Shown: piece after piece, positions 1 to 64,000 of the stretch
Numbering within the stretch: the first letter of the stretch is position 1
How the letters are laid out: each line of letters starts with the position of its first letter
Origin: Oceanobacillus manasiensis
GTDB lineage: Bacteria > Bacillota > Bacilli > Bacillales > Amphibacillaceae
NCBI RefSeq assembly: GCF_000724085.1
Contig: NZ_CCDL010000001.1
Coordinates: forward strand, 1,798,001 to 1,862,000
Length of the DNA stretch: 64,000 nt
Direction: 5' to 3'
Position numbers and translations under genes: made by a program
Notes under the pieces: generated by a model
What the model was told of the DNA's origin: nothing
What the model saw: the letters and a program-made list of their open reading frames with translations, nothing else
Databases searched by the model: none

Positions 1-2
1 AG

Positions 3-485
3 GTAGGTTTTGACTACCTGCGTAAACATCCGTATATACCTACGGTTATCTCACATTGTGCTTTTCAACATCATGAACGGCTTGATGGGTCTGGGTATCC
101 ACGAGGCATACAAGAAAGTGAGATTCACCCCTATGCAAAGGTAATAGGGATTGCTGATGTATTTGACGCGGTTACGAGCTCACGGGTTTATCGAGATGCC
201 ATGTTGCCGCACGAGGGACTTGAAATTCTCTATGCTGGAGCTGTAAATTTATTCGACAAAGAAATGATCGAAGCATTCAAGCGAAGTGTTGTTGCTTATC
301 CGAATGGATTGACAATTGAATTAAGTGATGGTCGCATTGGTGTTGTCATTAGACAAAATAGCAATCTCTGTGATCGCCCGGTTGTACGTATTCTAGAAGA
401 AAATGAAACGACAGTTGATGAGCCTTATGAAGTTGATTTAGAACATACAGTTAATGTAACAATAAAAGAAGTTTTGGTCGAATAA
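3..485 (+). CDS. HD-GYP domain protein, C-terminal part (5' truncated)
   Basis: The reading frame is open from the window edge, so the N-terminus is missing. The visible part contains HHERLDGSGYPRG (near bases 72-110), the GYP half of the HD-GYP signature of c-di-GMP and related phosphodiesterases, followed by the usual HPYAKVIGIADVFDAVTSSRVYR helix-forming segment, given here only as a family hallmark. About 94 further residues form a C-terminal tail that is rich in beta-type sequence. The HD metal-binding half must lie upstream of the window. Cyclic dinucleotide hydrolysis is the family role; substrate specificity cannot be judged from this fragment. A strong terminator follows 15 bases after the stop. 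Confidence 0.85.
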   Translation, partial: VGFDYLRKHPYIPTVISHCAFQHHERLDGSGYPRGIQESEIHPYAKVIGIADVFDAVTSSRVYRDAMLPHEGLEILYAGAVNLFDKEMIEAFKRSVVAYPNGLTIELSDGRIGVVIRQNSNLCDRPVVRILEENETTVDEPYEVDLEHTVNVTIKEVLVE

Positions 486-499
486 AATTACGATTCTAG

Positions 500-541
500 C
501 TCCCTTGATACAAGCATACGTTTGTAACAAGGGGGTTTTTT
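500..541 (+). terminator. Rho-independent terminator after the HD-GYP gene, overlapping the yunB ribosome binding site
   Basis: Bases 500-513 pair with 522-535 (one A/A mismatch and one G-T pair) and six T residues follow. The 3' arm includes AAGGGGG, which is also the only Shine-Dalgarno sequence for the GTG at 544. Confidence 0.85.
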
Positions 542-543
542 AC

Positions 544-1335
544 GTGAAATTTAGAAAACGCTTTGGTAAAAGTAGAGCAACACCTCCAGCAAAAACAATT
601 TTCCTTTTTACAACTATTTTCTTTGCTATAATGGTGATTTTTAGTATTTTAATCGTTGACAAAGGAATTACGCCTGTTCTAATGAGAATTGCAATCCCAA
701 AAACCGAAGAGTTCGCAACGAGAACGATTAATGCAGCAGTAAAATCTACTGAAAATATCAGCTTTGACGATTTAATGGATGTCCAAATGGATAATAATGG
801 GAATGTCGCGATAATGGGCTGGAATTCTACTGCAGTAAATCGGGCGCTTCGTATAGCAACAAACAAGGCAGAGTATTTTTTATATGGAATGAACAAAGGG
901 GAAACACTGGATACAGATGACCCAGAGCTTGATCCGATTGAGTATGGAGATACACCAGGGGAGTTAGCGAATCAGGATCCAACCGTAGTCGAAATCCCGA
1001 TTGGCCAGGCAACTGGTGTTACCATTCTATCTAACCTCGGCCCAAAAATACCTGTACATTTTGAAATTGTCGGCAGTATTCAATCAGATGTAACGTATGA
1101 AACGAGGGAGATCGGATTAAATGGTGCCCTAATCCAAATTTTTATACCTGTTACGGTTAATGTCCAAATAGTTGTCCCTTTTACAACAGAGACGACCACA
1201 ATAAGTACAAGAGTATATGTTGATTCACGGGTTATTATGGGTGACGTTCCAGAGTTTTATAACCGTGGTGGTGGAGAAAGCAGCGGAGACGGACCAAATA
1301 TATCCATTCCACGAAATGACTTGAATAACGACTAA
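544..1335 (+). CDS. yunB: Sporulation protein YunB
   Basis: This 263-residue protein has a basic N-terminus, one membrane segment at about residues 18-40, and a long extracytoplasmic domain ending in a Gly/Ser-rich tail. The family is required for efficient spore formation in B. subtilis and is transcribed in the mother cell; its biochemical role is unknown. The segment KGITPVLMRIA and the repeated VNVQIVVPF-type beta strands match what I know of YunB. The GTG at 544 is chosen because AAGGGGG lies eight bases upstream; an in-frame TTG at 505 would have no binding site. The 3' end overlaps a promoter for the downstream riboswitch transcript. Confidence 0.85.
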   Translation: MKFRKRFGKSRATPPAKTIFLFTTIFFAIMVIFSILIVDKGITPVLMRIAIPKTEEFATRTINAAVKSTENISFDDLMDVQMDNNGNVAIMGWNSTAVNRALRIATNKAEYFLYGMNKGETLDTDDPELDPIEYGDTPGELANQDPTVVEIPIGQATGVTILSNLGPKIPVHFEIVGSIQSDVTYETREIGLNGALIQIFIPVTVNVQIVVPFTTETTTISTRVYVDSRVIMGDVPEFYNRGGGESSGDGPNISIPRNDLNND

Positions 1336-1349
1336 GACACTGGTAATAT
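1321..1349 (+). promoter_or_regulatory. Sigma-A promoter of the lysine-riboswitch transcript
   Basis: TTGAAT (1321-1326) and TAATAT (1344-1349) are separated by 17 bases. The -35 box lies inside the last codons of yunB, so the riboswitch transcript starts immediately after that gene. Confidence 0.6.
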
Positions 1350-1383
1350 TAGATAAGGAAAATTTAATAAGTAAATCTTATCA

Positions 1384-1560
1384 GATCGGTGAGGTAGAGG
1401 AGCAGGCAATATAAGTAATTAGCTGGAGGATGACAACGGTGATGGCTGATGAAAGGATTGGTTGCCGAAGCATAGTAAGTGTCAAACTTATTTATAGCTG
1501 GTATATCTTTGAAGAAGAGATGTACTGTCATGCATTGGGGTGCATGGAGCACTATTGATC
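1384..1560 (+). promoter_or_regulatory. Lysine riboswitch (L-box)
   Basis: The L-box landmarks appear in order: GAGGTAGAGGAGC near 1391, AGCTGGAGGATGACAACGG near 1421, GATGAAAGG near 1447 and GTTGCCGAAGC near 1460. Helix P1 is supplied by GATC at 1384-1387 and GATC at 1557-1560 with adjoining pairs. The overall size and motif order match the B. subtilis lysC leader. A terminator follows, so lysine binding should switch off the downstream transporter by premature termination. Confidence 0.9.
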
Positions 1561-1585
1561 GAAATGGAGGATAACGTATATTGTG

Positions 1586-1621
1586 AAGCAATGATAGGTT
1601 ATTTTCTGTCATTGCTTTTTT
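1586..1621 (+). terminator. Riboswitch-controlled terminator
   Basis: AAGCAATGA (1586-1594) pairs with TCATTGCTT (1609-1617) and a T run follows. It is the expression platform of the lysine riboswitch. Confidence 0.85.
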
Positions 1622-1725
1622 GTGTCTTTTTATTGATTGGTAATATTTTACTGTCGGTAATATGACAACACGTTATCCATACATTCCCCCTTACTACCAA
1701 CCAAAAAAAATACGGAGGTAACAAC

Positions 1726-3285
1726 ATGGAAGGGACGATATTTTCACTTATACCTGCAATACTTATGCTTATTCTTGTATTGCTAACACGAAACATTTAC
1801 GTATCACTAGGAGTAGGAATTATAGTTGGAGCTTTATTTATTCATCAGTTTTCAATACTCGATTCCTTAAAAGAAATTGGCTCAAGTTTTAGTAATATAT
1901 TTATCTCAGATGGCGCACTAAATTATGGGAATCTACTCTTACTAGGTTTTCTCTTATTGCTTGGTATAATGACTGCTTTTCTACAAGCATCTGGAGGAAG
2001 TAAAGCTTTTGGACAGTGGATGATTCACCGGGTGAAAACCCGTACTGGATCACAAGCCATGACAGGTGTACTTGGACTAATTATTTTTATTGATGATTAT
2101 TTTAACAGTCTTGCAGTAGGACAGATAGCACGGCCACTTACAGACAGGCACAAGGTTTCTAGGGCGAAGCTTGCTTATTTAATTGATTCCACTTCTGCCC
2201 CTATAACCGTTATTTCGCCGATATCAAGCTGGGGTGCGTACATCATTGGAATAATTGGTGGATTGCTAGCCGCGAATGAAATTACAGATATTCGCCCATT
2301 AGAGGCTTTTATACAGATGATTCCATTAAATCTGTACGCTTTGGGTGCTGTATTGCTCGTGTTCATTGTTGCGTATTTCAAGCTGGATATTGGACCGATG
2401 CGCACACATGAAAAACGTGCCATGGAAACAGGGGAGCTAGTTGACCCTGAACAAAAAAATGTACCAGGGGATCTAGGAAACAAAATTACAGCACATAATA
2501 ACGGGAAAATTTATCATCTGTTAGTTCCTATCGTTGTATTAATTCTCGCAACCGTTTTAGCAATGATCTATACAGGGGCAGATGCTTCTGGTTCCAATGT
2601 GACCATTCTAACCATCTTCTCTAATACAAATGTTAATTTATCTTTATTTGTTGGTGGCGTTGCTGCTGTGCTGACTGCTCTTTTGTTCCATCTTCAGCAA
2701 ACTAAACCAAAAGCAAGTTTAGGGAAAGTAACCTTGGAAGGTTTGAAAACAATGCTTCCAGCTATCTATATTCTTGTTTTAGCTTGGATGATCGGTTCCA
2801 TAATTGGAACATTGGGAACTGGTCAGTACTTAGCTGAATTAGTAAACGATGCCTCTATAAGTTCGTCGATGCTACCGCTATTATTCTTCTTGATCTCAGG
2901 ATTTATGGCATTGGCTACAGGGACTTCATGGGGAACCTTTGGCATCATGCTACCAATTGCAGCGGAAGTTGCGGTAGTAACAGATACAACGATGTTGTTA
3001 CCATCACTAGCTGCAGTACTTGCCGGTTCAGTCTTCGGTGACCATTGTACACCAATATCTGATACAACCATTCTTTCGTCCACAGGGGCGGGAAGCAACC
3101 ATATTGACCATGTTCTAACACAGCTACCATATGCTATCATTGTAGCCATTGCTACTAGTGTTGGATATTTACTTGTTGGGCTAATGAATCAAGTATGGCT
3201 ACCCCTGTTGATCACGCTCTTGATCATTATCTTAATTAGTATTTTCTTAAATTTCCTATCCAAGACATCCACTCAAAAAGAGTAA
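1726..3285 (+). CDS. NhaC-family transporter, probable lysine uptake carrier (LysW type)
   Basis: This 519-residue polytopic membrane protein has roughly 12 hydrophobic segments and the conserved NhaC-family blocks FIDDYFNSLAVGQIARP (near residue 125), TSAPITVISPISSWGAY and GDHCTPISDTTILSSTGAG. The family is usually labelled Na+/H+ antiporter. Here the gene follows a lysine riboswitch, the arrangement for which comparative genomics proposed LysW as a lysine transporter; that substrate is an inference from context. ATG at 1726 has GGAGG nine bases upstream. A terminator follows at 3338, so the unit is monocistronic. Confidence 0.85.
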   Translation: MEGTIFSLIPAILMLILVLLTRNIYVSLGVGIIVGALFIHQFSILDSLKEIGSSFSNIFISDGALNYGNLLLLGFLLLLGIMTAFLQASGGSKAFGQWMIHRVKTRTGSQAMTGVLGLIIFIDDYFNSLAVGQIARPLTDRHKVSRAKLAYLIDSTSAPITVISPISSWGAYIIGIIGGLLAANEITDIRPLEAFIQMIPLNLYALGAVLLVFIVAYFKLDIGPMRTHEKRAMETGELVDPEQKNVPGDLGNKITAHNNGKIYHLLVPIVVLILATVLAMIYTGADASGSNVTILTIFSNTNVNLSLFVGGVAAVLTALLFHLQQTKPKASLGKVTLEGLKTMLPAIYILVLAWMIGSIIGTLGTGQYLAELVNDASISSSMLPLLFFLISGFMALATGTSWGTFGIMLPIAAEVAVVTDTTMLLPSLAAVLAGSVFGDHCTPISDTTILSSTGAGSNHIDHVLTQLPYAIIVAIATSVGYLLVGLMNQVWLPLLITLLIIILISIFLNFLSKTSTQKE

Positions 3286-3337
3286 AGGAAATTCGCAAGT
3301 GAGCTTGCCTAACGACTAATATCTGTATGATAAAGCT

Positions 3338-3380
3338 GAACGACCTTTCGATTCTAAAATGTTTCGAAGGGTCGTTCTTC
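3338..3380 (+). terminator. Terminator after the NhaC-family gene
   Basis: GAACGACCTTTCG (3338-3350) pairs with CGAAGGGTCGTTC (3365-3377), followed by a pyrimidine-rich stretch. Confidence 0.75.
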
Positions 3381-3386
3381 TTCCAT

Positions 3387-3545
3387 TTTATCCCGGAGCA
3401 ACCGTCCGTAAGACTCCCACTTCAAAACATGAGGTGAAACCGTGATGTTTAAGTAGGAGTAAACGGACGCTAACACCCCGATTCGTTCAACTAACAATCA
3501 GTGGGGGAAGAGCGAAAAACCCCACTGATTGAAGTTTCACTTTAT
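3387..3545 (+). repeat. Modular intergenic repeat, copy A
   Basis: The unit runs from TTTATCCCGGAGCAACC to GAAGTTTCACTTTAT and holds two hairpins. In the first, CCGTCCGT pairs with ACGGACG. In the second, AATCAGTGGGG pairs with CCCCACTGATT. Closely similar units occur at 5400, 6708 and 32984. It lies between two genes transcribed in the same direction. Confidence 0.9.
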
Positions 3546-3598
3546 GGGGAAAAAGCAATGTATTTATGAAACAAACCAGAAGTAGGATAAAAATTCCT

Positions 3599-3627
3599 TT
3601 GACATAGGTAGTTTGTACCTTTATAAT
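3599..3627 (+). promoter_or_regulatory. Consensus sigma-A promoter of metP-metS
   Basis: TTGACA (3599-3604) and TATAAT (3622-3627) are perfect consensus boxes with a 17-base spacer. The spacer contains the small inverted repeat AGGTA-N5-TACCT, which could be an operator. Confidence 0.85.
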
Positions 3628-3665
3628 ACAAACATAAATATCTGAAAAAAACAAACATTTTAAAC

Positions 3666-3709
3666 ATTCCTTTCTTATGCAGGACATACAATTAATTTAA
3701 GAAAGGAAT
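3666..3709 (+). other. Perfect 12-bp hairpin in the metP leader
   Basis: ATTCCTTTCTTA (3666-3677) is exactly complementary to TAAGAAAGGAAT (3698-3709), with a 20-base loop. No T run follows; instead the metP Shine-Dalgarno sequence begins a few bases downstream. It is therefore a leader hairpin rather than a forward terminator, and its function is unknown. Confidence 0.6.
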
Positions 3710-3729
3710 AAAAAAGGGGAGGTCTTATT

Positions 3730-5262
3730 ATGGAATCACGTTCTAACTGGGGAACACGGGCTGGCTTTATTCTAGCAGCTGTCGGTTCTGCTATCGGTCT
3801 TGGGAACATCTGGCGTTTTCCAGCTATTGCCTATGAAAACGGTGGTGGAGCATTTTTTATACCATATTTATTTGCACTACTCACTGCAGGAATACCGATC
3901 TTGATTATGGAATTTACAATGGGGCACAAGCATCGTGGTTCGGCACCGCTAACATTCAAACGAATGAATAAAAAGTCGGAGTTTATTGGCTGGTGGGCAG
4001 TAATTGTAGCATTTGTCATTTCTACTTATTATTCCGTTATCGTAGCATGGGCTATGTCGTATTCTGTCTTTGCTTTTAACCAAAATTGGGGAGCAGATAC
4101 GCAAAGCTTCTTATTCAATGATTATTTACAGCTTGCTGATCCAGGAGAAATAGGGGGAATTGTACCAGGAGTACTGATCCCGCTTATCATTGTATGGGTC
4201 CTAGTATTGGGAATTTTATTCAAAGGTGTTAAGAAGGGTATTGAAATTGCGAACAGGATTTTTATTCCTGCATTGGTCATTATTTTCCTTATTATTGTTA
4301 TTCGCGCAGTCACCCTTCCAGGAGCTTTAGAAGGTCTAGAGGCATTCTTTTCCCCAGACTTCAGTACAATTCTTGATGCAGATGTTTGGGTTGCTGCATA
4401 TGGGCAAATTTTCTTTAGTCTTTCCATTGCCTTTGCGATCATGATTACGTATTCCAGTTACTTACCACGTAAATCAGACTTAACAAACAACGCGTTTATC
4501 GTGGGCTTTGGTAACTCAAGCTTTGAGCTTCTTGCAGGGATTGGCGTTTTCGCTGTATTAGGATTTATGGCTGCTCAATCGGGTGTCGCTGTCGGTGATG
4601 TAGTAGAGAGCGGAGTAGGTTTAGCATTCATTGTATTCCCGGCAATTATTAATGAATTCCCTGGGTTAAACGGCCTTTTTGGTTTCCTGTTTTTCGCGTC
4701 ACTTGTACTGGCCGGCTTGACTTCTTTAATGTCTATTACAGAGACGTATGTTGCTGGACTCGTTGATAAGTTTAAGATTTCTAGAGCAAAAGCTGTATTC
4801 TTTGGTGGGGGCTTAGCTGCGGTCATTTCACTTATTTTCTCTACGCAGGGCGGCTTAAACTTCCTAGATTCGGCGGATTACTTCATTAACCAATTCGGTG
4901 TTGCCTTACTTGGTCTCGTAGAAGTGATTTTGGTCGCATGGATTTTGAGACAAGTAAAAGATCTGAAAGACCATGCAAACGAAATTTCCGATATCCGACT
5001 AGGTTCATGGTGGACAATTTGTCTTACAGTTATTACACCAATCGTACTTGGTTTCCAAATGTATCAATTACTTACCCAAAACTTGTTGAGACAATTTGAA
5101 ACAGACTCCGGAAACTATGGTAACTATAGTGATGCCTTTATCATTTATGCTGGCTGGTCAGTTGCCGCAGGGGCACTAGTAATTGGGATTATCCTTTCCC
5201 TTACGAAATGGAAGGGCAATACTCGTACTGAAAAAGAAGAAAATGCTAGGGAGGCTAAATAA
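3730..5262 (+). CDS. metP: Neurotransmitter:sodium symporter family amino-acid importer, MetP type
   Basis: This 510-residue protein has about 12 membrane segments. Near the N-terminus it shows WGTRAGFILAAVGSAIGLGN-type sequence and then NIWRFPA, the hallmark of the NSS/SNF (LeuT-like) fold and its sodium site. It closely resembles the YocR/YhdH group. The downstream 32-residue ORF matches the MetS small subunit known to accompany MetP, a sodium-coupled methionine and alanine importer in Corynebacterium. The substrate is inferred from that pairing. ATG at 3730 follows AAAAAGGGGAGG. The gene is driven by a perfect sigma-A promoter at 3599. Confidence 0.85.
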   Translation: MESRSNWGTRAGFILAAVGSAIGLGNIWRFPAIAYENGGGAFFIPYLFALLTAGIPILIMEFTMGHKHRGSAPLTFKRMNKKSEFIGWWAVIVAFVISTYYSVIVAWAMSYSVFAFNQNWGADTQSFLFNDYLQLADPGEIGGIVPGVLIPLIIVWVLVLGILFKGVKKGIEIANRIFIPALVIIFLIIVIRAVTLPGALEGLEAFFSPDFSTILDADVWVAAYGQIFFSLSIAFAIMITYSSYLPRKSDLTNNAFIVGFGNSSFELLAGIGVFAVLGFMAAQSGVAVGDVVESGVGLAFIVFPAIINEFPGLNGLFGFLFFASLVLAGLTSLMSITETYVAGLVDKFKISRAKAVFFGGGLAAVISLIFSTQGGLNFLDSADYFINQFGVALLGLVEVILVAWILRQVKDLKDHANEISDIRLGSWWTICLTVITPIVLGFQMYQLLTQNLLRQFETDSGNYGNYSDAFIIYAGWSVAAGALVIGIILSLTKWKGNTRTEKEENAREAK

Positions 5263-5263
5263 T

Positions 5264-5362
5264 ATGAGTGCAAGTGCTATCTTTGTTATGATCCTTGGTA
5301 TGGTTGTTATATGGGGTGGATTAGCAGCAAGTATTACCTATGCAGTAAAAAAATCAAAATAA
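5264..5362 (+). CDS. metS: Methionine/alanine importer small subunit, MetS family
   Basis: This 32-residue protein starts one base after the metP stop, with AGGGAGG overlapping the end of metP as ribosome binding site. It begins MSASAIFVMILGMVVIWGG and ends in a short basic tail AVKKSK, so it is a single membrane helix with the Trp-Gly-Gly centre typical of the family. In Corynebacterium glutamicum such a subunit is needed for MetP transport activity. The tight coupling suggests a 1:1 complex. It is short enough to be missed by default gene callers. Confidence 0.85.
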   Translation: MSASAIFVMILGMVVIWGGLAASITYAVKKSK

Positions 5363-5369
5363 ACAAGAA

Positions 5370-5397
5370 GAGAGCCATATTCATATGGCTCTCTTTT
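5370..5397 (+). terminator. Terminator of metP-metS
   Basis: GAGAGCCATAT (5370-5380) pairs with ATATGGCTCTC (5383-5393), followed by TTTTC. Confidence 0.85.
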
Positions 5398-5399
5398 CA

Positions 5400-5557
5400 T
5401 TTTATCCCGGAGCAACCGTCCGTAATACTGCCACTTCAAAACATGAATAGAAACAGTTAGTTTTTAGTGGAAGTAAACGGACGCTAACACCCCGATTCGT
5501 TCAACTAACAATCAGTGGGGAAAGAATGAAAATCCCCACTGATTGAAGTTTCACTTT
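5400..5557 (+). repeat. Modular intergenic repeat, copy B
   Basis: Same architecture as the copy at 3387: TTTATCCCGGAGCAACC start, CCGTCCGT/ACGGACG hairpin, AATCAGTGGGG/CCCCACTGATT hairpin and GAAGTTTCACTTTA end. It lies between the convergent metS and lytH genes, nine bases from the lytH stop. Confidence 0.9.
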
Positions 5558-5566
5558 AAACGAAGA

Positions 5567-6526
5567 TTATTTGGACATTCGTTCCCATTTTCTTAAGAAA
5601 GGATAAGGGTCAAAGGACCATTCACTATAGCCATTGTCCTTGTACATTCCATAATGTAAATGTGGTGGGAACTTACCCGACGTACCTGGTGGGCCATATC
5701 CTGTGGACCCTACGCTACCTAGTACATCACCAGGCTTTACAACCTGTCCTACCTGTATATCATCCTGATACCCAGCCATATGACCATAATAGTGATAAAT
5801 ATTGTAAATATCACGAATACCTATACGCCATCCACCATATAAATTCCAACCCATTAATTCAATTACACCATAGGTGGTGGATTTGATTGGAGTCCCGTAC
5901 CCGGCAAAAATATCTGTTCCTTCATGAATGCGTAAGCCGCCGAAACCACGTCTATCTCCCCAGGTACTTCGATAACTGTAATTGTAGTCGGTGGAAACTG
6001 GAAAGTCTCTATCGGTCAAATTAATATCTTGGTATGTTTTAAAAACTTTGGCTGTATTCATTATTGTTTGCACAGATAAATCTCGTTTATAATAATTCCA
6101 TAACGCGATTTTAATATCGTCCTTTGTTTGCCCATATTCAGCTATATAGCTTGCAATGGTATGAAGGGTATCTTCTGGGTTTGCAGGATCGGCAAGTTTG
6201 TCACCGTTTCCGTCTTTTCCTTTTCCACCAAAAAAAGTTATTATACTTTCCTCTTTAATTAGGGAACTGTTACCTAAACCAAACCATAACTCAGCCGGTA
6301 CTTCAATTGAAATTACCTTCCCTTTATCTTCTTTCTGAATGTTGCGTTCATAATTATCCATCGCAGCAAAATAATACCATGGTATTTGGGAAATTGCTTC
6401 CGTTTTCTTAAATAAGGCCATCCGCTCTTTATATATGTCTTCATCCGACTCCGCGTGAACGGGAGTTCCGATAAGCATTATAAGGAATAGAAGAAAAAAA
6501 CCTGTAAGAAGGTATCGAAAGTACAT
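5567..6526 (-). CDS. lytH: M23 family peptidoglycan endopeptidase LytH (YunA)
   Basis: This 319-residue protein has an N-terminal hydrophobic segment (about residues 5-22) that probably acts as signal peptide or anchor, ending VHAESDE. The C-terminal domain shows M23/LytM zinc motifs: HEGTDIFA supplies His and Asp ligands and HLHYG supplies the HxH motif. In B. subtilis LytH (YunA) is a sporulation L-Ala-D-Glu endopeptidase that trims peptide side chains of spore cortex peptidoglycan. The substrate here is inferred from that orthology. ATG at 6526 has AAAGGGTGA seven bases upstream and is preferred over an in-frame GTG three codons earlier. Confidence 0.88.
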   Translation of the reverse strand: MYFRYLLTGFFLLFLIMLIGTPVHAESDEDIYKERMALFKKTEAISQIPWYYFAAMDNYERNIQKEDKGKVISIEVPAELWFGLGNSSLIKEESIITFFGGKGKDGNGDKLADPANPEDTLHTIASYIAEYGQTKDDIKIALWNYYKRDLSVQTIMNTAKVFKTYQDINLTDRDFPVSTDYNYSYRSTWGDRRGFGGLRIHEGTDIFAGYGTPIKSTTYGVIELMGWNLYGGWRIGIRDIYNIYHYYGHMAGYQDDIQVGQVVKPGDVLGSVGSTGYGPPGTSGKFPPHLHYGMYKDNGYSEWSFDPYPFLRKWERMSK

Positions 6527-6591
6527 ATTGTTCACCCTTTGAATTTTAGGATAACGTTATTTTTCGTTTAGAGCGGCTTTTCTATTCATTT

Positions 6592-6630
6592 AAAAAGAAG
6601 GATCCTCCTGCTACTTGCAGAAGACCCTTC
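6592..6630 (-). terminator. Terminator-like hairpin between yutC and lytH
   Basis: On the minus strand GAAGGGTCTTCTGC pairs with GCAGGAGGATCCTTC and is followed by TTTTT. It can end minus-strand transcription from yutC before lytH. Confidence 0.65.
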
Positions 6631-6632
6631 CA

Positions 6633-6711
6633 TTTTACCCTGTCCCAATTCGTTCACTTGTCATTTGGTGAGGGTGGTAGGGATCCCTCCACCAAATGAA
6701 GTATCACTTTA
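6633..6711 (+). repeat. Short variant of the modular repeat, copy C-prime
   Basis: It has the flanks of the second half-unit (ATTCGTTCA on the left, AAGTATCACTTTA on the right) but a different stem, CATTTGGTG with CACCAAATG. It is directly abutted by a full unit at 6708, sharing the bases TTTA. Confidence 0.8.
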
Positions 6712-6834
6712 TCCCGGTGCAACCGTCCGTAAGACTCCCACTGGTGGGAGTAAACGGACGCTAACACCCCGATTCGTTCAACTAACAATCAGTGGGGGAT
6801 ATTGAAAACCCCACTGATTGAAGTTTCACTTTAT
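6708..6834 (+). repeat. Modular intergenic repeat, copy C (compact)
   Basis: The first hairpin lacks the roughly 30-base internal segment of copies A, B and D and is a nearly closed stem, CTCCCACTGGTGGGAG, inside the CCGTCCGT/ACGGACG pairing. The second half is AATCAGTGGGG/CCCCACTGATT and GAAGTTTCACTTTAT. It ends five bases from the yutC stop. Confidence 0.9.
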
Positions 6835-6838
6835 TATG

Positions 6839-7417
6839 CTAATTTGAATTATTCATTTGGTTATCTTCATTACCTTGAGGAGATTTTTCCATTTCTTTAA
6901 TGATTTGGTCAATAGTGTTATCGTAGTCATCGTTTGTAGTACGTGAGTTATGCAAGCTTTGAATATCTTGGATTAGGCTCTCGTTATCGGAGACATAAAT
7001 TTCGTAATACTGTGGAATAACGGATTGAGCAGTTTTTCGAGCAATAGTCGCAGCTTCCTTCTCATCTACATCCTCAGTCTTCTCATAAGCGATTAGTACC
7101 TCTTCATCTGTAACAAGTGTTGCAACTTGCTCCAACCCCTCACCACTTAAAGCAAGGCGCGTTATCGTATTTGCTACCTGTGTACGATCAATAGTTGCCT
7201 CTTGTTGCATTTCATCATTGTTGTCAACTTGGTCCTTTGTGTAATGTACATAGCCAAGTCTGTCATTTAGTTCTTCGTCTTCAGCTGACTGTTGATCTAC
7301 CGAAGGATCAAGCTGGTTAACAACATCATCGCGCTCATCCATAGCATTGTCATTAGTCCCACATGCTGTTAGGCTTAGCAATGTACAAACACCGATTGCA
7401 AAATGTTTTATTTTCAT
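6839..7417 (-). CDS. yutC: YhcN/YlaJ-family sporulation lipoprotein (YutC-like)
   Basis: This 192-residue protein begins MKIKHFAIGVCTLLSLTACG, a signal peptide with lipobox LTAC, so it should be lipid-anchored outside the membrane. The mature part is acidic and holds the ANTITRLALSGEGLEQVATLV segment typical of YhcN/YlaJ proteins, many of which are forespore products found in spore membranes. The ATG at 7417 has AAAGGAG seven bases upstream; a longer upstream frame lacks a signal sequence. The name YutC rests on position beside yutD as well as family. The short hydrophilic tail ends in an Asn-rich run. Confidence 0.8.
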   Translation of the reverse strand: MKIKHFAIGVCTLLSLTACGTNDNAMDERDDVVNQLDPSVDQQSAEDEELNDRLGYVHYTKDQVDNNDEMQQEATIDRTQVANTITRLALSGEGLEQVATLVTDEEVLIAYEKTEDVDEKEAATIARKTAQSVIPQYYEIYVSDNESLIQDIQSLHNSRTTNDDYDNTIDQIIKEMEKSPQGNEDNQMNNSN

Positions 7418-7546
7418 GTGATTTCTCCTTTTCTGTTTTGTTTCTTTTTTAGTTTGCAATTCTCTACGAAATTCATGCATGAAATTAATTCTGGTTTCTA
7501 TATGGGTGAATGTGATAAAATTATTACAATATGTGGAGGGAAAGCG

Positions 7547-7843
7547 ATGATTGAAATAAATGGGAAGCAGTATGAATTGATTGAAAATGTTAAAGAGGGT
7601 TTTGATGAAAAAGCACTGAATGAGCGGCATTCTGATATCCTTTCGAAATATGACTATATCGTTGGTGACTGGGGATATGAACAATTGCGGTTAAAAGGGT
7701 TTTACAGTGATCAGAATCACAAAGCATCAGTCGATGCCAAAATCAGTGCGCTTGATGATTATCTCTATGAGTACTGTAATTTCGGTTGCGCTTATTTTGT
7801 AATCCAGAAGGTAAAAGGTTCAAAGGGGAAAAAGAGTGAATAA
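7547..7843 (+). CDS. yutD: YutD family protein
   Basis: This 98-residue soluble protein starts MIEINGKQYELIENVKEGFD and ends in a basic tail. The DYIVGDWGYEQLRLKGFY block and the aromatic, Cys-containing EYCNFGCAYFVIQK block are characteristic of YutD (DUF1027). Function is unknown. ATG at 7547 has GGAGGG upstream with suitable spacing; the frame is open further upstream but without another binding site. It is divergent from yutC and ends just before a bidirectional terminator. Confidence 0.85.
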   Translation: MIEINGKQYELIENVKEGFDEKALNERHSDILSKYDYIVGDWGYEQLRLKGFYSDQNHKASVDAKISALDDYLYEYCNFGCAYFVIQKVKGSKGKKSE

Positions 7844-7853
7844 CAAGTACGAA

Positions 7854-7884
7854 AAAAGGAGTAGCATAAGTGCTACTCCTTTTC
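7854..7884. terminator. Bidirectional terminator between yutD and a convergent small gene
   Basis: AAAAGGAGTAGCA (7854-7866) and TGCTACTCCTTTT (7871-7883) form a perfect 13-bp stem with a 4-base loop. The stop codon of the minus-strand gene lies inside the stem. Confidence 0.9.
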
Positions 7885-8127
7885 TTGGATTGGATGTGAA
7901 AAAGGCGCTTTACGTGGGACGTCTTTATGCATGGACTTATCCGGAAAGACAAATGCACTTTCCCTGTACTGGCCTTCCTCCCAAGGGGAGGATTTACCTG
8001 AAACAGGTTCGGATTCATTGATGGGTGATCCAAAAGGGCCATCAGGAAACTCTTCGGGAATAAGCTGTTTTTGCCTATCTCTCGCATTCGTAAAATCACT
8101 ATACTTGCCTTTCGGTTCACGTGACAT
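7873..8127 (-). CDS. Conserved small hydrophilic protein, function unknown
   Basis: This 84-residue, highly charged protein begins MSREPKGKYSDFTNARDRQK and contains PDGPFGSPINE, SSPWEEGQY and MHKDVPRKAPFSHP, giving a Pro/Gly-rich, probably unfolded chain. I recognise the pattern from conserved Bacillaceae small proteins but cannot name a function. The start is well supported: GGAGGAG lies about eight bases before ATG 8127. The 3' end lies within a shared terminator hairpin, so the mRNA ends almost at the stop codon. Confidence 0.75.
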   Translation of the reverse strand: MSREPKGKYSDFTNARDRQKQLIPEEFPDGPFGSPINESEPVSGKSSPWEEGQYRESAFVFPDKSMHKDVPRKAPFSHPIQEKE

Positions 8128-8175
8128 TTTCTCACTCTCCTCCGTCTTAATTTATGAAGGAGAGTGTTCTTTCAC

Positions 8176-9639
8176 TCATTCCAATTCTTGCCGCTGATCA
8201 GTGAACTGTGCTGGTACATATCCTCTAAATTTTTTTTCGAGAATTTTTCCTAATCGAAAGATAGCGTCCTCGTTTCCATTTGCTGAAATGACCTGAATGC
8301 TGATTGGCATGCCTAGCTCATCCTTTCCGATGGGGATCGTTAAGGATGGTAACCCCCAAACGTTTGCATAAGCTACATAGGGCATGAAGTTAAGGAATGT
8401 TTTGCGGAGTGAAAATATTTCTTTATAGACTTTACCATGCTTTAGGGCACCAGTATGATAAACAGGGAAGAGGATCAATCGGTTTTGCAAGTACTCTTCC
8501 AGAATTATGTCGCCTTGTGCCAAAATATTTTTAATTTCTTTTACTCTGCTTTTTGATGGTTTAAAAAGTTTCGAACCAAGAATTCCCATGGACAGATAAG
8601 GGTCAACTGAAGAACGATTCGTTAGCTTTTCCCTTAGAAACGCCTTTAGAAAATTAGATCGGTCGTTATGGAATGCAGACTTCTCAATAAGCTCGCTGCC
8701 TTCACTCGCCAACATTTCTAGCCATAGTTGCGAGCTTTCTTCAAAGTATGGTGGAATAAATCGATTAGTAGAAAAAGACTCCGTTAGGAATTTCTCAATA
8801 CTATCCATCATTGTAACGGTTGATTCAGTTAGTGGGTAATTGATGGTGCCAGGAAGCACTTCTATTTTAAAAAACTGCAAATAACGATTCGCTGTTGAAT
8901 GTGGAAATAGCACATTATTTAATAATTCCATGTCACGAACGGATCTTCCCATTGGCCCAATTGTTAGCATCCTTTCCTGTAACGGAGTAGTTGCAGAAGG
9001 ATAATGACCAGCCGAAGATCCCATGCGCATTCCAGGTTTAAAACCAAGTACGCCATTAAAATGAGCAGGAAACCTGATGGAACCACCTATATCAGATCCA
9101 ATCCCAACAGGCGATCCTCCAGCACCGAGAATTGCTCCCTCGCCACCGCTAGAGCCTCCAGCTGTTCGTGTAAGGTCCCATGGATTGTTTGTTCTACCAT
9201 AAAGTCGGTTATCTGTTTCCTGATTAAAGCAAAGTGCTGGTGTATTCGTTTTTCCTAAAATGACTGCACCCGCATTCTTTAGCCTCGTTATGACAGGGGC
9301 GTCTTCTCTGGCAATTAAATCTTGCCGATGCTCTAACCCACCCGTTGTCTTCATACCAGAGACGTGTAAAGATTCTTTTACTGTAATAGGTACACCATAT
9401 AAAGGTGGCAGTTGTTTATAAGTGTGTCTTTTTTCATCAAGAGACTTCGCTTCCTCTATTGCCAGTGAATAGCGATCCTCAACAACTGCATTAATGAAGG
9501 GATTGACCTTTTTTTGTTGCTCTATATAGAGAGAGACGATTTCACTGCTTGTGACATTATTTTTTTTAACCCATTCTGCCAAGGCGGTGGCGTCCAATTT
9601 TAGTAACTTCTCTTTTAAGACAGAATCCATACTTTCCAT
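8176..9639 (-). CDS. Amidase signature family hydrolase
   Basis: This 487-residue protein carries the amidase-signature catalytic triad: Lys in GVPITVKESL, the cis-Ser in TAGGSSGGEG and the nucleophile Ser in GIGSDIGGSIRFPA. The family hydrolyses amide bonds of diverse substrates; no GatB partner lies nearby and the sequence looks like a stand-alone amidase rather than GatA. ATG at 9639 has AAGGAG nine bases upstream and is preferred over a frame start seven codons earlier. Substrate unknown. It stands alone on the minus strand between two small conserved genes. Confidence 0.88.
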   Translation of the reverse strand: MESMDSVLKEKLLKLDATALAEWVKKNNVTSSEIVSLYIEQQKKVNPFINAVVEDRYSLAIEEAKSLDEKRHTYKQLPPLYGVPITVKESLHVSGMKTTGGLEHRQDLIAREDAPVITRLKNAGAVILGKTNTPALCFNQETDNRLYGRTNNPWDLTRTAGGSSGGEGAILGAGGSPVGIGSDIGGSIRFPAHFNGVLGFKPGMRMGSSAGHYPSATTPLQERMLTIGPMGRSVRDMELLNNVLFPHSTANRYLQFFKIEVLPGTINYPLTESTVTMMDSIEKFLTESFSTNRFIPPYFEESSQLWLEMLASEGSELIEKSAFHNDRSNFLKAFLREKLTNRSSVDPYLSMGILGSKLFKPSKSRVKEIKNILAQGDIILEEYLQNRLILFPVYHTGALKHGKVYKEIFSLRKTFLNFMPYVAYANVWGLPSLTIPIGKDELGMPISIQVISANGNEDAIFRLGKILEKKFRGYVPAQFTDQRQELE

Positions 9640-9676
9640 TTTGTTTTTCTCCTTAGGCAACGTTACCTGTTAATTT

Positions 9677-9949
9677 TTACAATATCTCTTTTAAAAATGC
9701 ACGAACTTCATCCGCTTCCATAGCTGTTTCATGAAGGATGTGTTCCACGTCACGATTATCATTATTCAAATCCTCTTTTCCAACGACAATAAAACGATTT
9801 TTCTGTAAGTGGATAACAACCGTCTTATTAGGATCTTCTTCATATTGCATAAGTGCAAAATCATAGCGCTGATAGTTACCCATAAAACTAATATACCTCA
9901 ACTCTTTTGTTTTTGTTTCGTCTTTTAGAATCTCGAATTTATGTCCCAT
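9677..9949 (-). CDS. Small conserved protein, DUF3055/SAV0927-like
   Basis: This roughly 90-residue soluble protein contains ELRYISFMGNYQRYDFALMQY and KTVVIHLQKNRFIVVGKEDL, alternating strands that suggest a small alpha/beta domain. It resembles the Firmicutes DUF3055 group, an assignment from memory. The start is uncertain: ATG 9949 has AAGAGGA close by, while ATG 9967 adds six residues but has a poorer binding site. Function unknown. Confidence 0.7.
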   Translation of the reverse strand: MGHKFEILKDETKTKELRYISFMGNYQRYDFALMQYEEDPNKTVVIHLQKNRFIVVGKEDLNNDNRDVEHILHETAMEADEVRAFLKEIL

Positions 9950-10091
9950 AAGAGTCCTCTTTTCCATTATTTTGATATTTCTTCAACTATAACATGTTTA
10001 TATCTCGATATCATGTGTAATATGCTAAAATATTACTATACCAAATCCAGTATTTACCCCAAAGATGAATAAAATTAAAGGAGTCAACAGT

Positions 10092-10529
10092 ATGTATTTT
10101 GTAGATAGAAGTAAGATTGAACAGCGACTTTATTATTTAGATGAGATGCTAACAGAGATGAAGGTAGTGAAGTGCGATTCATTACAGCAAAAGCTAGCTT
10201 TAGAAAGAATGGGACATGTTACAATTGAAGCAATATTAGATGTGGGAAATATGATGATTGACGGGTTTATTATGCGAGACCCTGGAAGTTATGAGGATAT
10301 TATTGATATATTACTTGATGAAAAAGTTATACCTCAAGAAGATGGAGAAGCATATAAACGAGTGATTAGTCTTAGAAAAGAGCTTGTAGTGGAGTATCTC
10401 CATGTTAACCATCAAGAGGTACATCACACGTTCTCTCAATATTTACCTCAATTAAGCATGTTTCATTCACATATAAGAGCATACCTCGATAACGAGCTTG
10501 GGGTAGCAAATGCATTTTCAAATGAATAG
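10092..10529 (+). CDS. yutE: DUF86 / HepT-like protein YutE
   Basis: This 145-residue all-helical protein belongs to DUF86, the HepT-like fold. It contains GHVTIEAILDVGNMMIDGF in the centre and SLRKELVVEYLHVNH. Many DUF86 proteins are HepT toxins with an Rx4HxY motif paired with a MNT nucleotidyltransferase. Here the RKELVVEYLHVN segment lacks the RxxxxHxY spacing and there is no adjacent nucleotidyltransferase, so the toxin role is doubtful. ATG 10092 follows AAAGGAG with seven-base spacing. The gene precedes yutF as in B. subtilis. Confidence 0.85.
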   Translation: MYFVDRSKIEQRLYYLDEMLTEMKVVKCDSLQQKLALERMGHVTIEAILDVGNMMIDGFIMRDPGSYEDIIDILLDEKVIPQEDGEAYKRVISLRKELVVEYLHVNHQEVHHTFSQYLPQLSMFHSHIRAYLDNELGVANAFSNE

Positions 10530-10573
10530 TTAAAAGAATGTAATAGAGGTTTAAGGTAGAAAGGAAGTTGACA

Positions 10574-11347
10574 GTGAAGAAATACAATGGTTATTTAATT
10601 GACCTCGATGGAACAATGTATTTAGGTAAGGAGCCTATTGCAGAGGCTTCTGGGTTTATTGAGGCTTTACGGAAAAAGGAAATTCCTTATTTATTTGTAA
10701 CGAATAATTCTTCGAAAACCCAGGCAGATGTTGCAGCGAAACTTAACCAGTTTGGAATTTATGCTAAACCTGAGCATGTCGTCACCACAAGCCTTGCTAC
10801 AGCCAGGTATATTAAAGAATTGAAAGAGGATGCATCCTGCTATGTTATCGGGGAAGAAGGGGTCAAAGCAGCGATAGAAGCAGAGGGACTTACCATTTCC
10901 GAAAATGAGCAATGTGATTTTGTTGTAGTAGGTATGGATCGCGAAGTGAACTATGAAAAATTTGCAAAAGCCTGTCTAGCTGTCCGAAATGGTGCGACCT
11001 TCATATCAACTAATGGCGATATAGCAATTCCAACAGAGAGAGGTTTGCTCCCGGGTAATGGTTCTCTTACATCTGTGGTCGCAGTAAGCACTGGTGTTGC
11101 CCCTACATTTATTGGAAAGCCAGAGAAAATCATTATGGAGCAGGCGTTAGAAATTTTAGGGACAAGTAAAGAAGAAACAATTATGGTTGGGGATAATTAC
11201 CAGACTGATATTAAAGCAGGCATTAAAGCTGAACTTGATACATTGATGGTCTTTACGGGCGTCACCCCATTCGAGGAAATGAGCACCTTTGCTACAATGC
11301 CGACTTATTTTGTACACAGCCTAAAGGAATGGATTGAAAGAATATAA
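10574..11347 (+). CDS. yutF: HAD-IIA family phosphatase YutF
   Basis: This 257-residue protein has HAD motif I as YLIDLDGTMYLG at the N-terminus, motif II as FVTNNSSKT, the central Lys in IGKPEK and motif III/IV as MVGDNYQTDIKAG. This matches the NagD/p-nitrophenyl phosphatase-like HAD-IIA class (TIGR01457). The family dephosphorylates small phosphorylated metabolites in the cytoplasm; the exact substrate is unknown. GTG at 10574 is favoured because AGGAAG lies six bases upstream; TTG at 10568 would directly abut it. A terminator follows after three bases. Confidence 0.88.
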   Translation: MKKYNGYLIDLDGTMYLGKEPIAEASGFIEALRKKEIPYLFVTNNSSKTQADVAAKLNQFGIYAKPEHVVTTSLATARYIKELKEDASCYVIGEEGVKAAIEAEGLTISENEQCDFVVVGMDREVNYEKFAKACLAVRNGATFISTNGDIAIPTERGLLPGNGSLTSVVAVSTGVAPTFIGKPEKIIMEQALEILGTSKEETIMVGDNYQTDIKAGIKAELDTLMVFTGVTPFEEMSTFATMPTYFVHSLKEWIERI

Positions 11348-11350
11348 AAA

Positions 11351-11384
11351 AACAGGAGCGCCCTAATAAGGGCCTCCTGTTTTT
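11351..11384 (+). terminator. Terminator of yutF
   Basis: AACAGGAGCGCCC and GGGCCTCCTGTT form a stem with a six-base loop and a T5 tail. Confidence 0.85.
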
Positions 11385-11413
11385 AGGATTGAAAGACTGT
11401 CAGCTGATGATGA

Positions 11414-11923
11414 CTAATCTAATAAATCGTCGTCAGCAGTTCCATGCGCCAATCTGCTTGAAGCAGCTGCAGCGATGGCTCCAACGATATCATCAAGAAA
11501 AGTATGGCATTCTCCAGTTGATTTATCATTCAGCTTTTTTAATATGCCTGGTTTTTGTTTATCAATATAACCGTAGTTGGTAAAACCAATAGAGCCATAA
11601 ACATTTACTATCGAAAGGGCAATAATTTCATCCACCCCATATAAGCTCTCATCTGTTTCGATGGTTTTTTGTAGTGGTTGTTCAAGCTGTTTTTTTTCTG
11701 CAAGTACATCTAATTGGATACCTGTAAGTATAGCGTTTTGTACTTCCCTTTTTGTCAACACTCTGTCTACGTTATGTCGGCAATCATCCATACTAAGATT
11801 CTCATGGTATTTAGATTGTAAATAATAGACCAGTTCAGCGATATCATCTAAAGTTACGCCACGCTGGGTTAACCATTGTCTTGCTTTCAGTTCTAGTTCA
11901 CTTTGATTCGTATTTGCATCCAT
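11414..11923 (-). CDS. yutG: Phosphatidylglycerophosphatase A-related protein YutG
   Basis: This protein of about 169 residues has an N-terminal helical region (RQWLTQRGVTLDDIAELVYYLQ) fused to a PgpA-like domain with YGVDEIIALSIVNVYGSIGFTNYGYIDKQKPGIL and a C-terminal HTFLDDIVGAIAAA segment carrying the acidic DD pair. PgpA enzymes dephosphorylate phosphatidylglycerophosphate, but the YutG group lacks obvious membrane helices and its activity is unproven. Start choice is ambiguous among GTG 11932, ATG 11929 and ATG 11923; the last has AAGG eight bases upstream. It is convergent with yutF. Confidence 0.8.
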   Translation of the reverse strand: MDANTNQSELELKARQWLTQRGVTLDDIAELVYYLQSKYHENLSMDDCRHNVDRVLTKREVQNAILTGIQLDVLAEKKQLEQPLQKTIETDESLYGVDEIIALSIVNVYGSIGFTNYGYIDKQKPGILKKLNDKSTGECHTFLDDIVGAIAAAASSRLAHGTADDDLLD

Positions 11924-12077
11924 GTACATCACCTTTTCCTAATAAATTGGTTAAGAATTCACCTTTTCATACATACAATAGTACTAATCTTGCTAAAGAG
12001 GAGGTTATTTATCCTCTAATTCCCTTCATTCTTTAGGGAGTAAACTAATTCTTTAAGACAAAAAGGGTGTGATCATA

Positions 12078-13052
12078 TTGTCAATGGAAACCATGCTCGC
12101 CACACATTATAATATCCAAGCAAGTGAAAAAGTAGTACTGGCTGGGAGAGATGGTTACAAACAAGACGAATATGTATATTTTACCATTCCTTCTGATAAC
12201 AGGGAAGTTATTCATTTGGAGCAGGCTGCTCTAGCATACTACTTATTGGAAAATCGGTATTTTCACACAGCCATTCCAGTAGCCAATATTAATGGCGATT
12301 GGTTCACCGCATATGAAAATACTACTTATATGGTTGTCATGGTAGAGCAGCTTAACAATACGACCAGAGAAAGCAGTGGTCGTTCACTCGCAGCCTTTCA
12401 TACTATTGGTACCCTTTATAGCTTCGAGCCACACCAGATATCTAGTTATGGCCAATGGAAAAAGCTTTGGATTGATAAATTAGAATCGTATGAAAAAAAT
12501 GTTTCGCTCGCTGCAAATGAAAAACCAGATGATTACTTTCGAATGGTGATGGATACATTACCATACATTATTGGACTAAGCGAGAATGCTATACAGTATT
12601 TACAGGAGAGTGAGCGGGAAAACAGGTTTGATACAGTAGACCAGGGAACCATCTCCTTCCAACGTTACACAAATAATCTTCAAAAGTCAGTTATTTGGTT
12701 AGATGATTTTGTATTTGATCATCCGGTACGCGACTTAGCAGAATATACAAGAAGCTTACTGTTAAGCAATGCACCACCAGATGAGATAGTCCAGTTTTTA
12801 CATGACTATCAATCTGAAAGGCCACTTTCTATTTTCAGTTGGCGATTATTATACGCTAGGCTACTTTATCCTGTTCACTTTTTTGACCATTTTGATTCAG
12901 TAATGGGGTCTCGGACATTTGAGGACTCTTACACAGCTTTTGCCTCTTTAATAGAGATGCAGGAGGAATATGAAAAGAAGATGCGGGGCCTTTATCAGTT
13001 GATTGGCCTTGATGCTACCTCGTTACAAATCCCTGTGTTACACTGGCTATAA
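12078..13052 (+). CDS. yutH: Spore coat-associated protein YutH
   Basis: This 324-residue protein has a CotS/aminoglycoside-phosphotransferase-like fold: LEQAALAYYLLENRYFHTAIP in the N-lobe, and IWLDDFVFDHPVRDLAEYTR, which corresponds to the metal-binding Asp region. The usual catalytic HGD motif is not visible, so kinase activity is unlikely. YutH proteins are spore coat-associated in B. subtilis. TTG 12078 is chosen because AAAAGGGTGTGATCA, close to the full anti-SD complement, lies just upstream; ATG 12084 is an alternative. The dehydrogenase gene follows 25 bases later. Confidence 0.82.
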   Translation: MSMETMLATHYNIQASEKVVLAGRDGYKQDEYVYFTIPSDNREVIHLEQAALAYYLLENRYFHTAIPVANINGDWFTAYENTTYMVVMVEQLNNTTRESSGRSLAAFHTIGTLYSFEPHQISSYGQWKKLWIDKLESYEKNVSLAANEKPDDYFRMVMDTLPYIIGLSENAIQYLQESERENRFDTVDQGTISFQRYTNNLQKSVIWLDDFVFDHPVRDLAEYTRSLLLSNAPPDEIVQFLHDYQSERPLSIFSWRLLYARLLYPVHFFDHFDSVMGSRTFEDSYTAFASLIEMQEEYEKKMRGLYQLIGLDATSLQIPVLHWL

Positions 13053-13077
13053 TAATAGTGTATGGGGGGATGGGGCG

Positions 13078-14046
13078 ATGATAAAACCAAAGCTTTATAT
13101 TACAAGAAAGGTACCAGAAGAGATTGTGGAGCCTTTTCGGGAGTATTTCAGCATTTCAATGTGGCAATACGAAGAGGAACCGGTACCTAGGGACATCCTT
13201 TTAAAAGAGGTTGTGGATGCACATAGCATCCTTTGCATGTTAAGTGAGAGGGTGGACAAAGAGGTGTTTTCAGTTGGCAGGTCGCTTCAGGTTGTTGCTA
13301 ACCTAGCAGTGGGCTATGACAACATTGATCTTGAAGCTGCATCAGAAGCGGGGGTAATTGTGACCAATACACCTGGTGTTTTAACAGAGTCAACAGCCGA
13401 TTTAGGCTTTTCTCTACTACTAGCTACAGCAAGAAGGATTGTGGAAGCAAATCAGTACATTAAGGAAGACAAATGGAAGAATTGGTCGCCTTATTTACTT
13501 GCTGGAACGGATGTTTACAATAAAACAATCGGAATTGTGGGAATGGGGAGAATTGGAGAAGCTATTGCAAGAAGGGCAAAAGGTTTTGGTATGGAAATTT
13601 TATACCATAACCGTTCCCGCAAAGTTGAGGCAGAAGATCGGGTTGGTGCCACCTATGTTGAGTTTCATACATTGTTGGAAAAGGCGGATTTTGTCATTTC
13701 GGTAGTACCTGCTACACCAGAAACAAACGGGATGTTTACTAACGAAGCGTTTCGTAAAATGAAAGATTCCGCAGTATTTATTAATATTTCTCGGGGGAGT
13801 GTAGTAAACGAAAAAGCTTTATTAGAAGCTTTAGAATCTGAGCAGATTGCTGCTGCAGGTCTAGATGTTTTTGCTGAAGAACCAATTCGTGCAAATCATC
13901 CTTTACTTAATAAATCGAATGTCATTTGTCTGCCGCATATCGGATCAGCTAGCATGGAAACAAGAACGAAAATGCTACAGCTATGCTTGGAGAATATAAC
14001 GGGTGTACTTCAGGGTACAGGTCCGATCACGGAAGTACCCCATTAG
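13078..14046 (+). CDS. D-isomer 2-hydroxyacid dehydrogenase (glyoxylate/hydroxypyruvate reductase type)
   Basis: This 322-residue protein has the NAD(P)-binding motif GIVGMGRIGEAIARRAKGFG near residue 148, an Arg in FINISRGSVVNE, Glu in DVFAEEP, and the catalytic His in LPHIGSAS. The sequence is close to the GyaR/GhrB group, which interconverts glyoxylate and glycolate or hydroxypyruvate and glycerate. Nucleotide preference is not assigned; the post-strand sequence YHNRSRK, with basic residues, suggests NADPH. ATG 13078 follows a G-rich binding site. Likely co-transcribed with yutH, with a shared terminator at 14104. Confidence 0.87.
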   Translation: MIKPKLYITRKVPEEIVEPFREYFSISMWQYEEEPVPRDILLKEVVDAHSILCMLSERVDKEVFSVGRSLQVVANLAVGYDNIDLEAASEAGVIVTNTPGVLTESTADLGFSLLLATARRIVEANQYIKEDKWKNWSPYLLAGTDVYNKTIGIVGMGRIGEAIARRAKGFGMEILYHNRSRKVEAEDRVGATYVEFHTLLEKADFVISVVPATPETNGMFTNEAFRKMKDSAVFINISRGSVVNEKALLEALESEQIAAAGLDVFAEEPIRANHPLLNKSNVICLPHIGSASMETRTKMLQLCLENITGVLQGTGPITEVPH

Positions 14047-14103
14047 TAGATTATTAGCTTCTTGCTTTAAAGCTGCATTTAGGGACAACCATTTTAGAAG
14101 CAA

Positions 14104-14133
14104 AAAAGGCAGACACTTTGTCTGCCTTTTCGA
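14104..14133. terminator. Bidirectional terminator between the dehydrogenase and yutI
   Basis: AAAAGGCAGACA and TGTCTGCCTTTT form a perfect stem with a three-base loop, flanked by A and T runs on both sides. Confidence 0.88.
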
Positions 14134-14145
14134 TATATGTTTGCA

Positions 14146-14373
14146 TTAGAATACTTGTTCAATTTCTGTAACGCCTGGGACCTCAGCCATTAGGGCGCGC
14201 TCAATTCCTGCCTTTAATGTTATGGTCGAACTTGGACAATTGCCGCATGCACCCATAAGACGAAGAAGTACAATGCCATTGTCATCTACATCAACTAACT
14301 CCACATCTCCACCGTCACGCAGTAGAAAAGGGCGCAGTTTATTTAAAACTTCCTGTACCTGTTCTTGCATCAT
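14146..14373 (-). CDS. yutI: NifU C-terminal domain Fe-S scaffold/carrier YutI
   Basis: This 75-residue protein is a stand-alone NifU/Nfu C-terminal domain. [19 protein letters not shown] is the characteristic N-terminal block, and [10 protein letters not shown] supplies the CxxC pair that binds a [4Fe-4S] cluster. Such Nfu proteins carry clusters to apo-proteins in the cytoplasm. Two adjacent Met codons (14373 and 14370) follow GGAAAGGAG. It is divergent from yuzD, and the IscA-like yutM lies 1.5 kb downstream, grouping Fe-S functions. Confidence 0.92.
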
Positions 14374-14523
14374 GCATCTTCTCCTTTCCTTATAAATAGT
14401 ATAAAACGAATTCCTGTAAAAATCTATCTGAAATTATATTTTTACTTGATCGGATACTTATATTTTATCTTTATCCAAACTTTTTGTAAAATATAAGTAA
14501 CCGAAAAAAGGGGGTTTTTTAAG

Positions 14524-14853
14524 GTGAAGGATAAAGTCACTATCACTGTATATGGTGCTAATCAAATATGTGCAAGCTGTGTAGGCGCTCCTGGCTCAAA
14601 GGATACATATGAATGGCTGCAAGCAGCGATAGGCAGAAAATATATAGTAGATAATGTTGAATATGAATATATCGATATAAACAACCCACCGGCACAGGAA
14701 AAACACCAGCAATTTGTCGAACGAATTATGGAAGAGGATTTATTTTACCCGATTGTAATGGTTGATGAAAAGATTGTGGCCGAGGGCATCCCCAAACTTA
14801 AAACAATATATCAGGAGCTTGACCAGCACGGAATTCTGCTCCAGACTAACTAG
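14524..14853 (+). CDS. yuzD: Thioredoxin-like protein YuzD (DUF1462)
   Basis: This 109-residue protein opens with VTITVYGANQICASCVGAPGS, giving a CxxC motif at the end of strand one, and has a thioredoxin-like order ending FYPIVMVDEKIVAEG, which holds the cis-Pro-like position. The family is confined to Firmicutes and its partner is unknown; location next to Nfu and IscA-like genes suggests a link to Fe-S or redox biology. GTG 14524 is preceded by GGGGG. dapF follows six bases later and probably shares the transcript. Confidence 0.85.
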   Translation: MKDKVTITVYGANQICASCVGAPGSKDTYEWLQAAIGRKYIVDNVEYEYIDINNPPAQEKHQQFVERIMEEDLFYPIVMVDEKIVAEGIPKLKTIYQELDQHGILLQTN

Positions 14854-14859
14854 AAATGA

Positions 14860-15726
14860 GTGATTAGATTGGATATACCTTTTACAAAAATGCATGGCTT
14901 AGGAAATAACTATATTTACATAGATTTATTTAATTATCAAATGGATGAAGCAAGCATGCCAGCAGTTGCCAAAGCAATGGCAGATGTGAATAAAGGGATT
15001 GGCTCTGATGGTATGATATTAATTCATCCGAGTACCAAGGCAGATGTTGGAATGCGCATCTTTAATAAAGATGGTTCTGAAGGTAAAAGCTGTGGAAACG
15101 GACTTCGTTGTACAGCGAAATACGCATTTGAAAACGGGATTGTTACAAAACCTATTTTTCAAATTGAAACAAAGGCAAACATTGTGGAAGCCGAAGTTTT
15201 TCCTGAAGAAGGACGTGTTCATCAAGTCACGATAAACATGGGAGAGCCTGCACTACAACGATCTGCTATTCCTATGCTTGGAGATAAAGTGGAACGTGTA
15301 GTTGGGGAGGATTTTCTAGTTGACGATCAATTATTTGAATTAACCGCCGTATCGATGGGAAATCCACATGCTGTTTTTTTCGTAGAAGATATAAATGAAG
15401 CACCACTATACGAAATAGGACCGATTATTGAAAAGGATCAGCGCTTTCCTGAAGGTGTGAACGTTGAATTTATTCAGGTCGTTTCCGAAAATGAACTTTA
15501 TTTCCAAGTGTGGGAACGCGGATCTGGTGTCACGCAGGCTTGTGGGACAGGGGCCTGTGCAGCGGTGGTAGCTGCAACGTTAAACAGTCGTGTTGCTCGA
15601 GGAGAAGATATTACGGTACATTTGCAAGGGGGAGACCTTGTGATTAACTGGGACAAGTCTGGACAAGTCTGGATGAGCGGTGAAGCAAAGACGGTTGTAA
15701 CAGGTGTTTTTCACTATGTGATTTAA
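14860..15726 (+). CDS. dapF: Diaminopimelate epimerase
   Basis: This protein of about 288 residues catalyses interconversion of LL- and meso-diaminopimelate for lysine and peptidoglycan synthesis. The two catalytic cysteines lie in GKSCGNGLRC and TQACGTGACAAVVA, and MHGLGNNYIYIDLF is the N-terminal substrate-binding block. Length fits the family. GTG 14860 is the likely start; TTG 14869 is possible, and the binding site is weak, so translation may depend on coupling to yuzD six bases upstream. No lysine leader precedes this gene; the lysine riboswitch in the window controls a transporter instead. Confidence 0.93.
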   Translation: MIRLDIPFTKMHGLGNNYIYIDLFNYQMDEASMPAVAKAMADVNKGIGSDGMILIHPSTKADVGMRIFNKDGSEGKSCGNGLRCTAKYAFENGIVTKPIFQIETKANIVEAEVFPEEGRVHQVTINMGEPALQRSAIPMLGDKVERVVGEDFLVDDQLFELTAVSMGNPHAVFFVEDINEAPLYEIGPIIEKDQRFPEGVNVEFIQVVSENELYFQVWERGSGVTQACGTGACAAVVAATLNSRVARGEDITVHLQGGDLVINWDKSGQVWMSGEAKTVVTGVFHYVI

Positions 15727-15735
15727 ACCAATTAG

Positions 15736-15764
15736 TTGAATTGTTATAATTTCCTTTGTATACT
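15736..15764 (+). promoter_or_regulatory. Sigma-A promoter of yutM
   Basis: TTGAAT (15736-15741), a 17-base spacer and TATACT (15759-15764) lie 37 bases before the yutM start. Confidence 0.6.
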
Positions 15765-15800
15765 TGAAGGTAATGATCATGACTTAAGGAGGTAAAAGGG

Positions 15801-16157
15801 ATGGTTATAACAATTACCGACAATGCGGCAAAGCAAATCCATGAGATGAAGAAGGAAGAGTCCCCAGAGGCACGCCTACGCTTTGGTATTAAAGGTGGCG
15901 GTTGCAGTGGTCTGTCCTACTCATTGGGCTTTGAGAATGAAATAAATGAAGAACTCGATACAGTAGATGAAATAAATGGCGTGCCGGTTGTATTTTTCAA
16001 TCAGGACATTCCGATTATTGAAGGAACTAAAATTGATTACAAACAAAACATGATGGGCGGCGGATTCAGTATTGATAATCCAAATGCCATTGTTTCTTGT
16101 GGATGTGGCTCTTCTTTTAGAACAGAAGATAAAGTGGGTACACCTGGAGATTGCTAA
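15801..16157 (+). CDS. yutM: HesB/IscA family iron-sulfur cluster assembly protein YutM
   Basis: This 118-residue A-type carrier has the first Cys in GGGCSGLSY and the paired C-terminal cysteines in VSCGCGSSF, the three ligands of IscA/SufA/ErpA proteins. It has an extra short tail with a final Cys (TPGDC). A-type proteins receive clusters from a scaffold and pass them to target enzymes. ATG 15801 follows AAGGAGG, and the gene has its own promoter and terminator, so it is transcribed independently of dapF. Confidence 0.92.
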   Translation: MVITITDNAAKQIHEMKKEESPEARLRFGIKGGGCSGLSYSLGFENEINEELDTVDEINGVPVVFFNQDIPIIEGTKIDYKQNMMGGGFSIDNPNAIVSCGCGSSFRTEDKVGTPGDC

Positions 16158-16202
16158 GAATTCATAATGTTTTAGTTATGAGATGAAAAATGTATATATG
16201 AG

Positions 16203-16236
16203 AAGACCAAATCGCAATGATTTGGTCTTTTTTTTT
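16203..16236 (+). terminator. Terminator of yutM
   Basis: GACCAAATC and GATTTGGTC form a 9-bp stem with a five-base loop, followed by nine T residues. Confidence 0.9.
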
Positions 16237-16276
16237 AAGGAACTAAGAAGTGTTGAATGGATTATATTCAAATTAA

Positions 16277-16315
16277 AAGAACCACACCCGATGTAAAATC
16301 AAGAGGATGTGGTCC
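16277..16315 (-). terminator. Terminator of yumC
   Basis: On the minus strand GGACCACA pairs with TGTGGTTC and is followed by TTTT; the stem continues with CATC/GATG-type pairs. Confidence 0.7.
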
Positions 16316-16329
16316 TTTATTTACTTTAT

Positions 16330-17316
16330 TTAAAACATGCTTGTAGAATGCTTCGGCTGGATTCTTGCTTTAGGATCAATATACTGCTTCGCATTATTAA
16401 TTGCCGTTGGACCTTCACCAAATCCTGTTGCAATCAATTTTACCTTCCCGTCATACGTGCAAATATCTCCTGCTGCATATATCCCAGGAATGTTCGTTTC
16501 CATTTTAGAGTTTACGACAATGCTATTTTTCTCAATATCAAGACCCCAGTCTTTAATTGGTCCCAAGGATGATACAAAGCCATAATTACATAGTACAGCA
16601 TCAACATCAAGCTCTACCTGCCTGTCCCCTTTAACTTCCTCAAAACGCACTTTATCAATTTGATCACTTGCTTCAATTTCTGTTGGAACAAACGGTGTCA
16701 TAATTTCTACATTGGATGCCATTAGCTTTTCTACACTATGTTCATGGGCTCTGAATTTATCTCTTCGATGAACAAGGGTTACTTTTTCTGCAATAGGCTC
16801 TAGCATAAGTGCCCAATCGACTGCAGAATCACCGCCACCAAGCAGAACGACATTTTGACCTTTGTATTGATTCATATCCTTTACATGGTAGTGGAGGTTA
16901 ACTCCTTCAAACTGTTCGCAATTATCTACCTCTAAACGACGTGGTTGGAAGGCGCCATTTCCACCTGTAATAATAATTGTCTTCGTATAGTGAACTTCCT
17001 CTGTATTTGAGACTAGCTTAAATGATTGATCCTCTAGTCTCTCTATTTTCTCAATAGATTGTTCAAGTACAATGGTAGGATCAAAAATGTTTGCCTGTTC
17101 TTCCAAATTATCAATTAATTCCTGTGCACGAACCTTTGGATATCCGGCAACATCGTATATATATTTTTCCGGGTACAATGCAGTTAGCTGTCCCCCGGTA
17201 TGTGGTAAACTCTCAATAATTTTTACACTTGCTTGACGCATTCCGCCATAGAAAGCTGTGAACAACCCTACAGGGCCTGCACCAATAATTGTGACATCAT
17301 AAACCTTATCTGTCAT
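16330..17316 (-). CDS. yumC: Ferredoxin-NADP(+) reductase type 2
   Basis: This 328-residue flavoprotein resembles thioredoxin reductase but lacks the CxxC active site. FAD-binding motifs are [20 protein letters not shown] near the start and [20 protein letters not shown] near the end; the NADPH site is [13 protein letters not shown] with the following [10 protein letters not shown]. It is the B. subtilis YumC-type enzyme, essential there, delivering electrons from NADPH to ferredoxin or flavodoxin. The second ATG (17316) is preferred because GGAGG would be too close to the first. It is divergent from yumB. A paralogue lies at 47761. Confidence 0.92.
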
Positions 17317-17637
17317 GCTCATATACCTCCATTACATGTTAATTCTTTACCCAATAGCCCTATCGTATCATAATTAAGGAGAAAAGGCTTTGGAATGACT
17401 TTGAACAGCGAAAATCCTATTATATCTTAAATTCATAATGGGTTAATAAATTGATAATTAGGAAAGTAAAAGAAAAGCTTGAAAAATTGATTCGAACGGT
17501 ATACTATTATTTAGTGCTATATATTACAATTGTGTAACAAAACTATTATATTTCTATGATTGCTAGATTTTTAAATCTTAATAGTAATAGTATGCGGTGA
17601 TAGTGCTTGAATAACGCATTATTTTTATTGGGTGATT

Positions 17638-17655
17638 AAGTGAAACTTGTCACAA
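17638..17655. promoter_or_regulatory. Possible Rex operator upstream of yumB
   Basis: Read on the minus strand, TTGTGA-N6-TCACTT matches ten of the twelve fixed positions of the redox repressor site TTGTGA-N6-TCACAA. It lies 72 bases before the yumB start in a 411-base intergenic region (17317-17727) where I otherwise see only AT-rich sequence. Rex controls NADH dehydrogenase genes in Firmicutes. Confidence 0.35.
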
Positions 17656-17727
17656 ACTAGGAAAAATATGTATTGATTTCTATATAACAATTAACAAAAT
17701 AGAAAATTATAAATGGAAGTGATAATC

Positions 17728-18945
17728 ATGAATAATCCACATATTGTTATTTTGGGTGCAGGCTATGGAGGTATCATGACGGCGGTCAAATTACAGAAGA
17801 GTATGGGTATGAACGAGGCAGACATCACATTGGTTAACATGAATGATTACCATTACCAAACAACGTGGCTTCATGAAAATGCGGCGGGTACTTTACATCA
17901 GGATCGTACTCGAATATCAATAAAGGATATTGTGAACCTAAACCGTGTACGTTTTGTTCAAGATAAAGTGGTTTCCATCAAACCAGACGTAAAAAAGGTT
18001 AAAATGCAAAACAGTGAGATGACTTATGATGTGTTGGTAATTGGATTAGGATTCGAAGCGGCTACATTTGGTATTCCAGGTCTTGAGGAAAATGCATTTA
18101 CAATTGGTGATATTAACAGTGCTCGTCTAATTAGGGAGCATTTAGAATATAATTTCGCCCGTTATCATAATGAAGAGCCAAATAATCAGGCAAGAATTAA
18201 CATTGTGGTTGGAGGCGGCGGATTTACCGGAATTGAATTCCTTGGTGAGATAGCAAACCGTATACCTGAGCTTTGTGAAGAATACGATATTGATAAGCAT
18301 TTAGTGCGTATTATTAATATAGAAGGTTCACCAGCCGTACTGCCAGGGTTTGATCCACAGCTCGTAGAATACGCTATGAATTCATTAGAATCACGTGGAG
18401 TAGAGTTTGTAACTGGTGCCATGTTAAAAGAATGTACGTCAGATAAAGTGGTATATGAGAAAGACGGAAGACTAGTGGAAATACCTACTATGACAACTAT
18501 CTGGGCTGCAGGGGTTAAAGCAAATTCTATAGTAGAAAAGTCAGGTTTTACTACAAATCGTGGGAAAGTAGAAGTTCGTAAGGATATGCGTACACCGGAT
18601 TATGATAATGTTTTTGTTATAGGTGATTGTGCGTTAATAATGGATCCTGAAACAGGACGACCATTCCCACCTACTGCGCAAATTGCAATACAAGAATCAG
18701 CGACCGTTGCTCATAATGTAAAAGCCTTCATAAACGGAGGAGAACTGGAAGAATTCACTCCAAAGCTATTAGGTACTATCGCTTCGTTAGGACATAATGA
18801 TGGTATTGCAGTTCTATTTAATAAATATAAATTATTTGGCTGGAAAGCTACTTTTATGAAAAAAATGAGCGATAACCGCTATCTTCTAAAGCTAGGTGGG
18901 CCTAGTCTTTTAATGAAGAAAGGGAAATTTAATATCTTTTATTAA
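17728..18945 (+). CDS. yumB: Type II NADH dehydrogenase-like protein YumB
   Basis: This 405-residue flavoprotein has the FAD motif IVILGAGYGGIMTAVKLQ at the N-terminus, the NADH-binding motif VVGGGGFTGIEFLGEIANR near residue 160, and the second FAD contact VFVIGDCALIMDPETGRP. It belongs to the NDH-2 family, which moves electrons from NADH to menaquinone without proton pumping, at the inner face of the membrane. ATG 17728 has GGAAGTGAT upstream; an in-frame Met five codons earlier is less well placed. Neighbours yumC and yuiB match the B. subtilis order, favouring YumB over its paralogue YutJ. Confidence 0.88.
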   Translation: MNNPHIVILGAGYGGIMTAVKLQKSMGMNEADITLVNMNDYHYQTTWLHENAAGTLHQDRTRISIKDIVNLNRVRFVQDKVVSIKPDVKKVKMQNSEMTYDVLVIGLGFEAATFGIPGLEENAFTIGDINSARLIREHLEYNFARYHNEEPNNQARINIVVGGGGFTGIEFLGEIANRIPELCEEYDIDKHLVRIINIEGSPAVLPGFDPQLVEYAMNSLESRGVEFVTGAMLKECTSDKVVYEKDGRLVEIPTMTTIWAAGVKANSIVEKSGFTTNRGKVEVRKDMRTPDYDNVFVIGDCALIMDPETGRPFPPTAQIAIQESATVAHNVKAFINGGELEEFTPKLLGTIASLGHNDGIAVLFNKYKLFGWKATFMKKMSDNRYLLKLGGPSLLMKKGKFNIFY

Positions 18946-18953
18946 TTCTTTGG

Positions 18954-18986
18954 TGCAAAGTGGTATTTTACCCTTTGCATTTTTTG
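18954..18986 (+). terminator. Terminator of yumB
   Basis: TGCAAAG (18954-18960) pairs with CTTTGCA (18973-18979), with GGTA/TACC extending the stem, followed by six T residues. Confidence 0.85.
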
Positions 18987-19127
18987 TCTTAATACAATAT
19001 ATACTTCTGAAATGTTAAAGTTTAGCAGTTAGGTTGAAAGGATAGCGTGTACTTTTCGTTAGCTTTCGTATAAAATGGAATTTGTATGAAATTTTTACTG
19101 TAGGTAAGTGGAAGGGGAGACGCAGCT

Positions 19128-19439
19128 TTGATTCAACTAGTTGTTTCGATCGTTTTATATTTTGTTATCTTTTTTGGCATTGCCTTTATTTTAAATATGC
19201 TTTTAAGGAAAACGTGGCTGATGGCCATATTATACCCAGTAGTAGTCATCATGATTGTGGATGATATGTCTACATTAGAATATTTTAGGAATCCTGGACA
19301 AGCATTTACCGAGGCATTTTCTAAACTTATGGCCATTAACTCTATTGATATAATCATTTTATTAGCAGGTTTTGTAGGTGCAATCGTATCTGGAATTGTT
19401 ATTAAAATGCTAAGAAAAAGCGGTTATCAAATGTTTTAA
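19128..19439 (+). CDS. yuiB: YuiB family membrane protein
   Basis: This 103-residue protein has three hydrophobic segments (about residues 3-25, 30-47 and 72-95) with a conserved DDMSTLEYFRNPGQAFTEAF loop between the second and third. It corresponds to YuiB of B. subtilis, function unknown. The start is TTG 19128 with AAGGGGAG about nine bases upstream. The B. subtilis order yumB-yuiA-yuiB-yuiC is retained except that I see no yuiA between yumB and yuiB. Confidence 0.8.
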   Translation: MIQLVVSIVLYFVIFFGIAFILNMLLRKTWLMAILYPVVVIMIVDDMSTLEYFRNPGQAFTEAFSKLMAINSIDIIILLAGFVGAIVSGIVIKMLRKSGYQMF

Positions 19440-19546
19440 TTGCGAATGTAGCGTTTGTGAAAAGACAGAATATTATAGAGAATTTATCTTTCTTTGAATA
19501 AAATATTGATAGATTGGAAATGATGACATCCAGAGAGGTGTTAATC

Positions 19547-20233
19547 ATGAAAATCAAAAAAATGTTTCGAAGAGTAGTTATGTTATCGTTGTTTATGGCA
19601 GCTTTTCTGGTCACCATCACATCTATTTCTAACATATCATTTGCTGATGTTCGCGATTGGGTGGATTATGAACCAGTCCTCATTGACAAAACAGTGAATC
19701 AGTCAAAATTCAGGCAATCATCGTTACAAAAGAAGCAATTGAACTATTTAGAGCAGAAAAAGACTTATATCTCAAGTGACGAAATTGAGGGTCCTAAAAC
19801 ACTTGAAGAGGCGGCAAATATTGATCAATATCCTACATCCCAAGTTATAGCAACAGGATATACAGCGGGAGTGGAATCAACGGGTAAATCCCCGGGACAT
19901 CCTGAATATGGTATAACGTTTTCCGGTGTGCAAGTAAAACGAGATTTATATTCTACTATTGCGGCAGATCTAAATGTTTATCCTATCGGAACCATCCTTT
20001 TCATCCCAGACTACGGTTATGGGGTCGTAGCAGACAAGGGTAGTGCGATAACTGGCAATAAGATTGACTTATATTTTCACACGGTTGAAGATGTATATGC
20101 GCAATGGGGGAAGAAAGAGCTTGATGTACATTTAATTGAATTAGGCGATGGAAAACTTACAGAAAAAGAGCTTGAACAGTTAAATGCAACAGAGTCGTTA
20201 CAGGTATTCAGACAACAGATTACAGAGAGTTAA
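19547..20233 (+). CDS. yuiC: 3D-domain (stationary-phase survival/lytic-type) protein YuiC
   Basis: This 228-residue protein has an N-terminal membrane or signal segment (about residues 6-32) and a C-terminal 3D domain: [21 protein letters not shown], followed by the triple-Asp region ending [18 protein letters not shown]. The fold resembles MltA/EG45 lytic transglycosylases; YuiC of B. subtilis is a stationary-phase survival (Sps) family enzyme acting on peptidoglycan. The DLYF Asp and the ADKG Asp are present. ATG 19547 has AGAGGTG upstream. The protein should act outside the membrane. Confidence 0.85.
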
Positions 20234-20240
20234 TTGTAAA

Positions 20241-20284
20241 AGGGAAGCATACCACAATATGGCATGCTACCCTTCTTTTTTTTA
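20241..20284 (+). terminator. Terminator of yuiC
   Basis: AGGGAAGCATACCA pairs imperfectly (two mismatches) with TGGCATGCTACCCT and a long T run follows. The T run overlaps the 3' end of convergent yuiD. Confidence 0.8.
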
Positions 20285-20755
20285 ATAAAATGTATATAAT
20301 ACAAAAGCAATAAGGACTCCTGATAATCCGCCAAAGAAAACTTCAATCGGCTGATGGCCGAGCAATTCTTTAAGTTCCTCACGCTTTTCAACTTCTTCTT
20401 TTTTACTCCAATCCTTTGCTCCATCGACAAACAACTGAAAGTCTTTAATTAGCTGATTTAAAACAACTGCTTGTTCCCCGGCTTGTCTGCGTACACCGGA
20501 GGCATCGAACATAATTATAATACTGAAAACACAAGCTACTGCAAATACTGTGGATGTTACACCTTCCGTAATACCTACACCCGTAGTTAAGGCAGCAACT
20601 GCTGCAGAGTGACTACTTGGCATGCCTCCTGTGCTGAATGCAAGGCCAGGGTTAAACTCCTTTGTAACGATGAGTTTGATTGGTATTTTTACCACTTGAG
20701 CAAATACAATTGCAGCAAGTGCAGCCCATAAAGGGAAATTTAAGAATAACTCCAT
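20282..20755 (-). CDS. yuiD: Divergent PAP2 family membrane protein YuiD (DUF212)
   Basis: This 157-residue protein shows the family blocks AQVVKIPIKLI, GMPSSHSAAVAALTTGVG and DASGVRRQAGEQA, plus the C-terminal LGHQPIEVFFGGLSGVLIAFV. The SSHS and GHQPIEV motifs resemble the phosphatase motifs of PAP2 enzymes, suggesting a membrane lipid phosphatase; activity is unproven. About four membrane segments are visible. The start ATG 20755 has GGAAGGAATG farther upstream than usual, so the exact start is less certain. It is convergent with yuiC. Confidence 0.88.
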   Translation of the reverse strand: MELFLNFPLWAALAAIVFAQVVKIPIKLIVTKEFNPGLAFSTGGMPSSHSAAVAALTTGVGITEGVTSTVFAVACVFSIIIMFDASGVRRQAGEQAVVLNQLIKDFQLFVDGAKDWSKKEEVEKREELKELLGHQPIEVFFGGLSGVLIAFVLYTFY

Positions 20756-20879
20756 AAATGCGTAACATTCCTTCCAGATGTAGTATTTTATCTTGCTCTT
20801 AGTTTATCATACTTCATCAGGAAACGCATGAAACTCCCGTTTATGAAGGGGCTATACTTAAGTGTTTTTTTCTAGGCTC

Positions 20880-21473
20880 TTAAGAAGCTTTCACATGCAT
20901 CCACTCCGAGGGTACCCGCTTCCCTAACTGAAGAATAAATAGGGCAGCAAGACAAGAGAGGGCTATGTCCTTAATTAAAAAGGGTATCATGCTTATCCAT
21001 GCCAATTCATAGGTTATCGGGATTTCTAGCCATGTGTTCATCGCTACAAACATGAAAGTAACACCAATTCCATAATTAAATACTACACCGACCAAGGATG
21101 CTAAAGAATATAAAGGTAGACTTGGTTTCTTCTGTTTTTCTGCTATCCATCCAACGAAAAAAGCGATAAAGACAAAAGAAAAGATAAAGCCACCAGTTGG
21201 GCTGATCAGCTGCATAGGCCCAGCAGATAAACCGGAAAAGATCGGGACCCCTGCAGTGCCAACAAGTATATATGTAATCATTGCAATACTTCCACGCTTC
21301 TTTCCAAGCATCATGCCAGCTATGATGGCGAAAAAGGTTTGTAGGGACAACGGAACTGTCGCCCCGCCGATTGGTATTGCAAGAAAAGGAAACCAAACTG
21401 TAATGTTGGCACCTATTGCCATTAAACAAACAAATACTGCACCAAAAGTGAGATCAATTGGTCTAGTGCGCAT
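20880..21473 (-). CDS. bioY: BioY biotin transporter (ECF S-component)
   Basis: This 197-residue membrane protein has about six hydrophobic segments and the BioY blocks PIGGATVPLSLQTFFAIIAGMMLG and GTAGVPIFSGLSAGP, followed by SPTGGFIFSF. BioY proteins bind biotin and work with the shared ECF energising module (EcfA, EcfA-prime, EcfT), which is not in this window. The second ATG (21473) has GGAGG seven bases upstream. A BirA-like operator overlaps its -35 box, so biotin repression is expected. The promoter-to-gene leader is about 160 bases and includes a copy of the intergenic repeat. Confidence 0.92.
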   Translation of the reverse strand: MRTRPIDLTFGAVFVCLMAIGANITVWFPFLAIPIGGATVPLSLQTFFAIIAGMMLGKKRGSIAMITYILVGTAGVPIFSGLSAGPMQLISPTGGFIFSFVFIAFFVGWIAEKQKKPSLPLYSLASLVGVVFNYGIGVTFMFVAMNTWLEIPITYELAWISMIPFLIKDIALSCLAALFILQLGKRVPSEWMHVKAS

Positions 21474-21576
21474 ATCCATTCCTCCTATACCCTGCCTAAA
21501 CTGGAGGTATGCCCCCCACTAAGAAAACAAGGGTGATCCAAGCATTCTACATAGGAGAACAACTGCCAGTCCAGGT

Positions 21577-21638
21577 CCGATTCGTTCAACTAACATTTGG
21601 TGGGGGGAAGGCATCCCCTAAATGAAGTTTCACTTTAT
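21577..21638 (+). repeat. Modular repeat half-unit, copy E, in the bioY leader
   Basis: Flanks CGATTCGTTCAACTAAC and GAAGTTTCACTTTA match the second half of the full repeat, but the stem is CATTTGGTGGGG with CCCCTAAATG. It lies just downstream of the bioY -10 box on the minus strand, so bioY transcripts carry its complement near their 5' end. Confidence 0.8.
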
Positions 21639-21641
21639 AAC

Positions 21642-21671
21642 ATCATAATTAGAAATGGACATGTTTGTCAA
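21642..21671 (-). promoter_or_regulatory. Sigma-A promoter of bioY
   Basis: On the minus strand TTGACA (21671-21666), an 18-base spacer and TATGAT (21647-21642) form a good promoter. The -35 box lies within the BirA-like operator. Confidence 0.7.
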
Positions 21672-21694
21672 CCATATTTTTTTAAGGTTAACAA
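21665..21694. promoter_or_regulatory. BirA-like biotin operator
   Basis: TTGTCAACC (21665-21673) and GGTTAACAA (21686-21694) form an inverted repeat with 8 of 9 matching positions and a 12-base spacer. The half-site corresponds to the known BirA site TTGTTAACC; the spacer is slightly shorter than the one I recall. Overlap with the bioY -35 box supports repression. Confidence 0.8.
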
Positions 21695-21742
21695 TAGAAT
21701 TAATGAAATTAGATTAGTTATGGATTTCACTTTTCCAAAAGA

Positions 21743-21798
21743 AAAAAGCCGAAAGCAAATCGACTTGGATTAGCACACGATTCGCTTTCGGCTCTTTC
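21743..21798 (-). terminator. Terminator of deoD
   Basis: AGCCGAAAGC pairs with GCTTTCGGCT over a long loop containing further pairs, with T runs on the minus-strand side. Confidence 0.8.
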
Positions 21799-21805
21799 TT
21801 AGTTA

Positions 21806-22513
21806 TTACTTAATGGCTGCTTCTAGAGCAATTTCCATCATTTCATTAAAGGTTGTTTGGCGTTCTTCTGCGGATGTTTCTTCTCCTGTAATAATATGGT
21901 CAGAAACGGTTAGAACAGAAAGAGCTTGACGGCCATATTTAGCAGCCAATGTGTAAAGAGCAGTTGTTTCCATTTCTACTGCTAAAACTTTATATGCAGC
22001 AAGCAATTCATTAACTTCTTTTGCATTATCACGATAGAACGTATCACTTGTAAATACATTACCAACGCGGAGCTTTAATCCTTTTTCTTGCCCTGCATCA
22101 TAGGCATTTTTAAGGAGCTCAAAATCAGCTAAGGGAGCATAGTCGATACCTTGAAATACCATACGGTTCATTTGTGAATCAGTTGTCGAACCTTGAGCAA
22201 GAATCACATCACGTACTTTTACATCTTCTTGTATTGCTCCACATGTTCCGACGCGGATTAGCTTTTTAACATCATAGCTTTGAATTAATTCATTTACATA
22301 AATGGAAATGGAAGGAACTCCCATACCCGTTCCTTGTACAGAGATCCTCTCACCTTTATATGTACCTGTGAAACCATACATACCACGGACTTCATTGTAT
22401 TGCGAAACGTTTTCCAGGAAGTTCTCCGCAATAAACTTAGCGCGTAGCGGGTCTCCAGGAAGTAAGATTTTGTCAGCAATTTCTCCTTGTTTAGCACCTA
22501 TATGTACACTCAT
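21806..22513 (-). CDS. deoD: Purine nucleoside phosphorylase DeoD type
   Basis: This 235-residue enzyme phosphorolyses purine (deoxy)ribonucleosides to base and (deoxy)ribose-1-phosphate in the cytoplasm. Family marks are [18 protein letters not shown] near the start (phosphate-binding Gly and Arg), [27 protein letters not shown], the substrate block [12 protein letters not shown], and VSDHIITGE with the catalytic Asp. The low-molecular-mass hexameric class is expected. ATG 22513 follows GGAGGG. It appears monocistronic, lying between its terminator and the ptsH promoter region. Confidence 0.95.
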
Positions 22514-22730
22514 TTGTAACCCTCCAATATATTTAGCATATTATTTTAAATAAACGTTATCATAACCGCCATGTAAAAACAAATGAATTAAAAAATGGAG
22601 GCTTTTTTGTTTCAAAAAGTTCTATTTTTGTATATAATATATTTAGTTCAGTTATTCACTTATAATGAACGTTGTACTAGTAAGTAAATAGTACATACTA
22701 TGAATATTATGGTTGGAAGGATGATACAGA

Positions 22731-22994
22731 ATGAAAGAACAAACTTTTACAATTACTGCGGATACAGGAGTACACGCACGCCCGGCTACACTTTTAGTAA
22801 ATAAAGCTGGCCAATTTGAGTCAGAGGTAGAAGTTTCTTACAATGGTAAGAACGTTAACCTAAAATCCATCATGGGTGTAATGTCACTTGGAATTCCAAA
22901 GGGTGCTGAAATTAAAGTTACAGCAACCGGAAGTGACGAAGAAGAAGCACTTAAAGGTGTAGAAGAAGTTATTACAGAGCATCTTGGTGAATAA
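22731..22994 (+). CDS. ptsH: HPr phosphocarrier protein
   Basis: This 87-residue protein has His15 in TGVHARPATLLV, the site phosphorylated by enzyme I, and Ser46 in NLKSIMGVMSLGI, the site of HPr kinase. The presence of His15 distinguishes it from Crh. HPr passes phosphate to PTS permeases and, as P-Ser-HPr, is the CcpA co-repressor. Unusually, no enzyme I gene follows: a strong terminator ends the unit 11 bases after the stop. A plausible promoter (TTCAAA, 16 bases, TATAAT at 22633) lies about 95 bases upstream. Confidence 0.93.
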   Translation: MKEQTFTITADTGVHARPATLLVNKAGQFESEVEVSYNGKNVNLKSIMGVMSLGIPKGAEIKVTATGSDEEEALKGVEEVITEHLGE

Positions 22995-23004
22995 GCTTAG
23001 TTCA

Positions 23005-23048
23005 TAAAAAAGCTGTACCTTCCTAACAATGAAGGTACAGCTTTTTTG
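23005..23048. terminator. Terminator between ptsH and kapB
   Basis: AAAAAAGCTGTACCTTC and GAAGGTACAGCTTTTTT form a near-perfect long stem usable in both directions. Confidence 0.92.
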
Positions 23049-23068
23049 CATATTGCTTTAGTTGGTAG

Positions 23069-23449
23069 CTATTTAAAATAAGCCATTTCAAGCCGTTCTA
23101 GTGCTAGAAGTGCTTCCTTATGATAGGGTGTATCCCCGTTTAATAGTGTATCCTTGTATTTCTGAACCGCTTCTTGGAGTGAAGTAGTATAATCTGGAAT
23201 CTCTTCATCAAAAGGATGTACCGCTGGTTTTTTGACATTCATCTTTTCGTGGAAGGCTAGAGCTTTCCGTTCATGAAAAAAGACGCCCTCTGTCTGGTTC
23301 GGATTATGTAAATCCCCTTGCATAGGATGCTTCATAACAGCCAATACTTCAATAAGATATTTATCTCCACGGTCTTCTACGATTTTACCTAAATATGTAC
23401 CAGATTTATAATGTGCTTTTACTTTGTCACCAATTTGTTTATCTGTCAT
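23069..23449 (-). CDS. kapB: Kinase-associated protein KapB
   Basis: This 126-residue protein begins with an SH3-like barrel (GDKVKAHYKSGTYLGKIVED and KYLIEVLAVMKHPMQGDLHNP) and ends in a helical part. KapB is linked to the sporulation phosphorelay in B. subtilis, where it supports KinB activity. B. subtilis KapB is described as a lipoprotein, but no lipobox is visible here, so this form should be cytoplasmic. ATG 23449 follows GAGGAGG. No kinB or kapD lies in the window. Confidence 0.88.
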   Translation of the reverse strand: MTDKQIGDKVKAHYKSGTYLGKIVEDRGDKYLIEVLAVMKHPMQGDLHNPNQTEGVFFHERKALAFHEKMNVKKPAVHPFDEEIPDYTTSLQEAVQKYKDTLLNGDTPYHKEALLALERLEMAYFK

Positions 23450-23571
23450 TAATAAAACCTCCTCCTGCTCTTATTTTGCCAAAAATATAACAGTTTAGCG
23501 AACATTACTACTTGCCATATGGTAATATGTTATTATTTGCTATAATGTAATATAGAAAGGCGTGAAGTTAA

Positions 23572-23763
23572 ATGATGCCATTTTTATATTTTCCAGAAGA
23601 TAAAACAGAATATATACCAGCTATTATTACACTGATCATTTTTATGATTGCAGCTAGTGTCGTAATGTATCTTTTTTACAAGCGTTCAAAGAAAGAAGAG
23701 CAGGTTTTCAATGAAACCTATGAACAATCATTGAACGAGCAACAACAAAACGAGGAAAATTAA
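23572..23763 (+). CDS. Small single-pass membrane protein, function unknown
   Basis: This 63-residue protein starts MMPFLYFPEDKTEYIP, has one membrane helix at about residues 17-37, then a short basic patch (YKRSKKEE) and an acidic, Gln/Asn-rich tail ending QQQNEEN. Topology is predicted as N-outside, C-inside by the positive patch. AAAGGCGTGAAG gives a modest binding site for ATG 23572. I do not recognise the family. It may share a transcript with the downstream lipoprotein gene, 64 bases away. Confidence 0.65.
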   Translation: MMPFLYFPEDKTEYIPAIITLIIFMIAASVVMYLFYKRSKKEEQVFNETYEQSLNEQQQNEEN

Positions 23764-23827
23764 CACATTCATTAAATTAAGCGAAGTGGCGAATACTAAA
23801 GTAAATGACCAAAAAGGAGTATTTCGT

Positions 23828-24403
23828 ATGCGCTTCGTTTTTTTTATTGTTTTACTTTTTCTCACCGGTTGCCAATCCAATGCTGAAAAATTGAGAACCG
23901 TTGATATGTATAATGTGTCTGGTGATATGATAGGGACTGTAGCATTAAGCGAACAAGCAGATGGTGTTCAACTTAAGGTCAAGCTAGAAGGGCTAGAACC
24001 TGGATTTCACGGTATTCATGTTCATGAGTATCCGAAGTGCGAAGCCCCTGATTTTACTACTGCTGGAAACCACTATAATCCAGAAGGAAATGAACATGGG
24101 TTAATGCATCCTGAGGGTTCTCACCTTGGAGACTTGCCAAATATCGAGGCAGATGATGGAGGGCTGGTGGACGCTGAGTTAATGCTACCTGAAGCTACCT
24201 TAATGGAGGGGAAAAATTCTCTATTAAAAGAAGATGGCACCTCTATTGTTATACAGCAAGGGCCAGATGATGGTTTAACGCAACCAGGTGGTAATGGGGG
24301 ACAAAGAATTGTTTGTGGAGAATTAAAGACAAATCCTGATGAGGAAGATTCAGAGGAATCCCCTACAGATCCGACCGAATTTAATGAAGACCAAGAGGAA
24401 TAA
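23828..24403 (+). CDS. Cu/Zn superoxide dismutase-like lipoprotein lacking one copper ligand (YojM/SodC-like)
   Basis: This 191-residue protein begins with a lipoprotein signal (LFLTGCQ, lipidated Cys15). The SOD domain keeps His64 and His66 (IHVHE), the bridging His82 (AGNHYNP), zinc ligands His90, His99 and Asp102 (SHLGDLPN), and the disulfide pair Cys71/Cys163. The fourth copper ligand, normally His in a VVHEKADD-like strand, is replaced by Gln143 (IVIQQGPDD). Classic dismutase activity is therefore doubtful; the B. subtilis homologue is likewise known to be copper-site deficient. The last 25 residues are strongly acidic. ATG 23828 follows AAAGGAG. Confidence 0.87.
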   Translation: MRFVFFIVLLFLTGCQSNAEKLRTVDMYNVSGDMIGTVALSEQADGVQLKVKLEGLEPGFHGIHVHEYPKCEAPDFTTAGNHYNPEGNEHGLMHPEGSHLGDLPNIEADDGGLVDAELMLPEATLMEGKNSLLKEDGTSIVIQQGPDDGLTQPGGNGGQRIVCGELKTNPDEEDSEESPTDPTEFNEDQEE

Positions 24404-24423
24404 TGAAAATTCAAAATGAGAAA

Positions 24424-24467
24424 TAGCCGAGCAGGAAATCGATACATTCTCGAATCTGCTCGGCTAT
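24424..24467 (+). terminator. Strong hairpin after the SOD-like gene
   Basis: ATAGCCGAGCAG (24424-24435) is exactly complementary to CTGCTCGGCTAT (24456-24467). The following sequence is T-rich rather than a pure T run, so termination is likely but not certain. Confidence 0.65.
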
Positions 24468-24503
24468 ATTTATGTCTGTTGTAGGAGCTAGACAAACGTT
24501 CCT

Positions 24504-25679
24504 TTATTTTGAAAGGGATTGGACGGCTTCTATGATCCGTTGTACACCTTCTTCAACAGTTGCTTTCGGACAACCAATATTCATCCGCATAAATTGTTCG
24601 CCTTCTTCACCGTAATCTATCCCCGTATTTAAACCTACTTTGGCCTTTTCGATCATAAATTTCTTTAACTCTTTTGTATCCATCTCTAGGCTGCTACAGT
24701 CAATCCATAGTAAATAAGTTCCTTGAGAGTCGATAACCTTTAGGTCGCTTGCATGTTCTGCAAACATTTCTTTTACATAGGTTTTATTATCAGAAAGTAC
24801 GTCTAATAATTCATCAAGCCATGGACCACCATGTGAATAGGCCGCTTCTAATGCAGTGTTACCCATCACATTTAACATATGTGCACCTTGTTTATTAAAA
24901 TGCTCTTCTAGTAGTTGACGTTTCTTTTTATCAGATGTTACAACATAGGAAGCCTGTAGCCCCGCTAGGTTAAAGGTTTTAGATGGAGCCATGCACGTGA
25001 TGGTCTGTTGTGCAATGTCATCAGATAAGGAAGCGATAGGAATATGTTTGTTGCCATCGAAGACAAGGTCGCAATGTATTTCATCTGAAATAATAAGTAC
25101 ATTATGTTTTACGCACAATTCCGCCATCCTAGTTAATTCTTCTCTTGACCATACACGTCCTACCGGATTATGTGGTGAGCAAAGGATAAATGCTTTGACT
25201 CCATCTTGTAGTTTCTCTTCAAAATCGGCAAAATCGATATGATAGGTATTATCCTCGTAAAGAAGTGAGTTTTTAACAACCTGTCTGTCATGGCTTTCTA
25301 CTACTTTATAAAAAGGTGTGTATACAGGTGTTTGTATTAACACTTTGTCGTTTACTTCCGTGAAGGCTTGTATAGCCATATGTAGACTTGTTACAACACC
25401 TGGACTGAAAGACAGCCATCCTTGGTCAATTTGCCAATCGTGGCGCTCTTTTAACCATGATTCTATTGTTCCTTTTACCGCTTGGTCTACGATTGTGTAG
25501 CCATATATCCCGTGCTTAGCCCGGTCAATGATAGCATTATTAACTTCTTCGGGTGCCATAAAATCCATGTCAGCTACCCACATTGGCAGCACATCTTCTG
25601 TTTGAAAAACAGGTTGAAGCATATCCCATTTCACTGATCTTGTGTTTTTTCTATCATGTAATATATCAAATTTTCCCAA
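24504..25679 (-). CDS. patB: PLP-dependent C-S lyase, MalY/PatB family
   Basis: This 391-residue fold-type I aminotransferase-like enzyme has CSPHNPVGRVWSREEL, IISDEIHCDLVF with the PLP-contacting Asp, and the Schiff-base Lys in MAPSKTFNLAGLQ. These blocks define PatB/MalY, which cleaves C-S bonds of cystathionine and cysteine conjugates to pyruvate, ammonia and a thiol. The start is TTG 25679 with GAGGAGGAG upstream, matching the MGKFD-type N-terminus. A minus-strand terminator hairpin about 90 bases upstream has no gene of its own and could act as a leader attenuator. Confidence 0.9.
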   Translation of the reverse strand: MGKFDILHDRKNTRSVKWDMLQPVFQTEDVLPMWVADMDFMAPEEVNNAIIDRAKHGIYGYTIVDQAVKGTIESWLKERHDWQIDQGWLSFSPGVVTSLHMAIQAFTEVNDKVLIQTPVYTPFYKVVESHDRQVVKNSLLYEDNTYHIDFADFEEKLQDGVKAFILCSPHNPVGRVWSREELTRMAELCVKHNVLIISDEIHCDLVFDGNKHIPIASLSDDIAQQTITCMAPSKTFNLAGLQASYVVTSDKKKRQLLEEHFNKQGAHMLNVMGNTALEAAYSHGGPWLDELLDVLSDNKTYVKEMFAEHASDLKVIDSQGTYLLWIDCSSLEMDTKELKKFMIEKAKVGLNTGIDYGEEGEQFMRMNIGCPKATVEEGVQRIIEAVQSLSK

Positions 25680-25766
25680 TATTGTTCTCCTCCTCGCTAA
25701 TTTACATTATACTAAGTATAGCAAACTTTTTAATAGGACTGCATGTACTCCGAATTGAAAAAACAC

Positions 25767-25799
25767 AAAAAAAAGCAAAGCGTTCAGAACGCCTTGCTT
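25767..25799 (-). terminator. Orphan terminator upstream of patB
   Basis: On the minus strand AAGCAAGGCGTT pairs with AACGCTTTGCTT (12 bp including one G-T) and is followed by eight T residues. No minus-strand gene lies between it and the divergent gene starting at 25920. It may end a small RNA or attenuate patB. Confidence 0.75.
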
Positions 25800-25919
25800 A
25801 CAGGGGGAATACGAGAAAGTCTTACACTAATAGTATTACCCAGCATTTTCATGTTTAAAACATTTATTTATATTTTTTAAATAAATTTCTTAGTAGTTTT
25901 ATCCAGGAGGGGAAAATGA

Positions 25920-27326
25920 ATGGGGCAAAATTGGGGAGAAGGCAACCAAAAGACCAGTACCAGTAAACATAGCAAACTAAAAAAACGACGCTATATTATT
26001 GGGTTTCTTATTGTCATTATAATAATTGTAGGTACACTCATTACGCTATATGTAAACAAGCAGAAAGAGGCGACAGAAAAGGAACTATCTATTAAAGAAT
26101 TCTTTTCGCAGGAAAAATTAGCTTTTCGTGACTCATTAGGGGTAGAAAATGTCGAGCATTTCCCGCAGGTAGACGCAGCGAGAAAAGTCGTAGAAGCAAC
26201 TGAAAAAAATGCTAATGCAGATGAATTAAAAAATGCAAAAGGAGAAATAAAAAAACTATTGATGACACCAAAGATGTTAGTTGAGGCTTACAATAATAAT
26301 GAAAGGTTCGACCTGGAAGTATATGAGGATTTGCAAGAGAGTAGAGTCGACTTTAGACAATCTTTTAATTCTTATATGTATGAAGAAATAGAGAATGCAT
26401 TACAAGAAACGGCTCTACAAGAACACGGTTTTAAAATTGTGGAGTACGGTGTCGACCAAGACCCAAAATGGCTCCTTGACAATATTGAATTTAGGGAAGA
26501 AATTGCGGGAGATGAAGCACTCCTTCGGTTTTTAACAGAAAATGAGATGATAGACACTAGAGCATATGAAGAATTGGTTGAGCTACCAATGGAAGAAATT
26601 GCTGCTTTTTTACTCGAGCTTGAAACGATCTATGATACATATAAGGAGGATAAGCTATCATCCTGGGCGAGACAACGTTTAAGTATCCATGCGAATGACC
26701 TGCTTAATATTTATTTAACGACTAGGCGTGACAATGAGACAACTAAGACTGAGTTGGAAGGCTTCTTAGCAGACCATCAAGATTCCATTTATTGGAGTAT
26801 CATTAATGAAGCGGTAAAGGAGTATAGATCCAATGATTGGTATATTCCCCATTACAGGCCAAGAAATGAATTGTTTATTATGTTTGATGATCAGTTTTCT
26901 GGTGTACAGGCAGATGATATTACGAGTGCGAATCGTTGGCCACTGGATAGACAGACATATCAACATTTGAATCTTCTTAACGAATCAAATGATACTGCTT
27001 TTCTTAACGAATTATCTCCTTTTCAAGTTGTATCTCTATACTTATACAGTATCGAACATGGCGAGATAGATGATGCCATAACTTTATATGATAGCTCCAT
27101 TATAGAGAATGGGACAGGTAGTCTAAGACAGGAGATGGTCCGTCAGTCAGAATCCCATTTTTGGAACGATTTAGCCAATGAAACAGAGGATGTGGTAGAA
27201 AAGGTAAACGAAAAAGAAGCGATCGTATTCTTCATAAAGGGTATGGGAACGAATGAGGTATTGATGAAATTCACACTGGCTAAAACAATGGAAGGGTGGA
27301 AGCTCCTCGATATAACGGCAAACTAA
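25920..27326 (+). CDS. Membrane-anchored protein of unknown function
   Basis: This 468-residue protein has a basic N-terminus (SKLKKRRY), one membrane helix at about residues 27-45 and a large, acidic, mostly helical extracytoplasmic region. No cysteines or recognisable catalytic motifs are seen. Two subregions stand out: a Glu/Lys-rich helical part (residues 50-310) and a C-terminal part (about 345-468) ending KFTLAKTMEGWKLLDI, reminiscent of a small NTF2/DUF4878-type strand pair, which is a weak impression. AGGAGGGG lies seven bases before ATG 25920. I do not recognise the family; it is monocistronic with a perfect terminator. Confidence 0.8.
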   Translation: MGQNWGEGNQKTSTSKHSKLKKRRYIIGFLIVIIIIVGTLITLYVNKQKEATEKELSIKEFFSQEKLAFRDSLGVENVEHFPQVDAARKVVEATEKNANADELKNAKGEIKKLLMTPKMLVEAYNNNERFDLEVYEDLQESRVDFRQSFNSYMYEEIENALQETALQEHGFKIVEYGVDQDPKWLLDNIEFREEIAGDEALLRFLTENEMIDTRAYEELVELPMEEIAAFLLELETIYDTYKEDKLSSWARQRLSIHANDLLNIYLTTRRDNETTKTELEGFLADHQDSIYWSIINEAVKEYRSNDWYIPHYRPRNELFIMFDDQFSGVQADDITSANRWPLDRQTYQHLNLLNESNDTAFLNELSPFQVVSLYLYSIEHGEIDDAITLYDSSIIENGTGSLRQEMVRQSESHFWNDLANETEDVVEKVNEKEAIVFFIKGMGTNEVLMKFTLAKTMEGWKLLDITAN

Positions 27327-27354
27327 AAACCCTACTACGAGGGTTTTTAGTTTG
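27319..27354. terminator. Bidirectional terminator with a perfect 15-bp stem
   Basis: CAAACTAAAAACCCT (27319-27333) is exactly complementary to AGGGTTTTTAGTTTG (27340-27354). It serves both the unknown gene and convergent pgi, and its 5' arm contains the stop codon of the former. Confidence 0.9.
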
Positions 27355-27360
27355 TAGCTA

Positions 27361-28710
27361 TTATTTTAAGCGGTTTTCCAGTTCTTCTTTTTCTTTTTCA
27401 AAGCCCGGTTTACCAAGTAAAGCAAACATGTTTTTCTTATATGCTTCTACTCCTGGTTGATCAAAAGGATTCACACCAAGTAAGTAGCCACTAATAGCAC
27501 ATGCTTTTTCGAAGAAATAAACAAGGTAACCAAATGTATAAGCATCAAGCTCTGGAACTTCTACAATTAGGTTTGGAACATCCCCATCTGTGTGGGCAAG
27601 AAGTGTTCCTTGGAACGCCTTATCGTTAATTTCATGAAGTGATTTACCAGCAAGGTAGTTCAGGCCATCTGAGTCATTTGCTTCCTCTTCTACGATGACT
27701 TCCTTCTGTGATTTATTTACATGTAGGACGGTTTCAAATAAGTCTCTTCTTCCATCCTGTACATACTGTCCAAGGGAATGTAGGTCAGTTGAGAAGTTAG
27801 CAGACGAAGGATAAATGCCTTTTTGGTCTTTTCCTTCGCTTTCACCAAATAATTGCTTCCACCATTCAGCAAAATATTGTAGCTGTGGCTCATAGTTGAT
27901 CAGCATTTCAATTGTTTTGCCTTTATTGTATAGCACATTACGAACAACGGCGTATTGGTATGCAGGATTTTCTTCAAGAGAAGAAGTAGACAAATCTTTT
28001 TCAGCTGCCTGAGCACCTTCCATCATACTATCGATGGAAACACCGCTCACTGCAATTGGCAATAAACCTACAGCTGTAAGTACAGAATAACGTCCACCTA
28101 CATCGTCAGGAATGACAAATGTTTCGTAACCCGCCTCATCAGCAGATGTTTTTAAAGCACCTTTTTCACGGTCTGTTGTAGCGTAGATGCGTTTCTTGGC
28201 TTCCTCCACACCATATTTTTCTTCAAGGAACTTTTTGAAAATACGGAAGGCAATGGCCGGCTCTGTCGTTGTACCACTTTTGGAAATAACATTGATGGAA
28301 ACATCTTTATCTTTCAGCACATCAAAAAGTTCATTAACATAAGCAGAGCTCATATGATGTCCAACAAAGATAACCTGTGGCGCTTTTCTATCTTCTTTAG
28401 AAATTAAATTTTGGAAGGAATGTGTCAGCATTTCAATTGCTGCACGAGCTCCGAGGTATGAACCTCCAATACCGATTACAAGTAAAACATCAGAGTCTTT
28501 TCTAATCTTCTCTGCACTTTCTTTAATACGGCTATACTCTTCTTTATCATAATTACTTGGTAGATCAATCCATCCAAGATAATCATTACCAGCACCAGTC
28601 TTATTATGTAACGCTTGGTGTGCGGTTTCTACAAAGCCCGCCATGTTTTTTATTTCCTCTTTGTTGAAAAAGGATAATGCTTTATCATACTTAAACGAAA
28701 CATGTGTCAC
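27361..28710 (-). CDS. pgi: Glucose-6-phosphate isomerase
   Basis: This 449-residue enzyme interconverts glucose-6-phosphate and fructose-6-phosphate. Motifs are [33 protein letters not shown], the catalytic Glu in [16 protein letters not shown], and the C-terminal catalytic Lys in [14 protein letters not shown]. The GTG at 28710 is chosen because its product starts [12 protein letters not shown], the same as B. subtilis Pgi (450 residues), with AAGGAGG nine to ten bases upstream; ATG 28716 is two codons longer and closer to the binding site than is usual. Confidence 0.95.
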
Positions 28711-28865
28711 GTTCATTTCCCTCCTTGATTCCAATTCATTTTACTTTAAATGTTCAACATTTACTTTACCTAAGGGTTATGGGGAAATCAAGAAAAGAAC
28801 CCTGCATATTTCTCTGAAAACCTGTAAAAACTACTCATGATCACTAGAAAAAGGAGGATACAAAA

Positions 28866-29108
28866 ATGAATGGTTTACAACGAGCAGCATTAGCGCTGAC
28901 AATTATTGGAGCTGTTAACTGGGGACTAATCGCCTTATTCCAATTTGATTTAGTGGCAGCTATTTTCGGTGGTGGAGAACAAAGTGCGGCATTCGCCAGA
29001 ATAATTTACGGCTTAGTAGGGATTAGTGGGCTTGTACTTATCCCACTATTATTTAAGACAGATGAAGCATTTTCTAAACAAAGGGAACCACACAGAGCTG
29101 ATAGTTAA
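28866..29108 (+). CDS. yuzA: DUF378 membrane protein YuzA
   Basis: This 80-residue protein has two membrane helices (about residues 6-30 and 42-62) with the family block AVNWGLIALFQFDLVAAIFG. It ends in a charged cytoplasmic tail. Function is unknown. AAAGGAGG precedes ATG 28866. In B. subtilis yuzA is in the yug region near pgi, as here. Confidence 0.87.
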   Translation: MNGLQRAALALTIIGAVNWGLIALFQFDLVAAIFGGGEQSAAFARIIYGLVGISGLVLIPLLFKTDEAFSKQREPHRADS

Positions 29109-29141
29109 TCCGGACATATGTATGTTGCTATTCAAATAAAA

Positions 29142-29170
29142 CAGGGAAACTCTCATGGAGTTTCCCCTTT
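29142..29170. terminator. Terminator between yuzA and yugI
   Basis: GGGAAACTC and GGAGTTTCCC form a stem with a four-base loop, flanked by T-rich sequence on the plus side and A-rich sequence on the other. Confidence 0.75.
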
Positions 29171-29174
29171 CTAC

Positions 29175-29561
29175 TTATTTTTTAAATGAGTCACGTTCTC
29201 CAGATTGTTCAATCCATTCTTCCAGCTTGTCTTTTAGTGTGTTAAAACCAGCTGTGTCATTGGTGTGTTGAACTGCTGCAGGTTGTTGCTTACGTGGCTT
29301 TGGTGCTTTTTTTGGTGCTTCTTCTGTAGCACGAATAGATAAAGAAACTTTGTTTTTTTCCTCATCAATTGTAAGAACTTTTACCTTTACTTCATCGCCT
29401 GTAGTTAGGTGATCGTTAATATCCTTTACAAAACCATGTGTTACTTCGGATATATGAACTAACCCCTGTGTTTCATCATCTAAGGCAACAAAAGCACCGT
29501 ATGGTTGAATGCCTGTTACTTTACCATCTAATATTTGACCAACCTCAAATTTGTTTGTCAT
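29175..29561 (-). CDS. yugI: S1 RNA-binding domain protein YugI (general stress protein 13)
   Basis: This 128-residue protein has a single S1/OB domain (GQILDGKVTGIQPYGAFVALDD through VHISEVTHGFVKDI and VKVKVLTIDEEKNKVSLSIRA) followed by a basic linker (APKKAPKPRKQQP) and a short helical tail. YugI/GSP13 is a ribosome-associated general stress protein in B. subtilis. ATG 29561 has AGGAG nine bases upstream; the in-frame TTG at 29570 abuts that site. It is monocistronic. Confidence 0.9.
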   Translation of the reverse strand: MTNKFEVGQILDGKVTGIQPYGAFVALDDETQGLVHISEVTHGFVKDINDHLTTGDEVKVKVLTIDEEKNKVSLSIRATEEAPKKAPKPRKQQPAAVQHTNDTAGFNTLKDKLEEWIEQSGERDSFKK

Positions 29562-29674
29562 GCTGAACAACTCCTATATACATTATTCGATTCATTTCAC
29601 ACAATATATTATTTTAGCATAATAAATAAGTTTAGGCAAAGTATAAGGAAAACATCGTAGAAAGGATGATTAGA

Positions 29675-30088
29675 TTGGTACCATTAGATTCAAAAGTAGA
29701 GGAAAGAATTTATCCATTATACGTATTAGAAGAACTTTTAAAGCCTGAAGGTTATGTAATCGGTGCAAATTGGGACTATGATAATGGATTCTTTGACTTG
29801 AAGGTTGATGATAAAGGGGCATATTACTTTTTACGTGTGCCATTTTATGCCGTTGCAGGTTCTCTAGATTACCCTGGGGTTACGGTTCGTTTGGAGAAGC
29901 CTTTCCTACTCGCGCATGAATATGAAGCTGGAAATGATCAGGACAGCCGAAATGGCCCTATCCAAGGAATGGTAAATCAATTTCAAACACCTACAAATCC
30001 AGACGCTGAAGTCCCACCAGAATATATAGAAATAGGAAAAAGCCTCGTTCAAAAGCTTGAGGCATTAATTCTTCCAAGCGATCAGTAA
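29675..30088 (+). CDS. yugN: YugN-like family protein
   Basis: This protein of about 137 residues contains LKPEGYVIGANWDYDNGFFDLKVDD and PFLLAHEYEAGND, the conserved blocks of YugN. It has no membrane segment; function is unknown. TTG 29675 has AAAGGATGAT just upstream, giving better spacing than ATG 29666, which overlaps that site. Its last 24 bases overlap the 3' end of convergent yugO. Confidence 0.83.
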   Translation: MVPLDSKVEERIYPLYVLEELLKPEGYVIGANWDYDNGFFDLKVDDKGAYYFLRVPFYAVAGSLDYPGVTVRLEKPFLLAHEYEAGNDQDSRNGPIQGMVNQFQTPTNPDAEVPPEYIEIGKSLVQKLEALILPSDQ

Positions 30089-31072
30089 AATTAAAATATC
30101 GCCTTTTTGAATTGCAAAAGTGGGGGAGCAATTGAAATAATATTCTCGGTTACGTATAACTCCAAGTAGAATATGCTGCTGTTTGACATGATAGGTAACA
30201 AGTTCTGCAAATGTCTTATCGTGCTGATCCTCGGTTACGGTTATATGGCGAAACTGCTGTGTACGCATCAGCTGTAGTATATCCTCAAAGGGAGTAGAGG
30301 ATGCTGTATAAGATAATTCATGATAAAAAAGTCCAGACATAAAGTCATTGGAACGGATAATCGTTGTGGCACCAGCTCTTAGGGCGTTTTCTATTTGAAC
30401 CCTAGTAAGGACCTCCGCGATGATGAGTACATGTTTGTTGTTCCCGCGTACGGCAACGGTTGCTAATATAGTGTCATTATCAGCCTGTCTTTCACTTTTT
30501 GCAGAAACGTCTGCTGAAATGAGTACACGTTGAGCCAGTGAAACATTTGCTTGTTTTAGTATTTGATCCTCAGTGGGATCGCCTTTAATAAAATGAACGG
30601 GATAGGTACGGTAATCCACTGAACGCAGTGTCCGGTCAATCAAGACAATCTGGGTGTTAGGACTATTTCGGATGGACAAGTCAATCAGTCTACGAGTCCG
30701 TTCATTCCAGCCAATAAAAATGGAATGGTTACTCCCTTTAAAATCAAGCTTTCCTTCTACCAAATCCTTTTCGTGCTGTACCGTTGCAGCCGACAATGTA
30801 GTGATATAGTATGCTATAAGCCCTCCACCTGAAAGAATTAGAGTGATGGCAACCATTTTCCCAGGGATCGTTAGTGGGACAAAATCACCATAACCAACGG
30901 TTGCCCCTGTGACAATTGCCCACCAAATACCATCAAATATTGTAGGAAATTGTTTCGGTTCCACCAAGTGAATAATCGTGCCGAAAAATAACATGAGGGC
31001 AGCGATACTCAATAACAACCTAAATATAACAGGTAATTGATGATAGACTTGTTTTATAAATCGAACACTCAT
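30065..31072 (-). CDS. yugO: Potassium channel protein YugO
   Basis: This 335-residue protein has two membrane helices flanking a pore loop with the K+ selectivity filter TVGYGD, then a cytoplasmic RCK/TrkA-N domain whose nucleotide-binding strand reads SIFIGWNERTRRLIDL, and a C-terminal RCK_C-like part. B. subtilis YugO releases potassium and carries electrical signals in biofilms. The altered dinucleotide motif (GWNERT instead of GxGxxG) is typical of this group. ATG 31072 has TAGGTGAG upstream and is preferred over a start 13 codons earlier. The 3' end overlaps yugN. Confidence 0.9.
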   Translation of the reverse strand: MSVRFIKQVYHQLPVIFRLLLSIAALMLFFGTIIHLVEPKQFPTIFDGIWWAIVTGATVGYGDFVPLTIPGKMVAITLILSGGGLIAYYITTLSAATVQHEKDLVEGKLDFKGSNHSIFIGWNERTRRLIDLSIRNSPNTQIVLIDRTLRSVDYRTYPVHFIKGDPTEDQILKQANVSLAQRVLISADVSAKSERQADNDTILATVAVRGNNKHVLIIAEVLTRVQIENALRAGATTIIRSNDFMSGLFYHELSYTASSTPFEDILQLMRTQQFRHITVTEDQHDKTFAELVTYHVKQQHILLGVIRNREYYFNCSPTFAIQKGDILILLIAWKN

Positions 31073-31130
31073 AAGCTCACCTATAGTCCTTTTTACTATT
31101 AGTATGGACACGGGCTTTTATGGTATATAC

Positions 31131-31161
31131 AAAAAGCTGACAATAAATTGCCAGCTTTTTT
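31131..31161 (-). terminator. Terminator of the thioredoxin-like gene
   Basis: On the minus strand AAGCTGGCAA pairs with TTGTCAGCTT and a T run follows. Confidence 0.8.
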
Positions 31162-31162
31162 C

Positions 31163-31714
31163 TTATTTTGTAAGAGCTTGTTTTAAACTGTTATATACTT
31201 CATCCCAAAAATCATGATTGTCACGGAACGATTTCGTCATAAACAAAATCATTTCATTAAATTTTTCCTTGTAGTCAGCCGCATCCTTTTCCGGTAGTTT
31301 GTCTTGCGATTCGCTTACAAACTCTTGGATTCTTTCGGCTCTTGGCCCCCATTTCGCTACTTCATTTCCATCCTGATCTATAAAGATGACAATAGGAATG
31401 GATCTCGACTTTCCGTTTGTTAAATAGTTATCCATCAACTCTAGATTTTGATCGCGAAGTAACATACGCACATCAATCTGACCAGCTTCAGCTAGATGAA
31501 GTAATATAGGAATGTTAAGCATAGCATCACCACACCAATCTTCTGTTAAGACAATAGCACGTAACTGCTTATTTTGCAGTTCGGTAAAAAAATCAGTGTC
31601 CGCTGGAAGGGAGTAGGTATCGTAAATATAGAGTAAGTTATCTTTATGTTTCTCCATAGATTCTATATACACATCTGGGGACATTCCTTTGTCAAACCAA
31701 GTATTCAGGTTCAT
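31163..31714 (-). CDS. Thioredoxin-fold protein with a single active-site Cys
   Basis: This 183-residue protein contains AIVLTEDWCGDAMLNIPILLH, the position of the thioredoxin CxxC motif but with Ala at the second Cys (CGDA), and the cis-Pro in SRSIPIVIFID. It matches the thioredoxin_9-type family of Bacillaceae. A one-Cys site cannot do a normal dithiol exchange; monothiol or binding roles are possible. AAAGGAG precedes ATG 31714. It is monocistronic. Confidence 0.82.
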   Translation of the reverse strand: MNLNTWFDKGMSPDVYIESMEKHKDNLLYIYDTYSLPADTDFFTELQNKQLRAIVLTEDWCGDAMLNIPILLHLAEAGQIDVRMLLRDQNLELMDNYLTNGKSRSIPIVIFIDQDGNEVAKWGPRAERIQEFVSESQDKLPEKDAADYKEKFNEMILFMTKSFRDNHDFWDEVYNSLKQALTK

Positions 31715-31842
31715 CTTTTTCCGCTCCTTTTTTTAATAGTTATTTTGAGTGTATCCATAATAGAAAGATTCGTAAACTAAAGTGCTCTTTGTTAAATTAT
31801 TTGCTATCATGTAAGAAGAAATGCTTAGAGGAGGAATTTAGA

Positions 31843-32901
31843 ATGGAAAACGTGAACCGTGATTTTTTATTGGATTTGTTACATACCGCTTCCCCGTCTA
31901 GTAATGAGATGGAGATCCAAAAAAAGTGGATCAGCTATGTCCAAGATTTTGCAGATGAAATAAGGACAGATAATGCAGGGAATGCAATCGGTGTAATAAA
32001 CCCGGAAGCTTCGTTTAAAGTACTACTTGCAGGTCATTGTGATGAAATTGGATTAGTTATCAATCGCATTGATGAAGAGGGTTTTCTTCATTTCGATAAG
32101 ATGGGGGGTATTAATCCGAAAGCTGCAGTAGGCATGAAAACCACAGTGCTAGGTTATAACAAAACGGTTACAGGTGTTATCGGCGTCAATGCACAGCATC
32201 ATGGTGGACTGAAAAACGACTTTGGGCTGGAAGACCTATTTATTGATTGTGGATATCAATCCAAAGAAGAAGCGGAGAAAGATATCCAGATCGGGGACTT
32301 ATCTGTATACAAAACGGAACCAGAAATTTTAAAGGATCGCTATGTTGCGGGACGAGGCCTGGATAATCGGACTGGTGCTTTTATTGTGGCAGAGGTTTTA
32401 CGACGCTTAAAGGAAAAAGGTTGTTCTGTAGGCGTGTATGCAGCGAGCACCGTAAATGAAGAAACCAACATGGGTGGTGCTTATTTTGCAGCAGCGGGTG
32501 TTCAACCAACAATGGCAATAGCTTGTGATGTAACGTTTGCAACAGATTATCCTGGTGTAAATAAAAACAAACATGGTGATGTAAGACTTGAGAAAGGTCC
32601 TGTACTTGCAAAAGGTGCTCCCATTAACATTAAAATAAATAAACTATTGGAAAAGGCTGCAAAACGGTTAGAAATGGATGTTCAATATGAACTTACACCA
32701 AGAATGACGGGAACAGATGCTGACAAAATGAGGCTGACTGGAGTAGGAGTACCAGTATCTCTCGTCTCTTTGCCACTTCGTTACATGCATTCACCAGTTG
32801 AGACAGCAAGTTTTAAAGATATTGAGGAAGAAATTGAACTTTTAGTTACAATGCTTTCTTCCCTAACTGGAAAAGAAAGTTTAAACCCATTAGAAGACTA
32901 A
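31843..32901 (+). CDS. M42 family glutamyl/deblocking aminopeptidase
   Basis: This 352-residue metallopeptidase has the M42 ligands in LLAGHCDEIGLV (His and Asp), GRGLDNRTGAF (bridging Asp), VNEETNMGGAYF (catalytic Glu pair), AIACDVTFATD (Asp) and a C-terminal RYMHSPVE (His). The family forms tetrahedral dodecamers that trim peptides in the cytoplasm and binds two Co2+ or Zn2+ ions. ATG 31843 follows GAGGAGG; the frame opens 18 codons earlier without a binding site. Length is typical. A modular repeat lies downstream. Confidence 0.92.
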   Translation: MENVNRDFLLDLLHTASPSSNEMEIQKKWISYVQDFADEIRTDNAGNAIGVINPEASFKVLLAGHCDEIGLVINRIDEEGFLHFDKMGGINPKAAVGMKTTVLGYNKTVTGVIGVNAQHHGGLKNDFGLEDLFIDCGYQSKEEAEKDIQIGDLSVYKTEPEILKDRYVAGRGLDNRTGAFIVAEVLRRLKEKGCSVGVYAASTVNEETNMGGAYFAAAGVQPTMAIACDVTFATDYPGVNKNKHGDVRLEKGPVLAKGAPINIKINKLLEKAAKRLEMDVQYELTPRMTGTDADKMRLTGVGVPVSLVSLPLRYMHSPVETASFKDIEEEIELLVTMLSSLTGKESLNPLED

Positions 32902-32983
32902 AGATAGATCACATGGAGAGTAAAAAGCTACAGATATAGTGACAAGTGGTGGCATCCCTGACATCAAGTCCAGTAGGCTTAAA

Positions 32984-33138
32984 TTTATCCCGGAGCAACC
33001 GTCCGTAAGACTCCCACTTCAAAATATGAAGTGAAATAGTTAGTTTTTAGTGGGATTAAACGGACTAACATGCCGATTCGTTCAACTAACAATCAATGGG
33101 GGATATTGAAAACCCCCACTGATTAAAGTTTCACTTTA
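32984..33138 (+). repeat. Modular intergenic repeat, copy D
   Basis: TTTATCCCGGAGCAACC start, CCGTCCGT hairpin with ACGGAC partner, then AATCAATGGGGG with CCCCCACTGATT, and AAGTTTCACTTTAT end. One base of the second stem differs from copies A-C. It sits in the 749-base gap (32902-33650) before the protease gene. Confidence 0.9.
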
Positions 33139-33225
33139 TCTAGTCTGACAGCATATAGATCAAAAGTTTTAGTTGTTTCTTTCTATGTGTAAAAAGATTG
33201 AAGAAATATTACGTATTCACAGGTA

Positions 33226-33269
33226 AAAGTCCTTTTGTTTCTTAAAAAAGAAATAAAAGGGCTTTTTTT
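33226..33269 (+). terminator. Terminator-like hairpin in the gap before bpr
   Basis: AAAGTCCTTTTGTTTCTT pairs with AAGAAATAAAAGGGCTTT (two mismatches) and seven T residues follow. It may end the M42 transcript after the repeat, or attenuate the protease gene. Confidence 0.75.
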
Positions 33270-33650
33270 ATTGTGTGTAACAGGGTAGTTTGAATCATTT
33301 TTTAATTTCCACCAAGAAACGATAATGATAAGAAAATGGCCAAAAATCCTTTATAGACAGGCTTTTTAGTTCCGTTGACAATGGCAGAATAACTATCTTT
33401 AGTCATTGGTCCCATGAACTCCAGAAGAAAATCCGTGACTATTTAATTAATTTAGAAAATTCAGTGATTAATCGACACTATTCGACACAAATCAAGCTGG
33501 ACGCCAATTATACTAACATTAACATCATAGATTCTACAAATCCCACCACTGACATCAAGAACCCGCATAAGAAATTAATGGGGAGAGGAGGCAGTAGGTG
33601 TTTTTTTTGCTAGGCAAAATCTGTTTTACAAATTGAGGGGAGGAAATAGT

Positions 33651-36600
33651 TTGAAGACAAAGAAAAGGCGTCAGACGAAGGCATTTAGTATTGCTGCGTC
33701 CGTGTTAATGACTTTTTCATTGGTCACACCTGGTATGGTTAGTGCGGAATCAAATAATAAGCTGCACCAGTCGGTTAATGAATCATCAAGTTCGGTCGTA
33801 CAGAATAAAGTAACTGATCGATTGCTTGATACGTTTAAAAAAGATGATAAAGTTACTTTTCTCGTAAAGTTTGCAGAAAAAGCGGACACGGCAAAGGTGG
33901 CGGAGGAAGCAAAGAAATCTACAGCTAAAGCAAATCTTTCGGCACAAAAGGCAGAGCTGGCACAACGTTCAGCAGTCGTTTCCGAATTAAAAGCAACATC
34001 TCTTACTTCTCAGCAAAATGTAAAAGACTTTCTTGAATCACAATTGGAATCAGGGAAGGTAGAGGATTATAAATCTTTTCATATCGTAAACGGTATGTCT
34101 GTCACTGCTACGAAAGAAGTGGCCGAAAAAATAGCCACATTTGCAGAAGTTGAAAAGATTTTGCCAAACGAAAAGCGTGAACTGTTTACAACCGTTACAG
34201 AGGACGCAAAAGCACCTAGTTCTGAAATCGCCAATGTAGAATGGAATGTAGAACGTGTTGGCGCGCCAGCTGTCTGGGACATGGGATTTGATGGTTCTGG
34301 AGTTACAGTTGCAAGCATTGATACAGGGGTTCAACATGATCACCCTGCATTACAAGAGAAATACCGTGGGTATGATGCGAATACGGGAGAATTCAACCAT
34401 GATTTTAACTGGTTTGACGCTACGGCAGGTCAAGAAACACCGTATGATGATCAAGGACATGGTACACACGTAACAGGTACAATGGTAGGTAGTGAGCCAG
34501 ATGGGTCTAACCAAGTTGGTGTTGCTCCTGGTGCACAATGGATCGCTGTTAAGGCATTCACTGCTGACGGTGGTACAGATGTGGATTTACTTGCAGCTGC
34601 TGAGTGGATTTTAGCTCCAACAGATGCTGAAGGTAATGCCCGAGTTGATATGGCACCAGATGTCGTAAATAACTCTTGGGGCGGTGGACCCGGATTAGAT
34701 GAGTGGTACCGTGATGTTGTCATTAACTGGAGAGCAGCGGAAATCTTCCCTGAATTCTCTGCAGGTAACACCACTCTATTTAACCCAGGCGGACCTGAAT
34801 CAATTGCAGTACCTGCTAACTACCCAGAGTCATTTGCGACTGGAGCTACCGATGCGAACGATGCTCTGGCAAACTTTTCATTACAAGGGCCTTCTCCTTA
34901 CGATGAAGTGAAACCAGATATTTCTGCACCTGGAGTAAACATTCGTTCTAGTGTACCTGGTGGAGGTTATGAAGGAGGTTGGAATGGTACTTCAATGGCA
35001 GGACCTGCAGTAGCTGCAGTGGTTGCTTTGATAAAGCAGGCAGATGCTAGTCTAACTGTTGATGAAATCGAAGAACTTATTACAACAACTGCGACACCAT
35101 TAACAGATGGAAACTTTACAGAAGTGCCAAACAATGGATATGGATATGGCCTTGTAAGTGGATATGATGCAGTATCATCCCTTGTGACTGGTTTAGGAAC
35201 ACTTGAAGGTCAAGTTACAAAAGAAGGAGAAGATACTGAAGCACCTACTTTCGAACATGAAGGACCAGCAGAATCGTATGTTGGTATGGATTTAGATCTA
35301 TCCATTCGTGTAATGGACAACATTAGTGTATCCTCTGTTCAGCTTGAGTACACAGATCATAATGGTGATACGCAAACAGTTGAGGCGGATCGCATTTCTG
35401 GCGACTTCAAAGATGGAGAATATACTGCTACCATTCCTGGAGAGCATATTGATGGTGACTCCCTAACTTACAGCTGGAAAATTAACGACTTTGGAAACAA
35501 CGAGGTTTCCAGTGAGGAGTATGTTGTAACCTTGCACCCTGGAATCACTGTTGGATATTCAGAGGACTTTGAATCAGAGGCTGCAGGCTGGACAGTATTC
35601 GGTGAAAATAACAGCTGGGAACGTGGTATTCCTACTTCAGGACCGGAAAGTGCTGTATCCGGTGAGAACGTTTATGCAACAAACCTTGCAGGAACCTATG
35701 ATAATAATTCTAACACAAACACTCGTTATGCCTCCCGTTGACTTACCAGAAGGAGAATCATACTTACAATTCAGTCAGTGGTACAACATAGAAAATAACT
35801 GGGATTATGGACATGTATTTATTTCAACAGATCAAGAAGAGTGGACACAATTATCTAGAATAACTAATGTATCCGAAGGTTGGGAAGAGGTTGAAATTGA
35901 CCTATCCGAATACAGCGGAGAACGTGTTTATATTGGCTTTAACTTAACTACAGATGGCTCAGTTGTCAGAGATGGTTTCTATATTGATGATGTCAAACTA
36001 GCTGACACTTCTGATAGTGCGAGTGCTTCTGTAAAAGGAAATAAAGGCAAAGCTAAAGGTAAGAAAAAAGGTGCCATCAGCCTGAATAATGGGCAAATGG
36101 GGATTGCAGGCTTTAACAATGCACTTGGAGTAATAAAGAGTGATAAAAAGGCTTCTTTAAAAGAAAAAGTAAATCCGGCTAAAATTGCTCCTCTAATGCC
36201 TGAAAAGAAAGAGAAACCAGGAAAGGATCCGATTAGCCCTGTTTTGTTACCGATGAGTGCACAAGTAAGTGTGCTTGAGAGTGGAAGAACAGTTAATACG
36301 GACCCTGAAAATGGCTCGTATTCTTTACTTCATGCTGCAGGTGAATTTACTGTTAAAGCAGAAGCTTATGGATTTGAATCAGAAGAACAAACAGTCACTA
36401 TTGAAGGTGATGAAAGCACAACTGCTGATTTCACGCTAGAAGAGGTTGCACAACACACTGTAAGTGGCGCTGTGACAGATGCGACTACTGGTGAACCAGT
36501 GGAAGGTGCTACTGTAATACTAGTGGAAGATGCAAATATTGCACCAGTAGAAACGGATGCAGAAGGTAATTACGAATTAACAGCTTATGAAGGTAACTAT

Positions 36601-38037
36601 ACGCTGAAGATTTTGGCTGCTGGTTACCATGGAACAGAAGTAGAAGTAAATCTGGAGGATGGCGATGCAGAGGTTAATGTTTCTCTTGAGCCGTTCTATA
36701 CAGTTCCAGGTGGAGAAATAGGATATGATGATGGCACAGCAGAAAATGCACGTGCTTTCTATGATGCAGGTAACGGCTGGGCAGTAAAAATGTCTCTTCC
36801 TGAAGGAGAAGAATCTGCCATCGTAACAGACGGTGTCTTCAAGTTCTGGGATGAAGAATTCCCTTCCCCAGGTGGAACTGAATTTGCTGTAGAGGTATGG
36901 GATGCTTCAGGTACTGATGGGCAGCCAGGTGAAAAACTAGCTGGACCAATCTCAGCGGAAGCAGTTCGAGATTCTGCTGAGTGGACGGTTGTTGACTTAT
37001 CAGAACATGGTATTGTAGTAGAAGGTGACTTCTACATGGTTTATGTCCAAACACAGCCTAATACTGCTGCACCTGGATTAGCGACAGATGAAAATGGTCC
37101 GAATGCAGAAAGAAGTTATCAAATGGTAGGAGGAGCTTGGTCTCCATCACCAGCTGCTGAAGGTAACTATATGATTCGTTCACGTGTAAGCTATGAAGCA
37201 GAAACACCAGTAATTACCTCTCCTGCAGAGGATCTAATTACAAATGAAGCAGAAATCACTGTAGAAGGAACTGCTTCTCCAACAACTACTGTACAACTTC
37301 TTAACAACGGAGAAGAAGTTGGATCTGCTGAAATTGGTGACGAAGGATCCTTCGCTATCGATGTAGAACTAACAGAAGGAGAAAATGAGCTTACAGCTGT
37401 ATCTCTGTTAGATGGTACAGAAATAGGTGAATCTGAGCCAGTTGTTGTAACACTGGATACAGAAGCTCCTGAACTTACTATTGACAGTCCTGAAGATGGG
37501 GATAAAACGAATCGTGAGACTGTGACAGTAGAAGGAACTGTAGCTGATGCTAACCTAGACTTTGTAGAGGTTAATGGACAGTCTGCAACTGTAGAAGATG
37601 GTACGTACTCCAAGCGGATCCTGTTAGATAACGGAGAAAATGAAATCGAAGTTGTTGCACAAGATCTTGCTGGTAATACAACTTCTGAATCAGTAACAAT
37701 TGACGTAAAATATGATGCACCTGAGATCGAGAACCTAACACCAACTGAGGATAAAACATTAAAAGCTGGTGAAAGTGTCAAGATTGAATTCGACAGTGAG
37801 CCAGGATTGGATGCAACCTTTGTTATCCATATGCCGCTAACAAACGCGAAGAGCAGCGTATCTAACGCTACAGAATTGCCAATGATGGAAACATCTGATG
37901 GGCACTATGTAGGTTACTGGACTGCGACTAGCAATGTTGTAGCAGATGGAGCCGTAGTAGAAGTGAAAGTTAAGGATGACTACGGAAATGAAACAAGGGA
38001 ACAGGCTGACGGAAAACTAATCATTAACGTCGACTGA
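33651..38037 (+). pseudogene. bpr: Bacillopeptidase F-like S8 protease, interrupted by a +1 frameshift
   Basis: The first frame (33651-35741, about 696 residues) holds a signal peptide ending near VSA-ES (residue 32), an I9-type propeptide to about residue 190, and a subtilisin domain with Asp224 (ASIDTG), His270 (GHGTH) and Ser448 (NGTSMA). Near base 35720 one extra base in AACACTCGT moves the protein into the next frame, where MPPVDLPEGESYLQF continues the same jelly-roll domain and runs to 38037. The second part has two carboxypeptidase-regulatory-like repeats, a beta-sandwich domain and tandem Ig-like repeats. Joined length, about 1460 residues, fits B. subtilis Bpr. TTG 33651 follows AGGGGAGG. 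Confidence 0.88.
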
Positions 38038-38050
38038 ACCAACTAATTAG

Positions 38051-38088
38051 CAAGGTGTGTAGACTATTCTACACACCTTGTTTTTTTG
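38051..38088 (+). terminator. Terminator of bpr
   Basis: CAAGGTGTGTAGA (38051-38063) and TCTACACACCTTG (38068-38080) form a perfect 13-bp stem followed by T7. Confidence 0.93.
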
Positions 38089-38269
38089 TGCGTAAGGAAA
38101 GTAAGTATAAAATTAAAGGGTGTTTCCGTAACGTCAATCAAACGCTTATAAAATCACAGTAATTTTCCAAGGATGCCAGGATTTCAACCTAAATATAATG
38201 AATCGAAGCAAAAGACTTTTCAAATCTCTTAAACTCACGTATACTATTTATATAATTAAATATCGATTC

Positions 38270-38408
38270 CATCTTCGGGGCAGGGTGAAATTCCCGACCG
38301 ACGGTAAAAAGCAGTCTCATGCTTTAAGTCCGTGACCCGCAAATTTCTTTTGCGGCTGATCTGGTGCAAGTCCAGAACCGACAGTTACAGTCTGGATGGG
38401 AGAAGATG
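38270..38408 (+). promoter_or_regulatory. FMN riboswitch (RFN element)
   Basis: CATCTTCGGGGCAGGGTGAA begins the aptamer, and ATTCCCGACCGACGGTAA, GTCCGTGACCC, CTGGTGCAAGTCCAG and CCGACAGTTACAGTCTGG-ATGGGAGAAGATG follow in the conserved order, each a separate RFN block. Helix P1 is ATCTTC with GAAGAT. It should repress ribU when FMN is plentiful. Confidence 0.97.
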
Positions 38409-38465
38409 TCGAGCCGGAATTTAGTGCATATTTTGCGCTTATTTTCCTATGATTTTTTAAACATA

Positions 38466-38498
38466 CCCTAAAGCCCCGATTAGGCTTTAGGGTTTTTT
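38466..38498 (+). terminator. FMN riboswitch terminator
   Basis: CCCTAAAGCC pairs with GGCTTTAGGG across a seven-base loop, followed by T6. Confidence 0.92.
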
Positions 38499-38565
38499 GT
38501 GTTTAAATGGAAGACGGCGGATCCTTCATCACGAGATAGGAATCGATAAAAGATGAAGGAGGAGA

Positions 38566-39156
38566 ATGATGATGCAATCATCAAAGACGCAATCATTCAG
38601 CTTATTAAAACTTATTATTCTCGCTTTACTTGGGACCATTTCATTGGTGTTATTCTTTATTAACTTCCCATTACCGTTTCTACCAACCCCTTATCTAAAA
38701 ATTGATTTCAGTGAGGTACCTGCCCTGATGGCCGCTTTTATTTTCTCGCCATTAGCAGGAGTTATCGTTGTTGCAATTAAAAATATTTTATATCTAGCAA
38801 TTGGTGGGGGAGAAATAATTGGCGTACTGGCTAACTTCCTTACAGGAGTTTTATTTATCGTCCCTGTTGCCTTGATGTATCATAAATTTAAAGGTGTTAA
38901 AAGTGTAATTTCGGGGTTAGTTACGGGCACCATTGTGATGGCATTGGGCATGAGTGTTCTGAATTACTTCCTGATATTACCAGCTTATGGCTGGTTTATG
39001 GGCTGGGAAATGACAGAGCAATTTAAGTGGTTCTCTGTATATGCTGGTATACTACCATTCAATCTAATAAAAGGAATTGTTGTCGGACTATTGTTTGTAC
39101 CTTTATTCCTAAAAATGAGGCAATGGATTGAGGAAAAGCGAGCAAGTCTTGTGTAA
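38566..39156 (+). CDS. ribU: Riboflavin transporter RibU (ECF S-component)
   Basis: This 196-residue membrane protein has about six hydrophobic segments and the RibU blocks FLPTPYLKIDFSEVPALMAAF, IKNILYLAIGGGEIIGVLANF and LPFNLIKGIVVGLLFVPLF. It binds riboflavin and couples to the ECF energising module encoded elsewhere. Control by the FMN riboswitch 150 bases upstream confirms the substrate. Three in-frame ATG codons follow AAGGAGGAG; the true start may be 38566, 38569 or 38572. Confidence 0.95.
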   Translation: MMMQSSKTQSFSLLKLIILALLGTISLVLFFINFPLPFLPTPYLKIDFSEVPALMAAFIFSPLAGVIVVAIKNILYLAIGGGEIIGVLANFLTGVLFIVPVALMYHKFKGVKSVISGLVTGTIVMALGMSVLNYFLILPAYGWFMGWEMTEQFKWFSVYAGILPFNLIKGIVVGLLFVPLFLKMRQWIEEKRASLV

Positions 39157-39181
39157 AAACACAATATATTTTCTTATCATA

Positions 39182-39216
39182 AAAGGACTAGTCTATTCAA
39201 AGACTAGTCCTTTTTA
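39182..39216 (+). terminator. Terminator of ribU
   Basis: AGGACTAGTCT and AGACTAGTCCT form an 11-bp stem with a short loop, followed by T5. Confidence 0.9.
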
Positions 39217-39246
39217 TAGCTTTTGTTATATCACAACTTAACCAAA

Positions 39247-39281
39247 AAATCCGCTTGCATATTTTATGCAAGCGGATTGCC
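39247..39281 (-). terminator. Terminator of the yteA-menI-menA group
   Basis: On the minus strand AATCCGCTTGCATA pairs with TATGCAAGCGGATT and T6 follows. Confidence 0.9.
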
Positions 39282-39288
39282 TCCATAC

Positions 39289-39642
39289 CTATTGCTCTTC
39301 AACAAGATATCTTGCTGTAGGTTGTAGTTCTAATCGTTCTTCAGGTATAGGTTTGCCTGATTTTTCACTTAGACCGTACGTACCATTTTCAATTCGCTCT
39401 AATGCATCATCAATTTCTCGTAGACGATCTTCGCGCACGAGATTTAAACCAGCATCACGTTCTTGTTCAAATTGTTCGGTACCCATATCTCCAGGATGAT
39501 TGTCATAATCTGCTAACTCATTAATTGAATCATTGGGACTATCTTCTCGATTTTCAGCAATCTTATCCGCGTTTTCTTCTCTTAATTGTAAAAGTTGTTT
39601 TTTAAATTTATCTAATTTATCTTTGCTTAGGTGTGTCTTCAT
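39289..39642 (-). CDS. yteA: YteA/TraR-DksA-like protein without zinc-finger cysteines
   Basis: This 117-residue protein has a long N-terminal coiled-coil region (DKLDKFKKQLLQLREENADK) and the DksA-like helix IDDALERIENGTYGLSEKSG, where true DksA/TraR zinc fingers read GxCxxC. Here both Cys positions are Ser or other residues and the second pair is also absent (PIPEERLELQP), so no zinc site forms. It is shorter than B. subtilis YteA as I recall it. AAAGGAG precedes ATG 39642. It shares a terminator and probably a transcript with menI and menA. Confidence 0.82.
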   Translation of the reverse strand: MKTHLSKDKLDKFKKQLLQLREENADKIAENREDSPNDSINELADYDNHPGDMGTEQFEQERDAGLNLVREDRLREIDDALERIENGTYGLSEKSGKPIPEERLELQPTARYLVEEQ

Positions 39643-39657
39643 TGGTATCTCCTTTCA

Positions 39658-40047
39658 TTATGACTGCTTTTTATGAACAATTCCCAGTGTACATCTTGAA
39701 ATACAAATTAGATTTTCTGTTTCATCAACTATCTGTATTTCCCATACCATGGAAGTTTTACCGAGATGGATAGGCTTTGCTAAAGCAGTGACTATTCCGT
39801 CTCGCTTACTCCTAACATGATTTGCATTTATTTCCATTCCAAAGACGTTCGATTGGTCTGTGTCTATGTTGACCATAGCACCGATACTGGCAGCAGTTTC
39901 TGCAAGAGCGACACTTGCTCCACCATGTAAATAACCAGCAGGCTGACGAGTTCTTCCATCAACTGGCATGGTAAGGATCACAAGATTTTTATCCAGCGAT
40001 TGCGTTTCGATACCAAGTGCTTCCATTAGCGTCTGGTTAAATTCCAT
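39658..40047 (-). CDS. menI: Hotdog-fold thioesterase, probable DHNA-CoA thioesterase
   Basis: This 129-residue protein has the PaaI-type hotdog motif AGYLHGGASVALAETAAS, in which the HGG turn and the helix Glu form the active site. Paralogues act on several acyl-CoA substrates. Position between menA and yteA and next to the menaquinone genes supports release of 1,4-dihydroxy-2-naphthoate from its CoA ester, the substrate of MenA 18 bases upstream. Orthology to a biochemically proven MenI is not established here. Confidence 0.85.
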   Translation of the reverse strand: MEFNQTLMEALGIETQSLDKNLVILTMPVDGRTRQPAGYLHGGASVALAETAASIGAMVNIDTDQSNVFGMEINANHVRSKRDGIVTALAKPIHLGKTSMVWEIQIVDETENLICISRCTLGIVHKKQS

Positions 40048-40064
40048 GTAAAGGTCATCCCTTC

Positions 40065-41003
40065 TTATAATACAGCGTCAATTAGTAATGATATTCCTAA
40101 AAGAATTCCATATATACTATTGGTTTTTCCAGTAGCTGCCATTGCGGGCATCATTTCGATCGGCATCGTTTTGCCCTGGAACTTCTTGATAACATCAACT
40201 GCCTTCACGATAGCAAGAAACGAAATAAGCGACCACAATGGAAGGATACCGGTAATGATGTAAGCGGCTGTTAGAATAAATGAAAGAATGAAAAATCCTG
40301 CAAGCACCTTAATGGCATTCTTTCTTCCTACTAGAATTGCAATTGTTTTTCGTCCATTCTTTTTATCACCATCAAGGTCCCGAATATTATTGGATAACAT
40401 AATGGCACCAATAAATAATGCTACTGGAATGGAAACCCAAATAACTTCTGCTGTGATGGCGCTTGTTTGGATGAAATAACTAATTCCTATGATGACTGTT
40501 CCCATTAAAAAGCCAGAGAATACTTCGCCAAATGGTGTATACGCAATTGGTAATGGTCCACCTGTATATAAATAACCGAAAAGCATGCATACTAAACCAA
40601 TCAATGCAATCCACCAGCTAGACTCAATACAGATATATACTCCAAGAAGAATGGCGATTCCAAAAAAAGTCAAAGCCAAGGTCAATACTGTTTTGGGCTG
40701 AATTCCATCACGAACAATGGTTCCACCAATCCCGACAGATTCCTCGGTATCTAATCCTCTCACGAAATCGTAATACTCATTAAACATATTGGTGGCAGAT
40801 TGAATTAGCATTGAAGCAAGAAGCATGGCAAAAAATAACAGAAGATGAAAGTTCGTATCTTCTGTAAAAGCAAACATGGAACCGACAAAAACGGGTACAA
40901 AAGAGGCCGTTAGTGTGTGCGGGCGCAATAAACGCCACCATATTTGGAACCCTTCTTTTTCATTTAAAGCTTGTTTTATTGTATGATTATCTGATGTGCT
41001 CAT
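40065..41003 (-). CDS. menA: 1,4-dihydroxy-2-naphthoate polyprenyltransferase MenA
   Basis: This 312-residue integral membrane enzyme has about eight or nine helices and the UbiA-family Asp motifs NMFNEYYDFVRGLD and RDLDGDKKNGRKT. It attaches the isoprenoid side chain to DHNA, forming demethylmenaquinone. ATG 41003 has GGGGG nine bases upstream; the GTG eight codons earlier is less likely. It is divergent from menF, so the intergenic region (41004-41167) holds promoters in both directions. Confidence 0.93.
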   Translation of the reverse strand: MSTSDNHTIKQALNEKEGFQIWWRLLRPHTLTASFVPVFVGSMFAFTEDTNFHLLLFFAMLLASMLIQSATNMFNEYYDFVRGLDTEESVGIGGTIVRDGIQPKTVLTLALTFFGIAILLGVYICIESSWWIALIGLVCMLFGYLYTGGPLPIAYTPFGEVFSGFLMGTVIIGISYFIQTSAITAEVIWVSIPVALFIGAIMLSNNIRDLDGDKKNGRKTIAILVGRKNAIKVLAGFFILSFILTAAYIITGILPLWSLISFLAIVKAVDVIKKFQGKTMPIEMMPAMAATGKTNSIYGILLGISLLIDAVL

Positions 41004-41089
41004 TTCTTTTTTTCCCCCTGATTTCACGTGCGTATCGTATTAATTTTAGGGAAATTATGAAGGGGTGTCAATTCACTAGGTGGATTTCC

Positions 41090-41118
41090 TTGAGAAACCA
41101 GTGAAAAGAGAATAAAAT
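41090..41118 (+). promoter_or_regulatory. Sigma-A promoter of the menF operon
   Basis: TTGAGA (41090-41095), a 17-base spacer and TAAAAT (41113-41118) lie 50 bases before menF. Confidence 0.6.
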
Positions 41119-41167
41119 AGGATAAGATACTGTGTTGACGCATGTTTGGTTACGGAGGTTTAAATAG

Positions 41168-42556
41168 ATGATAGAACTTAAGGAAGAAAATATAGAAGCT
41201 GTATTAGAAGAGGCGATCAACACAATTTTGCCTCGAAATAGCAGGCTTGTCAGTATTACAAAAAAGGTGGAGTCAATAGACCCCCTTTCATTTTATGATG
41301 CAGCAAAACAATTAAGAACAGAAAGACAATATTGGTCCAGTACAGCAGAGGCATACACCCTTGTAGGTACGGGATGTGCTTTTGAGATTACTGCGAAAAA
41401 GGATCGCTTTGAAACAGCAGAGCAAGAATGGAATAAATTGCTAAACGATGCTGTGAGCAATAATCCTTATGATGTTCCAGGTACAGGAATTGTCAGCATT
41501 GGCGGGGCCGCCTTTGACCCGGAAAAAGAAAAAACAGAGCTATGGGAGAATTTTGAACCAATTCGGTTTACCGTCCCAGAGTTCTTGCTTACAGAGTATG
41601 AAGACGAACTTTATTATACTGTTAATATAATGGTAAGAGAAGATGACCATCCACGTCAGCTCGCAAATGAGCTGAAAGAAGTAGAGGAACAGCTTTTTAA
41701 AGAAAAGGTTCAAACCGCTTCCGACACACATATAGTTGGCAGATATGAGGTCTCTCCTGACTTGTGGAAGCAAACCGTTAAGGAAGCAACAGAAGAAATA
41801 AAGCAAAACAAGGTTGAAAAAATTGTTTTAGCCAGAGAATTGCGGTTGAAATTGGATAGAGAGGCTGACAGTGGAAATATCATACGAAAGCTTTTAGATA
41901 CTCAACCCAACAGTTTCATTTTCTCTTTTGAAAGAGGGAAGGATTGCTTCATTGGTGCAACGCCTGAACGACTAGTTAAAATAAGACAAAACAATCTCTT
42001 CTCTACCTGTTTAGCTGGCACAGCTCCACGAGGGAAAACGGAGGAAGAGGATGCACGTATCAACTATCATTTACTACATGATCCAAAAAATCGTGGAGAA
42101 CACGATTTTGTCGTGCAAATGATGAAGAAGGCTATAGAGAATTATTGTACAGATATCGACATTCCAAACGAACCAGTTGTTTATCCATTGAAAAATCTGC
42201 AACATTTATATACACCGGTCACCGCTCGTTTAAAAAAAGGCTCTACCATCTTAGATATTATAAAAAATTTACACCCAACTCCCGCACTCGGTGGGACCCC
42301 TCGTAAGGAGTCGGTAGCCTTTATACGAGAACATGAGCTTTTGGACAGAGGATGGTATGGTGCACCGGTCGGTTGGCTTGATAATAAAGAAAACGGTGAA
42401 TTTGCAGTGGCAATAAGATCGGGTTTAATTCAGGGAGATGAGGCTTCCTTGTTTGCTGGCTGTGGAGTTGTAAAAGATTCTGATCCAGAAGAAGAATATG
42501 AGGAGACAGATATTAAATTTTTGCCGATGCTCTCGGTTCTTGGAGGTCCAGAATGA
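41168..42556 (+). CDS. menF: Isochorismate synthase MenF
   Basis: This 462-residue chorismate-utilising enzyme converts chorismate to isochorismate, the first menaquinone-specific step. Family blocks in the C-terminal half are KIVLARELRL, FSFERGKDCFIGATPERLVK, CLAGTAPRGKTEEEDA, LHPTPALGGTPRKESVAFI and GWYGAPVGWLD, with FAVAIRSGLI and FAGCGVV near the end. The N-terminal 180 residues are variable, as is normal. ATG 41168 follows GGAGG. The last four bases overlap menD (ATGA), indicating translational coupling. Confidence 0.95.
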   Translation: MIELKEENIEAVLEEAINTILPRNSRLVSITKKVESIDPLSFYDAAKQLRTERQYWSSTAEAYTLVGTGCAFEITAKKDRFETAEQEWNKLLNDAVSNNPYDVPGTGIVSIGGAAFDPEKEKTELWENFEPIRFTVPEFLLTEYEDELYYTVNIMVREDDHPRQLANELKEVEEQLFKEKVQTASDTHIVGRYEVSPDLWKQTVKEATEEIKQNKVEKIVLARELRLKLDREADSGNIIRKLLDTQPNSFIFSFERGKDCFIGATPERLVKIRQNNLFSTCLAGTAPRGKTEEEDARINYHLLHDPKNRGEHDFVVQMMKKAIENYCTDIDIPNEPVVYPLKNLQHLYTPVTARLKKGSTILDIIKNLHPTPALGGTPRKESVAFIREHELLDRGWYGAPVGWLDNKENGEFAVAIRSGLIQGDEASLFAGCGVVKDSDPEEEYEETDIKFLPMLSVLGGPE

Positions 42557-44289
42557 ACCATACCGAAGTATTAACAAGGTATACAGCTAATTTTGTAGAC
42601 GAATTATCAAAAAACGGTGTGACGGATATTGTGATTTCACCAGGATCACGTTCTACGCCGCTTGCCATGACGATTGCCGAACACCCAGTTATAAAAGAGT
42701 GGATTGTAATTGATGAGCGGTCTGCTGCATTTTTTGCAATGGGGATTGCGAAGAAAACAGGACGAGCTGTTGCTCTCGTATGTACATCAGGGACTGCTGC
42801 TGCTAATTATTTTCCTGCCATAGTGGAAGCTAACTACAGTAGAGTACCGCTTATTGTATTAACTGCAGACCGCCCGCATGAGCTACGCGACATTGGGGCT
42901 CCTCAGGCTATTGAACAGCTGAAATTATATGGGGATTATGTCAAATGGTTCCACGAAATGGCGCTACCAGAGGCTTCTGAAAACATGCTATCTTATGTTA
43001 GAAATAAATCTGGACGGGCTGTCTTTATGTCACTCGAAGGGAACCCGGGGCCTGTACATCTTAATTTTCCGTATAGAGAACCGTTAGTACCTGATTTTAC
43101 CTTAGAAAATCTATGGGGTGACCAACTGAATGAGGCCCGCAATCTTTCAATGAATGGTACAAAACAGTTATCTGATATGGAAGTTAATTTAATTATACAG
43201 AAATTGGAAAATAGAGGGAAAGGTCTGATTGTATGTGGACCTCAAGTAGATAGTAAATTGGCTCTGTCTGTAACACGCTTAGCGAAGGAATGGAATGTTC
43301 CCATACTGGCAGATCCACTTTCCCAGCTCCGTGCAGGAGAGCATGCCAAGGATTTAATTATCGAAACCTATGATGCCTTTTTTAGGGATGAGACATTACG
43401 TAATAAACTAAGCCCGGATTATATTATTCGCTTTGGAGCCATGCCTGTCTCAAAAGCATATCTCTTTTATGTAAAGGAGAATAAGCATATCCCACAATTT
43501 GTTGTGGAAAATTATGCTGGCTTCAGAGAACCGACTGGAAACAATACGCAGTTTATATTTTCAGATGCTGTTCTTTTCTGTGAGGCACTTATTACTGCTA
43601 GTAGGAAACCCAAACTAGATAATACATGGTTGGAAACGTGGCTATCCATGAACCAAGTGGCAAAAAAACATCTTTTAGTTGAAGATCAAGCAGAAATAAC
43701 GGAAGGGGAAGCCGTTAGAGCGTTAGTTGACGTAATTCCAGAATCGAGCAGTATATATGTTGGAAATAGTATGGCAGTAAGAGACTTAGATACATTCTTC
43801 TTCACTACTCCTAAACAATTATCGATATTAGCTAATAGAGGAGCAAATGGGATCGACGGTATGGTATCAAGTGCATTGGGGTCTGCCGTTACAGGTGAAC
43901 CTGTAACCTTAGTGTTAGGTGACTTATCCTTTTACCATGATTTAAACGGGCTCTTGATTGCCAAACAATATGACCTGAATATAACCATTCTGTTGATCAA
44001 TAATAATGGTGGTGGTATCTTTTCCTTCCTCCCACAATCACAAGAGAAGAAGCACTTCGAAGTGTTATTTGGCACACCAGTAGATATTGAATTTAAGCAA
44101 GCTGTGCAAATGTATGGAGGCACATACTTTTCAGCTGAGACGGAAAAAGAGCTGAAAGAAGTTTTGTATGAAAACTACCAGCATAAAGGGCTGTCTGTTG
44201 TGGAAGTTAAGACAGATCGAGAGAAGAATACAAACTGGCATCGTAGCAAGTGGAAAGCTATTGCCGAAGAATTGAAGGGTGAGGCATAG
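42553..44289 (+). CDS. menD: 2-succinyl-5-enolpyruvyl-6-hydroxy-3-cyclohexene-1-carboxylate synthase MenD
   Basis: This 578-residue thiamine diphosphate enzyme joins isochorismate and 2-oxoglutarate. It shows VISPGSRSTPLAMTIAEH, the catalytic-Glu region DERSAAFFAMGIAKKTG, CTSGTAAANYFPAIVEA, and the ThDP/Mg site GDLSFYHDLNGLL...NNNGGGIFSFLPQ in the C-terminal domain. Length is typical. It starts within the menF stop (ATGA). The menH start follows three bases after its stop. Confidence 0.97.
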   Translation: MNHTEVLTRYTANFVDELSKNGVTDIVISPGSRSTPLAMTIAEHPVIKEWIVIDERSAAFFAMGIAKKTGRAVALVCTSGTAAANYFPAIVEANYSRVPLIVLTADRPHELRDIGAPQAIEQLKLYGDYVKWFHEMALPEASENMLSYVRNKSGRAVFMSLEGNPGPVHLNFPYREPLVPDFTLENLWGDQLNEARNLSMNGTKQLSDMEVNLIIQKLENRGKGLIVCGPQVDSKLALSVTRLAKEWNVPILADPLSQLRAGEHAKDLIIETYDAFFRDETLRNKLSPDYIIRFGAMPVSKAYLFYVKENKHIPQFVVENYAGFREPTGNNTQFIFSDAVLFCEALITASRKPKLDNTWLETWLSMNQVAKKHLLVEDQAEITEGEAVRALVDVIPESSSIYVGNSMAVRDLDTFFFTTPKQLSILANRGANGIDGMVSSALGSAVTGEPVTLVLGDLSFYHDLNGLLIAKQYDLNITILLINNNGGGIFSFLPQSQEKKHFEVLFGTPVDIEFKQAVQMYGGTYFSAETEKELKEVLYENYQHKGLSVVEVKTDREKNTNWHRSKWKAIAEELKGEA

Positions 44290-44292
44290 AAC

Positions 44293-45093
44293 GTGTATTA
44301 CAAGGTAAAAGATACAACGTATTGGTTAGAGAAGGGCGGCTCTGGGCCAGCATTACTCCTGTTTCACGGCTTTACAGGATCAACGTCCACTTGGAAAGCT
44401 TTTATAAAGAAATGGCAAGAAACATTTACTGTTATTACGATAGATCTGCCGGGTCATGGGAAAACATCAAGTGAAATCCCTATCACGATGAAGTCTTTTT
44501 GTGAAGACGTTGCAGAGATTCTTCAGTCCTTTTCTTTGGGAAAAGTTCATTTGTTGGGGTATTCAATGGGAGGAAGAACTGCATTATCCTTTGCCTGTCT
44601 TTTTCCAGACCTCGTCAATAAATTAATTTTAGAAAGTGCTTCTCCGGGATTAAGAACAGATGAGGAGAGAATGGAAAGACAGAAGAAAGATGAAAAACTG
44701 GCAGAAATGATTGAACGAGATGGCGTAAAAGCATTTGTAGAATATTGGGAAGACATTCCTCTTTTCGAAACGCAAAAGCAAATGCCTTTAGAAAAAAGGC
44801 AAGCCGTCCGAAGGGAAAGGTTATTACAATCTTCAGCGGGTCTTACCATGTCATTACGTAACATGGGTACAGGATGGCAGACTTCCTGGTGGGATCACCT
44901 TGAAGGTTTATTTGTTCCAACTCTTTTACTTGTCGGAGCACAAGATAACAAATTTATGAAAATTAATAAAAACATGCACGAATCCTTGCCACAAAGCGAT
45001 TTTCGAATCGTTGAAGACGCTGGACATGCAATTCACGTGGAACAACCCGAAATTTTTGGTAATATAGTAGATGAGTTTCTTTTGGAAAGGTAA
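44293..45093 (+). CDS. menH: SHCHC synthase MenH (YtxM), alpha/beta hydrolase
   Basis: This 266-residue alpha/beta-hydrolase has LLFHGFTGSTSTWK (oxyanion region), the nucleophile Ser in LLGYSMGGRTAL, the Asp in VGAQDNKF and the His in EDAGHAIHVEQP. MenH eliminates pyruvate from the MenD product. GTG 44293 has AAGGGTGAGG upstream. It is the last gene of the tight menF-menD-menH block; a 142-base gap then precedes menB. Confidence 0.93.
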   Translation: MYYKVKDTTYWLEKGGSGPALLLFHGFTGSTSTWKAFIKKWQETFTVITIDLPGHGKTSSEIPITMKSFCEDVAEILQSFSLGKVHLLGYSMGGRTALSFACLFPDLVNKLILESASPGLRTDEERMERQKKDEKLAEMIERDGVKAFVEYWEDIPLFETQKQMPLEKRQAVRRERLLQSSAGLTMSLRNMGTGWQTSWWDHLEGLFVPTLLLVGAQDNKFMKINKNMHESLPQSDFRIVEDAGHAIHVEQPEIFGNIVDEFLLER

Positions 45094-45235
45094 AATAAAG
45101 TAGAACGTTGTCGGACTATTATTTTATAGTTTACTTTCTAGCTTTAAGAAACCGATAAAAAATACGTTTGAAAGACTGCCATAAATGATATGGTATTAAG
45201 TAGACAACAAAAATACATAATGAGGAGGAAAAATA

Positions 45236-46054
45236 ATGACAGTTCAATGGGAAAAAGCAAGAGATTATAACGAAATTATGTATGAAAAATATAATGGGAT
45301 CGCTAAGGTGACAATTAACCGCCCGGAAAAACGCAATGCGTTTACTCCTTTAACTGTTAATGAAATGATCGACGCCTTTGCAGATGCTCGAGACGACTCA
45401 AGTATTGGAGTTATCGTTCTTGCAGGTGAAGGAGAGAAAGCGTTCTGTTCAGGTGGTGACCAATCTGTTCGAGGCCATGGTGGCTATGTAGGAGATGATC
45501 AGGTTCCACGCTTAAATGTATTAGACTTGCAACGTCTAATTAGAACAATTCCGAAGCCTGTTATCGCGATGGTATCTGGTTACGCTATCGGTGGTGGACA
45601 TGTTTTACACGTAGTGTGTGATCTTACTATTGCAGCGGATAATGCTATTTTTGGACAAACAGGTCCGAAGGTTGGTAGCTTTGATGCTGGTTATGGTGCA
45701 GGATATTTGGCTAGAATGGTTGGACACAAACGTGCAAGAGAAATTTGGTACCTATGCCGTCAGTATGATGCAGAGCAAGCTTATGAGATGGGTATGGTAA
45801 ATACAGTTGTCCCACTGGATAAACTAGAAGAAGAGACAATTCAATGGTGTGAGGAGATTTTAGAAAAATCACCGACTGCTCTACGATTCCTTAAAGCATC
45901 ATTCAATGCAGATACTGATGGTTTAGCAGGACTGCAACAGATGGGCGGAGACGCAACGTTATTATACTATACGACAGATGAAGCAAAAGAAGGAAGAGAC
46001 GCATTTAAAGAAAAAAGAAAACCGAACTTTAAGCAGTTCCCACGTTTTCCTTAA
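45236..46054 (+). CDS. menB: 1,4-dihydroxy-2-naphthoyl-CoA synthase MenB
   Basis: This 272-residue crotonase-family enzyme cyclises o-succinylbenzoyl-CoA. It shows [54 protein letters not shown], and the family-specific [23 protein letters not shown] with its Asp. The C-terminus FKQFPRFP is the swapped tail of MenB. ATG 45236 follows GAGGAGG. A terminator after the stop separates it from menE. Confidence 0.97.
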
Positions 46055-46066
46055 GAATAATTTCCC

Positions 46067-46100
46067 AACCCTTTGCTGTTAAGAAGCAAAGGGTTTTCTT
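46067..46100 (+). terminator. Terminator of menB
   Basis: AACCCTTTGCT pairs with AGCAAAGGGTT, followed by TTCTT. Confidence 0.75.
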
Positions 46101-46175
46101 AAATGCCTAGCTCTGAGCATCAAAAGGGTAGTCGTGCGTTCAGAGCATCTTACGTAAATGAAGGAGGGTACATCC

Positions 46176-47624
46176 ATGAGTGCGACAATTCCTCACTGGT
46201 TGTCAAAACAGGCAGAACTAGCTCCCGATCAAATAGCAGTAGAATTACCAGATGGGCTCTCCATTACCTTTAGTGAGTTAAAGAATAAAAGTCAATCCTA
46301 TGCAAAAAAACTTGTCTCACTAGGTGTGGAAAAAGGTTCACATATCGGCCTTCTGTCCGAAAATAGTATCCAAATGATTATTTCAATTCATGCATTAAGC
46401 TACATAGGAGCGGTTGGTGTTTTGCTTAATACACGCTTAACAGTTGATGAATTAAATTACCAGCTAAACGATGCCAATGTGTCTATTTTGCTGACATCTG
46501 CGACCCAACAGCATCGGTCTGATGAACTTAAGGTTGAAAAAGCAGTAGAACTGACAGAAGTGGAGAAGTATGGTGAGACTGCTACCTCTTTAGCTGAGGA
46601 AATTCAGTTAGACGATCTTTTTACAATTATGTATACCTCTGGTACTACGGGATTTCCTAAAGGTGTCCTGCATTCATATGGAAATCATTGGTGGAGTGCA
46701 ATTGGTTCTGCTTTAAACCTAGGAGTGGAAAAACAGGATAAGTGGCTAGCTGCATTACCATTATTCCATGTGAGCGGTTTTTCCATCCTTATTAGAAGTG
46801 TAGTTTATGGGATGCCTGTATTTCTACTGAAAAAATTCCATTCTCAAACGGTAAACGAGGCCATCAGGAAAAAAGGCATCACCATTGTTTCGGTTGTTAC
46901 CGTTATGCTCCAGCAGCTTATTGTGGAGCTAGGAGAGGAAACATATCCAGATTCATTCCGATGTATGCTACTAGGTGGTGGACCAGCCCCAGAAGCAATA
47001 CTACTATCTGCCAAAGAAAAGCAGATACCAGTATTTCAATCATTTGGTATGACAGAAACAGCTTCACAAATTGTTACACTAAGTGAGAAGGACGCATTGC
47101 AAAAAATTGGTTCTGCGGGTAAACCGCTCTCTCCTGCACAGCTTAAAATTAATCAACCAGATTCTGAAGGGGTTGGTGAAATATTCGTAAAGGGGCCAAT
47201 GGTTACAGCAGGATATTTTCAAAATGAAGAGGCAACGAGTAAAGCCATACAACATGGCTGGCTGGCGACAGGAGATCTTGGTTATATTGACAATGAAGGT
47301 TTTTTATATGTTGTAGAGAGAAGAACAGACCTCATTATTTCTGGTGGAGAAAATATTTATCCCTCTGAAATTGAAAGTGTTCTTGCTAGTTTGGATGGGG
47401 TTAAAGAAGTTGGTGTTACTGGAAGGCCAGACCCAAAATGGGGGAATAAACCTGTAGCGTTCCTTGTAGTGGAAAAAAACATTACGGTGGAAACGATTGA
47501 GCATTATGCAAAGCAGAAGTTGGCTGCATACAAAGTCCCTGCTGAATTTTACCTTTTGAGCGAATTACCACGAAATGCTTCGAACAAATTACAACGGAAT
47601 AAATTGCTGGAGCTTTTAAACTAG
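46176..47624 (+). CDS. menE: o-succinylbenzoate-CoA ligase MenE
   Basis: This 482-residue adenylate-forming enzyme has the P-loop TIMYTSGTTGFPKGVLHSYG, the motif FGMTETASQIVTLS, TGDLGYIDNEGFLYVVERRTD and the C-terminal catalytic Lys in PRNASNKLQRNKL. It activates o-succinylbenzoate, the product of MenC. No menC follows, unlike the usual menE-menC order. ATG 46176 has AAGGAGGG upstream; a frame start six codons earlier overlaps that site. A terminator comes right after the gene. Confidence 0.95.
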   Translation: MSATIPHWLSKQAELAPDQIAVELPDGLSITFSELKNKSQSYAKKLVSLGVEKGSHIGLLSENSIQMIISIHALSYIGAVGVLLNTRLTVDELNYQLNDANVSILLTSATQQHRSDELKVEKAVELTEVEKYGETATSLAEEIQLDDLFTIMYTSGTTGFPKGVLHSYGNHWWSAIGSALNLGVEKQDKWLAALPLFHVSGFSILIRSVVYGMPVFLLKKFHSQTVNEAIRKKGITIVSVVTVMLQQLIVELGEETYPDSFRCMLLGGGPAPEAILLSAKEKQIPVFQSFGMTETASQIVTLSEKDALQKIGSAGKPLSPAQLKINQPDSEGVGEIFVKGPMVTAGYFQNEEATSKAIQHGWLATGDLGYIDNEGFLYVVERRTDLIISGGENIYPSEIESVLASLDGVKEVGVTGRPDPKWGNKPVAFLVVEKNITVETIEHYAKQKLAAYKVPAEFYLLSELPRNASNKLQRNKLLELLN

Positions 47625-47629
47625 AAATG

Positions 47630-47668
47630 AAATGGGATACCTTCATGAAGAGGGCTATCCCATTTTAT
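47630..47668 (+). terminator. Terminator of menE
   Basis: AATGGGATACC pairs with GGCTATCCCATT (one bulge), followed by TTATTT. Confidence 0.75.
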
Positions 47669-47683
47669 TTGTCCTCCTGAACC

Positions 47684-47763
47684 TTTTATCCTGCCTTAAC
47701 TGGCACTACAACCTCTACTTTAAGAATAAGATAGGGAACCCCATGGGATAACGCTTCACTTTA
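47684..47763 (+). repeat. Degenerate modular repeat, copy F
   Basis: It starts TTTTATCCTGCCTTAACTGG and ends GCTTCACTTTA, and internally has GGGGTTCCC/GGGAACCCC-type pairs (GGGAACCCC near 47733). Its last three bases are the complement of the ycgT stop codon. It resembles copy G at 48978 more than copies A-D. Confidence 0.55.
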
Positions 47764-48774
47764 CTTTTTATTTATTAAAGGTTCATAGTTTGTAGAATAA
47801 AGGGGCTTTAGTTCTTCTTTGGGTGCGATATGGAGCTTAGCGTTATTAACTGCGATCGGGCCATCATGAAAGCCACCTGCAATCAAATTAAGTTTGTTTG
47901 GGTAATTTGAAATATCACCTACTGCAAAAATGCCTGGAACCGATGTTTCCATCCTGCCATCCACTACAATAGATCCTTCTTGCATTTTCATGTCCCATTC
48001 GGAAATAGGACCTAGATCTATTACAAAACCATGATTTACAATGACATTATCAATTGGAACTTCCTCTTGAATTGCATTTTCCGTATGTGCAATGATTGCG
48101 GAGGCAAGTTGGCCGTTTTCTCCGGACAAACTAATAATTTGATAGGGCTTATATACATTAACTGCGGAACTCATCATTTTACTAATATTACGTTCTATCC
48201 CTGTGAAGGTCGATTTCCGATATACAACGGAAACGCTATTTGCAATACCTTCTAACTCATTCGCCCAATCAATAGCTGAATTGCCTCCACCAGAAATCAA
48301 CACATTTTTCCCTTTATAATCAGACATTTTTCTAATCGCATAATGCAAACTTGTCCCTTCAAAGTCAGCTGCTTCTGGAAGATCTAGCTTTACAGACTTT
48401 AAGGTACCATAACCTGTTGCCAGAATAACCGTTTTAGTCAAATGCCGTGCCCCATTATTGCTTTTAAGTAGAAAGTGTCCACTTGGCTGTTTTTCCATAT
48501 GCATGACTTGTTCATTCAGTACGATCTCTGGCTCAAAGGTTTTAGCTTGATCAATTAATTGTTCTGTGAACGCTTCTCCAGAAATCCGTGGAATGCCACC
48601 GATATCATAGATCATTTTTTCAGGATAAAAATAAGGAACTTTCCCTCCTAAGAATGGCAGGTATTCAATCACTTTGGTTTTCATCTCTCTCATCCCGCTA
48701 TAAAATGCGGTGAACAAACCTACTGGTCCCCCACCAACAATAGTAACATCATACAATTCTAAATCCTGTGGCAT
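47761..48774 (-). CDS. ycgT: Second ferredoxin-NADP(+) reductase-like flavoprotein (YcgT type)
   Basis: This 337-residue paralogue of YumC has the FAD motif [20 protein letters not shown], the NADPH motif VLISGGGNSAIDWANELEG with VYRKSTFTG following, and VPGIFAVGDISNYPNKLNLI. There is no CxxC motif. The YumC basic signature [10 protein letters not shown] is replaced by YRKSTFTGIE, so cofactor preference may differ. B. subtilis YcgT is iron-regulated. Divergence here from the siderophore ATPase yusV supports a role in iron acquisition, such as reductive release, which is an inference. ATG 48774 follows AGGGGGC. Confidence 0.85.
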   Translation of the reverse strand: MPQDLELYDVTIVGGGPVGLFTAFYSGMREMKTKVIEYLPFLGGKVPYFYPEKMIYDIGGIPRISGEAFTEQLIDQAKTFEPEIVLNEQVMHMEKQPSGHFLLKSNNGARHLTKTVILATGYGTLKSVKLDLPEAADFEGTSLHYAIRKMSDYKGKNVLISGGGNSAIDWANELEGIANSVSVVYRKSTFTGIERNISKMMSSAVNVYKPYQIISLSGENGQLASAIIAHTENAIQEEVPIDNVIVNHGFVIDLGPISEWDMKMQEGSIVVDGRMETSVPGIFAVGDISNYPNKLNLIAGGFHDGPIAVNNAKLHIAPKEELKPLYSTNYEPLINKK

Positions 48775-48977
48775 GATATAGCCCCCTGTAATTAATTTGC
48801 TAGTTACGTGTTTTCTCTATATTAGGTTATAAAAAAAAGCCTTAATTATCAAATATAGCTTCTTTTTGTAAGACATGCATGTTGCACAGTCGATGATTGG
48901 AGGGTACATATCGACTAAGAGAGTGGATAAAGCGATCACTAGACTCTAAATATATTTTCGCACGCTTACAACATTAC

Positions 48978-49029
48978 TTTATTCCGCCATAACTGGCAGT
49001 AACATCCCGCTAATTAATGTTTCACTTTT
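48978..49029 (+). repeat. Degenerate short modular repeat, copy G
   Basis: TTTATTCCGCCATAACTGGC begins it and ATGTTTCACTTTT ends it, parallel to copy F. It lies in the 418-base ycgT-yusV intergenic region, upstream of the Fur-like box. CTAATTAAT-type pairing is weak, so it may be decayed. Confidence 0.5.
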
Positions 49030-49062
49030 GGACATTTCGTGTCTGAATTCTGAGCTAATAAC

Positions 49063-49077
49063 TGAAAATGATTCTCA
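49063..49077. promoter_or_regulatory. Fur-like box upstream of yusV
   Basis: TGAAAATGATTCTCA matches the 7-1-7 Fur consensus TGATAATNATTATCA at 12 of 14 specified positions, with the two mismatches placed symmetrically. It ends seven bases before the yusV -35 box. Confidence 0.7.
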
Positions 49078-49083
49078 AAGACA

Positions 49084-49112
49084 TTGACTAAATGGTAAAA
49101 ACCAAATAAACT
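49084..49112 (+). promoter_or_regulatory. Sigma-A promoter of yusV
   Basis: TTGACT (49084-49089), a 17-base spacer and TAAACT (49107-49112). The adjacent Fur-like box suggests iron repression. Confidence 0.6.
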
Positions 49113-49192
49113 GTAGGTAATACGTAAAATCAGGAACGTACAAAAAGTAAGTAATCTACGATACGGAGTAAGGTGTAGAGGGAGAGATTCCA

Positions 49193-50017
49193 ATGCAAAC
49201 ATTAACCGCAAATGATTTAACGCTCGGCTATGGCGAGGATATTATAATAGATGACCTAAATTTATCAATTCCTAAAGGTGAAATTACCGTTTTTATTGGC
49301 GGCAATGGCTGTGGTAAATCCACGTTATTACGTTCATTGGCCAGGCTTCTTAAACCAAAAGAAGGTGGCGTAGTATTAGATGGGGAGGATATTGCTAAAG
49401 TTGGCACAAAGGATGTAGCCAAAAAGCTTGCGATACTTCCACAAAGCCCAGTGACACCAGAAGGTTTAACCGTAAACGAACTGGTAAAACAGGGGAGGCA
49501 TCCATATCGTGGATTTTTAAAGCAATGGTCCAAGGATGATGAAGAGGCGGTCTTTAACGCACTCCAATCTACAAATATGCATCATTTAAAAGATCGTTCT
49601 GTGGATTCCCTTTCTGGTGGGCAGCGCCAACGTGCATGGATTGCCATGACATTAGCCCAGGAAACAGATACGATATTACTCGATGAACCAACCACTTATT
49701 TGGATATGACCCATCAAATCGATGTACTCGATTTATTATTTGACCTTAATGAAAAAGATGGGCGTACAGTAGTAATGGTGTTGCATGATTTAAATCTAGC
49801 ATGCCGTTATGCTCACCACATTGTTGCAATTAAGGATAAAAAAGTCTTTGCTCAAGGGAAACCCGAAGAAATTATAAATTGTAACCTTGTACATGAAGTA
49901 TTTGAAATGATGTGTGATGTAACATTTGATCCAAGATTTGGAACGCCAATGTGTATTCCGCATGGAAAAGGCCGTTGTATTTTTGCTAAAGGCAACCAGC
50001 CTGAAGCTATTAATTAA
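49193..50017 (+). CDS. yusV: Iron-siderophore ABC transporter ATPase YusV
   Basis: This 274-residue FecE/FepC-type ATPase has the Walker A GGNGCGKSTLLRSLARLL, the Q-loop region AILPQSPVTPEGLTV, the signature SLSGGQRQRAWIA, Walker B DTILLDEPTTYLD and the switch His in VMVLHDLN. The C-terminus is rich in Met/Cys/His-type residues (EMMCDVTF, GKGRCIF). No permease or binding protein is adjacent, as for B. subtilis YusV, which energises several siderophore permeases encoded elsewhere. ATG 49193 follows GGGAGAG. Confidence 0.92.
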   Translation: MQTLTANDLTLGYGEDIIIDDLNLSIPKGEITVFIGGNGCGKSTLLRSLARLLKPKEGGVVLDGEDIAKVGTKDVAKKLAILPQSPVTPEGLTVNELVKQGRHPYRGFLKQWSKDDEEAVFNALQSTNMHHLKDRSVDSLSGGQRQRAWIAMTLAQETDTILLDEPTTYLDMTHQIDVLDLLFDLNEKDGRTVVMVLHDLNLACRYAHHIVAIKDKKVFAQGKPEEIINCNLVHEVFEMMCDVTFDPRFGTPMCIPHGKGRCIFAKGNQPEAIN

Positions 50018-50024
50018 AAATTTT

Positions 50025-50058
50025 GACCCGTCTTCTTCGCAAAGGTGGGTCTTTTTTT
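50025..50058 (+). terminator. Terminator of yusV
   Basis: GACCCGTC pairs imperfectly with GGTGGGTC, followed by seven T residues. Confidence 0.7.
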
Positions 50059-50214
50059 GTATGGAAAAATTTGGGATGCGCTCCACAAAAAAGCATACCT
50101 TTACACTGGCTCATTTAACTTTTCTCAAATCATAATTTATTAAATGTACTTTTCTTGGCAAGTTCATACATGCTTCCTCTTATTTTGTGACAGATTAAAA
50201 AGAGGAGGTGCGAT

Positions 50215-50535
50215 ATGGAGAAGAAAAAGTTCTATGTAAACGTCGGTTCTGGTGAAATATCGCAGGAAAAGTTTAATAATAATGAGGAATTTATTATCAA
50301 CGCAACGGAGGATGAAGTTGCAATTCTAAGAGATAAGTTTAATTTGATGCATGAAGCTGGGATAAAAACCTTCTTTCGTGCCCATGTACCAATTAACCCT
50401 TATCATAATGATAAATCAAATGATTATTACGATGATGAAATGACACAAGCCTATAGTATGATTCATCAATTAGGAGAAGAAGAAACAAAAGCGCATATTG
50501 AACAAATGGGGATTCTGACTGACGGACACATGTAA
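50215..50535 (+). CDS. Conserved acidic protein of unknown function
   Basis: This 106-residue soluble protein starts MEKKKFYVNVGSGEISQEKF and contains FIINATEDEVAILRDKFNLM, HVPINPYHNDKSNDYYDDEM and a final helical segment ending GILTDGHM. The NPYHNDKSNDYYD block is rich in His/Asp/Tyr and looks metal-binding, though that is an impression. I have seen similar conserved Bacillus proteins without a known role. GAGGAGG precedes the ATG. Own terminator at 50573. Confidence 0.78.
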   Translation: MEKKKFYVNVGSGEISQEKFNNNEEFIINATEDEVAILRDKFNLMHEAGIKTFFRAHVPINPYHNDKSNDYYDDEMTQAYSMIHQLGEEETKAHIEQMGILTDGHM

Positions 50536-50572
50536 ACCCACTCAACAGACCTTTACTTTTCAATTAAACATG

Positions 50573-50606
50573 ACTACAGCATAAACTATGCTGTAGTTTA
50601 TTTTTA
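50573..50606 (+). terminator. Terminator of the 50215 gene
   Basis: ACTACAGCATA and TATGCTGTAGT form a perfect 11-bp stem with a three-base loop, followed by T-rich sequence. Confidence 0.85.
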
Positions 50607-50671
50607 TTTTTGAGGTTTATCCCTATGCTAAAAATGGAATAGTATTACAGACCCCTAAGAGGAGGATTTAT

Positions 50672-51223
50672 ATGAAAAAATTAGTTCATACGTCCCTTGT
50701 TACTTTAGTGTCTGCTATATTAATTATAATTGGTATAAATATTGGTTTAGATCATCCATTAGAGTCTGCAACTGCAGTAGCGAAGTCACATCATGGTTCT
50801 AATGCTGAGCAAAAAAAGAAAGAGGAGCCTATACAACCGGCAAATTTAAAAGATGAAAAAGTTAAGGAATTGATGCAAAAGTTCATGGACACATTAGTTC
50901 AAGATACAGATGATACATATAAAGTAAAGAATATGGATACAAAGGAGGAACTAAGAACCGCTTTTGAATCCATAGCAGAGAGAGAAGTATTCGAACCATT
51001 CATAGACTATTACTTTAATGAAAAGGGCGATGGCCTATATATTCTACCTACTGAAACTCCACCTTGGTTTGTAGCAGAAAACCCATATGATATGGTACAA
51101 TTAGAAAATAATCTTGTTAGAGTCAAGCAGGAAAATGAGAATCCATTGCAAGGTAAATATACAATCGAAATTGACTTTGTTTACGATAAGCAATGGAAAA
51201 TTTCAAATATAGCCATTTCTTAA
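50672..51223 (+). CDS. Secreted or membrane-anchored protein of unknown function
   Basis: This 183-residue protein has an N-terminal hydrophobic segment (about residues 6-27) followed by a basic, His-containing linker (KSHHGSNAEQKKKEEP) and a soluble domain with DEKVKELMQKFMDTLVQ at the start and IEIDFVYDKQWKISNIAIS at the end. The terminal strand pair resembles small NTF2-like extracellular domains, a tentative reading. AGAGGAGG precedes the ATG. It ends 36 bases before ytkD and may be co-transcribed with it. Family not recognised. Confidence 0.72.
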   Translation: MKKLVHTSLVTLVSAILIIIGINIGLDHPLESATAVAKSHHGSNAEQKKKEEPIQPANLKDEKVKELMQKFMDTLVQDTDDTYKVKNMDTKEELRTAFESIAEREVFEPFIDYYFNEKGDGLYILPTETPPWFVAENPYDMVQLENNLVRVKQENENPLQGKYTIEIDFVYDKQWKISNIAIS

Positions 51224-51259
51224 ACTAATAATGGACAGTACATGAAGGTAGTTGAAACA

Positions 51260-51727
51260 ATGTTTACTTTTAAAGACTATTACAATAATAAGGTGAAGCT
51301 ATCTTTTCTAAACCAACCCTTTTCGAATGACCCTAGGCATGTATGGGTTATTTGCAAATATAGAGATAAGTGGTTGCTTACAAAACACAAAGAAAGAGGC
51401 TTGGAGTTCCCGGGAGGTAAGGTTGAAATAGGGGAAACTGCAGAACAGGCTGCTGAAAGAGAAGTAATGGAAGAAACTGGTGGAACGATTAAAGATTTAT
51501 ACTATATAGGTCAGTACTATGTTTATGGTAAAAGAGAGCATGTTGCGAAAAATGTTTATTTTGCAATAGTAGATTCCCTCCTTCCTCAAAAAGATTATTA
51601 TGAGACGGAAGGGCCTAAGTTATTGAATGCAATGCCTCCGAATATCAAGCAAAGTAAAGCATTTAGTTTTATTATGAAAGACGATGTATTATATCGTTGT
51701 ATTGAGCGTATAAACGTCACATTATAA
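51260..51727 (+). CDS. ytkD: Nudix nucleoside triphosphatase YtkD
   Basis: This 155-residue protein has the Nudix box FPGGKVEIGETAEQAAEREV and MEETGG continuing it, giving GX5EX7REVMEETG. The N-terminus MFTFKDYYNNKVKLSF and the C-terminal KAFSFIMKDDVLY block match B. subtilis YtkD, which sanitises 8-oxo-dGTP and can act on RNA 5' triphosphates. ATG 51260 is chosen by N-terminal homology; a Met six codons earlier (51242) is possible. It is convergent with ytlD through a shared terminator. Confidence 0.9.
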   Translation: MFTFKDYYNNKVKLSFLNQPFSNDPRHVWVICKYRDKWLLTKHKERGLEFPGGKVEIGETAEQAAEREVMEETGGTIKDLYYIGQYYVYGKREHVAKNVYFAIVDSLLPQKDYYETEGPKLLNAMPPNIKQSKAFSFIMKDDVLYRCIERINVTL

Positions 51728-51757
51728 AATCGCCTATTCTGATAATAGGCGATTTTT
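51727..51757. terminator. Bidirectional terminator between ytkD and ytlD
   Basis: AAATCGCCTATT and AATAGGCGATTT form a 12-bp perfect stem with a six-base loop and flanking A/T runs; the ytkD stop lies at its edge. Confidence 0.88.
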
Positions 51758-51766
51758 AGTATTGTA

Positions 51767-52579
51767 TTAGGTTTTACTTCTTATGAGCCGTCCTTCTAAT
51801 TTTTCCACGACCTTATACATAATTGCCGCAAAGATAGCAATGAGTACGAGACTTGAAAGAACAAGTGAGAAATCAAAAACCTGAAATCCATAAATAATTA
51901 AATATCCTAGTCCTTGCTTTGCTACAAGGAATTCTCCTACAATAACACCAACCCAGGAAAGACCTACGTTTACTTTTAACGTGGAAATCATAGCAGGCAG
52001 TGTGGCGGGGAAAATCGCTTCTTTAAATTGCTGCCACCGCGTTGCTCCAAAGCTTCTCAATACTTTTTCATAATTGGGATCTACCTCATTGAAGGCATTA
52101 TAAATAACTAATGTTGTGATGATAACAGAAATGAGTGCTCCCATAGCGATAATGGAGACATAACCCGTACCAAGTGCAACAATTAAAATTGGTCCCAAGG
52201 CAACTTTGGGCATGGCATTCATGATAACGAGATAAGGGTCCATTATTTTAGAGAATCTTGAGGAAGACCATAAAACACTTGCAAATATGATTCCAACCAG
52301 AGTACCGATAATAAACCCAGCAATGGTTTCAAATAAGGTTATTTGAATATGTTTTAACATAGAACCATCCGCCATGTTTGAAATAAGGACCTGCGTAACT
52401 TCTGAAGGAGAGCTGAAGAGTAGTGGATCAATCCAATAGAGTCTGCTGGCAATCTCCCAAAGCCCGACAAAAGCAATTAGTAGGGCAAGTTGCCAGGTGA
52501 TAATAATTCGCTTTTCTCTTTTTAAGTTGTATTTGTATTGTTGGAATAATTGACTATCCGTTTTTGTTTCAGGCGCCAT
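51767..52579 (-). CDS. ytlD: ABC transporter permease YtlD (SsuC/TauC-like)
   Basis: This 270-residue permease has about six membrane helices and the EAA motif region [23 protein letters not shown], typical of the nitrate/sulfonate/taurine (SsuC) class. It is the third gene of the ytlA-ytlC-ytlD unit, 19 bases after ytlC. Substrate unknown: sulfonates, thiamine precursors and other small solutes use this class. AAAGGTGG precedes ATG 52579. Confidence 0.9.
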
Positions 52580-52598
52580 TCTCTTCTCTCACCACCTT

Positions 52599-53378
52599 TC
52601 ATTCTTCAGTCTTTCCTTCTTTATCTTCTAGTTCTTCCCAAACTTTATCGAACAGTACTTGGTATTTAGGGTGTTTGCGAACAGAAAAAGGAGCCTCCTG
52701 TCGTAGTTCGATCGGCACTTCAAATACCTTTGAGATCATACCGGGGTTTGCTTCCATAACAAAAATGCGATCTGCCATTGCAATTGCTTCCCCGATGTCA
52801 TGCGTAACTAAGATTGCTGTTTTGTTGAAAGCTTTCAAGGTAGTGGAAACCAGGTCTTCAAGCTTTAATTTGGTCTGATAATCTAGAGCGGAAAAAGGTT
52901 CATCTAGAAGCAAAATTTTGGGGTTATTAAGTAATGTTCTTACAAGAGCAACCCGCTGACGCATCCCACCTGATAATGATTCTGGATAAGCTTCTGAAAT
53001 TCCGGTAAGTCCTACTTGATTTAGCAGTGTTTCCGCTTTAGTCAGGATTGCAGGGTCATTACTTTTGTGGATTTTCGGACCGATCATCACATTTTCCATA
53101 ATAGTTTTCCAAGGAAATAAGTAATCCTGTTGTAGCATATACCCGATGGTTTTGTCGGTTGGCTTTATCGGCTTATTTTCGAGTAAGACTTCTCCTGAAG
53201 TGTGTTTCACAATTCCAGCTATAATAGAAAGAAGCGTTGATTTCCCACAACCACTAGGGCCAAGTAATGCTACAAACTCTCCTTGCTTAATGGAAAGGGA
53301 AATATCCTTTAATGCTTTCTTATAGCTGTTTGCTAAAAAGTAATGATGGGTGACATGGTCTATTGTGAGAAATGACAT
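52599..53378 (-). CDS. ytlC: ABC transporter ATPase YtlC (SsuB/TauB-like)
   Basis: This 259-residue ATPase has Walker A LLGPSGCGKSTLLSIIAGI, the Q-loop TIGYMLQQDYLFPWKT, the signature SLSGGMRQRVALVR, Walker B KILLLDEPFSALD and the H-loop ILVTHDIGEAIAM. The LLDEPFSALD and FPWKT forms are typical of the nitrate/sulfonate class. GGAGGGTGATC is nearly a full ribosome complement and gives strong initiation at 53378. It lies 12 bases after ytlA and 19 before ytlD. Confidence 0.92.
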   Translation of the reverse strand: MSFLTIDHVTHHYFLANSYKKALKDISLSIKQGEFVALLGPSGCGKSTLLSIIAGIVKHTSGEVLLENKPIKPTDKTIGYMLQQDYLFPWKTIMENVMIGPKIHKSNDPAILTKAETLLNQVGLTGISEAYPESLSGGMRQRVALVRTLLNNPKILLLDEPFSALDYQTKLKLEDLVSTTLKAFNKTAILVTHDIGEAIAMADRIFVMEANPGMISKVFEVPIELRQEAPFSVRKHPKYQVLFDKVWEELEDKEGKTEE

Positions 53379-53390
53379 GTGATCACCCTC

Positions 53391-54380
53391 CTATTTATTC
53401 ATGATTTGTTCAGCAATGGATGTGTTAACCAGTTCCTCATAGGGGACATCTGCTGGTAGTTCTTCCGCTTCTTCCATGATAGCCTTTAAGTTATCCCATT
53501 CTTCTTTATCGAGTATAGGGTTCGTTGCAAAAGAATCCTGGCCTTTATATCTCTCGATAGAGGAAGTTAACAGATCAAGCTCCGTCTCCTCGAAATAAGG
53601 CTGTATTACGTTTGCAATTTCTTCTGCACTATTTTCATCAACCCACTGCTGTGCTTTATATACGGCTCTAGTAAACTTTTCTATCTCTTCTTCATTTTCA
53701 TTAAGGTAACTTTGTTTGGTCATAAAGACTGTATATGGCACGTGGCCAGATTCCTCACCGAATGAAGCAACTATGTGGCCGTTTCCTTCTTTTTCAAAAG
53801 TACTTGCTGTCGGTTCAAATAACTGCACATACTCTGCATCACCTGAAACAAAGGCGCCAGGTATATTGGCAAAATCAATATTTTGCTGCAAATCTAAATC
53901 ATTTTGCGGATCTATGCCATGTTGTTTCAGAACAAATTCCCCGACCATTTGAGGCATGCCACCTTTTCGTTGTCCTAAAAAGGTACTATCCTTTAAATCT
54001 TCCCATTTAAAATCCGGTTTGGGCTCTTTAGCTACCAGAAACGTTCCATCTGTTTGTGTTAACTGAGCAAAATTAATAACTGGGTCCTTGGAATTCTGTG
54101 CATATACATAAATTGATGTTTCTGAACCCACTAATGCAATATCTGCCCCGTCGGAAAGAAGGGCCGTCATGGTTTTATCTCCACCCCAGGTAGTCTGTAA
54201 TTCAACATCCAATCCTTCTTCTTCAAAAAAGCCTTTTTCCAAGGCAACATATTGTGGAGCATAAAATAATGAGCGTGTTACTTCAGCAAGTTTTATAGAT
54301 GAAGTGGTGTCTTGGTTGCACCCGATCAATATAAAAGAAAGTGAAGCGCATATAAACATCAACGTTATTAACTTCTTCAT
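53391..54380 (-). CDS. ytlA: ABC transporter substrate-binding lipoprotein YtlA
   Basis: This 329-residue protein begins with a lipoprotein signal peptide ending ILIGCNQ, followed by a NMT1/SsuA-like two-lobe fold: KLAEVTRSLFYAPQYVALEKGFFEEEGLDVELQTTWGGD in lobe one is the family's N-terminal hallmark. The mature protein should sit outside the membrane and present the ligand to YtlD. Ligand unknown: the family binds sulfonates, nitrate or pyrimidine precursors of thiamine. GGGGG precedes the ATG. It is the first gene of the unit. Confidence 0.9.
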   Translation of the reverse strand: MKKLITLMFICASLSFILIGCNQDTTSSIKLAEVTRSLFYAPQYVALEKGFFEEEGLDVELQTTWGGDKTMTALLSDGADIALVGSETSIYVYAQNSKDPVINFAQLTQTDGTFLVAKEPKPDFKWEDLKDSTFLGQRKGGMPQMVGEFVLKQHGIDPQNDLDLQQNIDFANIPGAFVSGDAEYVQLFEPTASTFEKEGNGHIVASFGEESGHVPYTVFMTKQSYLNENEEEIEKFTRAVYKAQQWVDENSAEEIANVIQPYFEETELDLLTSSIERYKGQDSFATNPILDKEEWDNLKAIMEEAEELPADVPYEELVNTSIAEQIMNK

Positions 54381-54470
54381 TTAATTAGACCCCCTCAATT
54401 CTATATATGGTTATGTCAAGACAGTGTATGCATTAGCCTAAATTGTGTGAACGCCTAACAATAAAGCACA

Positions 54471-54497
54471 TAAAAAAAAGGCCTCTTTATGAGGCCG
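54471..54497 (-). terminator. Terminator of pckA
   Basis: On the minus strand CGGCCTCAT pairs with ATGAGGCC-type sequence (GGCCTC/GAGGCC) and a run of eight T residues follows. Confidence 0.85.
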
Positions 54498-54508
54498 CTT
54501 TCTGTCAG

Positions 54509-56104
54509 TTAAGATATGGTCTTTCGATATAAAGGTCCTGCCTGTTTAATAGCAGTACTCGCTTCCGTGAATTTCTCAAAATTTCTATGAAACTTCAATG
54601 CAAGCTCTTCTGCTTGCTCCTGATAGTCTGCAATGTTATCCCATGTGTTGACAGGTACTAAGAGATCTTCAGGAACACCAGGTACATGTCGGGGTATTTC
54701 AAGGCCGAAAATTTCATCAAGGACTGTTTCTACCTCGTTTAACTCGCCTTGCAATGCGGCATAAACCATAGCTCTTGTGTAGGAAAGTTTAATACGTTCC
54801 CCACCCTTTCCATAAGTGCCACCAGTCCAACCAGTATTAATTAAAAATACATTTACCGAATGCTCTTCAATTTTTTTACCTAACATTTCAGCATAAACGG
54901 AAGGAGAGAGAGGCAGAAATGGTGAACCAAAGCAAGCTGAAAAAGTTGCTTGAGGCTCTGTTACGCCACGTTCGGTTCCGGCAAGCTTGCTTGTGTAACC
55001 ACTTAAGAAGTGATACATTGCTTGTTCATTTGATAATTTACTAATTGGAGGAAGTGTTCCAGAAGCATCCGCCGTCAAAAAGATAATGGTATTCGGATGT
55101 CCAGCCACACTTGGAACCATGGTATTATCCATATGTTCTATTGGATAGGCGGCTCGCGTATTCTCCGTTAAAAACGTATTACTATAGTCTGGGTTGTCGT
55201 TTTCATCAAGAATGACATTTTCCAAGACAGAGCCAAATCGGATCGCATCGTATATCTGAGGTTCTTTTTCTTTAGAGAGATCTACGCATTTCGCATAACA
55301 GCCCCCCTCTATATTAAAGATTCCTTTGTCACTCCAACCATGTTCATCGTCCCCAATTAACTTTCTATAAGGGTCAGCTGATAACGTTGTTTTACCCGTT
55401 CCTGACAAACCAAAGAATAAAGCAACGTCACCTTCATCGCCAACGTTTGCTGAGCAATGCATAGACATAATGTTTCTTTCTGGCAATAAATAATTCATCA
55501 CGGAAAAGATGGACTTTTTAATTTCTCCTGCATATTCTGTACCACCAATTAGGATAACTCTTTTTTTGAAGGAGACAATAATAAATGTTTCTGAATTCGT
55601 TCCGTCCGTAACAGGGTCTGCTTTACACCCAGGAGCTGAAAGAACTGTGAACTCTGCTTTATGTCTTGTAAGCTCATCCTTAGTTGGCGCAATAAATAAC
55701 TGTCTGGCAAACAAACTATGCCATGCATATTCAGACACAACTTGAATCGGTAGACGAGACGTTTCATCAGCACCAGCAAATCCTTTAAATCTGTATATCT
55801 CATCTTGATTTTTTAAGTAGGACATTGTTTTGTTATACAATTTTTCAAAAACCTCTTCGTCAATTGGTTGGTTGACAGGACCCCAATCAACTTTTTCTTC
55901 ACTGACAGCATCACGAACAATAAATTTGTCTTTAGGAGAGCGTCCCGTATATTTACCTGTGGTAGCTAGAACTGCACCATTTGAGGTCAATACGGCTTCC
56001 GATTTTGCTAGGATTCTATCAATAAGCCGAGGAACTGAGGCATTTTCCTGGATACAAGAATGTTGTTCTAAATCAGTACAAGGAATATTTTCTACCATTT
56101 TCAC
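54509..56104 (-). CDS. pckA: ATP-dependent phosphoenolpyruvate carboxykinase
   Basis: This 531-residue enzyme converts oxaloacetate and ATP to phosphoenolpyruvate for gluconeogenesis. It has [16 protein letters not shown]-type phosphate contacts near the start ([16 protein letters not shown]), the Lys/His metal site in [13 protein letters not shown] and MHCSANVG, the kinase-type P-loop [14 protein letters not shown], and [25 protein letters not shown] 56104 follows AGGTAGGTG at slightly long spacing; ATG 56098 is also possible. It is divergent from metK as in B. subtilis. Confidence 0.95.
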
Positions 56105-56251
56105 TTCACAAGCACCTACCTTTGATTTAAATGTGATGTTATGTTGCGTTAATTTGATTATTAGTATAACACATTTAACTTAATAGTCCATACTAAATAT
56201 ATATTCTAAGCATATGAAATTTTCGTAAACCTTGTTACGAACCGAAAATAG

Positions 56252-56280
56252 TTGACATGTCAGTTCTCATTCGATAAGCT
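56252..56280 (+). promoter_or_regulatory. Sigma-A promoter of the metK leader
   Basis: TTGACA (56252-56257), a 17-base spacer and TAAGCT (56275-56280), just upstream of the SAM riboswitch. Confidence 0.75.
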
Positions 56281-56296
56281 AAATTTCGAGCGGATA

Positions 56297-56406
56297 CTCT
56301 CTTATTCAGAGTAGGTGGAGGGACAGCCCCGATGAAACCCAGCAACCATCACATCGGTGAAAAGGTGCTAACCTGGTGCAAGGTATTTCCTTGAACAATA
56401 AGAGCG
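56297..56406 (+). promoter_or_regulatory. SAM-I riboswitch (S-box)
   Basis: CTCTTATT (56299-56306) pairs with AATAAGAG (56397-56404) as P1. AGAGTAGGTGGAGGGA, CCGATGAAACCCAGCAACC and AAAGGTGCTAACCTG, then TGCAAGG with CCTTGAACAATAAGAG, match the S-box core in order. It should reduce metK transcription when SAM is abundant. Confidence 0.97.
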
Positions 56407-56417
56407 AAAGGCTGGTA

Positions 56418-56453
56418 CTCCTTTCCTCATTACTGAAGGAAGGGCTTTTTTTA
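56418..56453 (+). terminator. SAM riboswitch terminator
   Basis: CCTTTCCT (56420-56427) pairs with AGGAAGGG (56437-56444), followed by T7. Confidence 0.88.
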
Positions 56454-56534
56454 TTTAATAAAACCTTTGTAATGAAAAAGCAAAACTTTATAATTAGAGA
56501 TCCGTAACAGAAACCCAAAGGAGGATTTAGCACT

Positions 56535-57734
56535 ATGGCTGCTAATCGTCGTTTATTTACTTCAGAATCCGTAACAGAAGGGCATCCCGATAAAATATCT
56601 GATCAGATTTCGGATGCAATTCTAGATGAAATTTTAAAGAAAGACCCTTACGCACGTGTTGCTTGTGAGACAACCGTTACCACAGGTCTTGTACTCGTAT
56701 CAGGGGAAATCTCTACAAGCACGTATGTGGATATTCCAGCAATTGTAAGAAAAACAATTAAAGAAATTGGGTACACACGTGCCAAGTATGGTTTTGATGC
56801 AGATACTTGTGCTGTATTAACAGCAATTGATGAACAATCTGCTGATATTGCCGGTGGTGTAGACGAAGCCCTTGAGTCACGCCAAGGAAAAATGAGTGAT
56901 GAAGAGATTGCTTCTATCGGAGCAGGGGACCAAGGTTTAATGTTTGGTTTTGCCTGTGATGAGACTGAGGAGCTTATGCCTCTACCGATTTCATTGGCAC
57001 ACAAATTGGCGAAGCGTTTGGCTGATGTAAGAAAAGAGAACGTTCTAGATTACTTACGCCCAGATGGAAAAACACAAGTAACAATTGAATATGATGAACA
57101 GGATCAACCGGTTAAAGTAGATACCATCGTTATTTCTACACAACACCATCAAGACATCACGACAGAGCAAATTGAAAAAGATTTAATTGAACATGTTATT
57201 CGACCAGTTGTCCCAGAAAATCTTTTAGATGAAACAACGAAATACTTTATTAATCCGACAGGGCGCTTTGTTATAGGAGGGCCTCAAGGAGATGCTGGTT
57301 TAACTGGTCGTAAGATTATTGTAGACACTTATGGCGGGTATGCTCGTCATGGTGGTGGGGCGTTTAGTGGGAAGGACTCTACGAAAGTGGATCGTTCTGC
57401 TGCTTATGCTGCACGTTATGTTGCGAAGAATATTGTGGCTGCAGAACTTGCCAAAAGTTGTGAAGTGCAGTTAGCATACGCTATTGGGGTAGCTGAACCT
57501 GTATCGATCGCGGTGAACACGTTTGGAACAGGCAAAGTATCTGAAGAAGAGTTAGTGCAAGCCATTCGCAAACTGTTTGATTTACGTCCAGCTGGCATTA
57601 TTCGTATGCTTGATCTACAAAAACCAATCTTTAAAAGTACAGCTGCCTATGGTCATTTTGGTAGAACAGACATCTCATTCCCTTGGGAAAAAACAGATAA
57701 AGTTGTGGAATTAAAAGCATTGGTGGAGAAGTAA
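56535..57734 (+). CDS. metK: S-adenosylmethionine synthetase
   Basis: This 399-residue enzyme makes SAM from methionine and ATP. It has [20 protein letters not shown] (ATP-binding His and Asp), [39 protein letters not shown] and [19 protein letters not shown] (Lys and metal contacts), all split here into family blocks. ATG 56535 follows AAAGGAGG. The S-box riboswitch in its leader gives product feedback, and a methionine-type importer (metP) lies 53 kb upstream without such a leader. Confidence 0.98.
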
Positions 57735-57760
57735 ATAAAACATACTAAGATTAGTGGGTA

Positions 57761-57790
57761 AGGGCTGGGACATAACGTCCCAGCCCCTTT
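57761..57790 (+). terminator. Terminator of metK
   Basis: GGGCTGGGAC pairs with GTCCCAGCCC across a five-base loop, followed by TTT. Such GGCTGGGACATAA hairpins are common gene ends in Bacillaceae. Confidence 0.85.
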
Positions 57791-57809
57791 AAAATGCGAA
57801 CAATAAAAT

Positions 57810-57958
57810 AAGGAAAAAGAATGCTTCATTACCGCTACGTAAAATACTACGCTTTCCGCGGGCACGGCCTCAGTCTCCTCAGAAGCAAAGATCGCTTCTT
57901 GTGGGGCCTTCGGACTCGTGCTGTTCCCACTGGAGTCTACGCATTTTCCTTCGCTAAA
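57810..57958 (+). repeat. Hairpin-rich intergenic repeat downstream of metK
   Basis: It is bounded by AAGGAAAA (57810) and TTTTCCTT near 57951 as inverted termini. It contains CTACGCTTTCCGCGGGCACG, GGCCTCAG, GGGGCCTTCGGACTCGTGC and GGAGTCTACGCATTTTCC. CACG/CGTG, GGCC/GGCC and AAGCGAT/ATCGCTT arms allow a branched fold. From memory, very similar sequence is scattered through genomes of halophilic and alkaliphilic bacilli. It is more GC-rich than its surroundings. Confidence 0.75.
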
Positions 57959-58092
57959 GGGGGGTTAGGATACATAAAGATTAGGTACTATCTAGAAGTA
58001 TTCGAACTTTTAATACATTACTTCGTTTGAGTGTCCGGTATTTTCTTGTTTAATTTTCTTATCTTCCAACTTCTTTTTACTTAATTATTCCT

Positions 58093-58608
58093 TTATAGGT
58101 TGGTTTCTGTTTTGTAATAATGGCCTTTCTCTACATAGGAGGTGCGAATTCGTTTCATTTCTTCATGATCTTCGTTTGTTAAGTCACGGACTACTTTGGC
58201 TGGTCTGCCAAGTGCTAATGTATTGGGCGGGATTTTCTTACCCGGTGGTACAAGGCTTCCGGCTCCAATAAAAGCACCTTCACCAACCTCTGCTCCATCT
58301 AAAATGATAGAACCCATTCCGACCAAAGCTTTTTCTCTAATGATAGCGGAATGTAATGTAACCTGATGGCCAACGGTTACATCATCTTCAATGATTAGTG
58401 GCATATTTGGACTTTGGTGAAGCATAGATAAGTCTTGGATGTTTACACGCTTCCCTATTCGAGTAGGTGCAACATCTCCACGAATAATCGTTTTAAACCA
58501 AATGCTGCATGATTCTCCTATTTCAACATCGCCAATGATCGTAGCATCTTTTGCGACAAAAGCCGTCTCATGAATGAAAGGATGTTTCTCTTTATAGTGA
58601 TGAATCAT
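58093..58608 (-). CDS. ytoA: Gamma-carbonic anhydrase-like left-handed beta-helix protein YtoA
   Basis: This 171-residue protein is built of hexapeptide repeats (ATIIGDVEIGESCSIWFKTII, then VNIQDLSMLHQSP, TVGHQVTLHSAII). His residues in MLHQSP and VGHQVTLHS sit at the three zinc positions of the gamma class. The family includes real carbonic anhydrases and acyltransferase-like proteins; activity cannot be decided. AAGGAGG precedes ATG 58608. It is divergent from ytpB. Confidence 0.9.
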   Translation of the reverse strand: MIHHYKEKHPFIHETAFVAKDATIIGDVEIGESCSIWFKTIIRGDVAPTRIGKRVNIQDLSMLHQSPNMPLIIEDDVTVGHQVTLHSAIIREKALVGMGSIILDGAEVGEGAFIGAGSLVPPGKKIPPNTLALGRPAKVVRDLTNEDHEEMKRIRTSYVEKGHYYKTETNL

Positions 58609-58689
58609 TTGAATCCTCCTTCTTATTGTGGTGATATAGATAGTATAGCAAAAATTACTAATTTAAACTGATTGAAGGAAGGCAAACGA

Positions 58690-59751
58690 ATGCAAAACGA
58701 TATACCAACAAAATCTATCTCTTTACTAAAGTCTTTAAAATTAGAAATTTTTCCAGAGGTTGATAAAGAGTTGGCTAAGTGGAAGTCCAAAGCTGAAACG
58801 ATCCCGAGTAAAGAATTGCGGACACAGGCATTGGCAAGTATTGAATCGAAGAAATTCCATTGTCAAGGAGGATCAGTATACGCACTGCTTGCGGGTGATA
58901 AAGGGAAAGAAGCGATCAAGTTCATCGTAGCCTACCAAACCATAAGTGATTATTTAGATAATCTTTGTGACCGGAGTACATCACTAGACCCGAAAGATTT
59001 TCGGTTACTTCATGAAGCGATGTACTGTGCATTAAATCCGGCTCTAGAAACAAAAAATTATTATGCACTACGAGTGGATCAAGACGATAACGGTTATTTA
59101 AATGACTTAATAAAAACGTGCCAAGAGCAATTAAGCCTATTGAAACAAGATGAAATTCAACCATTACTCAATCGTCTAGTTTCACTTTATTCAGATTTGC
59201 AGGTCCATAAACATGTATCGCTTTCAGAAAGAGTCCCGCGACTAAAGAAATGGTTCAATGAAACGAACACGAACAATGATCTAACTTGGTATGAATTTGC
59301 GGCAGCTTCAGGCTCTACATTGGCCATTTTCTGCTTAATTAGCTATGCATTGGGAAATAAGTTGGAAGAGCGCCATACAAAAGAAATTTTTCACGGTTAT
59401 TTTCCGTATATGCAAGGGCTCCATATATTACTCGATTATTATATTGATCAAAAGGAAGATTTAGAGGAAGAAGATTTAAATTTCTGTTTTTACTATCCGA
59501 ACGAGGAAATAATGAAACAGCGATTTATGCATTTTATCCAGGAATCGGATAAGCATGTACAAAAGTTACCGGACGCTTCATTTCATCAGATGGTAAGACA
59601 AGGTTTAGTTGGTTTGTATCTCGCAGATCCGAAGGTTAAGCATCTTTTAAGCGATACGGAAATGAAGAAAAACCTGTTAAAAGCGAGTGGAATGAATGCC
59701 CGTTTATTTTACTGGTTTACAAAAATGTATTATAAGATGAATAGAAAGTGA
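58690..59751 (+). CDS. ytpB: Tetraprenyl-beta-curcumene synthase YtpB (DUF2600)
   Basis: This 353-residue all-helical protein has the Asp-rich segment TISDYLDNLCDRSTSLD near residue 90 and a second acidic segment HILLDYYIDQKEDLEEEDLNF near 240. It belongs to the YtpB terpene-synthase family, which in B. subtilis cyclises a C35 prenyl diphosphate to tetraprenyl-beta-curcumene, leading to sesquarterpenes of the spore. The partner cyclase SqhC is not in this window. ATG 58690 has AAGGAAGG upstream and is preferred over a TTG six codons earlier. Confidence 0.88.
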   Translation: MQNDIPTKSISLLKSLKLEIFPEVDKELAKWKSKAETIPSKELRTQALASIESKKFHCQGGSVYALLAGDKGKEAIKFIVAYQTISDYLDNLCDRSTSLDPKDFRLLHEAMYCALNPALETKNYYALRVDQDDNGYLNDLIKTCQEQLSLLKQDEIQPLLNRLVSLYSDLQVHKHVSLSERVPRLKKWFNETNTNNDLTWYEFAAASGSTLAIFCLISYALGNKLEERHTKEIFHGYFPYMQGLHILLDYYIDQKEDLEEEDLNFCFYYPNEEIMKQRFMHFIQESDKHVQKLPDASFHQMVRQGLVGLYLADPKVKHLLSDTEMKKNLLKASGMNARLFYWFTKMYYKMNRK

Positions 59752-59811
59752 AGAAGGGGAGTAGATTGCAGAAATTTTAATATTAAGTTAAAAGATTAAG
59801 AAGATGTGAAA

Positions 59812-59854
59812 AAACAGACCGGATAGATATCAATTCATCCAGTCTGTTTCTTTT
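59812..59854. terminator. Terminator between ytpB and mnmM
   Basis: AACAGACCGGAT pairs with ATCCAGTCTGTT (one bulge or mismatch), followed by T-rich sequence on the plus strand; the minus side has A-rich sequence giving a weaker T run. Confidence 0.75.
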
Positions 59855-59893
59855 TACTAAAGAATATATAATATTTATGTATTCTATCGCACT

Positions 59894-60460
59894 CTACCTT
59901 TTCTGAATCGCAATAATAAATGGTGGATCATTTTGTTGGTTTATGAAACCATATTGTAAAACGTTATAAGCCCGTTGCGGAAGTCTCATAGAATATTTTA
60001 AGACTGTTTGCATCTCGTCCTTACCGCCCTCGTGGCCATGGTAGACGACGAGCACAATCAAGCCATTTGGTTTCAATACAGATAGAATCTGATCAATTGC
60101 CGCCACAGTTGAATCCCCACTTGTAATAATACTTTTATCACTTTGAGGTAAGTAGCCAAGATTGAATATCGCCCCACCAACCCGCTCAATGTTATCATTT
60201 TTTAGGTGTGTCGAAACATTTGCATGACTATCATGTATCAATGAAACATTGGTATAGTGGTTTTCATCAAGCACTTTCCTTGTGTGTTCAATTGCTTGTT
60301 GTTGAATGTCAAATGCAAGCACATGACCCGTGTTTCCAACAACCCTACTTAAAAATAAAGTGTCATGGCCATTACCGCAAGTTGCATCAATGACCTTTTC
60401 CCCTTTTTCAATAGAACTCTCTAAAAGATAATGGGCATAATTTAAAATGTTCATTAGCAT
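59894..60460 (-). CDS. mnmM: tRNA 5-aminomethyl-2-thiouridine methyltransferase MnmM (YtqB)
   Basis: This 188-residue class I SAM methyltransferase has motif I VIDATCGNGHDTLFLS, the acidic loop LAFDIQQQAI, and motif IV GAIFNLGYLPQSDKSI, in which NLGYLP is characteristic of YtqB. YtqB was identified as MnmM, the terminal methyltransferase for mnm5(s2)U34 in tRNA, replacing MnmC. ATG 60460 has AAAGGAG eight bases upstream, so the frame start at 60484 is not used. Confidence 0.9.
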   Translation of the reverse strand: MLMNILNYAHYLLESSIEKGEKVIDATCGNGHDTLFLSRVVGNTGHVLAFDIQQQAIEHTRKVLDENHYTNVSLIHDSHANVSTHLKNDNIERVGGAIFNLGYLPQSDKSIITSGDSTVAAIDQILSVLKPNGLIVLVVYHGHEGGKDEMQTVLKYSMRLPQRAYNVLQYGFINQQNDPPFIIAIQKR

Positions 60461-60518
60461 GGACGTACTCCTTTCACATTGCATATGTCCAGTTTAACAA
60501 AAAATCTTACCTATTACC

Positions 60519-60547
60519 TTGACAAAGCGACAGGGATTATTTAAAAT
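60519..60547 (+). promoter_or_regulatory. Sigma-A promoter of the leuS leader
   Basis: TTGACA (60519-60524), a 17-base spacer and TAAAAT (60542-60547), about 23 bases before the T-box leader structure. Confidence 0.8.
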
Positions 60548-60569
60548 TCGATATACATAACGTAACGAC

Positions 60570-60758
60570 AATGCAAAGGAATAGTAATATTACTTTTTAC
60601 CATAGAGAGACAGTGGCTGGTGAAAACTGTTGTAAAAAGGGTATGAACTCACCTTGAAGTTGCAGAAATGAACGACATGTAGTTTCTGCCGTATATCCGC
60701 GTTAAGGAATACAAGTGAACGCACTATTTGCGTTAATTTGGGTGGTACCGCGGGAGCA
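60570..60758 (+). promoter_or_regulatory. T-box leader, leucine type
   Basis: AATTTGGGTGGTACCGCGG (60735-60753) is the T-box itself, which pairs with uncharged tRNA acceptor ends. Upstream is stem I with the AGAGA-type motif near 60604 and the specifier region TATGAACTCACC near 60642, where CTC reads as a leucine codon. Uncharged tRNA-Leu should favour antitermination and raise leuS expression. Confidence 0.95.
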
Positions 60759-60800
60759 AAGCTTCTCGTCCCTTTTCAAGGGATGAGTGGCTTTTTTTAT
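60759..60800 (+). terminator. T-box terminator
   Basis: CTCGTCCCTT pairs with AAGGGATGAG, with AGC/GCT closing below it, followed by T7. Confidence 0.92.
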
Positions 60801-60853
60801 TGGCTCATGTTCGTAAATGACGATCGATTAGACGTTTTTAAAAAGGAGGAAAA

Positions 60854-63271
60854 ATGATGAGTTTTAACCACAGAGAAGTGGAGAAGAAATGGCAACATCA
60901 TTGGAAACAAAATAAAACATTTAAAGCAGATACGTATTCCGAGAAAGAAAAGTTCTATGCCTTGGATATGTTCCCATATCCTTCAGGTTCTGGTTTGCAT
61001 GTTGGTCACCCGGAAGGATATACGGCGACTGATATTATATCTAGAATGAAACGGATGCAAGGGTTTGAAGTTATGCACCCAATGGGATGGGATGCATTTG
61101 GGTTACCTGCAGAACAATATGCAATCGATACAGGTAACAGTCCGGCAGCTTTTACCGAAAAAAACATTGCTACCTTTAAACGACAAATTGAGGAGCTAGG
61201 TTTTTCTTATGATTGGGATAGAGAAATTTCCACGATGCAACCAAGCTACTATAAATGGACGCAATGGATTTTCACCAAGCTTTATGAAAAAGGGCTTGCT
61301 TATATGGATGAAGTGGCTGTGAACTGGTGCCCTGCATTAGGTACGGTTTTGGCAAACGAAGAAGTTATTGATGGTAAAAGTGAGCGGGGCGGACATCCCG
61401 TTGTACGAAAACCGATGAAACAATGGATGCTGAAAATTACTGCTTATGCGGATCGCCTTCTTGAGGACTTGGAAGATGTCGATTGGCCAGAGAGTATTAA
61501 AGATATGCAACGTAATTGGATTGGTCGTTCAGAAGGGGCCGAAGTCCAATTTTCAATCGATGGACATGATAAAGAGTTTACTGTATTCACAACGCGTCCA
61601 GATACGCTTTTTGGTGCAACCTATGCAGTTCTAGCTCCTGAGCATCACCTTGTTAAGGAAATTATGACTGCTGAACAAAAAGAAGAGGTAGAAGCATACC
61701 TGAATAAGGTGCAAACAAAATCTGATTTGGAAAGAACTGATCTTGCCAAAGAGAAAAGTGGGATCTTCACTGGAGCCTATGCGATTAATCCAGTTAATAA
61801 CGAGAAAATGCCAATTTGGGTTGCTGACTATGTTCTAATGTCTTATGGTTCTGGCGCGATTATGGCTGTTCCGGCGCATGATGAACGTGACTACGAATTT
61901 GCTGTAAAATTCGACCTGCCTATTCGTGAAGTTGTAGCAGGCGGAGATGTAGCGAAAGAAGCATACACAGGAGACGGGGAACATGTAAACTCTGACTTTC
62001 TAAATGGAATGACGAAAGATGAAGCTATTACTAAATCAATTGAATGGCTAGCAGAGAACGGAAAAGGAGAGAAAAAGGTAACCTACCGTTTGCGTGACTG
62101 GTTGTTCGCCAGACAGCGTTACTGGGGAGAACCAATTCCTGTTATTCATTGGGAAGATGGGAGCATGACAACTGTTCCGGAAGAAGAACTTCCACTTGAA
62201 CTGCCAAAGATGTCGAAGATTGAGCCATCTGGTACAGGAGAATCTCCACTTGCTAATAGCGAAGACTGGGTGAATGTAGTAGATCCAGAAACGGGCATGA
62301 AAGGCCGCAGGGAAACAAGCACAATGCCACAATGGGCTGGGAGCTGCTGGTATTTCCTTCGTTTTATCGATCCAGAGAACACTGAACAACTAGCTGACCC
62401 AGAGGCTCTAAAGAAATGGCTACCAATCGATATTTATATTGGTGGCGCAGAACATGCCGTACTTCACCTTCTGTACGCACGTTTCTGGCATAAGTTCCTA
62501 TACGATATTGGTGTAGTTCCGACAAAAGAACCGTTTATGAAATTGTTTAACCAAGGTATGATCCTTGGAGAAGGAAATGAGAAGATGAGTAAGTCTAAAG
62601 GAAACGTAGTAAATCCTGATGACATTATTTTCTCCCATGGTGCGGATACGTTGCGCCTGTATGAAATGTTCATGGGACCACTAGATGCTGCGGTAGCATG
62701 GTCTACTAATGGTTTAGACGGGGCAAGAAAGTTTCTTGATAGGATTTGGAGATTGTTTACAGATGGAAACGGAAACCTTTCTGCCAATATAACAGAAGAA
62801 AATGATGGTTCACTTGAGAAGGTGTATCACGAAACAGTTAAAAAAGTAACGTCTGATTTCAACAACCTTCATTTTAATACAGGGATTTCCCAATTAATGG
62901 TGTTTATTAATGAAGCATACAAAGCGGAACAATTGCCAAAAGAATATATGGAAGGCTTTGTTAAAATGCTTTCACCTGTTGCACCACATATTGCCGAAGA
63001 GCTTTGGGAATGCTTAGGCCATAAAAATACTGTAAGTTATGAGCAGTGGCCGAAATACGATGAATCCAAACTTGTGGAAGATGAAGTAGAAGTAGTAGTT
63101 CAAATCATGGGGAAAGTCCGCGCTAAGTTAACTGTCGCTAAAGACATTTCTAAAGAAGACTTGGAAGAGAAAGCACTTCAAGAGGAGAAAATTCAAGAGT
63201 TGCTTGAAGGGAAAACAATTAGAAAAGTAATTGTCGTACCAGGAAAGCTTGTTAATATCGTTGCAAATTAG
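60854..63271 (+). CDS. leuS: Leucyl-tRNA synthetase
   Basis: This 805-residue class I synthetase has the HIGH motif as [18 protein letters not shown], the KMSKS motif as [16 protein letters not shown], and an editing (CP1) insertion with [33 protein letters not shown] and [12 protein letters not shown] are LeuRS family blocks. Length and order are normal for bacterial LeuRS. ATG 60854 (or 60857) follows AAAGGAGG. It is regulated by the upstream T-box and ends at a bidirectional terminator. Confidence 0.98.
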
Positions 63272-63281
63272 TACTGAAATT

Positions 63282-63316
63282 AAAATGCGCCCCTTCTACT
63301 AGAAGGAGCGCATTTT
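63282..63316. terminator. Terminator between leuS and the VCBS-like gene
   Basis: AAATGCGCCCCTTCT pairs with AGAAGGAGCGCATTT, followed by T6 on the plus strand and A-rich sequence on the other side. Confidence 0.88.
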
Positions 63317-64000
63317 TTAATTTGATGGCAACCATTCAGTCTGTAGCAATATCCACTTTCCGTCTTCAAAATACCATAGGGACTCAACTGTACCTAAACC
63401 ATCAGCGTGATAGGCCCCACTAATTTGCTGAAAACTTTTTAAACCATACCCTTTACTATCACTTATTAACACAGGTTCGAAAAATGCGATAGGGTCAATC
63501 ATGACCGATTGGGGTTTTAGAAGTTTTCCATTTTCGTCGTACAAACCTAGCCTTATATAATCTTCTGATCGATCAGACACATCCATTAAAATTGGATCAC
63601 TACCTTGGGTTAATTCAATTGATACAATAAAATCATCTTTAAAAGAACCTTGTAAATAAAGTTGTTCAGGCAAAGGGATTTCAGTCAATTCACCATTTGC
63701 TAATGTGTTAAGCTGGTAATTATATAGCCCGCCACTTCCACCAGTTGCACTTTGGTAAAAAATATCCTTAACACCATCATGATTTAAATCGATTAGTTTT
63801 ACTGTAGGCTCATAGCCACCTTGGTAACTAATTTTCCATTCTTCTTTATTAGGCCCGATAATCTCTGACCAAATTTCTCTATAATATGATGCGTCAGGAG
63901 AAAATAAAATTCCTTTAACGTTTACTGTTTCGTTGACTCCATCACCTGTTAAGTCTCCTTCAACCGTTTCAATTAAAACACCGTCTGCTTCCTTGGCAAT
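63317..64000 (-). CDS. VCBS/FG-GAP repeat-like protein, C-terminal part (5' truncated)
   Basis: The frame stays open from base 63317 to the window edge (about 227 codons), so the N-terminus is missing. Repeats of the form GDLTGDGVNETVNV and LIDLNHDGVKDIFYQS show the DxNxDGxxD calcium-binding type pattern of VCBS/FG-GAP propeller proteins, which are usually extracytoplasmic. Two such motifs are visible about 50 residues apart. The C-terminal 120 residues contain beta-type sequence ending WILLQTEWLPSN. A TTG at 63688 could start a shorter frame, but the continuous repeat motifs upstream argue against it. Confidence 0.85.
   Translation of the reverse strand: MAKEADGVLIETVEGDLTGDGVNETVNVKGILFSPDASYYREIWSEIIGPNKEEWKISYQGGYEPTVKLIDLNHDGVKDIFYQSATGGSGGLYNYQLNTLANGELTEIPLPEQLYLQGSFKDDFIVSIELTQGSDPILMDVSDRSEDYIRLGLYDENGKLLKPQSVMIDPIAFFEPVLISDSKGYGLKSFQQISGAYHADGLGTVESLWYFEDGKWILLQTEWLPSN

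Follow-up and report, generated by a model that had tools for sequence, protein, structure and literature searches.

A one-base length change splits a bacillopeptidase F-type subtilase gene in the genome sequence of Oceanobacillus manasiensis

Bacillopeptidase F-type subtilases are expected to be single chains of about 1430-1500 residues, and a search of the literature found no paper that joins bacillopeptidase F with a frameshift. Among bacterial +1 shifts the best known is that of prfB, which, as described in PMC12421855, involves a codon whose tRNA can re-pair one base further on, adjoining a stop codon, and an SD-like sequence upstream. In the GeneTack survey, homology-validated singletons were expected to be sequencing errors (PMC3711429). 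In Salmonella, young pseudogenes are reportedly removed fast (PMC2916853); therefore, a real pseudogene is expected to be young. Here, we analyzed a 64,000-nucleotide stretch of the O. manasiensis genome (referred to as the window), in which the single chain of a bacillopeptidase F-type subtilase is replaced by two parts lying in different frames.

The two parts of the split gene

The first part of the gene (33651..35741, plus strand) encodes 696 residues and is closed by a TGA at 35739..35741 (plus strand), which stands about six codons past the length change and is followed by a C. The second part continues in the +1 frame at 35728..38037 (plus strand), with 769 residues counted from the ATG at 35728 and without an in-frame stop; a terminator-like hairpin of 15 pairs with a T run is located 3' of it at 38049..38092 (plus strand). 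The open stretch of the +1 frame spans 35530 to 38037 and overlaps frame one. Homology switches frame near 35717, and DNA alignments place the additional base at 35714..35722 (plus strand). In an alignment of eight DNA sequences, the window exceeds each of the seven relatives by one base near 35717, and a whole-gene alignment with Oceanobacillus jordanicus, the sister species and the nearest genome, has a single gap column across the 4.4 kb coding stretch, at 35717, besides 387 substitutions in 4387 bases. Since the family match of the second frame spans 770 residues, with 96% identity to O. jordanicus, this frame is not open by chance. This confirms the preliminary description of the locus, which proposed that a +1 frameshift splits the gene, frame one stopping at 35741 and the remainder running in the +1 frame to 38037.

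The mechanical ORF call starts the gene at TTG 33633. TTG 33651 appears to be the better candidate, because GAGGGGAGG sits 7 bases upstream of it. The second part had been said to have no usable start. An ATG is in fact present at 35728-35730, 9 bases ahead of the frame-one stop. No SD-like sequence was found upstream of this ATG, and its product would have no signal peptide. Re-initiation at ATG 35728 is conceivable, but the resulting protein would lack a signal for export.

The first part comprises a signal peptide (called by eye from the sequence, without a program), an I9-like propeptide, a complete S8 catalytic domain (PF00082 matched over positions 1-288 of 288, E 6.8e-59), one complete Ig-like domain and the opening strands of a jelly-roll. 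That it keeps signal, propeptide and full catalytic domain had been proposed before and agrees with these results, and the solved structures nearest to it are subtilisin-like proteases. The second part carries the remainder of the jelly-roll, a choice-of-anchor J / InhA-like MAM domain, together with carboxypeptidase-regulatory-like, Glucodextran_B and Ig-like domains. To locate the break, we used a structure model of an O. jordanicus fragment, with a block-mean pLDDT of 89-97 across its two domains. In the eight-sequence alignment, the length change maps between bases 3999 and 4000 of the O. jordanicus locus L031, that is, to residue 200 of the modelled fragment, within the strand formed by residues 199-203, the fourth of ten, so that the jelly-roll is cut after three of its ten strands. 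Among the best Foldseek matches of this jelly-roll are meprin, immune inhibitor A, the gingipain adhesin and carbohydrate-binding modules. Both the profile matches and the model put the break inside a domain and not between domains; a break at a domain boundary, which a tidy natural truncation would be expected to show, is rejected.

The best named homologue of the first part among plasmid records is an S8 peptidase in a Bacillus velezensis record (54% identity over 99%). This homologue sits between ftsZ and spoIIGA, which we take to be the bpr locus, and bacillopeptidase F is on this basis a reasonable, sequence-derived name for the split gene. The genome has four S8 genes, the split gene and three others. 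A second functional copy was not found in the genome, which holds one match to the second part.

Other features of the window include lysine, FMN and SAM riboswitches and a T-box leader (1387-1562, 38267-38411, 56299-56404 and 60562-60776, respectively, all on the plus strand). A repeat of about 90 bases occurs in three copies (3454-3545, 5472-5558 and 6748-6834), for which no Rfam family reached its gathering score at these window positions. The copy at L104:610-710 has 35 matches in the genome, 70-84% alike apart from itself, and there are 40 matches in O. jordanicus, one long match included.

Intact homologues and constraint on both parts

A comparison with relatives, recommended in the preliminary description, found the break in the window genome only. 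A search of the genus yielded 2 genomes, neither of them a second genome of the species. We searched 159 genomes of the family and obtained matches in 80 of them. Outside the window genome, 79 genomes contributed 84 places, each with a single open frame of between 1394 and 1995 codons and none of them broken; the window's own open frame in this search has 835 codons. We also followed the junction in 70 loci from named genomes. One of them (L082) has no junction region and was left out, and the remaining 69 are all open across the junction. Eleven of the 70 loci were labelled as differing by the criterion used, because the match in these loci begins a few codons ahead of the open frame; both parts share one frame there. 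In the assembled sequence, the locus is thus a lineage-specific disruption with intact orthologues, as is characteristic of a recent pseudogene or truncated allele.

Both parts are under equally strong constraint, with dN/dS values between the window and O. jordanicus of 0.057 for the first and 0.055 for the second. On the window branch, the second part has accumulated 72 synonymous and 14 non-synonymous changes, compared to 70 and 22 on the O. jordanicus branch (Fisher p 0.26; ambiguous differences, 18 and 24 in the two parts, were left out of the branch counts). About 241 non-synonymous changes would be expected on the window branch of the second part if it were free of constraint. The upper limit (95% bound) on the unconstrained share of this branch is therefore 0 to 2.7%, according to the reference ratio chosen, from which it follows that the change is very recent, or absent from the organism, or that the second part is still translated. 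An old pseudogene is ruled out, as the second part has neither a stop nor relaxed constraint.

The longest stretch of the gene identical to O. jordanicus is an 86-base run (window 35725-35810), which begins 8 bases past the change. Codon shuffles gave an identical run of at least 85 bases in 228 of 2000 cases, and a recombination edge at the break was not relied on.

Origin of the length change

Four origins had been offered for the break. Two of them, a recent mutation and a sequencing error, are still open, whereas phase variation and recoding are unsupported. We consider it probable, with some reservation, that a very recent one-base length mutation is real in the strain's only bacillopeptidase F-type gene, and we favour this reading over an error of sequencing or assembly, in which case the gene would be intact in the organism and would encode a normal protease with a length of about 1470 residues. 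Such an error is the less probable of the two but a serious contender: the break is seen in one genome only, both halves are fully constrained without any sign of decay, the single indel is the sole defect in 4.4 kb, and singletons of this kind are expected to be errors in the GeneTack survey (PMC3711429). The similar constraint on both halves is what a very young lesion would produce, and an error predicts the same. Against an error stands the quality of the sequence where it was sampled. Of 262 O. jordanicus ORFs from two regions (151 and 111), 257 match the window genome in one frame with a coverage of at least 85%; the other five are the split gene, one ORF antisense to the T-box leader and three with low coverage but no frame break. 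The antisense ORF accounts for a second apparent break, at about 60547-61009 on the minus strand of the window, which was discarded because it lies opposite the T-box leader and a gene start. The split gene is thus the only convincing frame break among the ORFs tested, and indels are not a general problem of the assembly. The reverse comparison, in which 252 ORFs were checked for breaks in O. jordanicus, revealed no break beyond the split-gene junction (for seven ORFs the match covered under 85% of the length but showed no frame break). Moreover, the longest homopolymer at the break is AAA, and the commonest class of sequencing indels, those in long homopolymers, does not apply. The absence of a long homopolymer had been pointed out before and holds for the whole 212-base interval where the shift is possible, in which the longest run has 4 bases and is not at the break. 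The clean assembly where sampled and the lack of a long homopolymer together argue for a real mutation.

Phase variation, in which the site would switch at high frequency between an in-frame and an out-of-frame length, would suit a secreted protein and a lesion consisting of a one-base length change; however, the longest homopolymer of the interval lies away from the break, no tandem repeat was found at the site, and the site differs in sequence across the seven relatives but never by one base in length. As the hypermutable repeat tract expected at a switch was looked for and is absent, we regard this explanation as extremely improbable. Recoding, with ribosomes shifting +1 to give some full-length protein beside the truncated form, is in our view just as hard to credit. 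It would account for the fully constrained second frame, the TGA is followed by C as in the prfB motif given in PMC12421855, and the organism's prfB itself uses the +1 motif. Indeed, the genome's own prfB (L151:1515), our positive control, carries the canonical motif, with AGGGGG, CTTT and TGAC ordered as expected. At the split gene, however, the break is shared by no relative (0 of 84 other places), only four codons in the 212-base interval can re-pair at +1, none of them adjoins a stop, and the nearest lies 54 bases ahead of the TGA. There is no SD-like stretch just upstream of the TGA, the C after it belongs to a conserved GTT GAC pair, found in O. jordanicus too, and shifting at the stop would leave the protein with about six non-homologous residues. 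No slippery codon beside a slow A-site codon with a stimulator was found. Conservation, tRNA re-pairing and the stimulator search, with prfB as the control, thus led us to reject a programmed +1 frameshift.

Predicted consequences and comparison with known systems

If the mutation is real, a one-base length change arose very recently in the single bacillopeptidase F-type gene, and translation would stop about six codons beyond it. The cell would then make and export a truncated preproprotease consisting of the signal, the propeptide, the catalytic domain, a single Ig-like domain and a jelly-roll stub, and the 770 C-terminal residues would be lost. We infer that the additional base is present in the organism and that the cell produces and exports the truncated protein, which, as predicted from its sequence, would be a subtilase with 696 residues prior to processing that keeps all catalytic parts. 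The incomplete jelly-roll stub is likely to be trimmed or degraded. In Bacillus subtilis, Bpr itself loses part of its C-terminus during maturation, and the truncated protein may therefore keep some protease activity. The literature on Bpr processing that we found is sparse and did not confirm this C-terminal shortening. That the truncation is both real and useful, with the strain releasing, through a one-step domain loss now at its very start, a short protease that is fully catalytic and has shed its C-terminal domains, seems very unlikely to us.

For annotation, the locus should be recorded as one disrupted gene, neither as two genes nor as a recoded gene. Should the lesion be real, the strain would be a natural experiment on the contribution of the long C-terminal part to bacillopeptidase F. 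Apart from the break, the gene is otherwise ordinary and encodes a large secreted protease that is whole in relatives.

In relation to known systems, the locus resembles the programmed +1 frameshift of prfB in the direction of the shift and in the TGA followed by C, but it lacks the CTTT slippery sequence before the stop, the SD-like AGGGGG and the conservation. With Bacillus bacillopeptidase F (Bpr; MEROPS S08.017) it shares the S8 domain, the I9-like propeptide and the long multidomain C-terminal part, whereas the coding sequence of the homologue in B. velezensis is unbroken over 4296 bases and the window gene is split. Strain-specific frameshifted singletons, from which we found no difference, are like the window gene in being confined to one genome, in having homology on both flanks of the change and in carrying no conserved shift signal.
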